Of a DNA stretch of 35,749 bases, positions 1 through 35,749 are shown piece by piece (position 1 is the first letter of the stretch; each line of letters starts with the position of its first letter). Made by a program: the position numbers and the translations under genes. Source of the stretch: Candidatus Uhrbacteria bacterium. GTDB taxonomy: Bacteria > Patescibacteriota > Patescibacteriia > UBA9934 > GWF2-40-263. The stretch covers positions 35,576-71,324 of the forward strand of contig DOJV01000047.1 in NCBI GenBank assembly GCA_003511125.1, read 5' to 3'. Below the pieces are notes generated by a model that saw only the letters and a program-made list of their open reading frames with translations, was not told the DNA's origin and did not search any database.

Positions 1-332
1 CGAACAAAAGGAAACAAAGAAAAAAATTTGGCAGCCTGACGTAATTTTTTAAACTTGCGAGCCGCGTCCAAAAATTTTGTTTGGCGAAGTTTGATAAAAT
101 CTTTCGGATTTCTGCCACCAAGAACAAAAAAACCATCGCTTTGGCAAACCCGACCTGGCAACCAAGAACTTTCGGCCAAAACCTTTTCTACATCGGACAA
201 AGTAAACTTTTGCCCTGGTGCATAAAGCCAGCACCAAATCTCAAAACCCGTTAAAGGATAATCAAATAACGAAAACCAGGCGACTGTGCGCACAATCGCC
301 TGCTCTAAACCCACTGGTTCAACCCGATCCAT
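1..332 (-). CDS. Partial nucleotidyltransferase-like protein (N-terminal 110 residues)
   Basis: An open frame starts at ATG 332 on the minus strand and runs without a stop off the left edge. The visible N-terminus contains VAWFSLFDYPLTGFEIW, then a segment with GRNPKDFIKLRQTKFLDAARK. I recall this arrangement (a winged-helix-like opening with FDYPLT, then a basic helix) at the start of a large CPR family annotated as nucleotidyltransferase-domain proteins. The catalytic GS...DxD motif would lie beyond the edge, so the assignment is by resemblance of the N-terminus only. A GTG at 350 is also in frame, but ATG 332 is the first ATG. It is separated from yidC by a terminator hairpin, so it is probably its own transcription unit. 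Confidence 0.6.
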   Translation of the reverse strand, partial: MDRVEPVGLEQAIVRTVAWFSLFDYPLTGFEIWCWLYAPGQKFTLSDVEKVLAESSWLPGRVCQSDGFFVLGGRNPKDFIKLRQTKFLDAARKFKKLRQAAKFFSLFPFV

Positions 333-393
333 ATAAAAACATCTTAGCACGAAGCCGACCGCGGCTTGTGGATAAATGGCTGGGTAAAAACGT

Positions 394-425
394 AAAAGAC
401 CGGTGGTTTGAACCACTGGTCTTTT
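394..425 (-). terminator. Terminator after the nusA-yidC operon
   Basis: A 15-bp inverted repeat (AAAAGACCGGTGGTT, a 2-nt loop, AACCACTGGTCTTTT; one G:T pair) lies between the yidC stop (485) and the next start (332). It is A-rich before and T-rich after on both strands. Confidence 0.65.
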
Positions 426-484
426 AGTAAATTTACATTTTTACAACTTTTACATCTTTACAAAATCTTGCCACGAGGCTGATT

Positions 485-1222
485 TTACACTTTTACAACC
501 TCAACCTTTTCTTCTTTCTTTTTCTTAAAAGTCAGAGCTTGTTGCAAAATCGCGAAGACGTTCATAATAATCCAATATAAAGTAAGGCCACCAGGCAACG
601 AGGCGCCAATTACCACCGTCATGACCGGCATAAAATACATCATGGACTGGTTCATGTTAGCCAGCATGTCCTCATCTTTAGCACCCGGTTCTTTTCTGAG
701 TTTTTTGGGTGGACGTTTGGCAATCAACATTTTGGTTTGAACAAACTGGAGAATACCAGCAATAATCGCCATGACCAAATACGGTTCAGACAAATTTATA
801 AAACCCAAGAAATTCAAATTTATAGTTTCGGGATGTTGAACAAAAGGATATAGATTAACCAAACTATCCGTGTTCATACCATCGCACAAAACTCGATACA
901 GAGCCCACAAAATCGGCAACTGAATCAAAAGTGGCAAACAAGAAGACATGGGATTAACTTTCTCGGTCTTGTAAAGTTCCATCATGGCTTTGGCCAAGCC
1001 TTCTTTATCGTTTTTGAATTGTTCTTTTAAAGCATCGAGTTTTGGCTGTAAATCTTGTAAGGCTTTTTGCGATCTTAGGGAGGCCTGGGACAATGGCCAA
1101 AAAACAACTCGAATCAACAATGAAATGGCAATAATTGCAAAACCCAGATCTTGGCCAGGAATAACATTGTAAAGCCAAATCAGTAAGTTAAAGAGCGGTT
1201 GATAAAGAAAGGTGTGAAACAT
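485..1222 (-). CDS. yidC: Membrane protein insertase YidC
   Basis: 245 aa YidC/Oxa1/Alb3 insertase, which inserts proteins into the cytoplasmic membrane alone or with SecYEG. It is the short form, without the large periplasmic domain of Gram-negative YidC. Visible family features are the first membrane segment LGFAIIAISLLIRVVFWPLS with the conserved groove arginine (about residue 38), a cytoplasmic helical hairpin rich in K/E (about 45-90), the NPMSSCLPLLIQLPILWALY segment, and later hydrophobic segments near 145-165 and 195-225. The C-terminus is basic (FKKKKEEKVEVVKV). It starts 11 nt after the nusA stop, so the two are probably cotranscribed. The usual rpmH-rnpA-yidC-jag neighbours are absent here. 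Confidence 0.93.
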   Translation of the reverse strand: MFHTFLYQPLFNLLIWLYNVIPGQDLGFAIIAISLLIRVVFWPLSQASLRSQKALQDLQPKLDALKEQFKNDKEGLAKAMMELYKTEKVNPMSSCLPLLIQLPILWALYRVLCDGMNTDSLVNLYPFVQHPETINLNFLGFINLSEPYLVMAIIAGILQFVQTKMLIAKRPPKKLRKEPGAKDEDMLANMNQSMMYFMPVMTVVIGASLPGGLTLYWIIMNVFAILQQALTFKKKKEEKVEVVKV

Positions 1223-1233
1223 AACAAAATATT

Positions 1234-2583
1234 TTATTCTTCTTCGGCTTCTTTAACTTCTTCGACTGGCTCGGACTCAACAACCACTTCTTCGACATCG
1301 TCTTTTTGTGGTTCGGTGGTTTTCTCTTCCATGGTTTCTGATTCAATAATTTCGACCGGCTCTGTGACTTCCGCTTCTTCCTCTTCTTTTTCTTCAGCCT
1401 CACCTTCAACTTTAGCCACCTCGTCAACATTAATCTTCCAACCGGTAATGCGAGCCGCCAAACGGACGTTTTGACCACCGCGCCCGATAGCTAAAGACAA
1501 CTGATCGGCATCAACTTTAACCAAAGCCACGTGTTCGTCTTCAAGCAACTCGACACTTTTCACTTTGGCCGGGGCCAAAGCGTGGGAAATAAAAGCGACT
1601 TGGTTCTCGTTCCATTCGATAAGATCGATTTTTTCTCCGCCTAAAGCGGCGATAATGGTTTGAATACGAGTTCCGCGTTGGCCAATACAAGCGCCAATGG
1701 GATCGATGTTTGGATCAATGGCGGCCACGGCCACTTTAGAACGCGAACCGGCTTCGCGAGCCACAGCTTTGATTTCCAAAGCTGCTTCGGAAATTTCTGG
1801 AATCTCGCTCAGAAACAAAGCTTTAACCAATTCCTCGGAGGTTCGAGACAAAAGAATTTCTGGACCGCGACTACCCAAAGACACTTGACGAACAAAGACC
1901 TTAATACGATCGCCCGGAGCATAACGCTCGGATTCGATTTGGTCTTCTGGTTTTAAAATACCTGTAGTTCGAGCCAGATCCACCAAAACAATTCGACCTT
2001 CACGACGTTGGACTGTACCGTTAAGAATTTCACCTTCTTTGCCTTTGAATTCACTGAAGATAATCTCGCGTTCGGCTTCGCGTAATTTTTGCATAACCAC
2101 CTGTTTGGCAGTCATGGCGGCCATGCGCCCGAAATCACCGGGTACCGGCAAATTGGTACGAATGACATCGCCGATTTTAGAACTAAACTTTAAAACTCGG
2201 GCCTCGGAAATCATGATATCGGTTTTGGGATTAAACTTTGGGCCTTCATCTTCTTCTTCGCCAAAAGTTACAGTCGAAACATCTTCGCCGCGAACCAAAG
2301 CTTCTTCACGGGCCTTGGCGGCTTCTTCGAGTCTGAGTTTGCGTTCTTCTTCTTTTTTGGCCAGTTCTTCAAGATCAACATCTTCGACCACGGTTTTGAC
2401 GTCAAAAACCTCCATATCGCCAGTACCCGGATCAAAATTGACTTCGATATTTTGATTAACGTCGCCAAAATCTTTACGATAAGCCGCGCCTAGGGCCGAA
2501 CTTATGGCACCAAGTACAGTGTCAAAAGACAATCCTTTTTCTTCGCAAATTTGCCGCATGGCTTGTTCGATGGGGGAGGACAT
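1234..2583 (-). CDS. nusA: Transcription termination/antitermination factor NusA
   Basis: 449 aa NusA, which binds RNA polymerase and RNA and modulates pausing, termination and antitermination. Domains in order: N-terminal polymerase-binding domain with a long acidic/basic helical insert (about 1-140), S1 domain (about 185-255, containing GEILNGTVQRREGRIVLVDL), then KH1 (GACIGQRGTRIQTII) and KH2 (LSLAIGRGGQNVRLAARITG). The two GxxG loops (GQRG, GRGG) are intact. From about residue 390 there is a roughly 60-residue, almost purely acidic tail (runs of E/V/T) in place of the C-terminal AR repeats of proteobacterial NusA. nusA lies directly upstream of yidC rather than in the common rimP-nusA-infB arrangement. 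Confidence 0.95.
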   Translation of the reverse strand: MSSPIEQAMRQICEEKGLSFDTVLGAISSALGAAYRKDFGDVNQNIEVNFDPGTGDMEVFDVKTVVEDVDLEELAKKEEERKLRLEEAAKAREEALVRGEDVSTVTFGEEEDEGPKFNPKTDIMISEARVLKFSSKIGDVIRTNLPVPGDFGRMAAMTAKQVVMQKLREAEREIIFSEFKGKEGEILNGTVQRREGRIVLVDLARTTGILKPEDQIESERYAPGDRIKVFVRQVSLGSRGPEILLSRTSEELVKALFLSEIPEISEAALEIKAVAREAGSRSKVAVAAIDPNIDPIGACIGQRGTRIQTIIAALGGEKIDLIEWNENQVAFISHALAPAKVKSVELLEDEHVALVKVDADQLSLAIGRGGQNVRLAARITGWKINVDEVAKVEGEAEEKEEEEAEVTEPVEIIESETMEEKTTEPQKDDVEEVVVESEPVEEVKEAEEE

Positions 2584-2812
2584 AGTTGGGGTTAGGAGGA
2601 GTGGCGGAGTTGTGTGAGTTGTGAAGAGAAAGAAGTTTTTTTGTTCAAGTGTTCAAGGTGTTCGTGTTTTAAAAAATGAACATTTTGAACACTTGAACAA
2701 CTTGAACCTTCAAAAAAAATATTCCGTAACTCCACAACTCTACACGCTCCACCACTATTTAATTTACTTAACAACAGAACCCGTCTTTGCGACAGGTTCC
2801 AGTATTAAAATA
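2584..2812 (-). repeat. Structured intergenic region upstream of nusA with nested inverted repeats
   Basis: A perfect 16-bp inverted repeat (TTGTTCAAGTGTTCAA at 2641-2656, complement at 2685-2700) encloses a region with further GTTCA/TGAAC half-sites. An outer, imperfect pair of arms (GGAGTTGTGTGAGTTGTG near 2600; CACAACTCTACACGCTCC near 2735-2752) extends the fold to about 170 nt. No gene is visible. On the minus strand it would be a long folded leader of nusA or a palindromic mobile remnant. Confidence 0.55.
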
Positions 2813-3187
2813 TTAGCATTCTTGATCACCGATGTCAATACCTTCCAAATGGACGATTTGAAATTCTTGATTTTTAAGGCCGAGTATGGCAATTATATCC
2901 AACCGAAAGGGCCTTTCGAAAATTTTATTCTGAGACATGTAAATATCCGCCGCGGCCAACATTTTTTTAATCTTACCGCGGCCGACGGCTTCTTCCGGGA
3001 AACCAAACTTGATATTTCGCCTGGCTTTAACTTCAACAAAAACTAATTCCTCGCCGATCTCGGCCACCAAATCGATTTCACCAACCCGAGTATAAAATTG
3101 CCGAGCTAAAATTTTATAACCCTTGTCCTCCAAAAACCGCGCGGCGGCCGCTTCACAAAGATTACCGAATTTGCGGCGAGGATCCAT
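2813..3187 (-). CDS. YraN/UPF0102 family putative endonuclease
   Basis: 124 aa, full length for the UPF0102 (YraN) family, which has a restriction-endonuclease-like fold resembling Holliday junction resolvases. The signature RVGEIDLVAEIGEELVFVEV followed by KARR supplies the GEIDL and VEVK residues (acidic metal ligands plus the catalytic lysine). The N-terminus has the family's G...E..AA.FL..KGY pattern. Its biological role is not established for the family. It sits 6 nt downstream of the small membrane protein gene at 3194-3610, so the two are probably translated from one mRNA. Confidence 0.88.
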   Translation of the reverse strand: MDPRRKFGNLCEAAAARFLEDKGYKILARQFYTRVGEIDLVAEIGEELVFVEVKARRNIKFGFPEEAVGRGKIKKMLAAADIYMSQNKIFERPFRLDIIAILGLKNQEFQIVHLEGIDIGDQEC

Positions 3188-3193
3188 AAAATT

Positions 3194-3610
3194 TTATTTC
3201 TTCTTTTTTTTGGGCAAATACTTTTCGCGCTGACGACGTTTTTCTTCGTTCTGAAGTTTTTTAGGCGAAACTTTGTAGTAATCACGCAAAATGTAAACCA
3301 ACCAAACCACAACGCCAATTACCCAAAACAAATACCAGAAACGCGCTCCAAACAAACGAACGTTTTCAAAACTGAAAAAGAAAATCAAAAGTCCGACAGC
3401 CCCCATAGTTAAACCGAGTTGCGAAGCCAAATAAAAAGCCCGAGCCTTAAAACGACTGATATTTTTACGGCGCTCGACGAAACGTAAAACAATTCCGACC
3501 ACAAAGACCATGGTAAAAAAAGCCAAAAGTAATTTTTCTGAAAGTGAAGATAACGGAGCCGGCGTTAGGCTGAGCCAGTACTTGGGTTGGAGGATGGTGG
3601 TAAAATCCAT
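3194..3610 (-). CDS. Conserved small membrane protein of unknown function
   Basis: 138 aa. Three to four hydrophobic segments are visible (about 25-45, 60-80, 88-110), followed by a strongly basic C-terminal tail (KNEEKRRQREKYLPKKKKK-like composition) predicted to be cytoplasmic. I do not recognise a named family. It is packed between a methyltransferase gene and yraN on the same strand, consistent with an operon, but the position says little about its job. Confidence 0.72.
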   Translation of the reverse strand: MDFTTILQPKYWLSLTPAPLSSLSEKLLLAFFTMVFVVGIVLRFVERRKNISRFKARAFYLASQLGLTMGAVGLLIFFFSFENVRLFGARFWYLFWVIGVVVWLVYILRDYYKVSPKKLQNEEKRRQREKYLPKKKKK

Positions 3611-3643
3611 AGTTTTTAAAAGCTTAATAGCTAAATTTTTATT

Positions 3644-4198
3644 TTAAGTTTTTTGTAAAAGCAGACCAAAGTGATTCAGCCCGGCTGAAAAAGATTTTAC
3701 CAGAAAAAACCCATTCTTTTCAAGTTCGTTTTTTAATTTTTTCGGATCAATTTGGTGAGTCGACAAGAATTTGGACAAAAATGAACCAGGCTGCCAATCA
3801 ACCAAAAGCAAACAACCACCATCTTTTAAAACTCGCTTAATGTTTTTAATAACCGTCGGTTTTTTAAAAAGAATCCCGGATAAACTAACCAAAGACACCA
3901 AATCAACCGAAGCTTCGGGAATATCTTTAGTTCCCTGCTCGTGTTCTAGGTCTCCCCAAACTGTTTGCAAATTTAAAACCTTTTCGGCTTGAGCACGTTC
4001 TTGAATGGCACCTAAAGCATCTTTTAAAATATCCAAGGCGTAGACCTTACCACCTAAACCAACCAAATCTGTGGCCGGAAGAACAAAATATCCCAAGGTA
4101 CCACAACCAAAATCCGCGTAGACCTGACCCTCGGTTAAACCAGCGTTTTGTAAAATTTTAACTGGATCGAGCAAAGCCCGACCGGTTGGGAAAGGCAT
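3644..4198 (-). CDS. Class I SAM-dependent methyltransferase
   Basis: 184 aa. The Rossmann motif I is visible as VYADFGCGTLGYFVLPA, followed by the acidic residue that ends strand 2 (VYALDILKDAL), motif II around DLVSLVSLSGIL, and motif III VLKDGGCLLLVDW. It is close to the UbiE/Methyltransf_11-like proteins of CPR, which carry F-P-x-G-R-A-L-L-D-P at the N-terminus. The substrate cannot be read from sequence. The bases before ATG 4198 read CCTCC on the sense strand, the opposite of a Shine-Dalgarno site. Confidence 0.82.
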   Translation of the reverse strand: MPFPTGRALLDPVKILQNAGLTEGQVYADFGCGTLGYFVLPATDLVGLGGKVYALDILKDALGAIQERAQAEKVLNLQTVWGDLEHEQGTKDIPEASVDLVSLVSLSGILFKKPTVIKNIKRVLKDGGCLLLVDWQPGSFLSKFLSTHQIDPKKLKNELEKNGFFLVKSFSAGLNHFGLLLQKT

Positions 4199-4242
4199 AA
4201 AAGGAGGAAAATTTTGAATTTTCTAATTTCCAAAAATTTTGA

Positions 4243-4494
4243 TTAGCCACGAATAAATAAACCGGCAAAAGAATTTAAAATATCGGAAATTAAATCAGTA
4301 GCCACGGCCATACCGATAAAACAAACCAGCATACCGAGGATTTTTAAAAAACTACTGGTGCCGCCGGTACCAATTTTTTCTTCGGCAAACTGAATTGGCC
4401 CGGTCCAGGTTTGATACGCGCCGGTTTTCCAAATCATATGAGCGCCAACGGCGATGATTAGAAAACCCAAAAGAATTCTATAAATAACTGGCAT
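4243..4494 (-). CDS. Small membrane protein
   Basis: 83 aa from ATG 4494. Two hydrophobic helices (about 3-20 and 52-75) flank a polar loop, and the C-terminus reads DILNSFAGLFIRG. In-frame starts further upstream (4521, 4548) would lie in the promoter: a TATAAT box at 4520-4525 with TTGTTT 17 bp upstream places the transcription start near 4513, so 4494 is the better start. No family recognised. It would be the first gene of the minus-strand run toward nusA and yidC. Confidence 0.65.
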   Translation of the reverse strand: MPVIYRILLGFLIIAVGAHMIWKTGAYQTWTGPIQFAEEKIGTGGTSSFLKILGMLVCFIGMAVATDLISDILNSFAGLFIRG

Positions 4495-4519
4495 AGTTCT
4501 ATTTTTTTTCTTAATTTCC

Positions 4520-4548
4520 ATTATACCAAAAAAACCTCGAATAAACAA
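4520..4548 (-). promoter_or_regulatory. Sigma-70-type promoter for the 4494-to-485 gene run
   Basis: TTGTTT (4548-4543), a 17-bp spacer and TATAAT (4525-4520). The -35 box overlaps the T-run of the tRNA-Val terminator. Confidence 0.7.
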
Positions 4549-4573
4549 AAAATACCGGTTGACCGGTTTTTTT
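4546..4573 (-). terminator. Terminator of tRNA-Val(TAC), symmetric
   Basis: Hairpin ACCGG-TTGA-CCGGT (4554-4567) with T-runs on both sides, directly after the CCA end of the minus-strand tRNA. Confidence 0.7.
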
Positions 4574-4574
4574 C

Positions 4575-4651
4575 TGGTGGACGTTACTGGATTCGAACCA
4601 GTGACCTTCTCGGTGTAAACGAGACGCTCTAACCAACTGAGCTAAACGTCC
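4575..4651 (-). tRNA. tRNA-Val (anticodon TAC)
   Basis: 77 nt with encoded CCA. Acceptor GGACGTT pairs with AACGTCC, discriminator A; D-loop TAGCTCAGTTGGTTAGAGC; anticodon stem TCTCG/CGAGA with loop TTTACAC (anticodon TAC, codon GTA); T-arm CTGG-TTCGAAT-CCAG. It has its own promoter at 4668-4696 and terminator at 4546-4573. Confidence 0.95.
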
Positions 4652-4667
4652 AAATTAAGGCGAGAAT

Positions 4668-4696
4668 ATTCTAGCTTTTTTCCGATTTTTTGGCAA
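4668..4696 (-). promoter_or_regulatory. Promoter of tRNA-Val(TAC)
   Basis: TTGCCA (4696-4691), a 17-bp spacer and TAGAAT (4673-4668), about 17 nt upstream of the tRNA 5' end. Confidence 0.75.
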
Positions 4697-4706
4697 CTGA
4701 GAATCC

Positions 4707-4735
4707 TTGCTAATTTAAAGAAGTTCAGTTATAGT
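4707..4735 (+). promoter_or_regulatory. Promoter of tRNA-Leu(GAG)
   Basis: TTGCTA (4707-4712), a 17-bp spacer and TATAGT (4730-4735), 14 nt before the tRNA. It is back-to-back with the tRNA-Val promoter, with 10 bp between the two -35 boxes. Confidence 0.75.
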
Positions 4736-4749
4736 ATCCCTGCCAATAA

Positions 4750-4836
4750 GCGGACGTGGCGGAATTGGTATACGCGCCAGCTTGAGGGGCTGGTGCTCGC
4801 AAGGGCTTGAGGGTTCGAGTCCCTCCGTCCGCACCA
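4750..4836 (+). tRNA. tRNA-Leu (anticodon GAG)
   Basis: 87 nt with encoded CCA and a long variable arm, as expected of a class II tRNA. Acceptor GCGGACG pairs with CGTCCGC, discriminator A. Anticodon stem CCAGC/GCTGG with loop TTGAGGG gives GAG (codons CTC/CTT). Confidence 0.95.
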
Positions 4837-4866
4837 AAAATATCGCATTTTATGCGATATTTTTTA
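4837..4866 (+). terminator. Terminator of tRNA-Leu(GAG)
   Basis: AATATCGCA(T) pairs with TGCGATATT around a short TTT loop, followed by a run of T, directly after the CCA end. Confidence 0.85.
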
Positions 4867-4999
4867 ATTTAAGACTCTAATCACCACTTCTGCTTACACT
4901 CGGACAGAAACTAGACGAACCGAATCACTCTTCTATAACAACTGCTCCACTCAAACCTCGTGACCACACAAAATTGATCACTTTTTTATTAAAAACACC

Positions 5000-5028
5000 T
5001 TGAAAACAAAAAAGCCTCATGCTAAAGT
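5000..5028 (+). promoter_or_regulatory. Promoter of the orphan gene at 5063
   Basis: TTGAAA (5000-5005), a 17-bp spacer and TAAAGT (5023-5028), 34 nt before the GTG start. The stretch 4867-4999 shows no other feature. Confidence 0.6.
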
Positions 5029-5062
5029 CTAATCCTTCCCCTTCCCCCAAGGAAACCAAACC

Positions 5063-5452
5063 GTGAAAATCCATCTTCCTGGTACACAACAAGGGTTTTT
5101 CAACGCCCTGGTCAGAACATCTTATATCCCTGGGAAACCCGAGGTTTGGTGCGAGGCCGAGGCTAGCTTCTGTCCAGCGCCTCGCTCAGGAGAAAAAGTA
5201 GGAGTATACCATCAAGACGACAAAGACCACGACGTCTTTATGCTTCGAGAAAAGGACGGCAACCGAATCACTGTCCCAACCCTTGATTTCGAAATCAAAA
5301 CACCACACTGGATACCAGATTTCGGCGCTCTCGACATCTACCTCCACTTTTTCCACTGGTTTGGTCGCTGGTCAAACGGACCCTGGTTCTTTTGGATGAA
5401 ACTCTGCCAATTCTTCGGTAGTATTTCTTTTCTGTTCAAACAGCTACCCTAG
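5063..5452 (+). CDS. Orphan hypothetical protein
   Basis: 129 aa from GTG 5063, chosen because AAGGA sits 8 nt upstream. I do not recognise a family. The first 90 residues are polar with several Cys/His (CEAEASFCPAPRSGEKVGVY, KDHDVFMLREKDG) and could form a small beta-rich domain. The last 40 are aromatic and hydrophobic (DIYLHFFHWFGRWSNGPWFF), suggesting a membrane-associated or tightly packed tail. It is the only plus-strand protein gene in the first 13 kb, and it carries its own promoter, ribosome binding site and terminator. That layout matches the GC-rich accessory genes elsewhere in the window, although its own GC content is only moderate. Confidence 0.6.
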   Translation: MKIHLPGTQQGFFNALVRTSYIPGKPEVWCEAEASFCPAPRSGEKVGVYHQDDKDHDVFMLREKDGNRITVPTLDFEIKTPHWIPDFGALDIYLHFFHWFGRWSNGPWFFWMKLCQFFGSISFLFKQLP

Positions 5453-5456
5453 CTTC

Positions 5457-5494
5457 AAGATCCTAGACACCACGCTGGCCTCGGGTCTTTTTTT
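5457..5494 (+). terminator. Terminator of the orphan gene
   Basis: AAGATCC (5457-5463) pairs with GGGTCTT (5483-5489), followed by a T-run; a 19-nt loop with minor internal pairing. Confidence 0.6.
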
Positions 5495-5532
5495 ATAAAC
5501 AAAAAAAACACACCGAAACGTATTTTATCTTT

Positions 5533-6291
5533 TTAAAAAACTCGACTTTTTCCAGTGATCACCTTTAAGATTTTTTCTTCGACCGAAAAATCAAATCTGG
5601 TTCCTTCGACCGGAACACCGTCCATTAGGGCGGTAACCGGTTCTTGGGTTCGAACCTCCAAAGATCTAAGAGGTATAATCGATTCGCCACGGACTGATTT
5701 CCAAAAAGAGAAGCCGCCGCCGGCAGTAGCAATTTGAATAACCGCTTCTAGACGACCGTCTAAAGGATTGGAAATTGGACCTTTTTCTTTTTCGTCTGGC
5801 GCAAATAAATTTCTAACTTCGATGGTGCCACGACCTTGCGGTGTAACTCGATAATTCCCTTCGCAGGTAATTTCACTTTTGGCGGCCGGAATGGAAACCC
5901 CACAAACAAAACGTTTATTGTTAACGACCCCGGCATCAATAGCCTCGACAATTCGAGCTGACAAGATGTCGCAGGCAGCTTCACCCTCGGGCAATCCTAA
6001 AAGATTGGCAATACGATTTTCCGGACCCAGAGGAATTATACCCAAAACGATTTTTGTATCAGCCACCACATCAATTATCTGACGAACTGTGGCATCGTTA
6101 CCAACCGCCACAACCGTGGTAATTCCCCCGCGACGTACCTCGTCGCGGATAAATTCATCGGCTCGACGAAACAAACCTAAGCGGACGATTTTTCCAGCAA
6201 TACCAAGATCGGTCAGGCGGTTTTCAACCTTCTGTAATTCTTTTTCATAGCGACGATCTTGAACAAAGGCGTCGTAAACGTAAAGATACAT
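5533..6291 (-). CDS. Diacylglycerol/lipid kinase-like protein
   Basis: 252 aa from ATG 6291 (a TTG at 6321 would add ten residues but abuts the previous stop). It resembles the DAGK catalytic/YegS-type lipid kinase fold: ITTVVAVGNDATVRQIIDV corresponds to the nucleotide-binding loop, and VLGIIPLGPENRIANLLGLP to the following G-T-x-N-D segment. Both motifs deviate. The loop reads GNDAT instead of GGDGT, and PLGPENRIA replaces PxGTxNDxA. The C-terminal half is the beta-rich domain of the family. Altered substrate use or loss of kinase activity is possible. It follows a bactofilin gene closely, so an envelope role is a reasonable guess. Confidence 0.7.
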   Translation of the reverse strand: MYLYVYDAFVQDRRYEKELQKVENRLTDLGIAGKIVRLGLFRRADEFIRDEVRRGGITTVVAVGNDATVRQIIDVVADTKIVLGIIPLGPENRIANLLGLPEGEAACDILSARIVEAIDAGVVNNKRFVCGVSIPAAKSEITCEGNYRVTPQGRGTIEVRNLFAPDEKEKGPISNPLDGRLEAVIQIATAGGGFSFWKSVRGESIIPLRSLEVRTQEPVTALMDGVPVEGTRFDFSVEEKILKVITGKSRVF

Positions 6292-6321
6292 AATGTAACA
6301 CGAACGGAAAAATACGAACAA

Positions 6322-6690
6322 TTAAACCGCGGGTTCTACCGAACGCTTGCCGTTCATGGTTATCTGACCGTTAATTTTGGCACCCGGAGCCACCGACAAA
6401 ATCGAGGCTTCAATATCACCTTCAACCCGCGAGGTTTCTAGCAAATCCAATTTTCCGGAAACCGTTAAATTACCCAAAACCTCGCCAGCCACCAAAGCCT
6501 CGCCGGCCGAAACACTGGCCTTGATTTTAGCAGCCTCACCGACTTCTAAAAAACCGCTGGTTTTAACCGAACCACTGACTTCACCCTCGATAACCACGTT
6601 ACCGTCACTAACAAAATCACCTTCGACTTTTACCCCCTGAGCAATAATCGTACCGCCATTTTTTCCAGCCTCCTGGTCTTTATTAAACAT
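6322..6690 (-). CDS. Bactofilin family cytoskeletal protein
   Basis: 122 aa from ATG 6690; the longer frame from 6738 adds 16 residues that do not resemble the family. The core is the right-handed beta-helix of bactofilins: repeated short strands with G turns (GVKVEGDFVSDGNVVIEGEV, GFLEVGEAAKIKASVSAGEA, GEVLGNLTVSGKLDLLETSR). Bactofilins polymerise without nucleotide into filaments that position envelope proteins. The N-terminal tail MFNKDQEAGKNGGT is short and polar and may be a membrane or partner tether. The gene is 30 nt upstream of the lipid-kinase-like gene. Confidence 0.88.
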   Translation of the reverse strand: MFNKDQEAGKNGGTIIAQGVKVEGDFVSDGNVVIEGEVSGSVKTSGFLEVGEAAKIKASVSAGEALVAGEVLGNLTVSGKLDLLETSRVEGDIEASILSVAPGAKINGQITMNGKRSVEPAV

Positions 6691-6816
6691 AAGTTGTTTG
6701 TTACGAATTACGAATTGTGACGCGAATTCATGAATCAACGAATTTTTCCGTTCAAATTCGTGTATTTATGTAAAGACTCGCCGTTCGTAATCATTTAATT
6801 CTCTTTAATTAATTCA

Positions 6817-8526
6817 TCACATTTCCTCGATTGTTTCAATCCCCATCATCCACAGGCCATTTTTGATGACCTGACCAACAGCTTCACATAAAGCCAAACG
6901 AGCGGCCACGACTTCTTTATTTTCGTCTTGCAAAACCGGAACCTCGTGATAAAAAGTGGCAAAAAGTTTGGCTAAATCAAATAAATACTCGGCCAAACGA
7001 TCCAATTTAAAGTCATGGGCTGTAGAGGCAATGACTTCCGGATAACCGGCTAATTTAAAAAGTAATTGGTGCTCGATTGGTGTAACCAAATGTTTACTTT
7101 TTATTTCTGATTTCAAACCACCGGCTTTTCGCAAAATAGATTGAATTCTGGCGTAGGTGTAAAGCAAGTAAGGGCCGGTATAACCATCAAAAGATAAAAC
7201 TTCGTTAATATCAAAAACTATTTTTTTGTCAGGGTCTTGTCGCAACATACCAAAACGCAAAGCCGCAAAAGCAATCGTCCGAGCGGTTTTTTGCAAAAAC
7301 TTTTCTTTCCATTCCGGATGGCGTTTTTGAGTTTCGGTTTTGGCCAAATCAATTAAAGTATCGCGCAGAGTTTCGTAGCGAATAATATTGCCTTTACGGG
7401 AAGACATGGCGCCTTCTTTGAGTGTGACGAAGTCGTAAGACAAATGAATCAGCTCTTTTTTAAAATCCATGCGACGCAAAGTTGCGAACAGCTGTTGCAT
7501 AGCCAACGACTGCCGAGTATCAACAACATAAATGCTTTTTTCCGGATGATATTCTTCCTCTTTTCGAAAAGCCAGAGGAATATCTTTGGCCGCGTACAAG
7601 AGCATGCCGTCGGATTTAACCAATAAATAGGCTCCGAGTTTTTCTTCGGACAAATCAATAATCGTCGCGCCTTGGCTTTTTACGGCCAAACCTTTCTTTT
7701 CCAATTCTTTAATGGCTTTTCTGGCCGGTTTAATCATCTCAGACTCAAAATACCAAACACTGATCGGCAAACCCAATTCCTTAAAAACACTTTTAAGATC
7801 GTTTACCGACCACTTGCGAGTTTTTTTCCACAAAACCACAGATTCGCCTTTTCCGGATTCCAGTTCGTGGAAGACTTGAGAAATTTCCTCTTTAACTTTG
7901 GGATCGTTTTCTTCGGCTTGGGTGGCCTCGGTGTAAACCTTGCCTAAAAAAGTTGTGGCGTTTTCTTCATTCAATTCGTAATCGCCATAAAACTTTTTCA
8001 AACCCCAGACACATTTGGCCACATGAGTACCAAGATCGTTGGTATAAGAAACCGGAATAACTTCGTAACCAACGGCTCGCAACAAATTGATGGTGGTCTG
8101 ACCGACAAAAAGATTTCTTAAATGACCAATGTGAACTTCTTTATGAGTATTTAAATTGGCGTATTCCACCATGATCCGGCGATGGTTTTCTTCGGCGGCC
8201 TTGCCATAACCAGTTCCGAGATTTTTAATATTATTCAAAATTTCTTGACCAAAAATTTCGGTGTTCAAAAAGAAATTAACATAAGAACCGGTGGCTTTGA
8301 CTTTTTTAATTACGCCTTTGGGTTCAATCTTCGCGGCCAACTCGACGGCAATCTCAGCTGGATTTTTTTTCAAACCCTTGGCCAAAGTAAAACAAGGAAA
8401 AGCAAAATCGCCCATGGCCAAATCCGGTGGACTTTCAACCTCGGCCGCGGTTGGCGAATAGCCTTTGCCCAGAGCGGTTTTTAATTCTTTGATAATTTGT
8501 TGTTTGGTGTCGTAGTAGACAGACAT
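6817..8526 (-). CDS. argS: Arginyl-tRNA synthetase
   Basis: 569 aa class I synthetase, full length for ArgRS. The N-terminal Add-1 domain (about 1-90) includes ESPPDLAMGDFAFPCFTLAK. The HIGH motif is in EYANLNTHKEVHIGHLRNL, the KMSKS-equivalent loop is in EGAMSSRKGNIIRYE (typical of ArgRS), and the C-terminal DALR anticodon-binding domain contains YTYARIQSILRKA. It charges tRNA-Arg and needs bound tRNA for activation. It lies 48 nt downstream of tyrS. No ribosome binding site is seen before ATG 8526. Confidence 0.97.
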   Translation of the reverse strand: MSVYYDTKQQIIKELKTALGKGYSPTAAEVESPPDLAMGDFAFPCFTLAKGLKKNPAEIAVELAAKIEPKGVIKKVKATGSYVNFFLNTEIFGQEILNNIKNLGTGYGKAAEENHRRIMVEYANLNTHKEVHIGHLRNLFVGQTTINLLRAVGYEVIPVSYTNDLGTHVAKCVWGLKKFYGDYELNEENATTFLGKVYTEATQAEENDPKVKEEISQVFHELESGKGESVVLWKKTRKWSVNDLKSVFKELGLPISVWYFESEMIKPARKAIKELEKKGLAVKSQGATIIDLSEEKLGAYLLVKSDGMLLYAAKDIPLAFRKEEEYHPEKSIYVVDTRQSLAMQQLFATLRRMDFKKELIHLSYDFVTLKEGAMSSRKGNIIRYETLRDTLIDLAKTETQKRHPEWKEKFLQKTARTIAFAALRFGMLRQDPDKKIVFDINEVLSFDGYTGPYLLYTYARIQSILRKAGGLKSEIKSKHLVTPIEHQLLFKLAGYPEVIASTAHDFKLDRLAEYLFDLAKLFATFYHEVPVLQDENKEVVAARLALCEAVGQVIKNGLWMMGIETIEEM

Positions 8527-8574
8527 AGGTGAGAGGGTGGTTAATGGGCGGAAGGGGCTTAGAGAGACTGACGA

Positions 8575-9771
8575 TTAAAAAACTCGAACAAAACCGCGTT
8601 TGCCTTTTTGAATGACGACGCCTTCGACGGTTGGTTCAACTAAGAATTCGTAATTTTCGACGACTTGGCCGGCGACTTTAACACCGCCGCCATCGATCAG
8701 ACGACGAGCTTCGCCTTTGGAAGGTGCGAGTTGGGACTGAACCAAAAGATCAATAATATTAATCGGCGCGCCAATTTTCAGCTCAGGCATTTCATCAGGA
8801 ATTTCTTTGTCGCGAAATTGTTTATCGAAATTTTCGCGAGCTTTTTGAGCCGCTTCTTCTGAATGATACATTTTAGTAATCTCAAAAGCTAAATCGGCCT
8901 TAATACCACGGGGATTAACTCCGGTTTTCAAATCTTCTTCATATCCGGAAATTTTAGCCATCGGTACTCGAGTGACGAAAATAAAATACTTGATAATCAA
9001 ATCATCGGTAATCGACATCACCTTACCAAACATATCATCTGGTTCGGCTGTTAAATTGATGGTGTTGCCCCAGCTCGAACTCATTTTTCGACCGTCGGTT
9101 CCTTCGATTAAAGGATTAGTAATGATGTTTTGTGATTTTTGCCCGTAAAATTGTTGCATGGTTCGACCAGACAATAGATTAAATCTTTGGTCGGTTCCAC
9201 CGACTTCAACATCAGCCTTAATGGCCACTGAATCGTAACCCTGCATTAAAGGATACAAAAGCTCGCGCAAAGAAACTCTGGTTCCGGCATCCAAACGACG
9301 ACGAATATTTTCTCGACTAATAAACTCGGCCAATGAAAACTGATCGGCCTGAACTCCGATTTCACCATAACCGAGCTTCCCCAACCACTCACTGTTGTAA
9401 TGAACCTCACATTTTTCCATGTCAATAATCTTTCCGGCTTGAGCCACATAATTTTTCATGTTCTCTTCAACCTTTTCCTTAACCAGCATGGGACGTTCAC
9501 TTTCTTTGTCCGAAGTATCACCGATGACGCCGGTAAAATCTCCGACAATAAAAACAATCTGGTGCCCGAGTTCTTGAAAATCGCGTAATTTCAAAAGCGG
9601 AATGGAACGCCCGATGTGCAGATTAGGACTGGTTGGATCAATACCGAGTTTAATACGCAAGACATCGCCGGACAACATACGCTTGCGTAAATCATCAACG
9701 ACAATTACCTCATCGACTCCACGAGTCAACACATCTTCTACGGCTTTTGGATCAATGTTTATTTTACCCAT
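8575..9771 (-). CDS. tyrS: Tyrosyl-tRNA synthetase
   Basis: 398 aa class I synthetase of the longer bacterial TyrRS type. The HIGH-equivalent is in LGIDPTSPNLHIGRSIPLLK, followed by GDFTGVIGDTSDK, the tyrosine-binding region LREL(L)YPLMQGYDSVAIKADV, and the KMSKS loop in GRKMSSSWGNTINL. The C-terminal S4 RNA-binding domain (about 335-398) contains SKGEARRLIDGGGVKVAGQV. It starts 5 nt after the transposase remnant's stop. Confidence 0.97.
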   Translation of the reverse strand: MGKINIDPKAVEDVLTRGVDEVIVVDDLRKRMLSGDVLRIKLGIDPTSPNLHIGRSIPLLKLRDFQELGHQIVFIVGDFTGVIGDTSDKESERPMLVKEKVEENMKNYVAQAGKIIDMEKCEVHYNSEWLGKLGYGEIGVQADQFSLAEFISRENIRRRLDAGTRVSLRELLYPLMQGYDSVAIKADVEVGGTDQRFNLLSGRTMQQFYGQKSQNIITNPLIEGTDGRKMSSSWGNTINLTAEPDDMFGKVMSITDDLIIKYFIFVTRVPMAKISGYEEDLKTGVNPRGIKADLAFEITKMYHSEEAAQKARENFDKQFRDKEIPDEMPELKIGAPINIIDLLVQSQLAPSKGEARRLIDGGGVKVAGQVVENYEFLVEPTVEGVVIQKGKRGFVRVF

Positions 9772-9775
9772 AAAT

Positions 9776-10324
9776 TTATAAATTATTTCTGTCGGTTTTC
9801 CAATTAATTGGATTATTTTCGATATAAGAACAGATATTGTAATAACCTCTTTCGTCGCGAATTATATGATCGTGAAAAGATTTTTGCCAAGAAAAATCTT
9901 TGAGGTCGTTATTTAAACACCATTTTTTAACCCCAATTTTGAAACCACGGATTACCGAAGATAACGAACGCGACCATCAGGTTTGCCAGGAAACAATCGA
10001 TGATTCCATACGTAGGGAACAAAAATTTTTGTTTCCTACGTTGGTATCCGGTTTTTTGATAAAAATGATCCCATGAACATGATCCGGCATTACAATAAAT
10101 TCATCGAGGCAAACATCTGGAAAATGTTTCGGTATTTCTTTCCAAAATTCACAGGTCTTTTGGCCAAGGGTGTTTAAAACCATCTTACCTTCCACAACCT
10201 CACCAAACCAATCAATCCGATCTTTAGTACAAATGGTAACAAAATACCAACCTTCCTGCGAATAATCATATCCTGACAAACGATTCTTTGAACGCCAATG
10301 CAAACCAGTCGACGGATCGATCAT
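9776..10324 (-). pseudogene. REP-associated (RAYT/IS200-like) tyrosine transposase interrupted by an in-frame TGA
   Basis: A Y1 (HUH) transposase frame from ATG 10324, which overlaps the valS stop as ATGA. The N-terminal part has YDYSQEGWYFVTICTKDR and the HUH motif VMPDHVHGIIFI. A single in-frame TGA at 9979-9977 ends the frame after 115 codons, but the same frame continues for 66 codons with LSSVIRGFKIGVKKW, FSWQKSFHDHIIRD and ERGYYNICSYIENNPINW, the conserved C-terminal parts that carry the nucleophilic tyrosine, up to TAA at 9776. So this is one gene with one nonsense codon, not a frameshift. A 32-bp near-perfect palindrome (10010-10041) lies inside the frame just upstream of the TGA. RAYTs mobilise REP palindromes. 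Tight linkage to valS suggests read-through expression. Confidence 0.88.
10010..10041. repeat. 32-bp near-perfect palindrome inside the transposase gene
   Basis: Arms ACGTAGGGAACAAAAA and TTTTTGTTTCCTACGT abut with no loop and one mismatch. The segment encodes the unconserved stretch NVGNKNFCSL between the HUH motif and the C-terminal part. Confidence 0.85.
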
Positions 10325-12999
10325 AAATTTTCCATTTGTTGTTTCAAGGCCTCGGCCTTTTTGGCGGCCTCGTCGTGTTTTTGTTTCAGGCCTTCGACAA
10401 CTTGTGCCGGGGCTTTGGAGGTAAATTCTTGATTGGTGAGTTTGGTTTCGAGGCTGGAAATATATTTTTCCAAATTCTCAATCTCGGCCGAAAGGCGGGC
10501 GTGTTCTTTTTCAGTATCGATTTGACGATCGACGTTAAACTGATAACTGAATCCACCGTCGTGATTTTCTTCAAGGGTCAAATTCTCGATACGAGCCAGA
10601 GTTTTAATAATCTCGAGATTGATTTCATCTTTAAAAATCTCGAAATATTCACCGACAATCAAAGTCAAATTGATTTTTTCTTTTGGTTCGACTTTATTCT
10701 CAGCCCGCCAGTTGCGAATTTTTTCAATGATTTCTTTTAAGCGCTCAAACTCGGTATTATCTTGTTTCTCAACAACCATCATTGGCCAATCTTCGACGAT
10801 CAACATTTTTTTTGAACCAAAGTTTTTCCAAATTTCTTCGGTAACAAATGGCGTGAACGGATGCCAGAGTTTCAAAATCGTTTCCAAAACGAAAAACAAA
10901 ATTTTATCAGTATTTTCTTTTAGAGCTTCGTCGCGTTTTTGAATCTTCGAGATCTCCAAATACCAATCGGCAAAATCAAACCAAGTAAAATCACGCAATT
11001 TTTCGTTGGCCAAAGAAAAATCAAAACGCTCAATAAGTTCCTCTGTTTGTTTTGTTATTTTGCTCAACCTGCCGATAATCCACTCATCAGCTAAGGTTTT
11101 AGCCTCCGGTTTCTGAACCACGGAAACTTGTGAAACACCGGTAATTATATAACGGGAAATATTCCACAATTTGTTTACAAAGTTCTTAGCGCTTTCCACT
11201 TTTTCCGGATAAAATCTGGCATCATTACCCGGGGTTATTCCTGTCAAAAGACTAAGTCGCAAAGCATCGGTCCCGTACTCTTTAATTACATCAAGCGGAT
11301 CAATTCCGTTTCCGGAAGACTTGGAAAACTTTTTGCCGTCGGCATCACGAAGAATTCCGTGAATATAAACATCTTTGAAAGGAATTTTACGAAGCGCGTA
11401 AGTACTCATTAAAATCATCCGCATTAGCCAGAGATAAAGAATTTCGTAGCCCATCTGCATCCAGTTTGTCGGATGAAAATCTTCAAGATCCTTTGTTTTA
11501 TTCGGCCAACCAAGAGTGGAAAAAGTCCACGATCCCGAGCTGAACCAAGTGTCGAGAGTGTCTGAATCTTGCGTCCACCCTTCCCCTTGCGGAGCTTCCA
11601 CACCAACATATACTTCCCCCTCGCCTGTCGCCTCGACGGGAGAGGGGTTAGGGGTGAGGGGCCGATACCAAGCCGGAATACGATGTCCCCACCACAATTG
11701 TCGCGACAAACACCAATCGCGCAAATTTTCCACGCGATCAAGATATAATTTTGTAAATCTTTCCGGAGTGATGGAAACTTTTTGTTTGGCGTCTCCATCA
11801 AGACCAATTGTAACCGCCTCGCGCATCAGTTCGCGTAAAGTTTTGCCGCGACCGGGAATAACTTTGTTCACATCAAGCCACCACTGAGTCATTGGGATAG
11901 CTTCGATTATATCGCCATAGCGATCAGAGGTGCCGACATTTTGCGTAATTTCTTCTTCGTTTAAAAGCAGGTTGTTCCGACGTAACCAGTCGATAAATTT
12001 TTCCCGCGCCACTTCGCAGGTCAAACCTTCATATTCTTTACCGGCCTCGGCGGTCATTTTGCCATCCTGTCCAATTACCGGAATAAGCGCGATCGGCTCG
12101 CCTTTGGCTTTTTGTTTTTCATACATCGCGAAATCAATGGCGCTGTGCGCCGGAGTTACACCAAGCGCTCCTGTTCCGAAATTCGGATCAACATTTTCAT
12201 CGGCAATAATTTTAATTTTAAGCGGATTAGCCGCGCCAATATCAACCATGAACTCTTGGCCGATAAATTTTTGATATCGAGAATCAGAAGGGTGAACAGC
12301 CACGGCCGAGTCGCCAAGTTTTGTTTCCGGACGAGTGGTGGCGATAACAATTGGAAAATCTTGACTGTATTTAAAAGTGTAAAACTTAGCCGTGCGTTCG
12401 ATAGTAACAATTTCATCGTCAGAACATGTCGACTGCCCCTTAACAGACCAATTGACAACGCGAAAACCGCGATAAATTAAACCATCTTCGTACATCTTCA
12501 CAAACAAAGTCCTAACCGCCAGATTGCGATCGTTGTCAAAAGTATAGGCCAGCCGCGACCAATCGCAACTTGTGCCGACTTTTCGAATTTGATTAAGAAT
12601 TGTGGTTTTTGATTGTTCGGAAAATTCGCGAATTTTTTCCAACAAACCTTCACGCCCCAATTCTTTGCGCGGATCAGCCATTCCTTCTTTAATTAACATT
12701 TTTTCAACCTTGGCTTGGGTGGCAATGGCCGCGTGATCGGTCCCCGGAACAAGCAAAACCTTTTTACCGCGCAAACGCTGATAACGAACCATGGCATCCA
12801 TTAAAGAATTCTCAAAAGCGTGTCCCAAATGCAAAACACCTGTAACATTCGGCGGCGGCATCATGACTGAAAAAACCTCTGTCCTGTCCCCCGGCAAATT
12901 ATCCGGATTAAAAAACCCGCTGTTTTCCCAGGCGGCGTAAATGGAATCTTCGCAATTTTGCGGCTCGTAGGCTTTTGGTAGGTCTGGATTGTTAGGCAT
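10321..12999 (-). CDS. valS: Valyl-tRNA synthetase with a palindromic-repeat insertion
   Basis: 892 aa class I ValRS, charging tRNA-Val with editing. HIGH motif: PPPNVTGVLHLGHAFENSLM (about residue 57). Editing (CP1) domain: VIATTRPETKLGDSAVAVHP. KMSKS-equivalent: KKFSKSSGNGIDPLDVI (about 556). The C-terminal anticodon-binding domain ends in a coiled-coil arm (about 825-892). Near residues 445-462, between HRIPAWY and the family's normal YVGVEAP...DTLDTWFSSG segment, it carries RPLTPNPSPVEATGEGE, which is the translation of a GC-rich palindromic repeat inserted in frame. The site is a surface loop where ValRS lengths vary, so function is probably kept. The TGA stop shares bases with the transposase start. 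Confidence 0.96.
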   Translation of the reverse strand: MPNNPDLPKAYEPQNCEDSIYAAWENSGFFNPDNLPGDRTEVFSVMMPPPNVTGVLHLGHAFENSLMDAMVRYQRLRGKKVLLVPGTDHAAIATQAKVEKMLIKEGMADPRKELGREGLLEKIREFSEQSKTTILNQIRKVGTSCDWSRLAYTFDNDRNLAVRTLFVKMYEDGLIYRGFRVVNWSVKGQSTCSDDEIVTIERTAKFYTFKYSQDFPIVIATTRPETKLGDSAVAVHPSDSRYQKFIGQEFMVDIGAANPLKIKIIADENVDPNFGTGALGVTPAHSAIDFAMYEKQKAKGEPIALIPVIGQDGKMTAEAGKEYEGLTCEVAREKFIDWLRRNNLLLNEEEITQNVGTSDRYGDIIEAIPMTQWWLDVNKVIPGRGKTLRELMREAVTIGLDGDAKQKVSITPERFTKLYLDRVENLRDWCLSRQLWWGHRIPAWYRPLTPNPSPVEATGEGEVYVGVEAPQGEGWTQDSDTLDTWFSSGSWTFSTLGWPNKTKDLEDFHPTNWMQMGYEILYLWLMRMILMSTYALRKIPFKDVYIHGILRDADGKKFSKSSGNGIDPLDVIKEYGTDALRLSLLTGITPGNDARFYPEKVESAKNFVNKLWNISRYIITGVSQVSVVQKPEAKTLADEWIIGRLSKITKQTEELIERFDFSLANEKLRDFTWFDFADWYLEISKIQKRDEALKENTDKILFFVLETILKLWHPFTPFVTEEIWKNFGSKKMLIVEDWPMMVVEKQDNTEFERLKEIIEKIRNWRAENKVEPKEKINLTLIVGEYFEIFKDEINLEIIKTLARIENLTLEENHDGGFSYQFNVDRQIDTEKEHARLSAEIENLEKYISSLETKLTNQEFTSKAPAQVVEGLKQKHDEAAKKAEALKQQMENL
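11614..11664. repeat. GC-rich palindromic element inserted in frame in valS
   Basis: Arms CCCCTCGCCTGTCG and CGACGGGAGAGGGG pair around CCT with two mismatches, followed by GTTAGGGGTGAGGGG. On the minus strand it encodes LTPNPSPVEATGEG, a peptide I know from many unrelated proteins as the translation of a dispersed CCCTCACCCCTAACCCC-type repeat. Confidence 0.8.
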
Positions 13000-13011
13000 A
13001 AGTATGTAGAA

Positions 13012-13040
13012 AGTATACGAGATTTGGGCGAATTTTGGAA
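13012..13040 (-). promoter_or_regulatory. Promoter of valS
   Basis: TTCCAA (13040-13035), a 17-bp spacer and TATACT (13017-13012), 13 nt before the valS ATG. The -35 box is weak. Confidence 0.55.
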
Positions 13041-13104
13041 GAGGGACTCGGATTTGTCGGATTGTGAAACTGGAGTAAAAAAGATTTTATTTGATTTTGC
13101 ACAC

Positions 13105-13156
13105 CACCCCCAAAGCCTCTCAGGCCCTTTCCGGCCTCTCAAGCCTCTCCGGCCCC
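13105..13156. repeat. Short GGCCTCTC-type repeats between divergent promoters
   Basis: GCCTCTC occurs three times within about 45 bp, separated by GGCC-containing spacers. No gene is visible between valS and the plus-strand operon except their promoters. Confidence 0.45.
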
Positions 13157-13158
13157 CG

Positions 13159-13187
13159 TTGACAACTCCCCCAAAACCCCCTAATCT
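13159..13187 (+). promoter_or_regulatory. Promoter of the GC-rich three-gene operon
   Basis: TTGACA (13159-13164), a 17-bp spacer and TAATCT (13182-13187), 47 nt before ATG 13235. Confidence 0.65.
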
Positions 13188-13234
13188 AAAATTGTTTTCG
13201 GGAAACACCTCCCAAAACCCACTCGGAGTACACC

Positions 13235-13738
13235 ATGCCCCGCCCGACTGCTCGTCCAATCATCGTCAGAATCGAAACTCCCGAGTCCGAACCGATCCAG
13301 AAGCGTGTCGCGGCCAACGGCGAACACGGACTCAAAGAAACCCTCGAGGTCATCTTGGCCGTCCTTTGCCAAGCGACCGGGGCAAAAACCACCGAACCGC
13401 GACATGTGACGATCCGCACCAAAGACGCCCCGCTCCTCGACCCGACCACCGAAATCGGTGATCTCCGCCTTCCTGTCCATATCGACCCCATCATCGACAA
13501 CATCCGATTCTGTGCGGGTCGAGATGTAGTCCACTCCATCTGGCATCTGGCCATGTTGACCAAAGAGTGGCTGCGCCAAAACGGCAACAACATCCCTGCC
13601 ATCCTCGCCCTCGACCTCTTTCTCGCCGACTACGGCCTGTGCCTCGGCATGACTCGCGAGGAACTGCCCCAAGGCGACGACAACCCTTGGAATCAGGAAC
13701 CGTACTTCTCATTGCCATTTGCCGAGGGTAAGGAGTAG
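13235..13738 (+). CDS. Hypothetical protein, first gene of the GC-rich operon
   Basis: 167 aa from ATG 13235; CGGAG lies 8 nt upstream. I do not recognise a family. It has no signal peptide or membrane segment. The N-terminus is beta-like and basic (RPTARPIIVRIETPESEPIQ), then helical stretches with acidic/hydrophobic periodicity (GLKETLEVILAVLCQATGAK, DVVHSIWHLAMLTKEWL, ALDLFLADYGLCLGMTREEL), and the tail is polar. Codon use is strongly G/C-ending (GTC, CTC, GCC), unlike the AT-richer flanking valS and DHH genes, so a different origin is likely. The next gene starts 4 nt later. Confidence 0.75.
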   Translation: MPRPTARPIIVRIETPESEPIQKRVAANGEHGLKETLEVILAVLCQATGAKTTEPRHVTIRTKDAPLLDPTTEIGDLRLPVHIDPIIDNIRFCAGRDVVHSIWHLAMLTKEWLRQNGNNIPAILALDLFLADYGLCLGMTREELPQGDDNPWNQEPYFSLPFAEGKE

Positions 13739-13742
13739 ACCG

Positions 13743-13988
13743 ATGCCAAAATTTTCTTCTTTTACAGAGTCAATCGAAGACTGGAACAAGACAGCCTTCG
13801 AGGACAATGTCCGGTTGGCCGTGCAAAACGACCCTAGTCTGACACGAGAGGATGCCGAAGACATCGTCCGAGAACGAGCTCTTGCCCCGATCGCCCCCGG
13901 GACTGGTGCTGGAAACTTTGCTTGTTTCAGCGCCATGCCGCAGGGTGGTTCAACCCTGGACGACCTCTGCAATTCCTTCAAGGAGTGA
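13743..13988 (+). CDS. Hypothetical protein, second gene of the GC-rich operon
   Basis: 81 aa from ATG 13743. AAGGAG sits 9 nt upstream at the very end of the previous gene, which decides this start over the in-frame ATG at 13719. The sequence is acidic and mainly helical (SIEDWNKTAFEDNVRLAVQN, LTREDAEDIVRERAL), followed by a Gly/Ala/Pro-rich stretch and a final LDDLCNSFKE. No recognised domain. It could be a small partner of the first protein, given translational coupling. Confidence 0.68.
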   Translation: MPKFSSFTESIEDWNKTAFEDNVRLAVQNDPSLTREDAEDIVRERALAPIAPGTGAGNFACFSAMPQGGSTLDDLCNSFKE

Positions 13989-13991
13989 GCC

Positions 13992-14243
13992 ATGGCAAGT
14001 CGAAACCGAATCTCTCTCGCCGATTCCATGGCAGAAGTCTGGAGAAGAGGCGGTTTCACCGAAGAAAACGCTCTTCGCCCCATCCCGTCCCCCAACACCA
14101 GCGGCCCGACCGCTCCCCTGCCCGACCGCTTCACGGCCATCCCCGGCGGCAACGCCGCCGGTGAGTTCGGCCACGGCCTGCCCAGTGTCCCCGCGGCCGC
14201 CGGCCACTCCGGCTCGCCCGATGACACGGACAAGAAACACTAG
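13992..14243 (+). CDS. Hypothetical protein, third gene of the GC-rich operon
   Basis: 83 aa from ATG 13992, with AAGGAG 7 nt upstream overlapping the previous stop. The first 35 residues could form a helix (SRNRISLADSMAEVWRRGGF). The rest is low complexity, rich in Pro, Gly, Ala and Thr (PSPNTSGPTAPLPDRFTAIP and onward), and probably disordered. No family recognised. The gene ends 18 nt before a strong GC-rich terminator. Confidence 0.62.
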   Translation: MASRNRISLADSMAEVWRRGGFTEENALRPIPSPNTSGPTAPLPDRFTAIPGGNAAGEFGHGLPSVPAAAGHSGSPDDTDKKH

Positions 14244-14261
14244 TCCGTCTCTCGCGCTCAC

Positions 14262-14297
14262 GCGCCTCCACCGAAACTTGGTGGGGGCGCTACTTTT
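14262..14297 (+). terminator. Terminator of the GC-rich operon
   Basis: GCGCCTCCACC (14262-14272) pairs with GGTGGGGGCGC (14280-14290), one T:G pair, then TACTTTTT. Confidence 0.85.
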
Positions 14298-14460
14298 TAA
14301 CTCGGATTTACCGCACCCGCCATAGCCCAAGCTACAGCGGGTCGGATGTATTGGATTTAGGCCGTCTGACGGCCTTTATCGGATTTTGGTTGGGGTGGAT
14401 TTTATACAATTGTAAAGAAGGCGGGGCCGCCGGCCGCCCTTTACAGCCGGCCGCCATTAC
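14298..14460. other. Non-coding GC-rich spacer with two hairpins
   Basis: No gene is visible. ACCCGC-CA-TAGC-CCAA-GCTA-CA-GCGGGT (14315-14342) is a two-tier stem-loop with a symmetric internal loop. GGCCGTCTGACGGCC (about 14362-14376) is followed by TTTAT and could terminate. GC-rich inverted GCCGGC/GGCCGCC repeats follow near 14425-14455. Confidence 0.5.
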
Positions 14461-14489
14461 TTGACCTCCCCCGCCACACACGGTACTAT
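14461..14489 (+). promoter_or_regulatory. Promoter of the DHH gene
   Basis: TTGACC (14461-14466), a 17-bp spacer and TACTAT (14484-14489). It gives a leader of about 135 nt that contains the inverted repeat at 14527-14610. Confidence 0.7.
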
Positions 14490-14526
14490 ACTCTCTTAAC
14501 CAACCCTCCCATGCTGGTGGTTTGGA

Positions 14527-14610
14527 GGGGATAGGGGAAAGGGGACAGGGATGGTTTGTCATAATTTTTAAAGAAAAAAATCCTTCCCTTTCCCCTCCTC
14601 CCCTATCCCC
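14527..14610. repeat. Long inverted repeat in the leader of the DHH gene
   Basis: Arms of about 25 nt: GGGGATAGGGGAAAGGGG plus ACAGGGA at 14527-14551, and the near-complement at 14585-14610 ending CCCCTATCCCC. The outer 11 bp are perfect. The AT-rich loop is 33 nt. Confidence 0.75.
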
Positions 14611-14629
14611 TAAAAATAACCCCCCCAGC

Positions 14630-15766
14630 ATGATCTCCGAAACCCCCAAACAAATTTTCGAGGCCATTCGCCGGAGCTCTTCCCCGCTCCTGGTTTTGCC
14701 GTACGGAGCCGGAGTCGATGGCTATGCCAGCGCTCTTGGTTTGGCTAAGGTTATTGAGGGTATGGGCAAGACTGCGGAAATTGTTTCGGCCGAAAATTCT
14801 ATACCGGCCAATCTTGGTTTTATGCCGGGCGTAGAAAACATTAAACCGGCAGTAAAAAATTTACGCCACTTGATGATCGAAATCGACACCAGTAAAACGC
14901 ACGTCCATAATCTTCAACACGAAGAAAAAAATGGACGGCTTTTTATTTCTCTAACTCCGCACCAAGGCACTTGGGAAGAAAAAGATGTGTTGATTTCACA
15001 CTCCGCATATCGTCATGATTTAATCATCTGTTTAGGAGCACCCGATCTCGAGGCTTGTGCCCATCTTTATCATGAACACCAAGACTTCTTTTTCCGCACA
15101 CCGATTATCAACATTGATCATTCACCGAGCAACGAACATTTTGGCCAGATTAACTATGTTGATATCACCACCTCGGCCATTGGCGAGGTCTGCTTTGAAT
15201 TGATCTTGGCCATCAATCACAAATTAATGAGCGCAGAAGTGGCCACGGCCTTTCTAACCGGTATGATTTCCAAAACCAGAAGTTTCCGCACACCACACCT
15301 GACACCAAAAACTTTGGAAAATGCCAGCCGTCTAGTCAGCCTGGGCGCCGAGCGTCAAAAAATCGTTCGCCATTTGTTTCAGACTCGTTCAGTGCAAACT
15401 TTGCGCCTGTGGGGCCGCGCTTTGGCTCGATTAAAATCCGACACTGAGTCCAAAATTGTTTGGACACTGCTCTCGCAACAAGACTTCCTGCACGCCGGCG
15501 CCCGCGAAGAAGACTTACCCGATGTTATCGACGAGCTCATCTCAAACTCGCCGGAAACCAATGTTACTGTTCTTTTATATGAAAATCACGCCCACCATAT
15601 TTGCGGCATTATCCGCGCCGAACAGCCGCACGATGCCCGACACCTAATCAACACTTTCTCGCCGAGCGGCACCAAAAGTGAAGCCCATATTTGTTTGGAA
15701 AACAAAAATATTGTTGAGGCCGAAAAAGAAATAATCGAAATGATTAAAAAAACTTTGGTTAAATAA
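14630..15766 (+). CDS. DHH-superfamily phosphoesterase-like protein with degenerate motifs
   Basis: 378 aa from ATG 14630; the frame is open back to 14522, but that part is the palindromic leader. The layout is that of NrnA-like DHH/DHHA1 proteins (nanoRNase/pAp phosphatase): N-terminal DHH domain, linker, and C-terminal DHHA1-like domain (about 300-378). The metal-binding motifs are altered. The usual DxDAxGSxxA segment reads GAGVDGYASALGLAKVI, and the DHH motif reads IINIDHSPSNEHFGQINYVD. MIEIDTSKTH retains the LD-equivalent. Metal-dependent hydrolysis may be changed or lost. It has its own promoter and terminator and no ribosome binding site. Confidence 0.8.
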   Translation: MISETPKQIFEAIRRSSSPLLVLPYGAGVDGYASALGLAKVIEGMGKTAEIVSAENSIPANLGFMPGVENIKPAVKNLRHLMIEIDTSKTHVHNLQHEEKNGRLFISLTPHQGTWEEKDVLISHSAYRHDLIICLGAPDLEACAHLYHEHQDFFFRTPIINIDHSPSNEHFGQINYVDITTSAIGEVCFELILAINHKLMSAEVATAFLTGMISKTRSFRTPHLTPKTLENASRLVSLGAERQKIVRHLFQTRSVQTLRLWGRALARLKSDTESKIVWTLLSQQDFLHAGAREEDLPDVIDELISNSPETNVTVLLYENHAHHICGIIRAEQPHDARHLINTFSPSGTKSEAHICLENKNIVEAEKEIIEMIKKTLVK

Positions 15767-15802
15767 CAAATGGGAAACAAAACCAATATACAACCAGACA
15801 AA

Positions 15803-15837
15803 AAAACCGTTTCGCAAATCGCGAAACGATTTTTTTA
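15803..15837 (+). terminator. Shared terminator between convergent genes
   Basis: CGTTTCGC (15808-15815) pairs with GCGAAACG (15821-15828), with A-run before and T-run after. It serves the DHH gene (plus) and the Wzy/TPR gene (minus). Confidence 0.85.
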
Positions 15838-15842
15838 TTTTT

Positions 15843-18203
15843 CTATTCTACCAGGTCATCACCAACAATGACTTCGCCAGCTTCTTCTTCGAGTGGTGGT
15901 GGCATTTCAGCTGCGGTCTTGCCGACTTGTAATTCAGACAGACGATCTTTTACTTTTTGATTATCAGAGTTTAATTCCAAAACTTTGGAAACTTGAGCGA
16001 TGGCTTGGTCAAAATCGCCACCAAACTCGTAAATCGAAGCCAGATACCAACGGGCGTTGGAATAATTTGGATTGGCCGCAATCATCTTTTCTAAAAGATT
16101 TTGAGCCGCCACAGAATTGCCGTCCTTAATATAAAGAAGGGCCAACTGCAGTTCCAATCCAACCGAATTCGATTTGGTTTGAAGCAAACTTTCGAGATGG
16201 GCAATAGCTTCGACGGTTTTGTTTTGTCTTTCGTAAACCGCAGCCAAATAATAATTGGCCGGGGCATAATCAGATTTAAGAGCAACGGCCTTGGTTAAAT
16301 ACTCTTCGGCCGAAGCCAAAGCAATCGACGCGGCTGTTTTGGCTTGCTCGACCAAAGTTTGATCTTCGAAATTTTCCAAATTTATAGCTCGATCGGCCAC
16401 CACTAAATATAACCGACCAAGATTCACTAGAGGTATTGGATTACTCGGCTCGAGTTTGCTGGCCACAAGATAAGAATTGACCGCTGTGTCTTCGGCCTCG
16501 CCAACCAAATTTAAAACATCACGATAAATATTTCCCCGCTGACTCCAGCTGGTTATATCATAAGGCGCCAATTGAACAGCACGATCGGCCGCGGCCATGG
16601 TGGCCAGCAAAAGTTTCTGAATGACAGCTTTTTCATTTTCGTCGATCTCACTACCGTCTTTTGTGTAATCGACTAATGTGGAATTAAGCTGTTTAAAAAT
16701 CGCTTGGCTGTAATTTTTATAATAAAGATCCGAAAAATTATTATAAGAAACTGCCTGAGAAATTTTTAAAGTCGCTTCCGCGGCCGGAGCGCCGGCTTCG
16801 TCGAGTTTAATCGCTTTGGCAAAAGCGACTTCTGAAACATAGCGCCCACCGACGGCTAGCAAAGCGGCGGCCGAAATTAAACTCAAAGCCACGAACCCCA
16901 AAGAAAAACCCAAACCAATTCTTGGTGCTCGAGAAAAATGAATTTCTTTTTCTAAAACCAGCTGAGCGGCCAAAAAGCCAGACAAACTCCAAAAAACAAA
17001 ACCCAAGGTCAGGTTGGAAGTATAAAAAATCTGGGTCACGACCAAAATCAACCAAGGCACCACCAAGGCCGGCTCGACTTTTTTTTGAAAAACTCTAATC
17101 ATTAAAAACAGCACGAAAAACAACCATAAACCCGCGCCCAAAACCCCAATCGTCGAAAGACCGGTTAAAAAATTAGCTTTGGCTCGATCAAAATTTACGC
17201 TCCACAAAAAACTTTTGTTGACTTCCGGAGATTTAAATTGGGCATAGTCATAAACAAAAGTCCCCGGACCGGAACCAAAAACAAAGCGACGGGCGTTTTG
17301 AGACAAAACCTGTTTGGTAATATTGAAACTCGAAACATAACTCGGAGTAATCACCACGGAAGTTTTAAATCTAAACGGCGAAGGAATAAAAATCATGAGT
17401 AGACTGACAAAAAATAAAGAAAGCAAAATAAACATTTTTCTTTTGCCAACTTCTTTTTTAAAAAACCAACCAGTTAAAAGTAATACACCAAAAGCCAGTA
17501 AAAACCAAAGTAACCAAAAATTTATCGAAAAACAAAAAAGCAAAGCTGTGCCCAAAATCACAAAAGTCATTAAAGAGTTCCCGATTTGCCGTTTGTCAGA
17601 GGCTAACCATAACCCCAACCCTAACAAACCGATAACCAACAAATAAATAGTAAAAGATGTGACCGAACCGACAGAATTGGAAAATCCGACCGGCAGTAAA
17701 GATAATTTATCCCAACCAAAAAGCTGGGGCCAGGAAAGCAAAGCCGCCAAACTGGCCGAAGCCAAAAAAGCCGTCAAAATCTTTTTTCCAAATCCTCGAT
17801 CGCCGGCCAAATGCTCAATAATAAAAAATCCGGCGACAAAAGATATTAAAGTAAGAAAACTTGTATATTCTTGCGAGCTTTGGCCAACCCAAGTTCTGTA
17901 CCCGGCCAAAGAAAAAATTGAGGAAAACAAAACCGCGCCCAAAAACAGAATTGGCAGCAAATTCACAATCCACCCGCCTCGGCAAACAATTTTTTTTTCG
18001 GCCACAACCGAACCAAGCCATAAAACTAAAGCCACAGCCACCAAAACAACCAACAATAATTGTTTACCGGTTTCCAAAACCTCGACCGAAAAATTCAAAA
18101 AGAAAATCGGCAACAAAAAACTCAGAAGCAAAACCAACCAACGAGCCGTAACCAATAAAATTTTTGATGAAATAAAAGATTTGATTGACATAGATACTGA
18201 CAT
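15843..18203 (-). CDS. O-antigen ligase/polymerase-like membrane protein with C-terminal TPR repeats
   Basis: 786 aa. About eleven hydrophobic helices fill residues 15-470, with an extracytoplasmic loop containing NARRFVFGSGPGTFVYDYAQ, the R-x-x-xGxGxGTF pattern typical of Wzy/WaaL polymerases and ligases. From about 560 to 760 there are tetratricopeptide repeats (APYDITSWSQRGNIYRDVLN, NPIPLVNLGRLYLVV, YAPANYYLAAVYERQNKTVE, NYSNARWYLASIYEFGGDFD). It probably polymerises or transfers surface glycan. The tail is acidic. ATG 18203 is preceded by AAGGAG at 10 nt; the TATAATG overlapping it could instead be a -10 box for the next in-frame ATG (18191), which would then be leaderless. Confidence 0.85.
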   Translation of the reverse strand: MSVSMSIKSFISSKILLVTARWLVLLLSFLLPIFFLNFSVEVLETGKQLLLVVLVAVALVLWLGSVVAEKKIVCRGGWIVNLLPILFLGAVLFSSIFSLAGYRTWVGQSSQEYTSFLTLISFVAGFFIIEHLAGDRGFGKKILTAFLASASLAALLSWPQLFGWDKLSLLPVGFSNSVGSVTSFTIYLLVIGLLGLGLWLASDKRQIGNSLMTFVILGTALLFCFSINFWLLWFLLAFGVLLLTGWFFKKEVGKRKMFILLSLFFVSLLMIFIPSPFRFKTSVVITPSYVSSFNITKQVLSQNARRFVFGSGPGTFVYDYAQFKSPEVNKSFLWSVNFDRAKANFLTGLSTIGVLGAGLWLFFVLFLMIRVFQKKVEPALVVPWLILVVTQIFYTSNLTLGFVFWSLSGFLAAQLVLEKEIHFSRAPRIGLGFSLGFVALSLISAAALLAVGGRYVSEVAFAKAIKLDEAGAPAAEATLKISQAVSYNNFSDLYYKNYSQAIFKQLNSTLVDYTKDGSEIDENEKAVIQKLLLATMAAADRAVQLAPYDITSWSQRGNIYRDVLNLVGEAEDTAVNSYLVASKLEPSNPIPLVNLGRLYLVVADRAINLENFEDQTLVEQAKTAASIALASAEEYLTKAVALKSDYAPANYYLAAVYERQNKTVEAIAHLESLLQTKSNSVGLELQLALLYIKDGNSVAAQNLLEKMIAANPNYSNARWYLASIYEFGGDFDQAIAQVSKVLELNSDNQKVKDRLSELQVGKTAAEMPPPLEEEAGEVIVGDDLVE

Positions 18204-18237
18204 TATACAACAACTCCTTAATTATGAGGAGAAAAAC

Positions 18238-18270
18238 AAAACCAGGTCCGCCTAAACGAACCTGGTTTTT
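18238..18270 (-). terminator. Terminator of the giant surface-protein gene
   Basis: AAAACCAGGT (18238-18247) pairs with ACCTGGTTTT (18260-18269) around a 12-nt loop, with A/T tracts on both sides. Confidence 0.8.
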
Positions 18271-18282
18271 CTTAACTTCTGT

Positions 18283-21200
18283 TTATTGAGCCAAAGCGGC
18301 TAGTTCCATTCTAGTCTTCATACTGTCGAGATCAACTATGTCTGAAGCTGTCATGTCGCCACCGGAAGAGAATCTGGCAAAGCTGGTTGGCTCGAGGTCA
18401 ATGATGTAATCAGCCCAAGCCGCGCCGTAAAGGGCGTTGGCTGTGCTCTCATCTGGAACCCAGCGTAGAATATTGTCGGTGTCGATGGCATAAACTTTAG
18501 GATCAGACTGGATCTTAACCAGAACCACACCTGGGGCCGGCAACATTGGGGCGCCCAGAGTCATGGTTGGCAGAGTGGCGTCGGTTACCCAAACCACTTC
18601 GTCAAAAGAATCAGCATAGGCAAAGAAGGAGTTGGTATCCCAGAACGGTCGGCGGGCTCCGTCTTCATCGATGTAGTAAATGGTATTAAAGCCATAAGCT
18701 CGAACAAATTGACCGGTTACAACTGTCGAAATAGCTTCATCTTCACCGGTGATTGGCGAAGGACCGGTTGCGCCGGAATCGGCGGCCACGGCGCGACCTT
18801 CGGCATCAGTTGTGGTTTCGGCAGTCTCGGCACCAACTTCTTCCTCTGGCAGGGCCGAGGTGGTAGTGATGGCAAAGGCTGAGGAAACATCAGAATCTAA
18901 TTGAGCTTTTCCGGAATCGTAAGCAATGACTTTGATTGTGACATTGTCTTCGTCAATGTTTGGCACGGTCCAAACATAAGGACTGGAAGTGCGACTGACG
19001 TTGTAGGCGATTTGGTTATAGGTGGCGCCGGAGTTCACAGAGTAATAAAGGGCCACAGTGTCGATACCGGAACCGCCAATCGACCAAGCAATGTTGGCGG
19101 AATCACCGCCGGTTTGGTCGGAGAGAAGACCCAAGGTGACGGTTGGGGTGGTCGAGGTTGTTCCGCCGCCACCGCCGCCACCGCCTGTACTGTCAGAGCC
19201 GGAGGCTGAGGAGAAGGTGATGGTGTCTTCGGTCATGGCTGAATCACCAGAAGCTGCTGAAGCAACCGTACCGCCATCCGAGACGGTTAGGGTGTAGCTG
19301 GTACTGGAGGCTAAGGTTATGGAAGGATCGACTGTTAAAACAGTATTACCGGAAGCCCAACCGCTCAACGAAAGTGTTCCCATTGTTGGACTGGCCGTAA
19401 CGGTTGATGTAGTAACCGAAGATGTGGTCATTGGTTCGGAGAAAGTGATTTCAATATTGCCGGTTCGGGAATAACCAGTTGCGCCATCGGCTGGGGTTGA
19501 AGAAGCGATGACTGGGTCCGCTAAGTCACTAATTGTCTCATTTCCGGTGGTGTATGAAGAGTGAGCATTAATAGCGGATGCGTCTTTCCATTTGGCTTCG
19601 AGATCTCCAGAAATCGCTGTTGAACCAGCTGCAGTGTTGTCGGTAACTTGACCGGTAATACCTGTAACCGTAACCACGGTACTGGTTCCTGCCGGATCAG
19701 AAATAGTCGCACCGGTGTAAACGGCGGTTTGTCCGTCAGGTAAAAGGGTTGTTGGCATATCAGCCGCCACTGGAGCAACCCCGTCGTTTGTATCCACAAT
19801 CTCTGTCCATGTGAAAACCAATTTATCAATCAAACCGTCAACGGTTCCGGTATCGTAAATTGCCACGGTTTTAATAATTGGGGCGGCACTGTCAGTCAAT
19901 GTCTTTGCGAATCCCGCCGTATTGTTAACCGTGTCGTTGATATTATTAGTATTGTTGGTATAGGTTAAAATCGGTTCAGCACCACCGGCGGTCTGTTTTC
20001 CTGTTCTGCTGGCTGTTGCATCAACCGTGCCGGTTCCAGCATCGGTACAAGTAATTGTTGACAGGGTTCCTGAACCAGCACACTCGGCGGCGGCAAAATC
20101 GCCAGCAAGTCCAATGTCACCGGCTGTACCAAATAACCAGTCGTCACCAGTAATTGCGGTGAAAGTCGTAACTTCAGAGAAAAGGAAGGCGACTCGGTCA
20201 ATTTTTTCATCATCGTTATTATCTGAATATGTGGCTGACACCAAGTACGGCGCAGCACCGTCGGTCGCGACCGTGGTCGAACTGGTGGCTGCTGTAACTC
20301 CGGTATAGTCAGTCATGGCACCGGAGATCGCCAGTTTCAATAAGTTAGAGGTATCACTGGCTGTGCTGTCGGTGACACCGAAGAAGATAGTGGTGTCATC
20401 GGTTGTATCTCCATAAGTTTCAGTCAGAGCCGTCCCATCGTTCAGAGTGATGGCAAAATCCCCGGCCACAATACTGGAAGCATCTATGGCCTCTGACCAA
20501 GTGGCTAGAATACCGTTCATGGTGCCATCAACCGTTCCCGCAGCACCTTCAACTGAATCAGTATCTTTGGTAACACGGGAAACAATGATGGCCGCGGCGC
20601 CGTCGGTTAAGGCCCTAGTGAAGGTCGCGGTATTATTGATTGTGTCGTTAATGTCGCTGGTGTTGTTGGTATAGGTAAAGGAAGGTTCGGTACCACCGGT
20701 TGTTTGTTTTCCAGTCTTGTTGGCGTCGGCGGTGATGTGGTCATTGGCGGCGTTGGTACAAGTAATGGTAGCCAAAGTGCCGGAACCGGCGCAGTCGCCG
20801 GCAAGAAAATCACTGGCCAGGTTTATATCACCAGCAACTGAGAAATTCCAATCGGCCGGAGTAATTGTTGTCCAGGTTGTAACTTCGGTAAAAAGGAAGG
20901 CAACCCGATCAACCTTGCCGCTAGCATCAGAGTCAGAGTAAGTGGCGGAAATAAGGTACGGCGCAGCACCGTCGGTCGCGACCGTGGTCGAACTGGTGGC
21001 TGCTGTAACTCCGGTATAGTCAGTCATGGCACCGGAGATCGCCAGTTTCAATAAGTTAGAGGTATCACTGGCTGTGCTGTCGGTGACACCGAAGAAGATA
21101 GTGGTGTCATCGGTTGTATCTCCATAAGTTTCAGTCAGAGCCGTCCCATCGTTCAGAGTGATGGCAAAATCCCCGGCCACAATACTGGAAGCATCTATGG

Positions 21201-22701
21201 CCTCTGACCAAGTGGCTAGAATACCGTTCATGGTGCCATCAACCGTTCCCGCAGCACCTTCAACTGAATCAGTATCTTTGGTAACACGGGAAACAATGAT
21301 GGCCGCGGCGCCGTCGGTTAAGGTTTTGTTAAAAGTTGGAGTATTATTACTCCCATCATTTATATTATTGGTATTATTTGTATAACTGAGAATGGGTTCA
21401 GCACCACCGGTGGTTTGTTTTCCGGTCTTGTTGGCATCGGCAGTAATCGAACTATTATCAGCATCAGTACAAGTAATGGTAGCCAACGCACCGGAACCGG
21501 TGCAGTCGCCGATAGCGAAGTCGGCGGCAAGATTAATGTCGCCAGCTGTGCTAAATAACCAGTCTGCGCCGGTAATTGTGGTGAAGGTTGTAATCTCAGA
21601 GAAGGCAAAAACAACTTGGTCAACCACACCACTAGAATCAGAATCGGAATATGTGGCAGAAATAAGGTACGGCGCAGCACCGTCAGTTGACGTAGCAGTC
21701 GTAAAAGAAGCAAGAGTATTGCCTGCTCTATCTGTAATTTCCCCGGTCTGTTCAATCTTTAAAGTATAGTCAGTTTTGTCTGTTTCAATTGTCTGTCCGA
21801 AACTTGCGACCCCAACATAAATCACTGTGTCGTTTGCTGAGTCGGTATAAACACCGGCGGCGGGAACTTCGGAAGTAAATGACTCGGTTAAGTTACCGGC
21901 AGTCGTGCCGCCAATACCCGCCTGATAGTCGCCCGCAGCTACGGAGCTATCCGCTATATTTTCAGAGTATGTAATTCTGACATAATCAACTACGCCATCA
22001 CTATTGTTATCGATTGTCATCGAAGAACTATAGGTCGGTGCTGCTGTGTCGATGGTTATCGTAACAGTATCCGAATCAACTGCCGGACCAGTATCAACAC
22101 CGCTTGAGGTAATTTGGGCAGCATCAATCTGGGCGGTAATTGTTTGAGTGTCGGTTGCCACGGTGCTAGTTGTGAAAGCAACAAAGTAACCTCTCATTCC
22201 GTCTAAGGAACAAACCAACGAAATATCTCCGGTTCCAGCTCCTGCATCTGCATTATCCTTATCAAAAGTCGCTGTTTGATTTGGTGCCGCTCCGGCAAAA
22301 GCTGCGGTAACTCCATCTGCCGAACCAGTGGAACCAAGCAAGGTCTCGTCGCCGTCATATACACCATCAGCGCCTGTTCCTAAACAATCCGTACCATCAA
22401 GATACAAATGAACCTGATCCACATTAGCTTCAGCAGTTGAACCAAAATCGACAACAATTGCTTCAAGATTGCCAGCATCAGGATCATCAAGATCAATCTT
22501 CAACACAGCAACAGTACTATCGGCTTTTACCTTGCCGTACGATGGTGCCACTGAACTAATCGTAGCTACCACAAAATTAGCGGCTTCAGCATTATGTATT
22601 GGCATAACCTGCCACCCCGAAATCGCAAAGGCAAAAATTAAGAGAGCTACCATCGACAGTGGCAGAACTCTGAAAAGCCTCATCTTTATTTTTTGAGCCA
22701 T
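18283..22701 (-). CDS. Giant secreted, repeat-containing surface protein
   Basis: 1472 aa. N-terminal signal peptide with basic start and hydrophobic core ending HNAEA (about 1-40). The body is Thr/Ser/Asp-rich beta-sandwich material. A unit beginning GAAPYLISATYSDSD repeats at about residues 337, 575 and 812 (237-residue period), each holding SEVTTFTxIT and a CxGSGTLATITC pair. A Big_5/SbsA-type Ig-like domain (SSTPADGATGYSRTGNIEIT) occupies about 1065-1165, then a poly-Gly linker (about 1170) and a fibronectin-like domain. The last 150 residues hold GVVLVKIQSDPKVYAIDTDN and ILRWVPDEST, a module also in the 27392-29089 protein. Role: probably S-layer or adhesion. Confidence 0.85.
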   Translation of the reverse strand: MAQKIKMRLFRVLPLSMVALLIFAFAISGWQVMPIHNAEAANFVVATISSVAPSYGKVKADSTVAVLKIDLDDPDAGNLEAIVVDFGSTAEANVDQVHLYLDGTDCLGTGADGVYDGDETLLGSTGSADGVTAAFAGAAPNQTATFDKDNADAGAGTGDISLVCSLDGMRGYFVAFTTSTVATDTQTITAQIDAAQITSSGVDTGPAVDSDTVTITIDTAAPTYSSSMTIDNNSDGVVDYVRITYSENIADSSVAAGDYQAGIGGTTAGNLTESFTSEVPAAGVYTDSANDTVIYVGVASFGQTIETDKTDYTLKIEQTGEITDRAGNTLASFTTATSTDGAAPYLISATYSDSDSSGVVDQVVFAFSEITTFTTITGADWLFSTAGDINLAADFAIGDCTGSGALATITCTDADNSSITADANKTGKQTTGGAEPILSYTNNTNNINDGSNNTPTFNKTLTDGAAAIIVSRVTKDTDSVEGAAGTVDGTMNGILATWSEAIDASSIVAGDFAITLNDGTALTETYGDTTDDTTIFFGVTDSTASDTSNLLKLAISGAMTDYTGVTAATSSTTVATDGAAPYLISATYSDSDASGKVDRVAFLFTEVTTWTTITPADWNFSVAGDINLASDFLAGDCAGSGTLATITCTNAANDHITADANKTGKQTTGGTEPSFTYTNNTSDINDTINNTATFTRALTDGAAAIIVSRVTKDTDSVEGAAGTVDGTMNGILATWSEAIDASSIVAGDFAITLNDGTALTETYGDTTDDTTIFFGVTDSTASDTSNLLKLAISGAMTDYTGVTAATSSTTVATDGAAPYLVSATYSDNNDDEKIDRVAFLFSEVTTFTAITGDDWLFGTAGDIGLAGDFAAAECAGSGTLSTITCTDAGTGTVDATASRTGKQTAGGAEPILTYTNNTNNINDTVNNTAGFAKTLTDSAAPIIKTVAIYDTGTVDGLIDKLVFTWTEIVDTNDGVAPVAADMPTTLLPDGQTAVYTGATISDPAGTSTVVTVTGITGQVTDNTAAGSTAISGDLEAKWKDASAINAHSSYTTGNETISDLADPVIASSTPADGATGYSRTGNIEITFSEPMTTSSVTTSTVTASPTMGTLSLSGWASGNTVLTVDPSITLASSTSYTLTVSDGGTVASAASGDSAMTEDTITFSSASGSDSTGGGGGGGGTTSTTPTVTLGLLSDQTGGDSANIAWSIGGSGIDTVALYYSVNSGATYNQIAYNVSRTSSPYVWTVPNIDEDNVTIKVIAYDSGKAQLDSDVSSAFAITTTSALPEEEVGAETAETTTDAEGRAVAADSGATGPSPITGEDEAISTVVTGQFVRAYGFNTIYYIDEDGARRPFWDTNSFFAYADSFDEVVWVTDATLPTMTLGAPMLPAPGVVLVKIQSDPKVYAIDTDNILRWVPDESTANALYGAAWADYIIDLEPTSFARFSSGGDMTASDIVDLDSMKTRMELAALAQ
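20245..20612. repeat. 368-bp exact direct repeat, copy 1
   Basis: Identical base for base to 20956-21323 (offset 711 bp, a whole number of codons), inside the surface-protein gene. The flanking parts of the same repeat units are clearly diverged. Confidence 0.97.
20956..21323. repeat. 368-bp exact direct repeat, copy 2
   Basis: Second copy of the exact repeat. It covers the end of one GAAPYL unit and most of the following TDGTALTETYGDTTDD-type domain. Confidence 0.97.
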
Positions 22702-22760
22702 ATTTGAAAAATTATTTTCTTTATTTAAAAGAAAAAGAAATTATTTTTTAAGTCAGAATT

Positions 22761-22789
22761 ATTTTAGCACAGAAAAACCAATGTTTCAA
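22761..22789 (-). promoter_or_regulatory. Promoter of the giant surface-protein gene
   Basis: TTGAAA (22789-22784), a 17-bp spacer and TAAAAT (22766-22761). The leader is about 53 nt and A/T-rich. The region from here to 22879 is AT-rich and shows nothing else. Confidence 0.7.
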
Positions 22790-22879
22790 CAAGAAAATCA
22801 AGGTTGTGGACAACTTGGATATTCAACGAAAGAAAAAAAACAAAAAAACAAAAAAAAATACTTTGTCCGATCTTTTTGT

Positions 22880-22908
22880 TTGACAGTTTTCTATCATTCC
22901 CTTACAAT
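22880..22908 (+). promoter_or_regulatory. Promoter of tRNA-Val(GAC)
   Basis: TTGACA (22880-22885), a 17-bp spacer and TACAAT (22903-22908). It lies 131 nt before the mature tRNA, so the transcript first crosses the interrupted tRNA-like sequence at 22940-23010. Confidence 0.75.
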
Positions 22909-22939
22909 ACTCGCGTTGAAATTAGTCATCTTTAAAATT

Positions 22940-23010
22940 GGCGCATAGCTTCCACCTTCGCCCGGGGCTACGGTGGACTCCGGCCTATTGGATAGGCCTA
23001 CGCAGTTGGT
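22940..23010 (+). repeat. tRNA-Val 5' fragment split by a 52-bp palindromic element
   Basis: GGCGCATAGCT (22940-22950) and CAGTTGGT (23003-23010) are contiguous in the intact tRNA-Val(GAC) that starts at 23040. Here they are separated by 52 bp made of two palindromes, TCCACC...GGTGGA and GGCCTAT-TGG-ATAGGCC. A further hairpin TTGGT-CACAA-ACCAA follows. Confidence 0.75.
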
Positions 23011-23039
23011 CACAAACCAACTTCGCTAAAATATAAAAC

Positions 23040-23116
23040 GGGCGCATAGCTCAGTTGGTTAGAGCGTCACATTGACATTGTGAAGGTCAGAGGTTCGAAT
23101 CCTCTTGCGCCCACCA
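23040..23116 (+). tRNA. tRNA-Val (anticodon GAC)
   Basis: 77 nt with encoded CCA. Acceptor GGGCGCA pairs with TGCGCCC, discriminator A. Anticodon stem TCACA/TGTGA with loop TTGACAT gives GAC (codons GTC/GTT). T-arm AGAGG-TTCGAAT-CCTCT. A palindromic repeat starts directly after CCA. Confidence 0.95.
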
Positions 23117-23167
23117 GCCTTCGCTCCGAGGCGGAGCTTCGGCTAGGCAGGCCAGACATGATTGTTT
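23117..23167 (+). repeat. tRNA-flanking palindromic repeat, copy A
   Basis: Begins directly after the CCA of tRNA-Val(GAC): GCCTTCGCTCCGAGGCGGAG, then CTTCGGCTAGGCAGGCCAGA, then CATGATTGTT. It matches copy B, with B carrying an additional palindromic insert in the middle. Confidence 0.85.
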
Positions 23168-23194
23168 TGGTAGGTCGGATAAAAAAACAAAACC

Positions 23195-23223
23195 AAAAAC
23201 ACCAGGCTAAACCTGGTGTTTTT
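23195..23223. terminator. Terminator shared by tRNA-Val(GAC) and the DsbA-like gene
   Basis: AACACCAGG-CTAAA-CCTGGTGTT with A-rich upstream and T-rich downstream flanks, between convergent units. Confidence 0.85.
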
Positions 23224-23243
23224 GTTTGGGTTGATTTTAAAAT

Positions 23244-24023
23244 TTATTTGGCCAATTCTTGATCGAGGATGGTTTTTAAAGTTGAGAAAGACACAGCGCC
23301 GCCGTTTACTTGTTTAACAGAACCGTCTTTACTAATAATGAAAGAGGCTGGTGTACCTCGCACCCCGGCAGCTTGGGCTGTGGTTTGATCGGCTTGGATT
23401 TCGGTTAACATTTTATCCGCGGCACGACAAGTTTCGAAGGTGTTTGAATTCAAACCAACTTCGGTGGCGATTTGTTTGTACAAGGTTTCACCAAGCGTGC
23501 TTTGATTTTCAAACAGCTTGTCGGAATACTCCCAAAACTTTCCTTGCTCGGACGCGCACTCGGCGGCCTCGGCGGCGTTTTGCGCTTCGGGATGAAACGA
23601 CAATGGGAAATTTCTGAAAACCAATTTGACTTTGTCGGGATACTCTTCCCTAACCTGTTGAAGTGAGGCTTCAAAACGCTGACAGTAAGAACATTGAAAA
23701 TCAGAATAGACCACTAAGGTGATATCTCCGGAACCGATTAAATGATCGTTGGCGTCGACCGCGACCAAGGTGCCGGAAATCGCGCTGGTTAATGCGGTGG
23801 TGCCTGTGGCTGGTGCTGCGGCAGTATTGGAAACGACAGCGGGAGCGGCAACAGCGTTTGCGGTTTCTGAATCCGCGGCCGAAACGCCGTTTTTCCAGAC
23901 ATAAGTTCCTAGCCCTAAACAACCGATAGTTCCGACAAACAAAACCGCGGCCACGCAACCAAGAATAAATGACTGCTTTGGATCCAAAGCTTCAAACAAT
24001 GATTTTTTAGATGGAGTATCCAT
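23244..24023 (-). CDS. Membrane-anchored DsbA-family thiol-disulfide oxidoreductase
   Basis: 259 aa. A single N-terminal membrane helix (about 18-42) is followed by an Ala/Thr-rich linker and a thioredoxin-fold domain with the helical insert of DsbA. The active site is FQCSYC within DITLVVYSDFQCSYCQRFEA, the cis-proline loop is GVRGTPASFII, and the C-terminal strand and helix follow. Two further cysteines are present in the helical insert (AAECASEQGK) and TFETCRAADK. The domain should face outside the cytoplasm, forming disulfides in secreted proteins such as the Cys-paired surface protein. Its upstream region (24024-24174) carries an imperfect 17-bp-arm hairpin at 24041-24081. Confidence 0.9.
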   Translation of the reverse strand: MDTPSKKSLFEALDPKQSFILGCVAAVLFVGTIGCLGLGTYVWKNGVSAADSETANAVAAPAVVSNTAAAPATGTTALTSAISGTLVAVDANDHLIGSGDITLVVYSDFQCSYCQRFEASLQQVREEYPDKVKLVFRNFPLSFHPEAQNAAEAAECASEQGKFWEYSDKLFENQSTLGETLYKQIATEVGLNSNTFETCRAADKMLTEIQADQTTAQAAGVRGTPASFIISKDGSVKQVNGGAVSFSTLKTILDQELAK

Positions 24024-24040
24024 AGTTTTTTTTAATTTTT

Positions 24041-24081
24041 TAGTTCTTCAGATTTTCTTGTAGAGAAAATTTGAAGAACTA
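24041..24081. repeat. AT-rich inverted repeat upstream of the DsbA-like gene
   Basis: TAGTTCTTCAGATTTTCT and AGAAAATTTGAAGAACTA pair around a short loop with one mismatch. A second looser pair (CTAATTGTGG / CCACAATT) lies at about 24103-24150. Either could end the upstream operon, although no clean T-run follows. Confidence 0.55.
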
Positions 24082-24174
24082 ATTTTATAATTATCAAATT
24101 TTCTAATTGTGGAATTGATAAAATAAATGTCCCTAAACCACAATTTGAAAATTAGAAAATTAACAAATTACCAC

Positions 24175-24591
24175 CTACTCTTCCTCTTCTTCTTTTTTAT
24201 CCAGTTCTAATTTTTCGGCAAAAGTTGTTAACCACGAACGGTCTTTCCATGAAGACAACTTTAACAGAATAAAACCAATTAGCAAGAGGACAACTAACCC
24301 GGCCGCGGCCGAAGCCAGAAATTGTATAAAGCCGCAAGAGAAAACCAAGACCAAAGCTTCCCGACCGCGAGGCAAATCAGCCAAACAGCCACTGGCGGTT
24401 CTTTCTAACCAAACCGTGCTAAACCAAGCCGCCAAAAAAGCGCAAACCGCGGCTGACAAAGTAAACAAACAGCTGAAACGAGCCTTTCGCAGACGGATCA
24501 ATCTTAATAAGGCCACGCAGGCAAAAAAAACTCCACCAATTATCCAATAAAGAAAGAACCAAACCACGGCCAAAGTCGAAATAAATAACAT
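24175..24591 (-). CDS. Hypothetical membrane protein
   Basis: 138 aa with three hydrophobic segments (about 5-30, 40-62, 82-112), a loop containing two cysteines (SGCLADLPRGR and VFSCGF nearby), and a cytoplasmic C-terminal tail ending in DKKEEEEE. No family recognised. ATG 24591 starts one base after the TAG of the 57-aa gene upstream, so the two are translationally coupled. Confidence 0.72.
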   Translation of the reverse strand: MLFISTLAVVWFFLYWIIGGVFFACVALLRLIRLRKARFSCLFTLSAAVCAFLAAWFSTVWLERTASGCLADLPRGREALVLVFSCGFIQFLASAAAGLVVLLLIGFILLKLSSWKDRSWLTTFAEKLELDKKEEEEE

Positions 24592-24592
24592 A

Positions 24593-24766
24593 CTAAAACT
24601 TTCCGGTTAACATAAGAAGAACGCCCCAAAGCAACAGTAGGAATCCCGCCAAAATCCAAGCCAAGGCCCCGTTTTTCATTTCTATATTTCTTTTTTTGAT
24701 ACCCAACTTAACCAGAAAAAAAATTCCGGTGATTATTGCCAGTAGACCAAAAAAAACAAAAGGCAT
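24593..24766 (-). CDS. 57-aa two-helix membrane protein
   Basis: A short gene from ATG 24766 to TAG 24593: MPFVFFGLLAIITGIFFLVK, a basic turn (LGIKKRNIEMKNG), then ALAWILAGFLLLLWGVLLML and TGKF. The pattern of two transmembrane helices with a positively charged cytoplasmic loop is clear. It is coupled to the next membrane protein gene with a one-base gap, which supports it being real. No family name can be given. Confidence 0.7.
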   Translation of the reverse strand: MPFVFFGLLAIITGIFFLVKLGIKKRNIEMKNGALAWILAGFLLLLWGVLLMLTGKF

Positions 24767-24879
24767 AAAGTTTAAAACTTTTTTGAACCGCCCGTAACTT
24801 CTACCATAGAACGATTAGAATCCTTTGCCGCCCGCTGTAAAACCACAACAATCAGTCTTTGTTCGCAAAACAAATCTTT

Positions 24880-24963
24880 AACTAGCCTACCTAGCCGACG
24901 CGTCCGCCGAAACTTCAGCGAAGGCGGAAGCTCCGCCTCGGAGCGAAGGCTAGTGGGCGCAAC
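24880..24963 (-). repeat. tRNA-flanking palindromic repeat, copy C, with a tRNA 3'-end remnant
   Basis: On the minus strand it begins GTTGCGCCCACTA, which matches the 3' end of tRNA-Val(GAC) including CCA with one change. It continues with GCCTTCGCTCCGAGGCGGAG and an internal palindrome TCCGCC...GGCGGA, ending GGCTAGGTAGGCTAGTT. No tRNA precedes it. Confidence 0.8.
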
Positions 24964-24966
24964 TTT

Positions 24967-25045
24967 AACAATCATGTCTGGCCTGCCTAGCCGACGCGTC
25001 CGCCGAAGCCCGGCGTAGGCGGAAGCTCCGCCTCGGAGCGAAGGC
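24967..25045 (-). repeat. tRNA-flanking palindromic repeat, copy B
   Basis: Begins directly after the CCA of tRNA-Ile(TAT). It is the same as copy A at both ends (GCCTTCGCTCCGAGGCGGAG at the start, GGCTAGGCAGGCCAGACATG then ATTGTT at the end), but with an extra internal palindrome CCGCC...GGCGG of about 29 bp. Confidence 0.85.
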
Positions 25046-25122
25046 TGGTGGGCCCACCTGGACTCGAACCAGGAACCTCCGAGGTATAAGCTCGATGCTC
25101 TAACCAGTTGAGCTATAGGCCC
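25046..25122 (-). tRNA. tRNA-Ile (anticodon TAT)
   Basis: 77 nt with encoded CCA. Acceptor GGGCCTA pairs with TGGGCCC (one T:G), discriminator A. Anticodon stem TCGAG/CTCGG with loop CTTATAC reads TAT (codon ATA). T-arm CCTGG-TTCGAGT-CCAGG. Most bacteria read ATA with a CAT anticodon modified to lysidine, so this form is uncommon. Confidence 0.9.
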
Positions 25123-25131
25123 GCGTACGAC

Positions 25132-25160
25132 ATTTTATCGGAAAAACGCCCTTTTGGGAA
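25132..25160 (-). promoter_or_regulatory. Promoter of tRNA-Ile(TAT)
   Basis: TTCCCA (25160-25155), a 17-bp spacer and TAAAAT (25137-25132), 10 nt before the tRNA. The -35 is weak. Confidence 0.5.
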
Positions 25161-25171
25161 GTCCGGACTTC
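25158..25171. promoter_or_regulatory. 14-bp perfect palindrome between divergent promoters
   Basis: GAAGTCCGGACTTC lies between the tRNA-Ile promoter and the TACTAT -10 box (25175-25180) of the pseudouridine synthase gene, inside the spacer of the latter. It could be an operator; no regulator is identified. Confidence 0.45.
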
Positions 25172-25189
25172 TGCTACTATATAAGGACT

Positions 25190-26071
25190 ATGAAAAAAAC
25201 TGAACGTTTAGATAAAATAATCGCCAAACAAAGCGCTTTATCACGCTCCCAAATCCAAAAAAACATTAAAGATGGGTTGGTCTCGGTTAATGGAACAATT
25301 GTTACCACACCGCATTTTTTTGTTTCTCTTCACGACCGGGTTAAAATCGAAAAAGAAAAAGTCGAGAAAAAAACAAAAATCCTAATACCTCAATTAAACA
25401 TTCTCTACGAAGACAACGACGTTATCGTCTTCGAAAAACCGGCCGGACTTTTGGTTCACGAAGCTCCGGGTAAACACGAGGTAACGGTGGTCGATGCTTT
25501 GGCCAAACATTTTCCGGCCATAAAAAAGGTTGGCGACAACCCCAGTCGCCCGGGCATTGTTCACCGTCTCGACAAATTGGCTTCCGGGGTTATGATTGCC
25601 GCCAAAAATCAAAAAGCTTTTGATTTTTTAAAAGAACAATTTTCCGGTCGAAAAGTTAAGAAAGAATATTTGGTTATGGTTTATGGCTCGCCGAGTCAAA
25701 CCACCGGAACCATTAACTTCAGACTGGTCCGATCAAAAGACAAGGGCCGCATGGTGGCCAGACCAGAACTTTCCGAAGAAGGTAAAGAAGCTATAACTCA
25801 TTTTGAAGTTATCAAAAAAATTAAAGCCAGCACTTTACTCAGTGTCAAAATCGAAACCGGCCGCACTCACCAAATCCGCGCTCACTTCCGTGCCCTCAAC
25901 TTACCAGTTGTCGGCGACCCCCTCTACAAAAAAACCCGCATGAAAAACATTAAATTCATTCCCCTGCCCCGGCTCTTCCTCCACGCTCATAAGCTCACCA
26001 TCCCTCTACCAAACGGCGAAACAAAAACTTTTGTCTCACCGTTGCCAAAAGAACTGGAGGAAATTCTCTAA
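25190..26071 (+). CDS. RluA-family rRNA/tRNA pseudouridine synthase
   Basis: 293 aa from ATG 25190; the in-frame TTG at 25154 lies in the promoter. N-terminal S4 RNA-binding domain (about 5-60, RLDKIIAKQSALSRSQIQKN), then the catalytic domain with YEDNDVIVFEKPAGLLVHEA and the active-site motif GIVHRLDKLASGVMIAAKN holding the catalytic aspartate (the family usually has HRLDKDTSG; here LA replaces DT). The motif ETGRTHQIRAHF is intact. It converts uridine to pseudouridine in rRNA or tRNA; the target site cannot be read. AAGGA lies 2 nt before ATG, too close to be a normal ribosome binding site, and the TACTAT box suggests a leaderless mRNA. Confidence 0.9.
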   Translation: MKKTERLDKIIAKQSALSRSQIQKNIKDGLVSVNGTIVTTPHFFVSLHDRVKIEKEKVEKKTKILIPQLNILYEDNDVIVFEKPAGLLVHEAPGKHEVTVVDALAKHFPAIKKVGDNPSRPGIVHRLDKLASGVMIAAKNQKAFDFLKEQFSGRKVKKEYLVMVYGSPSQTTGTINFRLVRSKDKGRMVARPELSEEGKEAITHFEVIKKIKASTLLSVKIETGRTHQIRAHFRALNLPVVGDPLYKKTRMKNIKFIPLPRLFLHAHKLTIPLPNGETKTFVSPLPKELEEIL

Positions 26072-26089
26072 TTTACAAATTTTCAAAAT

Positions 26090-26674
26090 ATGATTATAAC
26101 CCTCAGCGGTGCCCCGGGTTCGGGCAAAAGTACCGTAGCCGAGGCTCTGGTTAAAACCTTTAATCTCAAACGCTACTACATTGGCCAAATCAGACGCGAC
26201 ATGGCCAAGGCCCAAGGTATGAAACTGGAAGAATTCAACAAGCTTGGTGAAACCGAGGATTGGACCGACAAAATTGTCGACGATTATCAGAAAAAAATCG
26301 GCCAAACCGAGGATAACTTCCTAATCGAAGGTCGAACAAGTTTTTTTCTGATTCCTCGTTCGCTCAAAATTTATCTGGAAGTTGATTTAAAAACCGCGGC
26401 CGAAAGAATTTTTAAACAAATTCAAAACACCGGCGGCGAAAACCGCAACGAGGGCCAACCAACTTCTGTTGAAGAAATGTTTGAGAGTTTAAAAAATCGA
26501 GTTGAAAGTGATGTTAAACGTTATAAAAAATATTACGGAGTCGATATTCTTGACCCAAACCATTACGATATTTTCTTAGACACCGGTAATTTAAATCCAG
26601 AAGAAGTAATCGATGTTCTATCAAAAAAAATCGTAGAATACACAAAAAACCATGAAAAACCGACTCAAGCTTGA
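26090..26674 (+). CDS. Cytidylate kinase-like P-loop nucleotide kinase
   Basis: 194 aa. The Walker A motif MIITLSGAPGSGKSTVAEAL opens the protein. It is followed by RYYIGQIRRDMAKAQGMKLE (NMP-binding region, family S-G-x-x-x-R), DNFLIEGRTSFFLIP (family IDGRD..), and LEVDLKTAAERIFKQI (lid/adenine region). It matches archaeal- and CPR-type CMP kinase-like (AAA_33/Cytidylate_kin2) proteins of about 180-200 aa. Likely reaction: phosphorylation of CMP/dCMP, or another small nucleotide, using ATP. It lies 18 nt after the pseudouridine synthase and probably shares its transcript. The rplS promoter overlaps its final codons. Confidence 0.8.
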   Translation: MIITLSGAPGSGKSTVAEALVKTFNLKRYYIGQIRRDMAKAQGMKLEEFNKLGETEDWTDKIVDDYQKKIGQTEDNFLIEGRTSFFLIPRSLKIYLEVDLKTAAERIFKQIQNTGGENRNEGQPTSVEEMFESLKNRVESDVKRYKKYYGVDILDPNHYDIFLDTGNLNPEEVIDVLSKKIVEYTKNHEKPTQA

Positions 26675-26699
26675 CATTTTCCTTTAAATTCCGTAAACT
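26671..26699 (+). promoter_or_regulatory. Promoter of rplS
   Basis: TTGACA (26671-26676), a 17-bp spacer and TAAACT (26694-26699). Confidence 0.75.
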
Positions 26700-26705
26700 A
26701 ATGCC

Positions 26706-26822
26706 GCTTTAACATTAATGCTGACAATGAACGTCGTTTTAAAAAACCAATGTCTAATTATGGAAAACCTCCTTAATTAGAAATTAAAACCCCACGGTCC
26801 TCTTGAAGCGAACTTTAAACTT
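26706..26822 (+). promoter_or_regulatory. Leader of rplS, possible autoregulatory RNA
   Basis: About 117 nt lie between the predicted start of transcription and the rplS ATG. It contains a CTAATTA...TAATTAG hairpin (26754-26780) enclosing GGAAAACCTCC. Ribosomal protein leaders often bind their own product, but no known L19 leader motif can be confirmed by eye. Confidence 0.35.
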
Positions 26823-27335
26823 ATGTCCGATGAAAATAAGACACCCGTAACCACCGACGAAACCGTAGTCGAAGAAACCTCGATTGAATCCGAAACTCCA
26901 GCCACCGAAGAAATCGTTGAAGTCCTCGAAGAACCGGAAGAAAAAATCAACGAAGAAGAAGCAAAAATCGAAGCTGTGGAAGAAAAATTGCCAGGCACAG
27001 AAATCAGAACCGCCGATATTAAGCCGGGCATGACCATCCGAGTTCACGAACGCATCAAAGATTTTAACGCCAAAGGCGAGGAACGCGAACGTATTCAGAT
27101 TTACCAAGGTATGGTTATCGGCATGCGTGGTTCCGACGTTTCCAAAACCATGACCATTCGCCGCACCCACAAAGGTTATAGTTCAGAAAAAATCTTTCCG
27201 CTTTCCAGTCCGGTGGTGGCTAAAATCGAATTAGTCAAAACTGCCAAGGTTCGCCGCGCCAAACTTTCCTACCTGCAAAACTTGCGCCGTCGTTTTAAAA
27301 GAAAGTTTAAAGAAACTCGAGCTGAACTCAATTAA
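26823..27335 (+). CDS. rplS: 50S ribosomal protein L19 with acidic N-terminal extension
   Basis: 170 aa, against about 115 for ordinary L19. The L19 domain starts near residue 57 (LPGTEIRTADIKPGMTIRVH) and includes the family signature region RIQIYQGMVIGMRGSDVSKT, MTIRRTHKGYSSEKIFPLSS and the basic C-terminus LRRRFKRKFKETRAELN. Residues 1-56 are an extension of E, T, V and A with almost no basic residues, probably disordered. L19 sits at the 30S-50S interface. The gene has its own promoter, a leader of about 117 nt and a terminator, so it is monocistronic, apart from trmD, rimM and rpsP. Confidence 0.95.
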   Translation: MSDENKTPVTTDETVVEETSIESETPATEEIVEVLEEPEEKINEEEAKIEAVEEKLPGTEIRTADIKPGMTIRVHERIKDFNAKGEERERIQIYQGMVIGMRGSDVSKTMTIRRTHKGYSSEKIFPLSSPVVAKIELVKTAKVRRAKLSYLQNLRRRFKRKFKETRAELN

Positions 27336-27345
27336 AATTATAAAC

Positions 27346-27381
27346 AAAAATCGCCGCGATTTTACTCGCGACGATTTTTTA
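27346..27381 (+). terminator. Terminator of rplS, shared with the convergent gene
   Basis: AAAATCGCCGCGA pairs with TCGCGACGATTTT (one mismatch), followed by a long T-run. Confidence 0.85.
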
Positions 27382-27391
27382 TTTTTTTTGA

Positions 27392-29089
27392 TTAGATGCT
27401 TAAGACATCGCTCTCATTAACAATCGAGGATCCGAAGAACAGACTGGTGGTATCGGCCATATTAAATTCGACAATATCTTTATTCCATTCTTGTCCATAA
27501 ATATTGTAAGCGATGAGTTGAGTTGTAATCCAGTGCAATTTGTTGTCAGAGCCGACCATATAAACTTTAGGATCGCCGGCTAATTTAAGACGCGTGCCCG
27601 GAGCAAAGGTGGCCTGGCCACCTTGTTTGTAAGAACTAAAGGCAGTGGCAGAAACCGTGGTCACATCGGCCCAGCTATTAAACCAAGTAAAATATACTTC
27701 TTCATTTGTTATCCAGAAAGCCGTGTCATCAAGTACCAAATAAACACGTGAATCGCCAGAAATTTTTACGGCCGCAATTTCCGAAGTGCCGGTCATGGCA
27801 TTTAAAGACAAAGTGGCTTCATAAACCTCTCCGTCAACACCCAGCCAATAGACGTGCATACTGTCAGAAATCACCGCCCCCGAACCAAATCCAAGATTAA
27901 TCTGGCGACCGGACTCGGTATTTTTGTACCAAATATTACCCGAAGCGTCTTCACCAACCATGGCGTTATCCAAAACGTCGGTGACAACAAAGGGATAGGT
28001 GGTGGTCAAACCGGTGGCAAAATCATATTTCTTGCCCTGATTACCAGAAGCATAGAAAAAGGAATTTTCTGTAAGTTTGAAAAGGCTGGGGTAGCCAATG
28101 GTGCCAAGATCCAAATCAACATCAACACCGCTTAAATGTAATTGGTCGTTCGAATCGAGCCAAGCCATGCGGCTGTTAACCACTTGCAAAGACTCATCAC
28201 GAGTTCGGTACCAACTCAAATTATCGCCTTGAGCCACGGTCGACTGACCGTCAAAAATGTAGCGCTGATACATGTCGAAAAATTCGATAGTGCCATCGGC
28301 TCGAAAGTGAGCGCCGACAATATCTTCATTTTTCGAGGTCCAAGTTCCAGGAACAGCTTCCATGGTTCTGGGATCAGCGGCAGTATCATAAACCCAAAGT
28401 TGTTTGTAACCGGAATCAAAAGTCATTTTTGACAAAATCTTTCCGTTATAAATATCTTGAAAATCATCGTTTTGTTGATTGTAGCTGTTGGTTACTATTT
28501 TTACCGAATCAGAGGTCTGAACGTATTCATAAATAACCGCATTAACAAAACCTGAATGATTGTTCCAATTAAGAGAAGGGTTAAAATAATATTTACCACT
28601 ATCTTTTACAACATCAATATCTTGCACACCATCGATAAAAACCTCGTCGAGCAAAACATTTTCCGTTCCGGTTTCCAAATCAAGATCAATCACGTCCCAA
28701 CGATTATTTTCTTCGTTGGTCGAATTGATATAAACAAAATCGCGGCCGTTGTCTAAGAAACGTTCCTCGTCAACAGTCTCGTGAGGTACGTTACCTAAAA
28801 ACATGGCCAGACCATTTTTTAAAGAATACAAATCGTAACGCTCACAACCGGCAACGGTTAAACAATAACCGGCGGCTTTAGCGATGACCACGTTTTCGCC
28901 CAAAGACAAAGGGCCGGCAAAAGCGGCGTCACTAAAATCCAAACGTTCAACTTTATAATCGTCGTAAACCCAAGCCGCGGTGGCCTGAAGTTGGCTCCAA
29001 GAGCCGGATTGAGCCTGAGCCGCAAAAGGCACAACTGTTTGCACAGCCATACTCATAGCGACAAAAGCAATGAAAAGTTTTTTAAACAT
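27392..29089 (-). CDS. Secreted beta-rich protein with CPR surface module
   Basis: 565 aa from ATG 29089 (an upstream frame start at 29113 adds eight residues). Signal peptide MFKKLFIAFVAMSMAVQTVV then PFAAQA, cleavage after AQA. The middle (about 40-420) is a series of short beta blades with W/Y/F and D-rich turns (WNVIDLDLETG-like, YVQTSDSVKIVTNSYNQQND, WVYDTAADPRTMEAVPGTWT), compatible with a beta-propeller. The C-terminus carries FAPGTRLKLAGDPKVYMVGS and LHWITTQLIAYNIYGQEW, the same DPKVY...WI/WV module that ends the giant surface protein. Probably cell-surface or secreted; no enzymatic motif seen. Confidence 0.8.
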   Translation of the reverse strand: MFKKLFIAFVAMSMAVQTVVPFAAQAQSGSWSQLQATAAWVYDDYKVERLDFSDAAFAGPLSLGENVVIAKAAGYCLTVAGCERYDLYSLKNGLAMFLGNVPHETVDEERFLDNGRDFVYINSTNEENNRWDVIDLDLETGTENVLLDEVFIDGVQDIDVVKDSGKYYFNPSLNWNNHSGFVNAVIYEYVQTSDSVKIVTNSYNQQNDDFQDIYNGKILSKMTFDSGYKQLWVYDTAADPRTMEAVPGTWTSKNEDIVGAHFRADGTIEFFDMYQRYIFDGQSTVAQGDNLSWYRTRDESLQVVNSRMAWLDSNDQLHLSGVDVDLDLGTIGYPSLFKLTENSFFYASGNQGKKYDFATGLTTTYPFVVTDVLDNAMVGEDASGNIWYKNTESGRQINLGFGSGAVISDSMHVYWLGVDGEVYEATLSLNAMTGTSEIAAVKISGDSRVYLVLDDTAFWITNEEVYFTWFNSWADVTTVSATAFSSYKQGGQATFAPGTRLKLAGDPKVYMVGSDNKLHWITTQLIAYNIYGQEWNKDIVEFNMADTTSLFFGSSIVNESDVLSI

Positions 29090-29108
29090 AAATATATTAG
29101 GTTTGTTT

Positions 29109-29126
29109 ACCAAGCAACTGCTTGGT
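29109..29126. repeat. Leader hairpin upstream of the secreted protein gene
   Basis: ACCAAGCA-AC-TGCTTGGT lies about 20 nt before ATG 29089, within the transcribed leader. Confidence 0.6.
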
Positions 29127-29147
29127 TTAGCTTATTTTAGACTAGCA

Positions 29148-29176
29148 AGAATACCACAGATTGGCGTTTTTGTCAA
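29148..29176 (-). promoter_or_regulatory. Promoter of the secreted protein gene
   Basis: TTGACA (29176-29171), a 17-bp spacer and TATTCT (29153-29148), located between the RT stop (29204) and ATG 29089. Confidence 0.75.
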
Positions 29177-29203
29177 TAAAAGAAACTGAAAAAATGGCTT
29201 AAA

Positions 29204-30248
29204 TTAGTCGTTTTTAAACTTTCTGAATATTCGCTTTTCTAACCTAAACCCATTACAATGCCTCAACAACCCCAAATACGAAGTTAGATTGCTTTTGTCC
29301 ACTCGTTTCAACATTCGCTTTTTTGTCTTTGTCCGCAAAACCGAATAATGCGGTAAAATAACATAACCGAGAAAATCAAAACCTTGTCGAAATTTTCTAA
29401 CCGAAGTTTTTCCGGGATGTAAAACCAGTCGTCTTTCTTTTTCCAACCATTGTTTGATAATCGGAATAAGCGAAAAAAGAAACTCTTGGTTATCCGATAA
29501 AATAATCGCGTCATCGGTATAACGAAGATAATATTTTATTTTCAGTTCATCTTTAATAAAATGATCAAACGTGTCCAAATAAACATTAGCAAACAACTGT
29601 GAGGTTAAATTTCCAATCGGCAAACCGTGCGATCTGGCGATTTCTTCTAGCCCCCCCCCGAGGGTTTGAGGCCTCCGAAAACCCGAAGGGCTCTGAGCCC
29701 GGCCGAAGAGCTGGCACAATTTCAACTTGAAAACTTCCAACTATCTCGGACAGTAACTCGAGAGTTTTTGTATTGGTCACTTTTCGCCGCAAAGCATCCA
29801 ACAGAATCTCGTGATCCACCGAGTCAAAGAATTTTTTGATATCGAATTTAAGAGCGAAACACGACGAGGAATAATTTTTACTAACCTGACGAGCAATTTT
29901 TTCCAACCGTCGCACGGCCGCGTGCGTGCCTTTGCCGATACGACAGGAATAACTGTCAAAAATAAAACCCTTCTCAAAAATCGGCAAAAGGACGCGATAA
30001 ACGGCGTGATGAACAAGACGATCACGAACTATGGCTTTATGAATAATCCGATGCTTGGGATCAAAAACATGGAAACGATGATAATCGGCGTGATGATAAT
30101 TTCCGTTTTTCAAATCTTCGTGAATGGCAAAAATATTATCCTCAAGGTTCTGTTCAAACTTTTGAACATCCGACCGGTTTCGTTTGCCGCATCTGAATTC
30201 ATACCAAGCTGAAAATAAATTTTCCAATGAAATAATTCGATCAAACAT
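29204..30248 (-). pseudogene. DGR reverse transcriptase, frame interrupted at a G9 tract
   Basis: Starts at ATG 30248 (FDRIISLENLFSAWYEF) and covers the RT fold in two frames. The first frame gives RDRLVHHAVYRVLLPIFEKG, SCRIGKGTHAAVRRLE and the catalytic KFDIKKFFDSVDHEIL. The second gives GLPIGNLTSQLFANVYL, the active site YLRYTDDAIIL, LHPGKTSVRKFRQGFDFLGY and a basic C-terminus. GLPIGNLTSQ in place of QGxxxSP is the DGR-RT signature. The frames join at nine G (minus strand; 29651-29659): removing one G restores a single frame of about 347 codons. Just before the join is a palindromic GC-rich insertion (PALRPGSEPFGFSEASNPRG) absent from normal RTs. The enzyme would copy TR RNA with errors at adenines. 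Confidence 0.9.
29651..29715. repeat. GC-rich palindromic insertion within the RT gene
   Basis: Includes GGGCTCTGAGCCC and GAGGCCTC palindromes and the C9 tract. It encodes about 20 residues between the RT core segment ending GSFQVEI and LEEIARSHGLPIGNLTSQ. Confidence 0.6.
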
Positions 30249-30250
30249 AT

Positions 30251-30596
30251 ATGCAAGAAATAAATGAAACTCCGGTTTTTACTTTGTCTTTTAACTTATT
30301 GAAAGACATACACTTACTGCGACGCAAATTTCCAAAAACGGAAAAATATACATTAGGCGGACAGTTGGAACAAACAGCTCTGGATTTATTGCTTAATATC
30401 ATCCAAGCAGGACGAGCAAAAAAACAAGAAAAAATCATACCATTGGAATCGGCTATCAAAAAAAAATGACACGATAAAAATTTTGTTTCGGCTATCAAAA
30501 GAAACTGATCTTATAAGCAGTAACCAATATTTGGAGTTTCAAGAAAAACTGCAAAAAATCGGACAAATGCTGGGTGGATGGCTAAGGTCGGTGTAA
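30251..30596 (+). pseudogene. avd: DGR accessory protein Avd (four-helix bundle), frame interrupted at an A9 tract
   Basis: Starts MQEINETPVFTLSFNLLKDI from ATG 30251 and continues LRRKFPKTEKYTLGGQLEQT, matching the first two helices of Avd/four-helix-bundle proteins. A run of nine A (30458-30466) is followed by TGA at 30467. With eight A the frame continues DTIKILFRLSKETDLISSNQ then YLEFQEKLQKIGQMLGGWLR to TAA 30594-30596, the typical C-terminal helices (about 114 residues in total). Avd binds the RT and TR RNA and is needed for mutagenic retrohoming. It points away from the RT; the two start codons are two bases apart. Confidence 0.87.
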
Positions 30597-30601
30597 ACAA
30601 A

Positions 30602-30634
30602 CGCCCCGTCTCTCGCAAGAGGCGGGGTGTTTTG
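30602..30634. terminator. GC-rich hairpin between avd and TR
   Basis: Ten-pair stem CCCCGTCTCT/AGAGGCGGGG (30604-30627, one T:G) with loop CGCA, then TGTTTTG. It follows the avd stop by 7 nt on plus, and on minus it lies 16 nt after the TR 3' end, where it could cap the TR RNA. Confidence 0.8.
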
Positions 30635-30643
30635 ATTTGGCAG

Positions 30644-30774
30644 TCCCGGCGGAGGACGAGCGAACCGCAGGAGGGCTCGGCAATCCATGAGTTCCTGTTC
30701 AGGTTGAGCTTGGACTGGCCGTCCCAGACTTCGAGGTAGGCGCAGTTGGCACGGTTGTCGCGGTCCACAGAACC
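30644..30774 (-). repeat. DGR template repeat (TR)
   Basis: 131 bp aligning without gaps to the VR at 31093-31223. 116 positions are identical; all 15 differences fall on TR-sense adenines (24 adenines in total). The 3' 32 bases before the last one contain no adenine and are identical to the VR, as expected of an initiation-of-mutagenic-homing sequence. Read in the VR frame it encodes VDRDNRANCAYLEVWDG then QSKLNLNRNSWIAEPSCGSL, rich in AAC codons. It lies non-coding between avd and the target gene. Confidence 0.97.
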
Positions 30775-31002
30775 TCCTTATTGTCACACCCCGTCTTGAT
30801 CACTGAGTTTTCCGCTTTGCGGTCAACTCTGAATTTCATTTGGGATTTTTTTCCACCAGAGCGTGACAAGGAGTGCCTCGTCAGAATCGCGCACCTTTGT
30901 GTTTTACTAAACTCAAAGTTCTGGCGATAGCTCTTTCGAGAATTTCGGGGGTGCTACTCTTTACAAAAAGCAGAACACATTACCCTACTTTCAAAATTAT
31001 TA
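30775..31002. other. Non-coding region between TR and target terminator
   Basis: No gene seen. On the minus strand it leads into the TR. A hairpin GAGTT...CCGC-TTT-GCGG...AACTC lies at 30804-30828. AAGGAGG precedes the TR by a few bases. I could not find a convincing promoter for the TR here, so TR RNA may come by read-through from the target gene. Confidence 0.45.
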
Positions 31003-31038
31003 TAACAAAAACGCGCCGGAACCTCCAATGTCCGGCGC
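31003..31038 (-). terminator. Terminator of the DGR target gene
   Basis: GCGCCGGA and TCCGGCGC (31013-31038) with a 10-nt loop, followed on minus by GTTTTTGTT. Confidence 0.8.
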
Positions 31039-31085
31039 AAAGAGAAAAGGATCGGAAAAGAAGTAAAGATCCAAGGGTCGAGTTG

Positions 31086-31937
31086 CTAGCACTCCCGGCG
31101 GAGGACGAGCGAACCGCAGGAGGGCCCGGCAACCCATGAGCACCTGCCCAGGCTGAGCCTGGACCGGCCGCCCCAGACCTCGAGGCAGGCGCAGTCGGCA
31201 CGGTCGCCGCGGTCCACAGAACCCGGGAGGTCGATGATGTGTTCACCTTCCTTCACGATGTCCGGCTTCTGTACGTAGGCCATGATGCCAGTCATGGCCG
31301 TGCCGGCCAGACGGTTGCCGACACATTCGTCTCGGCAGTCCTCCGGCTTGCATTTGTGGTTGGGTCGGCCGTCGTGACAACGGAACCAGAAGGGCCCAGC
31401 CGGATCGCGGTGGCGATCGTCCCAGGGCTCGACACTCTGGTCGTCGTAGTCGAACCCGAGGTATTTGATACCGAGTAGACCGCACGACTTGGTGATGCCG
31501 AGCCGCGGGTCGGCCAGAAAGAGGAGCGGGAGTTCGAGGTCGTCCGCGAACAGGAAGTCCGGGACGGGCGGAATCGCCCTGAGGTACTGGGCGAGGGTCT
31601 TTGCCGTCGTACCGCGGACACCTTGGTTGAAGCCGCGCTCGAAGAGGATCCTGGCCTGGGCCCGGCGAAGTTGACTCGCTGTCAGGACGCGCCGGTTCGG
31701 AACGATGATGGCGGGCACGGCCAAGGTGATCGGCTCGTCGCGCCGGACGAGGCGGCCGGCGAGGAGGTCGGCGACCACTTCGGGCACGATCCGACCATCG
31801 GACAAAGCCACACCGAGCGGCTCTGTGACCACATGGTGATCCATGAGGCCGTGAATACCGGCCTCAGAAAACTGATCGGCGCGCTCGATGATCTGCTTGA
31901 GCCACGCCGGGATAAAAATCCCAAGTTCCTTCGACAT
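31086..31937 (-). CDS. DGR target protein with variable C-terminus
   Basis: 283 aa from ATG 31937; GGAGG lies 5 nt upstream (a TTG at 31955 is in frame but unsupported). I do not recognise the N-terminal family. It is cytoplasmic by appearance (no signal peptide): a helical opening (SKELGIFIPAWLKQIIERAD), a central region (LAVPAIIVPNRRVLTASQLR, KTLAQYLRAIPPVPDFLF, LELPLLFLADPRLGITKSCG), then a Cys/His cluster FRCHDGRPNHKCKPEDCRDE that may bind metal. Residues 239-282 are the VR (VDRGDRADCACLEVWGGRSR and on to GSLVLRREC), probably a C-type-lectin-like binding surface. It is very GC-rich. It should be the displayed, diversified binding protein of the DGR. Confidence 0.93.
   Translation of the reverse strand: MSKELGIFIPAWLKQIIERADQFSEAGIHGLMDHHVVTEPLGVALSDGRIVPEVVADLLAGRLVRRDEPITLAVPAIIVPNRRVLTASQLRRAQARILFERGFNQGVRGTTAKTLAQYLRAIPPVPDFLFADDLELPLLFLADPRLGITKSCGLLGIKYLGFDYDDQSVEPWDDRHRDPAGPFWFRCHDGRPNHKCKPEDCRDECVGNRLAGTAMTGIMAYVQKPDIVKEGEHIIDLPGSVDRGDRADCACLEVWGGRSRLSLGRCSWVAGPSCGSLVLRREC
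31093..31223 (-). repeat. DGR variable repeat (VR)
   Basis: 3' end of the target gene. Relative to the TR: 14 A-to-G and one A-to-T change and nothing else, altering 12 residues (D to G, N to D twice, Y to C, D to G, Q to R, K to R, N to S, N to G, N to C, I to V, E to G). The 33 bases nearest the stop are unchanged. Confidence 0.97.
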
Positions 31938-32092
31938 CTTTCCTCCACACCCCAAAACCCGAAAGCCACAATCGTTTCTGTCACGATCGCAACTTTCTCA
32001 TCTTTGGAGCATAGAACGAACGCGCGAGAAACCGCTCGCGCGCGGTGCCAGGCAGCTGTCTGGCGGCGTTGCCTCACTCGAGGCGACTGCTT
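31938..32092 (-). promoter_or_regulatory. Hairpin-rich leader of the DGR target gene
   Basis: About 150 nt of predicted leader containing three stem-loops: CGCGCGAG/CTCGCGCG (32021-32042), GCCAGGCAG/CTGTCTGGC (32047-32064) and GCCTC-ACTC-GAGGC (32071-32084). No gene is present in it. Confidence 0.5.
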
Positions 32093-32121
32093 TTTATACA
32101 TTAATTTGAATAAAAAGTCAA
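32093..32121 (-). promoter_or_regulatory. Promoter of the DGR target gene
   Basis: TTGACT (32121-32116), a 17-bp spacer and TATAAA (32098-32093). Confidence 0.75.
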
Positions 32122-32132
32122 GATAGGGAATT

Positions 32133-32162
32133 AAAAAAAGAGCTTTTATAAGCTCTTTTTTA
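32133..32162 (-). terminator. Terminator of the HTH-Fic gene
   Basis: AAAAAAGAGCTT-TTAT-AAGCTCTTTTTT, directly after the Fic stop at 32183. Confidence 0.85.
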
Positions 32163-32182
32163 TTTTTTACTTTGAAAATTTT

Positions 32183-33115
32183 CTATTTTATATTCTCTCG
32201 TTCCAAAATTTTAAAACCTTCTAAAACAGCATCACACAAAAAATCTTCCAACTGGCTATGGTCGCCTTTGGTTTGAGCTTTATAAAGATAGGTGTAATAA
32301 AGTCGTTTGTTTTCTTGGCGAATAATGGCCGGAGCAAAATTTTCTTTGAGCAACATGGCGTTCATAAACAAACGGCCAACACGGCCATTCCCATCGGAAA
32401 ACGGGTGAATTTGCTCAAACTCGCTATGGACCTTGGCCGATAAATTTATTATATCTGAAGTTTTTTTAAAGGCTCCGGAAACAACAGCAGGAAACAAATC
32501 GGGAATTTTTAGACAATTTGCTGTTGGTAAATTAACACCGACCAATCTAACAGCATGACGGCGATAAAAACCGGCGTCTGATCGAACTCCATTCATTAAA
32601 ATTCCGTGCAGTTTTAAAATAAAATTTTTATCGATTTTTTGCTTCTTGGCAAGATAGCCAAACAAAAAAAGCAACGCTGTTTGATGATTTTTGGCTTCCA
32701 ACTGTTCGATTAAACTTTTGTCTGGCAAGGCGGTGTTGTCAAACAAAATGGCCGCCGTGTCCGGTTCGGACAAAGTACTGCCTTCAATGCGATTGCTGTG
32801 ATAAGTCAATTTCAAAATAAACTGATCGCGGATATCGGGATGTTTAATAATTTCGTTTACAATGTTTTTATACTTCGAAGATTTCCTCTTTAAAATTTGT
32901 TTTTTGGCGATTAGTTGGTCGCCGGGGATTTGTTTTTGGCCGGTGACTTCCAAAAACAAATCGTCGATAGCCGCCAAGCTTTTTTGTCGAGGTTCGGACT
33001 TGCCGGTCCACCAATTGTTGAGAGCCACAAAAGACACCCCCAACTTTTCCGCCAGCTTGGTTTGGGTCAGACCTAAAGTTTTTTGGATAATTTCTAATTT
33101 TTGTCGAATAGTCAT
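32183..33115 (-). CDS. HTH-Fic protein (XRE domain fused to Fic AMPylase/NMP transferase)
   Basis: 310 aa. Residues 1-55 are an XRE/Cro-type helix-turn-helix (LGLTQTKLAEKLGVSFVALN then NWWTGKSEPRQ). The Fic domain carries the catalytic motif HPFSDGNGRVGR (the full HPFx[D/E]GNGRxxR consensus), and upstream the inhibitory helix motif SNRIEG ([S/T]xxxE[G/N]) in the N-terminal part of the domain, so it should be a self-inhibited class II Fic. Fic proteins transfer AMP or another NMP to hydroxyl groups of target proteins. The HTH plus two perfect AACTTTATAAAGTT palindromes upstream, one inside its promoter, point to autoregulation. It could act as a stress or toxin-like regulator; the target protein is unknown. 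Confidence 0.93.
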   Translation of the reverse strand: MTIRQKLEIIQKTLGLTQTKLAEKLGVSFVALNNWWTGKSEPRQKSLAAIDDLFLEVTGQKQIPGDQLIAKKQILKRKSSKYKNIVNEIIKHPDIRDQFILKLTYHSNRIEGSTLSEPDTAAILFDNTALPDKSLIEQLEAKNHQTALLFLFGYLAKKQKIDKNFILKLHGILMNGVRSDAGFYRRHAVRLVGVNLPTANCLKIPDLFPAVVSGAFKKTSDIINLSAKVHSEFEQIHPFSDGNGRVGRLFMNAMLLKENFAPAIIRQENKRLYYTYLYKAQTKGDHSQLEDFLCDAVLEGFKILERENIK

Positions 33116-33132
33116 AAATTTAACATAATCGA

Positions 33133-33161
33133 ATTATAACAAACTTTATAAAGTTAGTCAA
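33133..33161 (-). promoter_or_regulatory. Promoter of the HTH-Fic gene
   Basis: TTGACT (33161-33156), a 17-bp spacer and TATAAT (33138-33133). The spacer is almost wholly occupied by operator 1. Confidence 0.85.
33142..33155. promoter_or_regulatory. HTH-Fic operator 1
   Basis: AACTTTATAAAGTT, a perfect 14-bp palindrome lying between the -35 and -10 boxes. Bound repressor would block RNA polymerase. Confidence 0.8.
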
Positions 33162-33169
33162 AAATCGAA

Positions 33170-33183
33170 AACTTTATAAAGTT
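33170..33183. promoter_or_regulatory. HTH-Fic operator 2
   Basis: The same perfect palindrome AACTTTATAAAGTT, 28 bp away centre to centre and upstream of the -35 box. Confidence 0.8.
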
Positions 33184-33185
33184 TC

Positions 33186-33213
33186 AAAAAAGAGCTCATT
33201 CGAGCTCTTTTTT
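33186..33213 (-). terminator. Terminator overlapping the end of the DHH-like gene
   Basis: AAAAAAGAGCTC-ATTC-GAGCTCTTTTTT. The stop codon of the DHH-like gene (33196-33198) falls inside the stem. Confidence 0.85.
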
Positions 33214-34023
33214 TACATCGTCTAGAGACACTTTCCTCTTCCCTCGCCCGTTCTTATACCCCCAATTCCCTTTTTCCCCAAAAGTGAAGCCGCCAAATTT
33301 TTTGAACAGACGAGCGGCTGCTGGTGAATCTTGAACCGAGATCACACCGCGACCGCGTTCGTCTAAAATGATCGAAACAACTCGGCCGAGTTTTTGATAA
33401 ACATGAGCCGAAAGGTGGCGGCGGAAACCCTCTTTAGTTTGTCCAATAACGATCGCGTAACCGTTCCACTCCTTCCGATTTTTCCAAGCGGCTTGAGCGG
33501 CCAGCTCATATTTTTTTTCTTCAGTCGGATCAATGAACGGTCGCAATAACTTTTTCTGATAAGCGAAAACTTTTTTGATTTCATCTTTTGAATAACCGGC
33601 GCGTTCCAGTCCGTTGACAAAACCTCGATCTTGAATTCCAATACCGCGAACCAATCGAGACGAAAAACCAAGCGACTCGAGGCGCGCGTCCGTGAGATTA
33701 AACATTTGTAAAAATTGTTCAAGAGAAGATTTTATTTTTTTGCGATTCAAATTTTGATAATGATGATGATCAATAATTTTTATTTGTACGCCGAGTTTTT
33801 TTATTTTCTCTTCGGTCTTCACTCCAGGAATTTCCACAATAACTACGCGCCGCGCCCCGCTGATTTTTATTTTTTCCAAAACTCCCGGCTCGCGATCTAA
33901 AGTCGCGCCATGAGGTTGATGAGAGATAACCATCGGCAATTTTATTTTTTTCGCCAGTTGAATAATCATCGCGGCTTCGGCGTCATTAGCCGGAACGATT
34001 AAAAGTGTTTTTTCGATATTCAT
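33196..34023 (-). CDS. DHH-superfamily-like protein
   Basis: 275 aa from ATG 34023 (an in-frame GTG lies 12 nt upstream). It reads like the first half of a DHH protein: an opening strand with NDAEAAMIIQLAKKIKLPMV, then RRVVIVEIPGVKTEEKIKKL and the IKIIDHHHYQN motif, which supplies the DHH residues. The later part (FSSRLVRGIGIQDRGFVNGL, AIVIGQTKEGFRRHLSAHVY, ISVQDSPAAARLFKKFGGF) follows the DHHA1-like pattern with a GG near the C-terminus. A role in short-RNA or nucleotide hydrolysis is possible, but the N-terminal DxD motif is unclear. It is separate in sequence from the DHH protein at 14630. Confidence 0.72.
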   Translation of the reverse strand: MNIEKTLLIVPANDAEAAMIIQLAKKIKLPMVISHQPHGATLDREPGVLEKIKISGARRVVIVEIPGVKTEEKIKKLGVQIKIIDHHHYQNLNRKKIKSSLEQFLQMFNLTDARLESLGFSSRLVRGIGIQDRGFVNGLERAGYSKDEIKKVFAYQKKLLRPFIDPTEEKKYELAAQAAWKNRKEWNGYAIVIGQTKEGFRRHLSAHVYQKLGRVVSIILDERGRGVISVQDSPAAARLFKKFGGFTFGEKGNWGYKNGRGKRKVSLDDVKKELE

Positions 34024-34040
34024 AATTTTTACCACACCAA

Positions 34041-34079
34041 AATCCTGTTAATCTTTAAAATCCTAGAAATCCTGGTTCA
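34041..34079. repeat. Short AATCCT tandem-like repeat
   Basis: AATCCT occurs three times in 39 bp (34041, 34059, 34069) in the leader of the DHH-like gene. It resembles dispersed AATCCTGTTAATC-type repeats seen in many bacterial genomes. Confidence 0.5.
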
Positions 34080-34083
34080 GACA

Positions 34084-34112
34084 ATTATACCAAAACTCCC
34101 TTCCTCCAACCA
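34084..34112 (-). promoter_or_regulatory. Promoter of the DHH-like gene
   Basis: TGGTTG (34112-34107), a 17-bp spacer and TATAAT (34089-34084). It overlaps the first stem of repeat R1. Confidence 0.55.
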
Positions 34113-34211
34113 TTAAAAGTGATTAAAGAAAGGGAGTCGCCGTGGAATACGTACCGACTCCACGGCGGAAGGTGCTCGAGACGACTACCCCTCGAGCTGG
34201 GCCGGACCTCC
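34095..34211. repeat. Structured repeat R1
   Basis: Three stems in a row: ACTCCCTT...AAGGGAGT, TCGCCGTGGA...TCCACGGCGG, and GCTCGAG...CTCGAGC. The 82-bp core (34130-34211) matches R2 (34814-34895) with seven substitutions and no gaps. Confidence 0.85.
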
Positions 34212-34256
34212 GATGTTTGGGTTGAGGTTGGGGTTGAACAGAAAAACATGAGGTTG

Positions 34257-34745
34257 TTACTTGGCCGGCGCGGTCGCGGCCTGGCGAGCGCTGACCGGAT
34301 CGACTCCGGCGCGCCGCAGGGCCTCGGCCATGACCGACTGCTCGCGGCTCAGCGGCGCCGTCAGGCGGCGGGTGACAGGCTCGACCGACAAGCTGAGGTA
34401 GTCGAGGTAGACCTCGGCTTCGCTCAGTCGCCGATCGGCCTGCTCGCGCAAGCCGCGCTCGAAGGCCAACCGCTTGGCCGCCAGGCGCTTGGCCGCCAGG
34501 GCCTCGCGCCGGGCCGCTTCCGCGGCGGCGATCTCCTCGGCCGGGGCCTGCTTGGCCGAGAGCCGCTGGAGGGCGGCGTCGGCGGCCTTGAAGGCGTCGG
34601 CGGTGTCGAGGACCACTACCTCGACCGCGACCACCCGGACCTCGGCGATGGCCAGGCTCCTGCGAGCCGGCCGGACGGCGCGATCCAGCTGGATGCCGAT
34701 CTCGGCGTTGATGCTGAGGGGGTGGGCGGAGTTGGTGTTGCGCAT
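34257..34745 (-). CDS. GC-rich hypothetical protein with coiled-coil region
   Basis: 162 aa from ATG 34745, with GGGAG 5 nt upstream (CGGGAGACACC-ATG). Other frames here are also open because of high GC; this one is chosen for its ribosome binding site and balanced composition. Residues 1-50 are beta-like (AIAEVRVVAVEVVVLDTADA). Residues 55-110 are an Ala/Arg/Glu-rich helix with heptad character (APAEEIAAAEAARREALAAK then RLAAKRLAFERGLREQADRR). The tail includes SREQSVMAEALRRAGVDPVS. No family recognised. It is flanked by the direct repeats R1 and R2. Confidence 0.65.
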   Translation of the reverse strand: MRNTNSAHPLSINAEIGIQLDRAVRPARRSLAIAEVRVVAVEVVVLDTADAFKAADAALQRLSAKQAPAEEIAAAEAARREALAAKRLAAKRLAFERGLREQADRRLSEAEVYLDYLSLSVEPVTRRLTAPLSREQSVMAEALRRAGVDPVSARQAATAPAK

Positions 34746-34779
34746 GGTGTCTCCCGGGGTTGTGGTTGGTTTCTGTCAG

Positions 34780-34895
34780 ACTCCCTTCCCTTGACAAATT
34801 TCTTTATCAACGGAAGGGAGTCGCCGTGGAATACATACTGACTCCACGGCGAAAGGTGCTCGAAACGTCTGCCCCTCGAGCTGGGCCGAACCTCC
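34780..34895. repeat. Structured repeat R2
   Basis: Same orientation and layout as R1, 684 bp away, upstream of the 162-aa gene. Its first stem is longer (GACTCCCTTCC...GGAAGGGAGTC with inner TTGA/TCAA). Confidence 0.85.
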
Positions 34896-35272
34896 GGGTA
34901 AAGAGGAAGAGAATGGGTTGGTTGAAAAAGCTGTGAGTCAGATGTTGCGTTCATCTGCTTCGTTCCTTCGCCGAGGACAGATCCTGGCTCCGTGAAACTG
35001 GCTTTTTCTTTATGCGCGGCGCCCTTGTCGCCATTGCGCGGTCGCTTTACCAGACTTGGCCTTAGCCTTAGAGGGACGCAATCCCGATGTCTGGCGTGAT
35101 CCCGACGAGTACTAGACCCGTCCACCGAAATAGGCTTACCAAGGGAAGCCCGAGGATCACTTTAAAAACTTGTGCTTTGCCGCGAGCCTCGATGAGGTGG
35201 GGGTGAACCTCACCAAGGTCTCGCTGGCAGGCAACCAAGAAATGATTTTCTTAAAAAACCAACTCTTGGCTG
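34896..35272. other. GC-rich stretch without a supported gene
   Basis: Open frames exist on both strands, but none has a good ribosome binding site or recognisable product. Small hairpins are present (for example GGCTT-ACCAAGGG-AAGCC near 35132-35152). It may hold untranslated RNA between cassette-like genes. Confidence 0.4.
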
Positions 35273-35295
35273 CCGTCGAGTTCTGTTCTCGACGG
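35273..35295. repeat. GTCGAG hairpin downstream of the 69-aa gene
   Basis: CCGTCGAG-TTCTGTT-CTCGACGG; same stem and loop pattern as the hairpin at 35587-35607. Confidence 0.7.
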
Positions 35296-35308
35296 GAAAG
35301 AAGACGGG

Positions 35309-35518
35309 TCACAAACCAAGCTGGAGCTCGGCCACCAGGGTCAAAAGATGTGGCACAGAGGTCTGTCCGAATTGCTTCCTGACGAAAGCAATCAGCTCGG
35401 ACAAAGTTCCCTGAACCAATACTCGTTGACCCGGATAGACGAAGGACTCGCGCGGCTGAACACCCAAATACCACACACTAAGACGACGGGACTTGGGCAC
35501 AAAAAGGGTGTACTCCAC
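35309..35518 (-). CDS. 69-aa hypothetical protein
   Basis: Starts at GTG 35518, 6 nt after AGGAG; the longer frame up to 35575 lies in a hairpin leader. Sequence: EYTLFVPKSRRLSVWYLGVQ, then PRESFVYPGQRVLVQGTLSE, then LIAFVRKQFGQTSVPHLLTL and VAELQLGL. A small beta-alpha domain is likely. No family recognised. It is flanked by GTCGAG hairpins on both sides and follows the edge gene on the same strand. Confidence 0.6.
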   Translation of the reverse strand: MEYTLFVPKSRRLSVWYLGVQPRESFVYPGQRVLVQGTLSELIAFVRKQFGQTSVPHLLTLVAELQLGL

Positions 35519-35586
35519 TTTAGACTCCTGGAAAGGGTTTGAATCACTTCTCTCTTTTGACCAAAACTTGATCAAGGGAGAGGAGC

Positions 35587-35607
35587 TGTCGAGTTAGTTT
35601 CTCGACA
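35587..35607. repeat. GTCGAG hairpin upstream of the 69-aa gene
   Basis: TGTCGAG-TTAGTTT-CTCGACA, followed on minus by a second hairpin with TTGATC/GGTCAA arms, then the ribosome binding site. Confidence 0.7.
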
Positions 35608-35629
35608 AAGAAGAAGGTTGAACATTGCT

Positions 35630-35749
35630 CTACCTGGCGCGTACTCGACGGCGAATCACTTCGCCGTCTCTCCGTGTTACCACCACCAGTGGCTTTTGAG
35701 GCCGCTGGCTCCGAAGGATCTCCTCCGGGCTGGTGGTGAACCAGGTTTC
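35630..35749 (-). CDS. Partial hypothetical protein at the right edge
   Basis: The C-terminal 39 residues of a frame entering from the right edge and ending TAG at 35630: ETWFTTSPEEILRSQRPQKP then LVVVTRRDGEVIRRRVRAR. Basic tail. Too little is visible for a family. GC-rich, like its downstream neighbour. Confidence 0.5.
   Translation of the reverse strand, partial: ETWFTTSPEEILRSQRPQKPLVVVTRRDGEVIRRRVRAR

Follow-up and report, generated by a model that had tools for sequence, protein, structure and literature searches.

What controls diversity-generating retroelements (DGRs) in nature is still an open question, and a locus from a Candidatus Uhrbacteria bacterium (Patescibacteria) raises it in an unusual form: its reverse transcriptase (RT) gene and its avd gene both change frame at a homopolymer. 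Is such an element dying, or could it be held in the off position of a reversible switch? A slippage switch in the RT or avd gene would be a simple and testable answer for many Patescibacteria. The window considered here is a stretch of 35,749 nt from contig DOJV01000047.1, and the features of the locus are collected in Table 1.

A retroelement with split RT and avd genes

The template repeat (TR) and the variable repeat (VR), the latter forming the 3′ end of the target open reading frame, align without gaps over 131 nt of the coding (minus) strand and differ at 15 of the 131 positions. All 15 differences fall on the 24 adenines of the TR (14 A to G and one A to T), an outcome that has a probability of 7e-14 for 15 random differences, and the 107 non-adenine positions are identical. 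The first-pass annotation had claimed exactly this pair, and the alignment reproduces it in full. The changes are spread over 13 codons and alter every one of the five AAC codons of the TR; one of them is silent (GAA to GAG). Directly past the repeat lies a single C/G difference. There is no further VR in the genome, where the TR matches itself, the VR and one 18-nt stretch (E 0.24). Among relatives (36 pairs, 34 of 45 loci scanned), the TR/VR spectrum comprises 385 changes to G, 128 to T and 76 to C. A spectrum unique to the window was accordingly rejected: 14 of 15 is extreme, yet A to G also leads in the relatives.

RT profiles match both pieces of the RT gene, which adjoins Avd, TR and VR, and the Avd profile match together with the TR/VR pair supports the identification of the locus as a DGR in a Patescibacteria genome, as had been proposed from the letters alone.

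Table 1. Position, strand and supporting evidence of the DGR features, numbered from the first letter of the window.
Feature	Position	Strand	Evidence
RT C-terminal half, other frame	29204..29740	minus	PHROG 1423, 2e-41
RT N-terminal half; 220-aa ORF, homologous up to about residue 175	29586..30248	minus	PHROG 1423 Reverse transcriptase, 7.6e-64
G9 tract (C9 on plus strand), proposed slippage switch	29651..29659	minus	sequence, position at frame change
GC-rich insert, partly palindromic, directly upstream of G9 tract	29661..29707	minus	limits by eye
First part of avd (72 aa), in divergent orientation to RT	30251..30469	plus	PHROG "Avd protein of DGR", 2.9e-8
A9 tract, avd frame lost here	30458..30466	plus	
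avd C-terminal part, other frame (…KIGQMLGGWLRSV)	30467..30596 (end approximate)	plus	read from sequence
TR (template repeat)	30644-30774	minus	alignment with VR
VR (variable repeat), 3′ end of target gene	31093-31223	minus	15/15 differences at TR adenines
Target gene, 283 aa, 65% GC, predicted C-type-lectin-like C-terminal domain	31086..31937	minus	

The target had been described as belonging to no recognised family. It indeed has no match in Pfam, NCBIfam or PHROG, but it has 22 sequence relatives besides itself, and its C-terminal part is predicted to be C-type-lectin-like, with the VR within such a domain. A Foldseek search with the target gave nothing significant.

An RT and an Avd were likewise reported alongside the repeats; both were detected, but neither gene is a single open frame. 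The split of the RT at G9 and the frame break of avd at A9 had been overlooked. The N-terminal half of the RT covers profile positions 1–175 and the C-terminal half positions 173–329, with homology that starts near GLPIGNLTSQ and includes YTDD. The G9 tract sits between RT motifs 3 and 4, where the two halves change frame. As sequenced, the DGR carried by the window is out of frame. A peptide insert like the GC-rich insert of the window RT also occurs in the proteins P0002 and P0003. We considered whether a mobile palindrome present in several copies had split the RT, and rejected this: a search of the genome with the insert gave no strong second copy (best other match E 0.18), and most other tract-bearing RTs, judged by eye, lack the insert.

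The window Avd, as half a protein, scores 23.3 where Pfam bAvd asks for 40 and 27.4 where NCBIfam NF033474 asks for 80, below the cut-off in both cases, and its C-terminal part resembles the Avd C-termini of aligned relatives. Its A9 is not a usual switch site among relatives, and the gene may be decaying there. Rfam and ARAGORN searches across the window found tRNAs only.

Repeat tracts in related RT and avd genes

A junction tract (poly-G, (GA)n or (CT)n) was found in 38 of 234 distinct RT genes, with the three frames occupied 13/15/10 times, while 195 of the 196 RT genes lacking one are in frame. Many of these loci were chosen by RT similarity or by the split look of the RT; in the only phase-blind subset, tract frames are 9/9/7, against 51 of 51 in frame where there is no tract. 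The full C-terminal halves of out-of-frame RTs contain stops in 0 of 23 cases, retain YxDD in 23 of 23 and score like in-frame genes. For the two closest out-of-frame RT pairs, the dN/dS of the C-terminal halves is 0.06–0.09. On these sequence comparisons, the out-of-frame halves look selected. A TR/VR pair with adenine-directed differences accompanies 21 of 25 out-of-frame loci. In one pair of assembled proteins, P0056 and P0058, the N-terminal halves are identical and the repeat number and frame differ. No strain-level or near-identical DNA pairs with differing tract lengths were found; the two most similar of the aligned nucleotide pairs agree to 91% (with tracts 17 and 13 nt long) and to 88% (7 and 9 nt).

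Avd hits lie opposite in strand to the RT in 213 of 224 cases. In the 210 RT loci whose avd is divergent, the tract is at the avd start in 126, in the RT in 37, at neither site in 47 and at both in none. Counted from the nearest ATG, the 126 avd tracts fall in frames 34/57/35, a distribution that is not quite even (p 0.018) and depends on the ATG chosen. Exclusion between the RT and avd sites is confounded by kinship, with a small test of eight supported independent pairs giving p 0.25.

Such repeats are near 160 of 221 Patescibacteria RTs; of the 72 viral-contig RTs that served as controls, one has such a repeat nearby. They number 205 in the 414 kb that lie in or within 250 nt of an RT, against 11 in the other 1,248 kb of these loci. 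On the RT tree, the on/off state changes at least 36 times, inside the shuffled range of 34–46, and the tract site (RT or avd) at least 8 times versus 26–35 in shuffles, which is far from random. These changes of site also led us to reject a single clade of tract-bearing RTs. Judged by the G9 of the window RT, the 38 of 234 RT genes and the 126 of 210 avd genes, a slippage-prone tract of variable frame in the RT or avd is usual in Patescibacteria.

A proposed slippage switch and its alternatives

We propose that the DGR of the window is a phase-variable mutator, switched on and off by replication slippage at the tract, and put the probability of this reading at roughly 0.8. It is likely because the poly-G, (GA)n, (CT)n or (CA)n tracts of relatives, in the RT or avd, occupy all three frames. 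Slippage would alter the number of tract units frequently and in a reversible way. With the tract in frame, RT and Avd would both be made and the VR rewritten from TR RNA; with the tract out of frame, the VR would stay as it is, and a population could thereby hold mutating and stable cells side by side. It is also probable that most Patescibacteria DGRs carry one such switch in the RT or avd, at a site that has moved repeatedly, by which a changing fraction of cells would hypermutate their binding proteins and the rest keep a proven version. Counting against a switch are the 47 loci that are tract-free at both sites, and the 51 of the 126 avd-tract loci that have no standard RT start codon between the tract and the RT body.

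It is possible, although unlikely, that the DGR of the window is simply dying, its RT and avd each having acquired frameshifts, with the homopolymers as mere indel spots. Two separate genes are broken here, the avd at an A9 away from the common avd site, and the avd frame is short (<100 codons) in 4 of the 37 RT-tract loci, including that of the window. Decay of the window's own copy alone may have occurred. For the family as a whole, plain decay was rejected on the strength of the intact out-of-frame halves, which are stop-free with normal scores, and their low dN/dS; the recurrence of the tract at one site in many lineages, in near-even frames, also speaks against it. An erroneous assembly or sequencing of the repeats, which are error-prone, could create false frames, and the genomes are indeed assemblies of unknown depth. 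This is very improbable, given that the tracts, their two preferred sites and their rarity elsewhere (11 in 1,248 kb; one of 72 controls) do not look like such errors, and that two thirds of tracts out of frame would imply a very high error rate.

Other explanations would make the frame irrelevant to the enzyme. Polymerases are known to slip on runs of G, C or A, and ribosomal frameshifting or transcriptional slippage could yield full-length RT or Avd at any tract length, in keeping with selection on both RT halves. We regard such recoding as improbable: a programmed site should favor a single frame, but the observed frames are spread over all three in the RT (13/15/10) and in avd (34/57/35), and dinucleotide tracts, (GA)n and (CT)n, 15–39 nt in length are not known as usual recoding sites. 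Alternatively, the two halves of the RT might be made separately and then assemble, with the purine tract as an internal ribosome site. The near-random frame despite conservation of both halves would fit this arrangement, as would the purine-rich G and GA tracts, but one RT carries a pyrimidine (CT)n tract, and the tracts of loci L112, L239 and L242 abut motif 4 with no ATG, GTG or TTG following at ribosome-site distance in the DNA inspected. A split enzyme also leaves the tracts just past the avd start unexplained, and we hold it to be very unlikely.

Comparison with known systems

The phase-variable mutator proposed here would represent programmed mutation in two layers, one atop the other, and would unite two known modes of programmed mutation in one locus; our literature searches found no earlier report of such a DGR. 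The DGR of Bordetella phage BPP-1 (bRT, Avd, TR and a VR in mtd) resembles that of the window in its adenine-directed TR/VR pair, its RT and Avd, and its C-type-lectin-like variable domain, which is predicted here. It differs in that the window and most of its relatives have a repeat tract in the RT or avd, a Patescibacteria host, and an avd divergent from the RT rather than the avd-TR-brt operon described in excerpts of PMC12875486. According to the same excerpts, a rebuilt BPP-1 DGR no longer retrohomes once either RT or Avd is lost. The Treponema denticola variable protein TvpA (PDB 2y3c) is also among the closest known systems.

By phylum, cell-encoding and target, the locus is similar to DGR clade 2 of Roux et al. 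2021, which excerpts of that study (PMC8144416) describe as almost entirely cell-encoded, restricted to Patescibacteria and directed at targets without a recognisable known domain; the same excerpts mention no tract, frameshift or switch for this clade. The contingency genes of Campylobacter, Neisseria and Haemophilus share the homopolymer or dinucleotide tract in a reading frame and the variation of frame among relatives. The cases compared concern mostly surface structures and DNA methyltransferases, whereas the tract considered here is part of a targeted mutator, for which switching is proposed. Judging from protein lengths, a slippage switch would also mean that many of these RTs and Avds are present in databases as fragments, and that surveys of intact genes may therefore undercount DGRs.

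The window's DGR and its two-frame RT

The adenine-specific TR/VR pair that the first-pass annotation read from the window is borne out: the two repeats align without gaps, all 15 differences fall at TR adenines (p 7e-14), and the 107 other positions are all the same. These changes, 14 A>G and one A>T, are held in 13 codons, include all five AAC codons of the TR, and are silent in one case. A>G, at 14/15 in the window, also prevails over 36 TR/VR pairs in the relatives' loci (385 of 589 adenine changes). A search for a further TR/VR copy in the genome (1.11 Mb in 67 contigs, 96% complete) found none beyond an 18-nt match (E 0.24). Among the matches listed, the closest named relatives of both the RT and the target are Candidatus Uhrbacteria, and the genome is thus probably a member of Patescibacteria near Uhrbacteria. 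The target gene region (31030–32100) has a GC content of 65%, compared with 45% for the window, as though the gene had been taken up from a GC-rich source.

The same annotation overlooked that the RT lies in two frames. Its N half covers RT profile positions up to 175 and its C half, in another frame, those from 173. The stretch from motif 3 to GLPIGNLTSQ (motif 4) contains a GC-rich insert together with nine consecutive G. The avd gene, which is divergent from the RT, loses its frame at an A9 run (30458–30466); this run is covered by a 21-nt near-repeat (30449–30469 and 30488–30508, 90%, 39 nt apart).

Features of the two DGRs (window positions unless a contig is named)
Feature	Position	Strand	Remarks
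TR	30644-30774	minus	
VR	31093-31223	minus	3' end of ORF 31086-31937
G9 run in RT junction	29651-29659		
Second DGR of the same genome	G000:C17:17763-18879		loci L106, L173

Repeat tracts at the RT junction and at the start of avd

Comparable runs are common in related proteins. Simple motif counts over 175 different RT-like proteins (listed from the best 120 of 2,276 and the best 120 of 4,337 matches, with protein length limited by the searches) give, after residue ~150, a Gly run in 72, an ERER run in 82, and neither in 21; 22 of the 154 proteins with either run continue in frame to motif 4. At the DNA level, 344 loci yielded 326 N-half matches and 234 distinct usable RT genes, duplicates and RTs without a recognisable motif 4 having been left out. 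The junction carries a repeat in 38 of the 234, namely (GA)n of up to 39 nt in 26, poly-G of 7–12 in 11, and (CT)n of 33 nt in one. Thirteen of these 38 genes are in frame and 15 and 10 are out, in a sample for which part of the loci were chosen because the RT looked split and others because it was intact; 195 of the 196 tract-free genes are in frame. The N-half profile searches, which ignore frame, provide a phase-blind subset of 76 distinct RT genes (L250, a locus with no motif 4, was left out). Here a tract is present in 25, with frames of 9 in and 9 and 7 out, and all 51 tract-free genes are in frame. Under the same threshold, repeats outside the junction occur in 5/234 N parts and 11/234 C parts, and in neither set do they exceed 10 nt. 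By eye, short GC-rich inverted repeats often directly follow the RT tract (e.g. loci L012, L182, L256, L261 and L296), a feature that might make the polymerase pause there and promote slippage.

A background scan revealed repeats just upstream of RTs that have no junction tract. Using an Avd profile built outward from the window's Avd, avd was located ≤700 nt from the RT in 221 of 234 RT genes, and 213 of 224 Avd matches are opposite in strand to the RT. A usable opposite-strand avd accompanies 210 RT genes: 126 of these show an avd tract, 37 an RT tract, 47 neither and none both (Fisher p 4e-18, kinship ignored). Of the supported independent pairs (8 in all), a median of 3 have the avd tract going the opposite way and none have it going the same way (p 0.25). 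The avd tracts sit where the avd body begins and consist of poly-C, (CT)n, (CA)n or (AG)n. With frame counted from the nearest upstream ATG (median distance to the tract 19 nt), 34 are in frame and 57 and 35 out, and 27 of the 34 in-frame avd are open up to the match end. In the RT-tract group, the avd ORF spans 114–139 codons in 29/37 loci and fewer than 100 in 4/37, the window included. In 51 of the 126 avd-tract loci (e.g. L018, L022 and L035), the RT reading frame continues without a stop across the tract, and the stretch that leads from the tract to the RT body lacks ATG, GTG and TTG. The RT of these loci may begin upstream of the tract, in head-to-head overlap with avd, in which case one tract could decide the frame of avd and RT alike.

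On a FastTree phylogeny of 204 RTs, with tract site (RT or avd) scored on 157 rows, the site changes at least 8 times versus 26–35 when shuffled, and the on/off state at least 36 times versus 34–46. The tract site is inherited, yet has moved, and phase is near random.

A control scan that began 1 kb ahead of the RT start and ended 2 kb past it detected a long repeat in 160 of 221 Patescibacteria RT loci, and 156/161 repeats lie either in the 150 nt that precede the RT match or 500–650 nt past its start. Of the 72 DGR-type RT loci on viral contigs that make up the control sample, one has any repeat, a T10 750 nt away. These 72 are the distinct loci among 79; three were removed because their contigs had been counted in the Patescibacteria-like set, and the others were duplicates. 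An avd tract is present in two of the four Patescibacteria-like viral contigs (L134–L137). In the Patescibacteria loci, 205 repeats fall in or ≤250 nt from the RT, a total of 414 kb, and the remaining 1,248 kb contain 11.

Out-of-frame RT genes and a possible mutator switch

The out-of-frame tract RT genes are not dead. A full C half is present in 23 of 25, none of the 23 with a stop in its first 110 codons and all with YxDD, and the median score is on a par with that of in-frame genes (183 versus 178 bits). Values of dN/dS, computed for 16/38 tract RT genes with synonymous sites near saturation, are 0.09 and 0.06 for the C halves of the two closest out-of-frame pairs (L108–L164 and L108–L166) and 0.07 for an in-frame/out-of-frame pair; taking all pairs, the 14 closest range over 0.03–0.20. 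At 21/25 out-of-frame loci, matched by place, there is a TR/VR pair whose differences are adenine-directed, the exceptions being L165, L166, L222 and L298. Together, the intact C halves, low dN/dS and TR/VR pairs argue that both halves were translated together during much of their history, and on that scale the frame would have to switch often. In one pair, from assemblies, the RT proteins P0056 (ncbi) and P0058 (ena) share all 177 aligned residues ahead of the tract; their ER repeat numbers and the frames that follow it are different.

When the BPP-1 system was rebuilt in E. coli, inactivation of RT, Avd or TR brought repair down to ~1e-9 (PMC12875486). Since DGR mutagenesis needs both RT and Avd, a frame-shifting tract in either gene would switch the mutator off. 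A slip that puts RT or avd out of frame would have this effect, and a further slip at the tract could restore the frame and turn the mutator on again. No earlier report of such a DGR switch was found in titles and abstract openings, with subscription literature mostly outside, so an earlier mention may exist; the literature covered included PMC8144416, PMC10053308, PMC12875486, PMC10907252, PMC9948471, PMC9938205 and PMC10221324. A 2018 article on diversity generators (PMC5816788) contains both DGR and phase-variable among its words.

Second DGR and neighbouring genes

The second DGR of this genome has its own TR/VR, with 22 differences, 21 of them at A. Its avd has a C11 tract and is out of frame by the nearest-ATG rule (L106), and its RT is broken near profile position 268 by a ~150-nt insert. 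In the window, a Fic/DOC protein (32183–33115) whose N terminus carries a helix-turn-helix adjoins the DGR target gene. A GC-rich ORF (34257–34745), for which no family match was obtained, is flanked by a pair of 91-nt direct repeats (89%; 34122–34896), and in its layout resembles a small mobile cassette.
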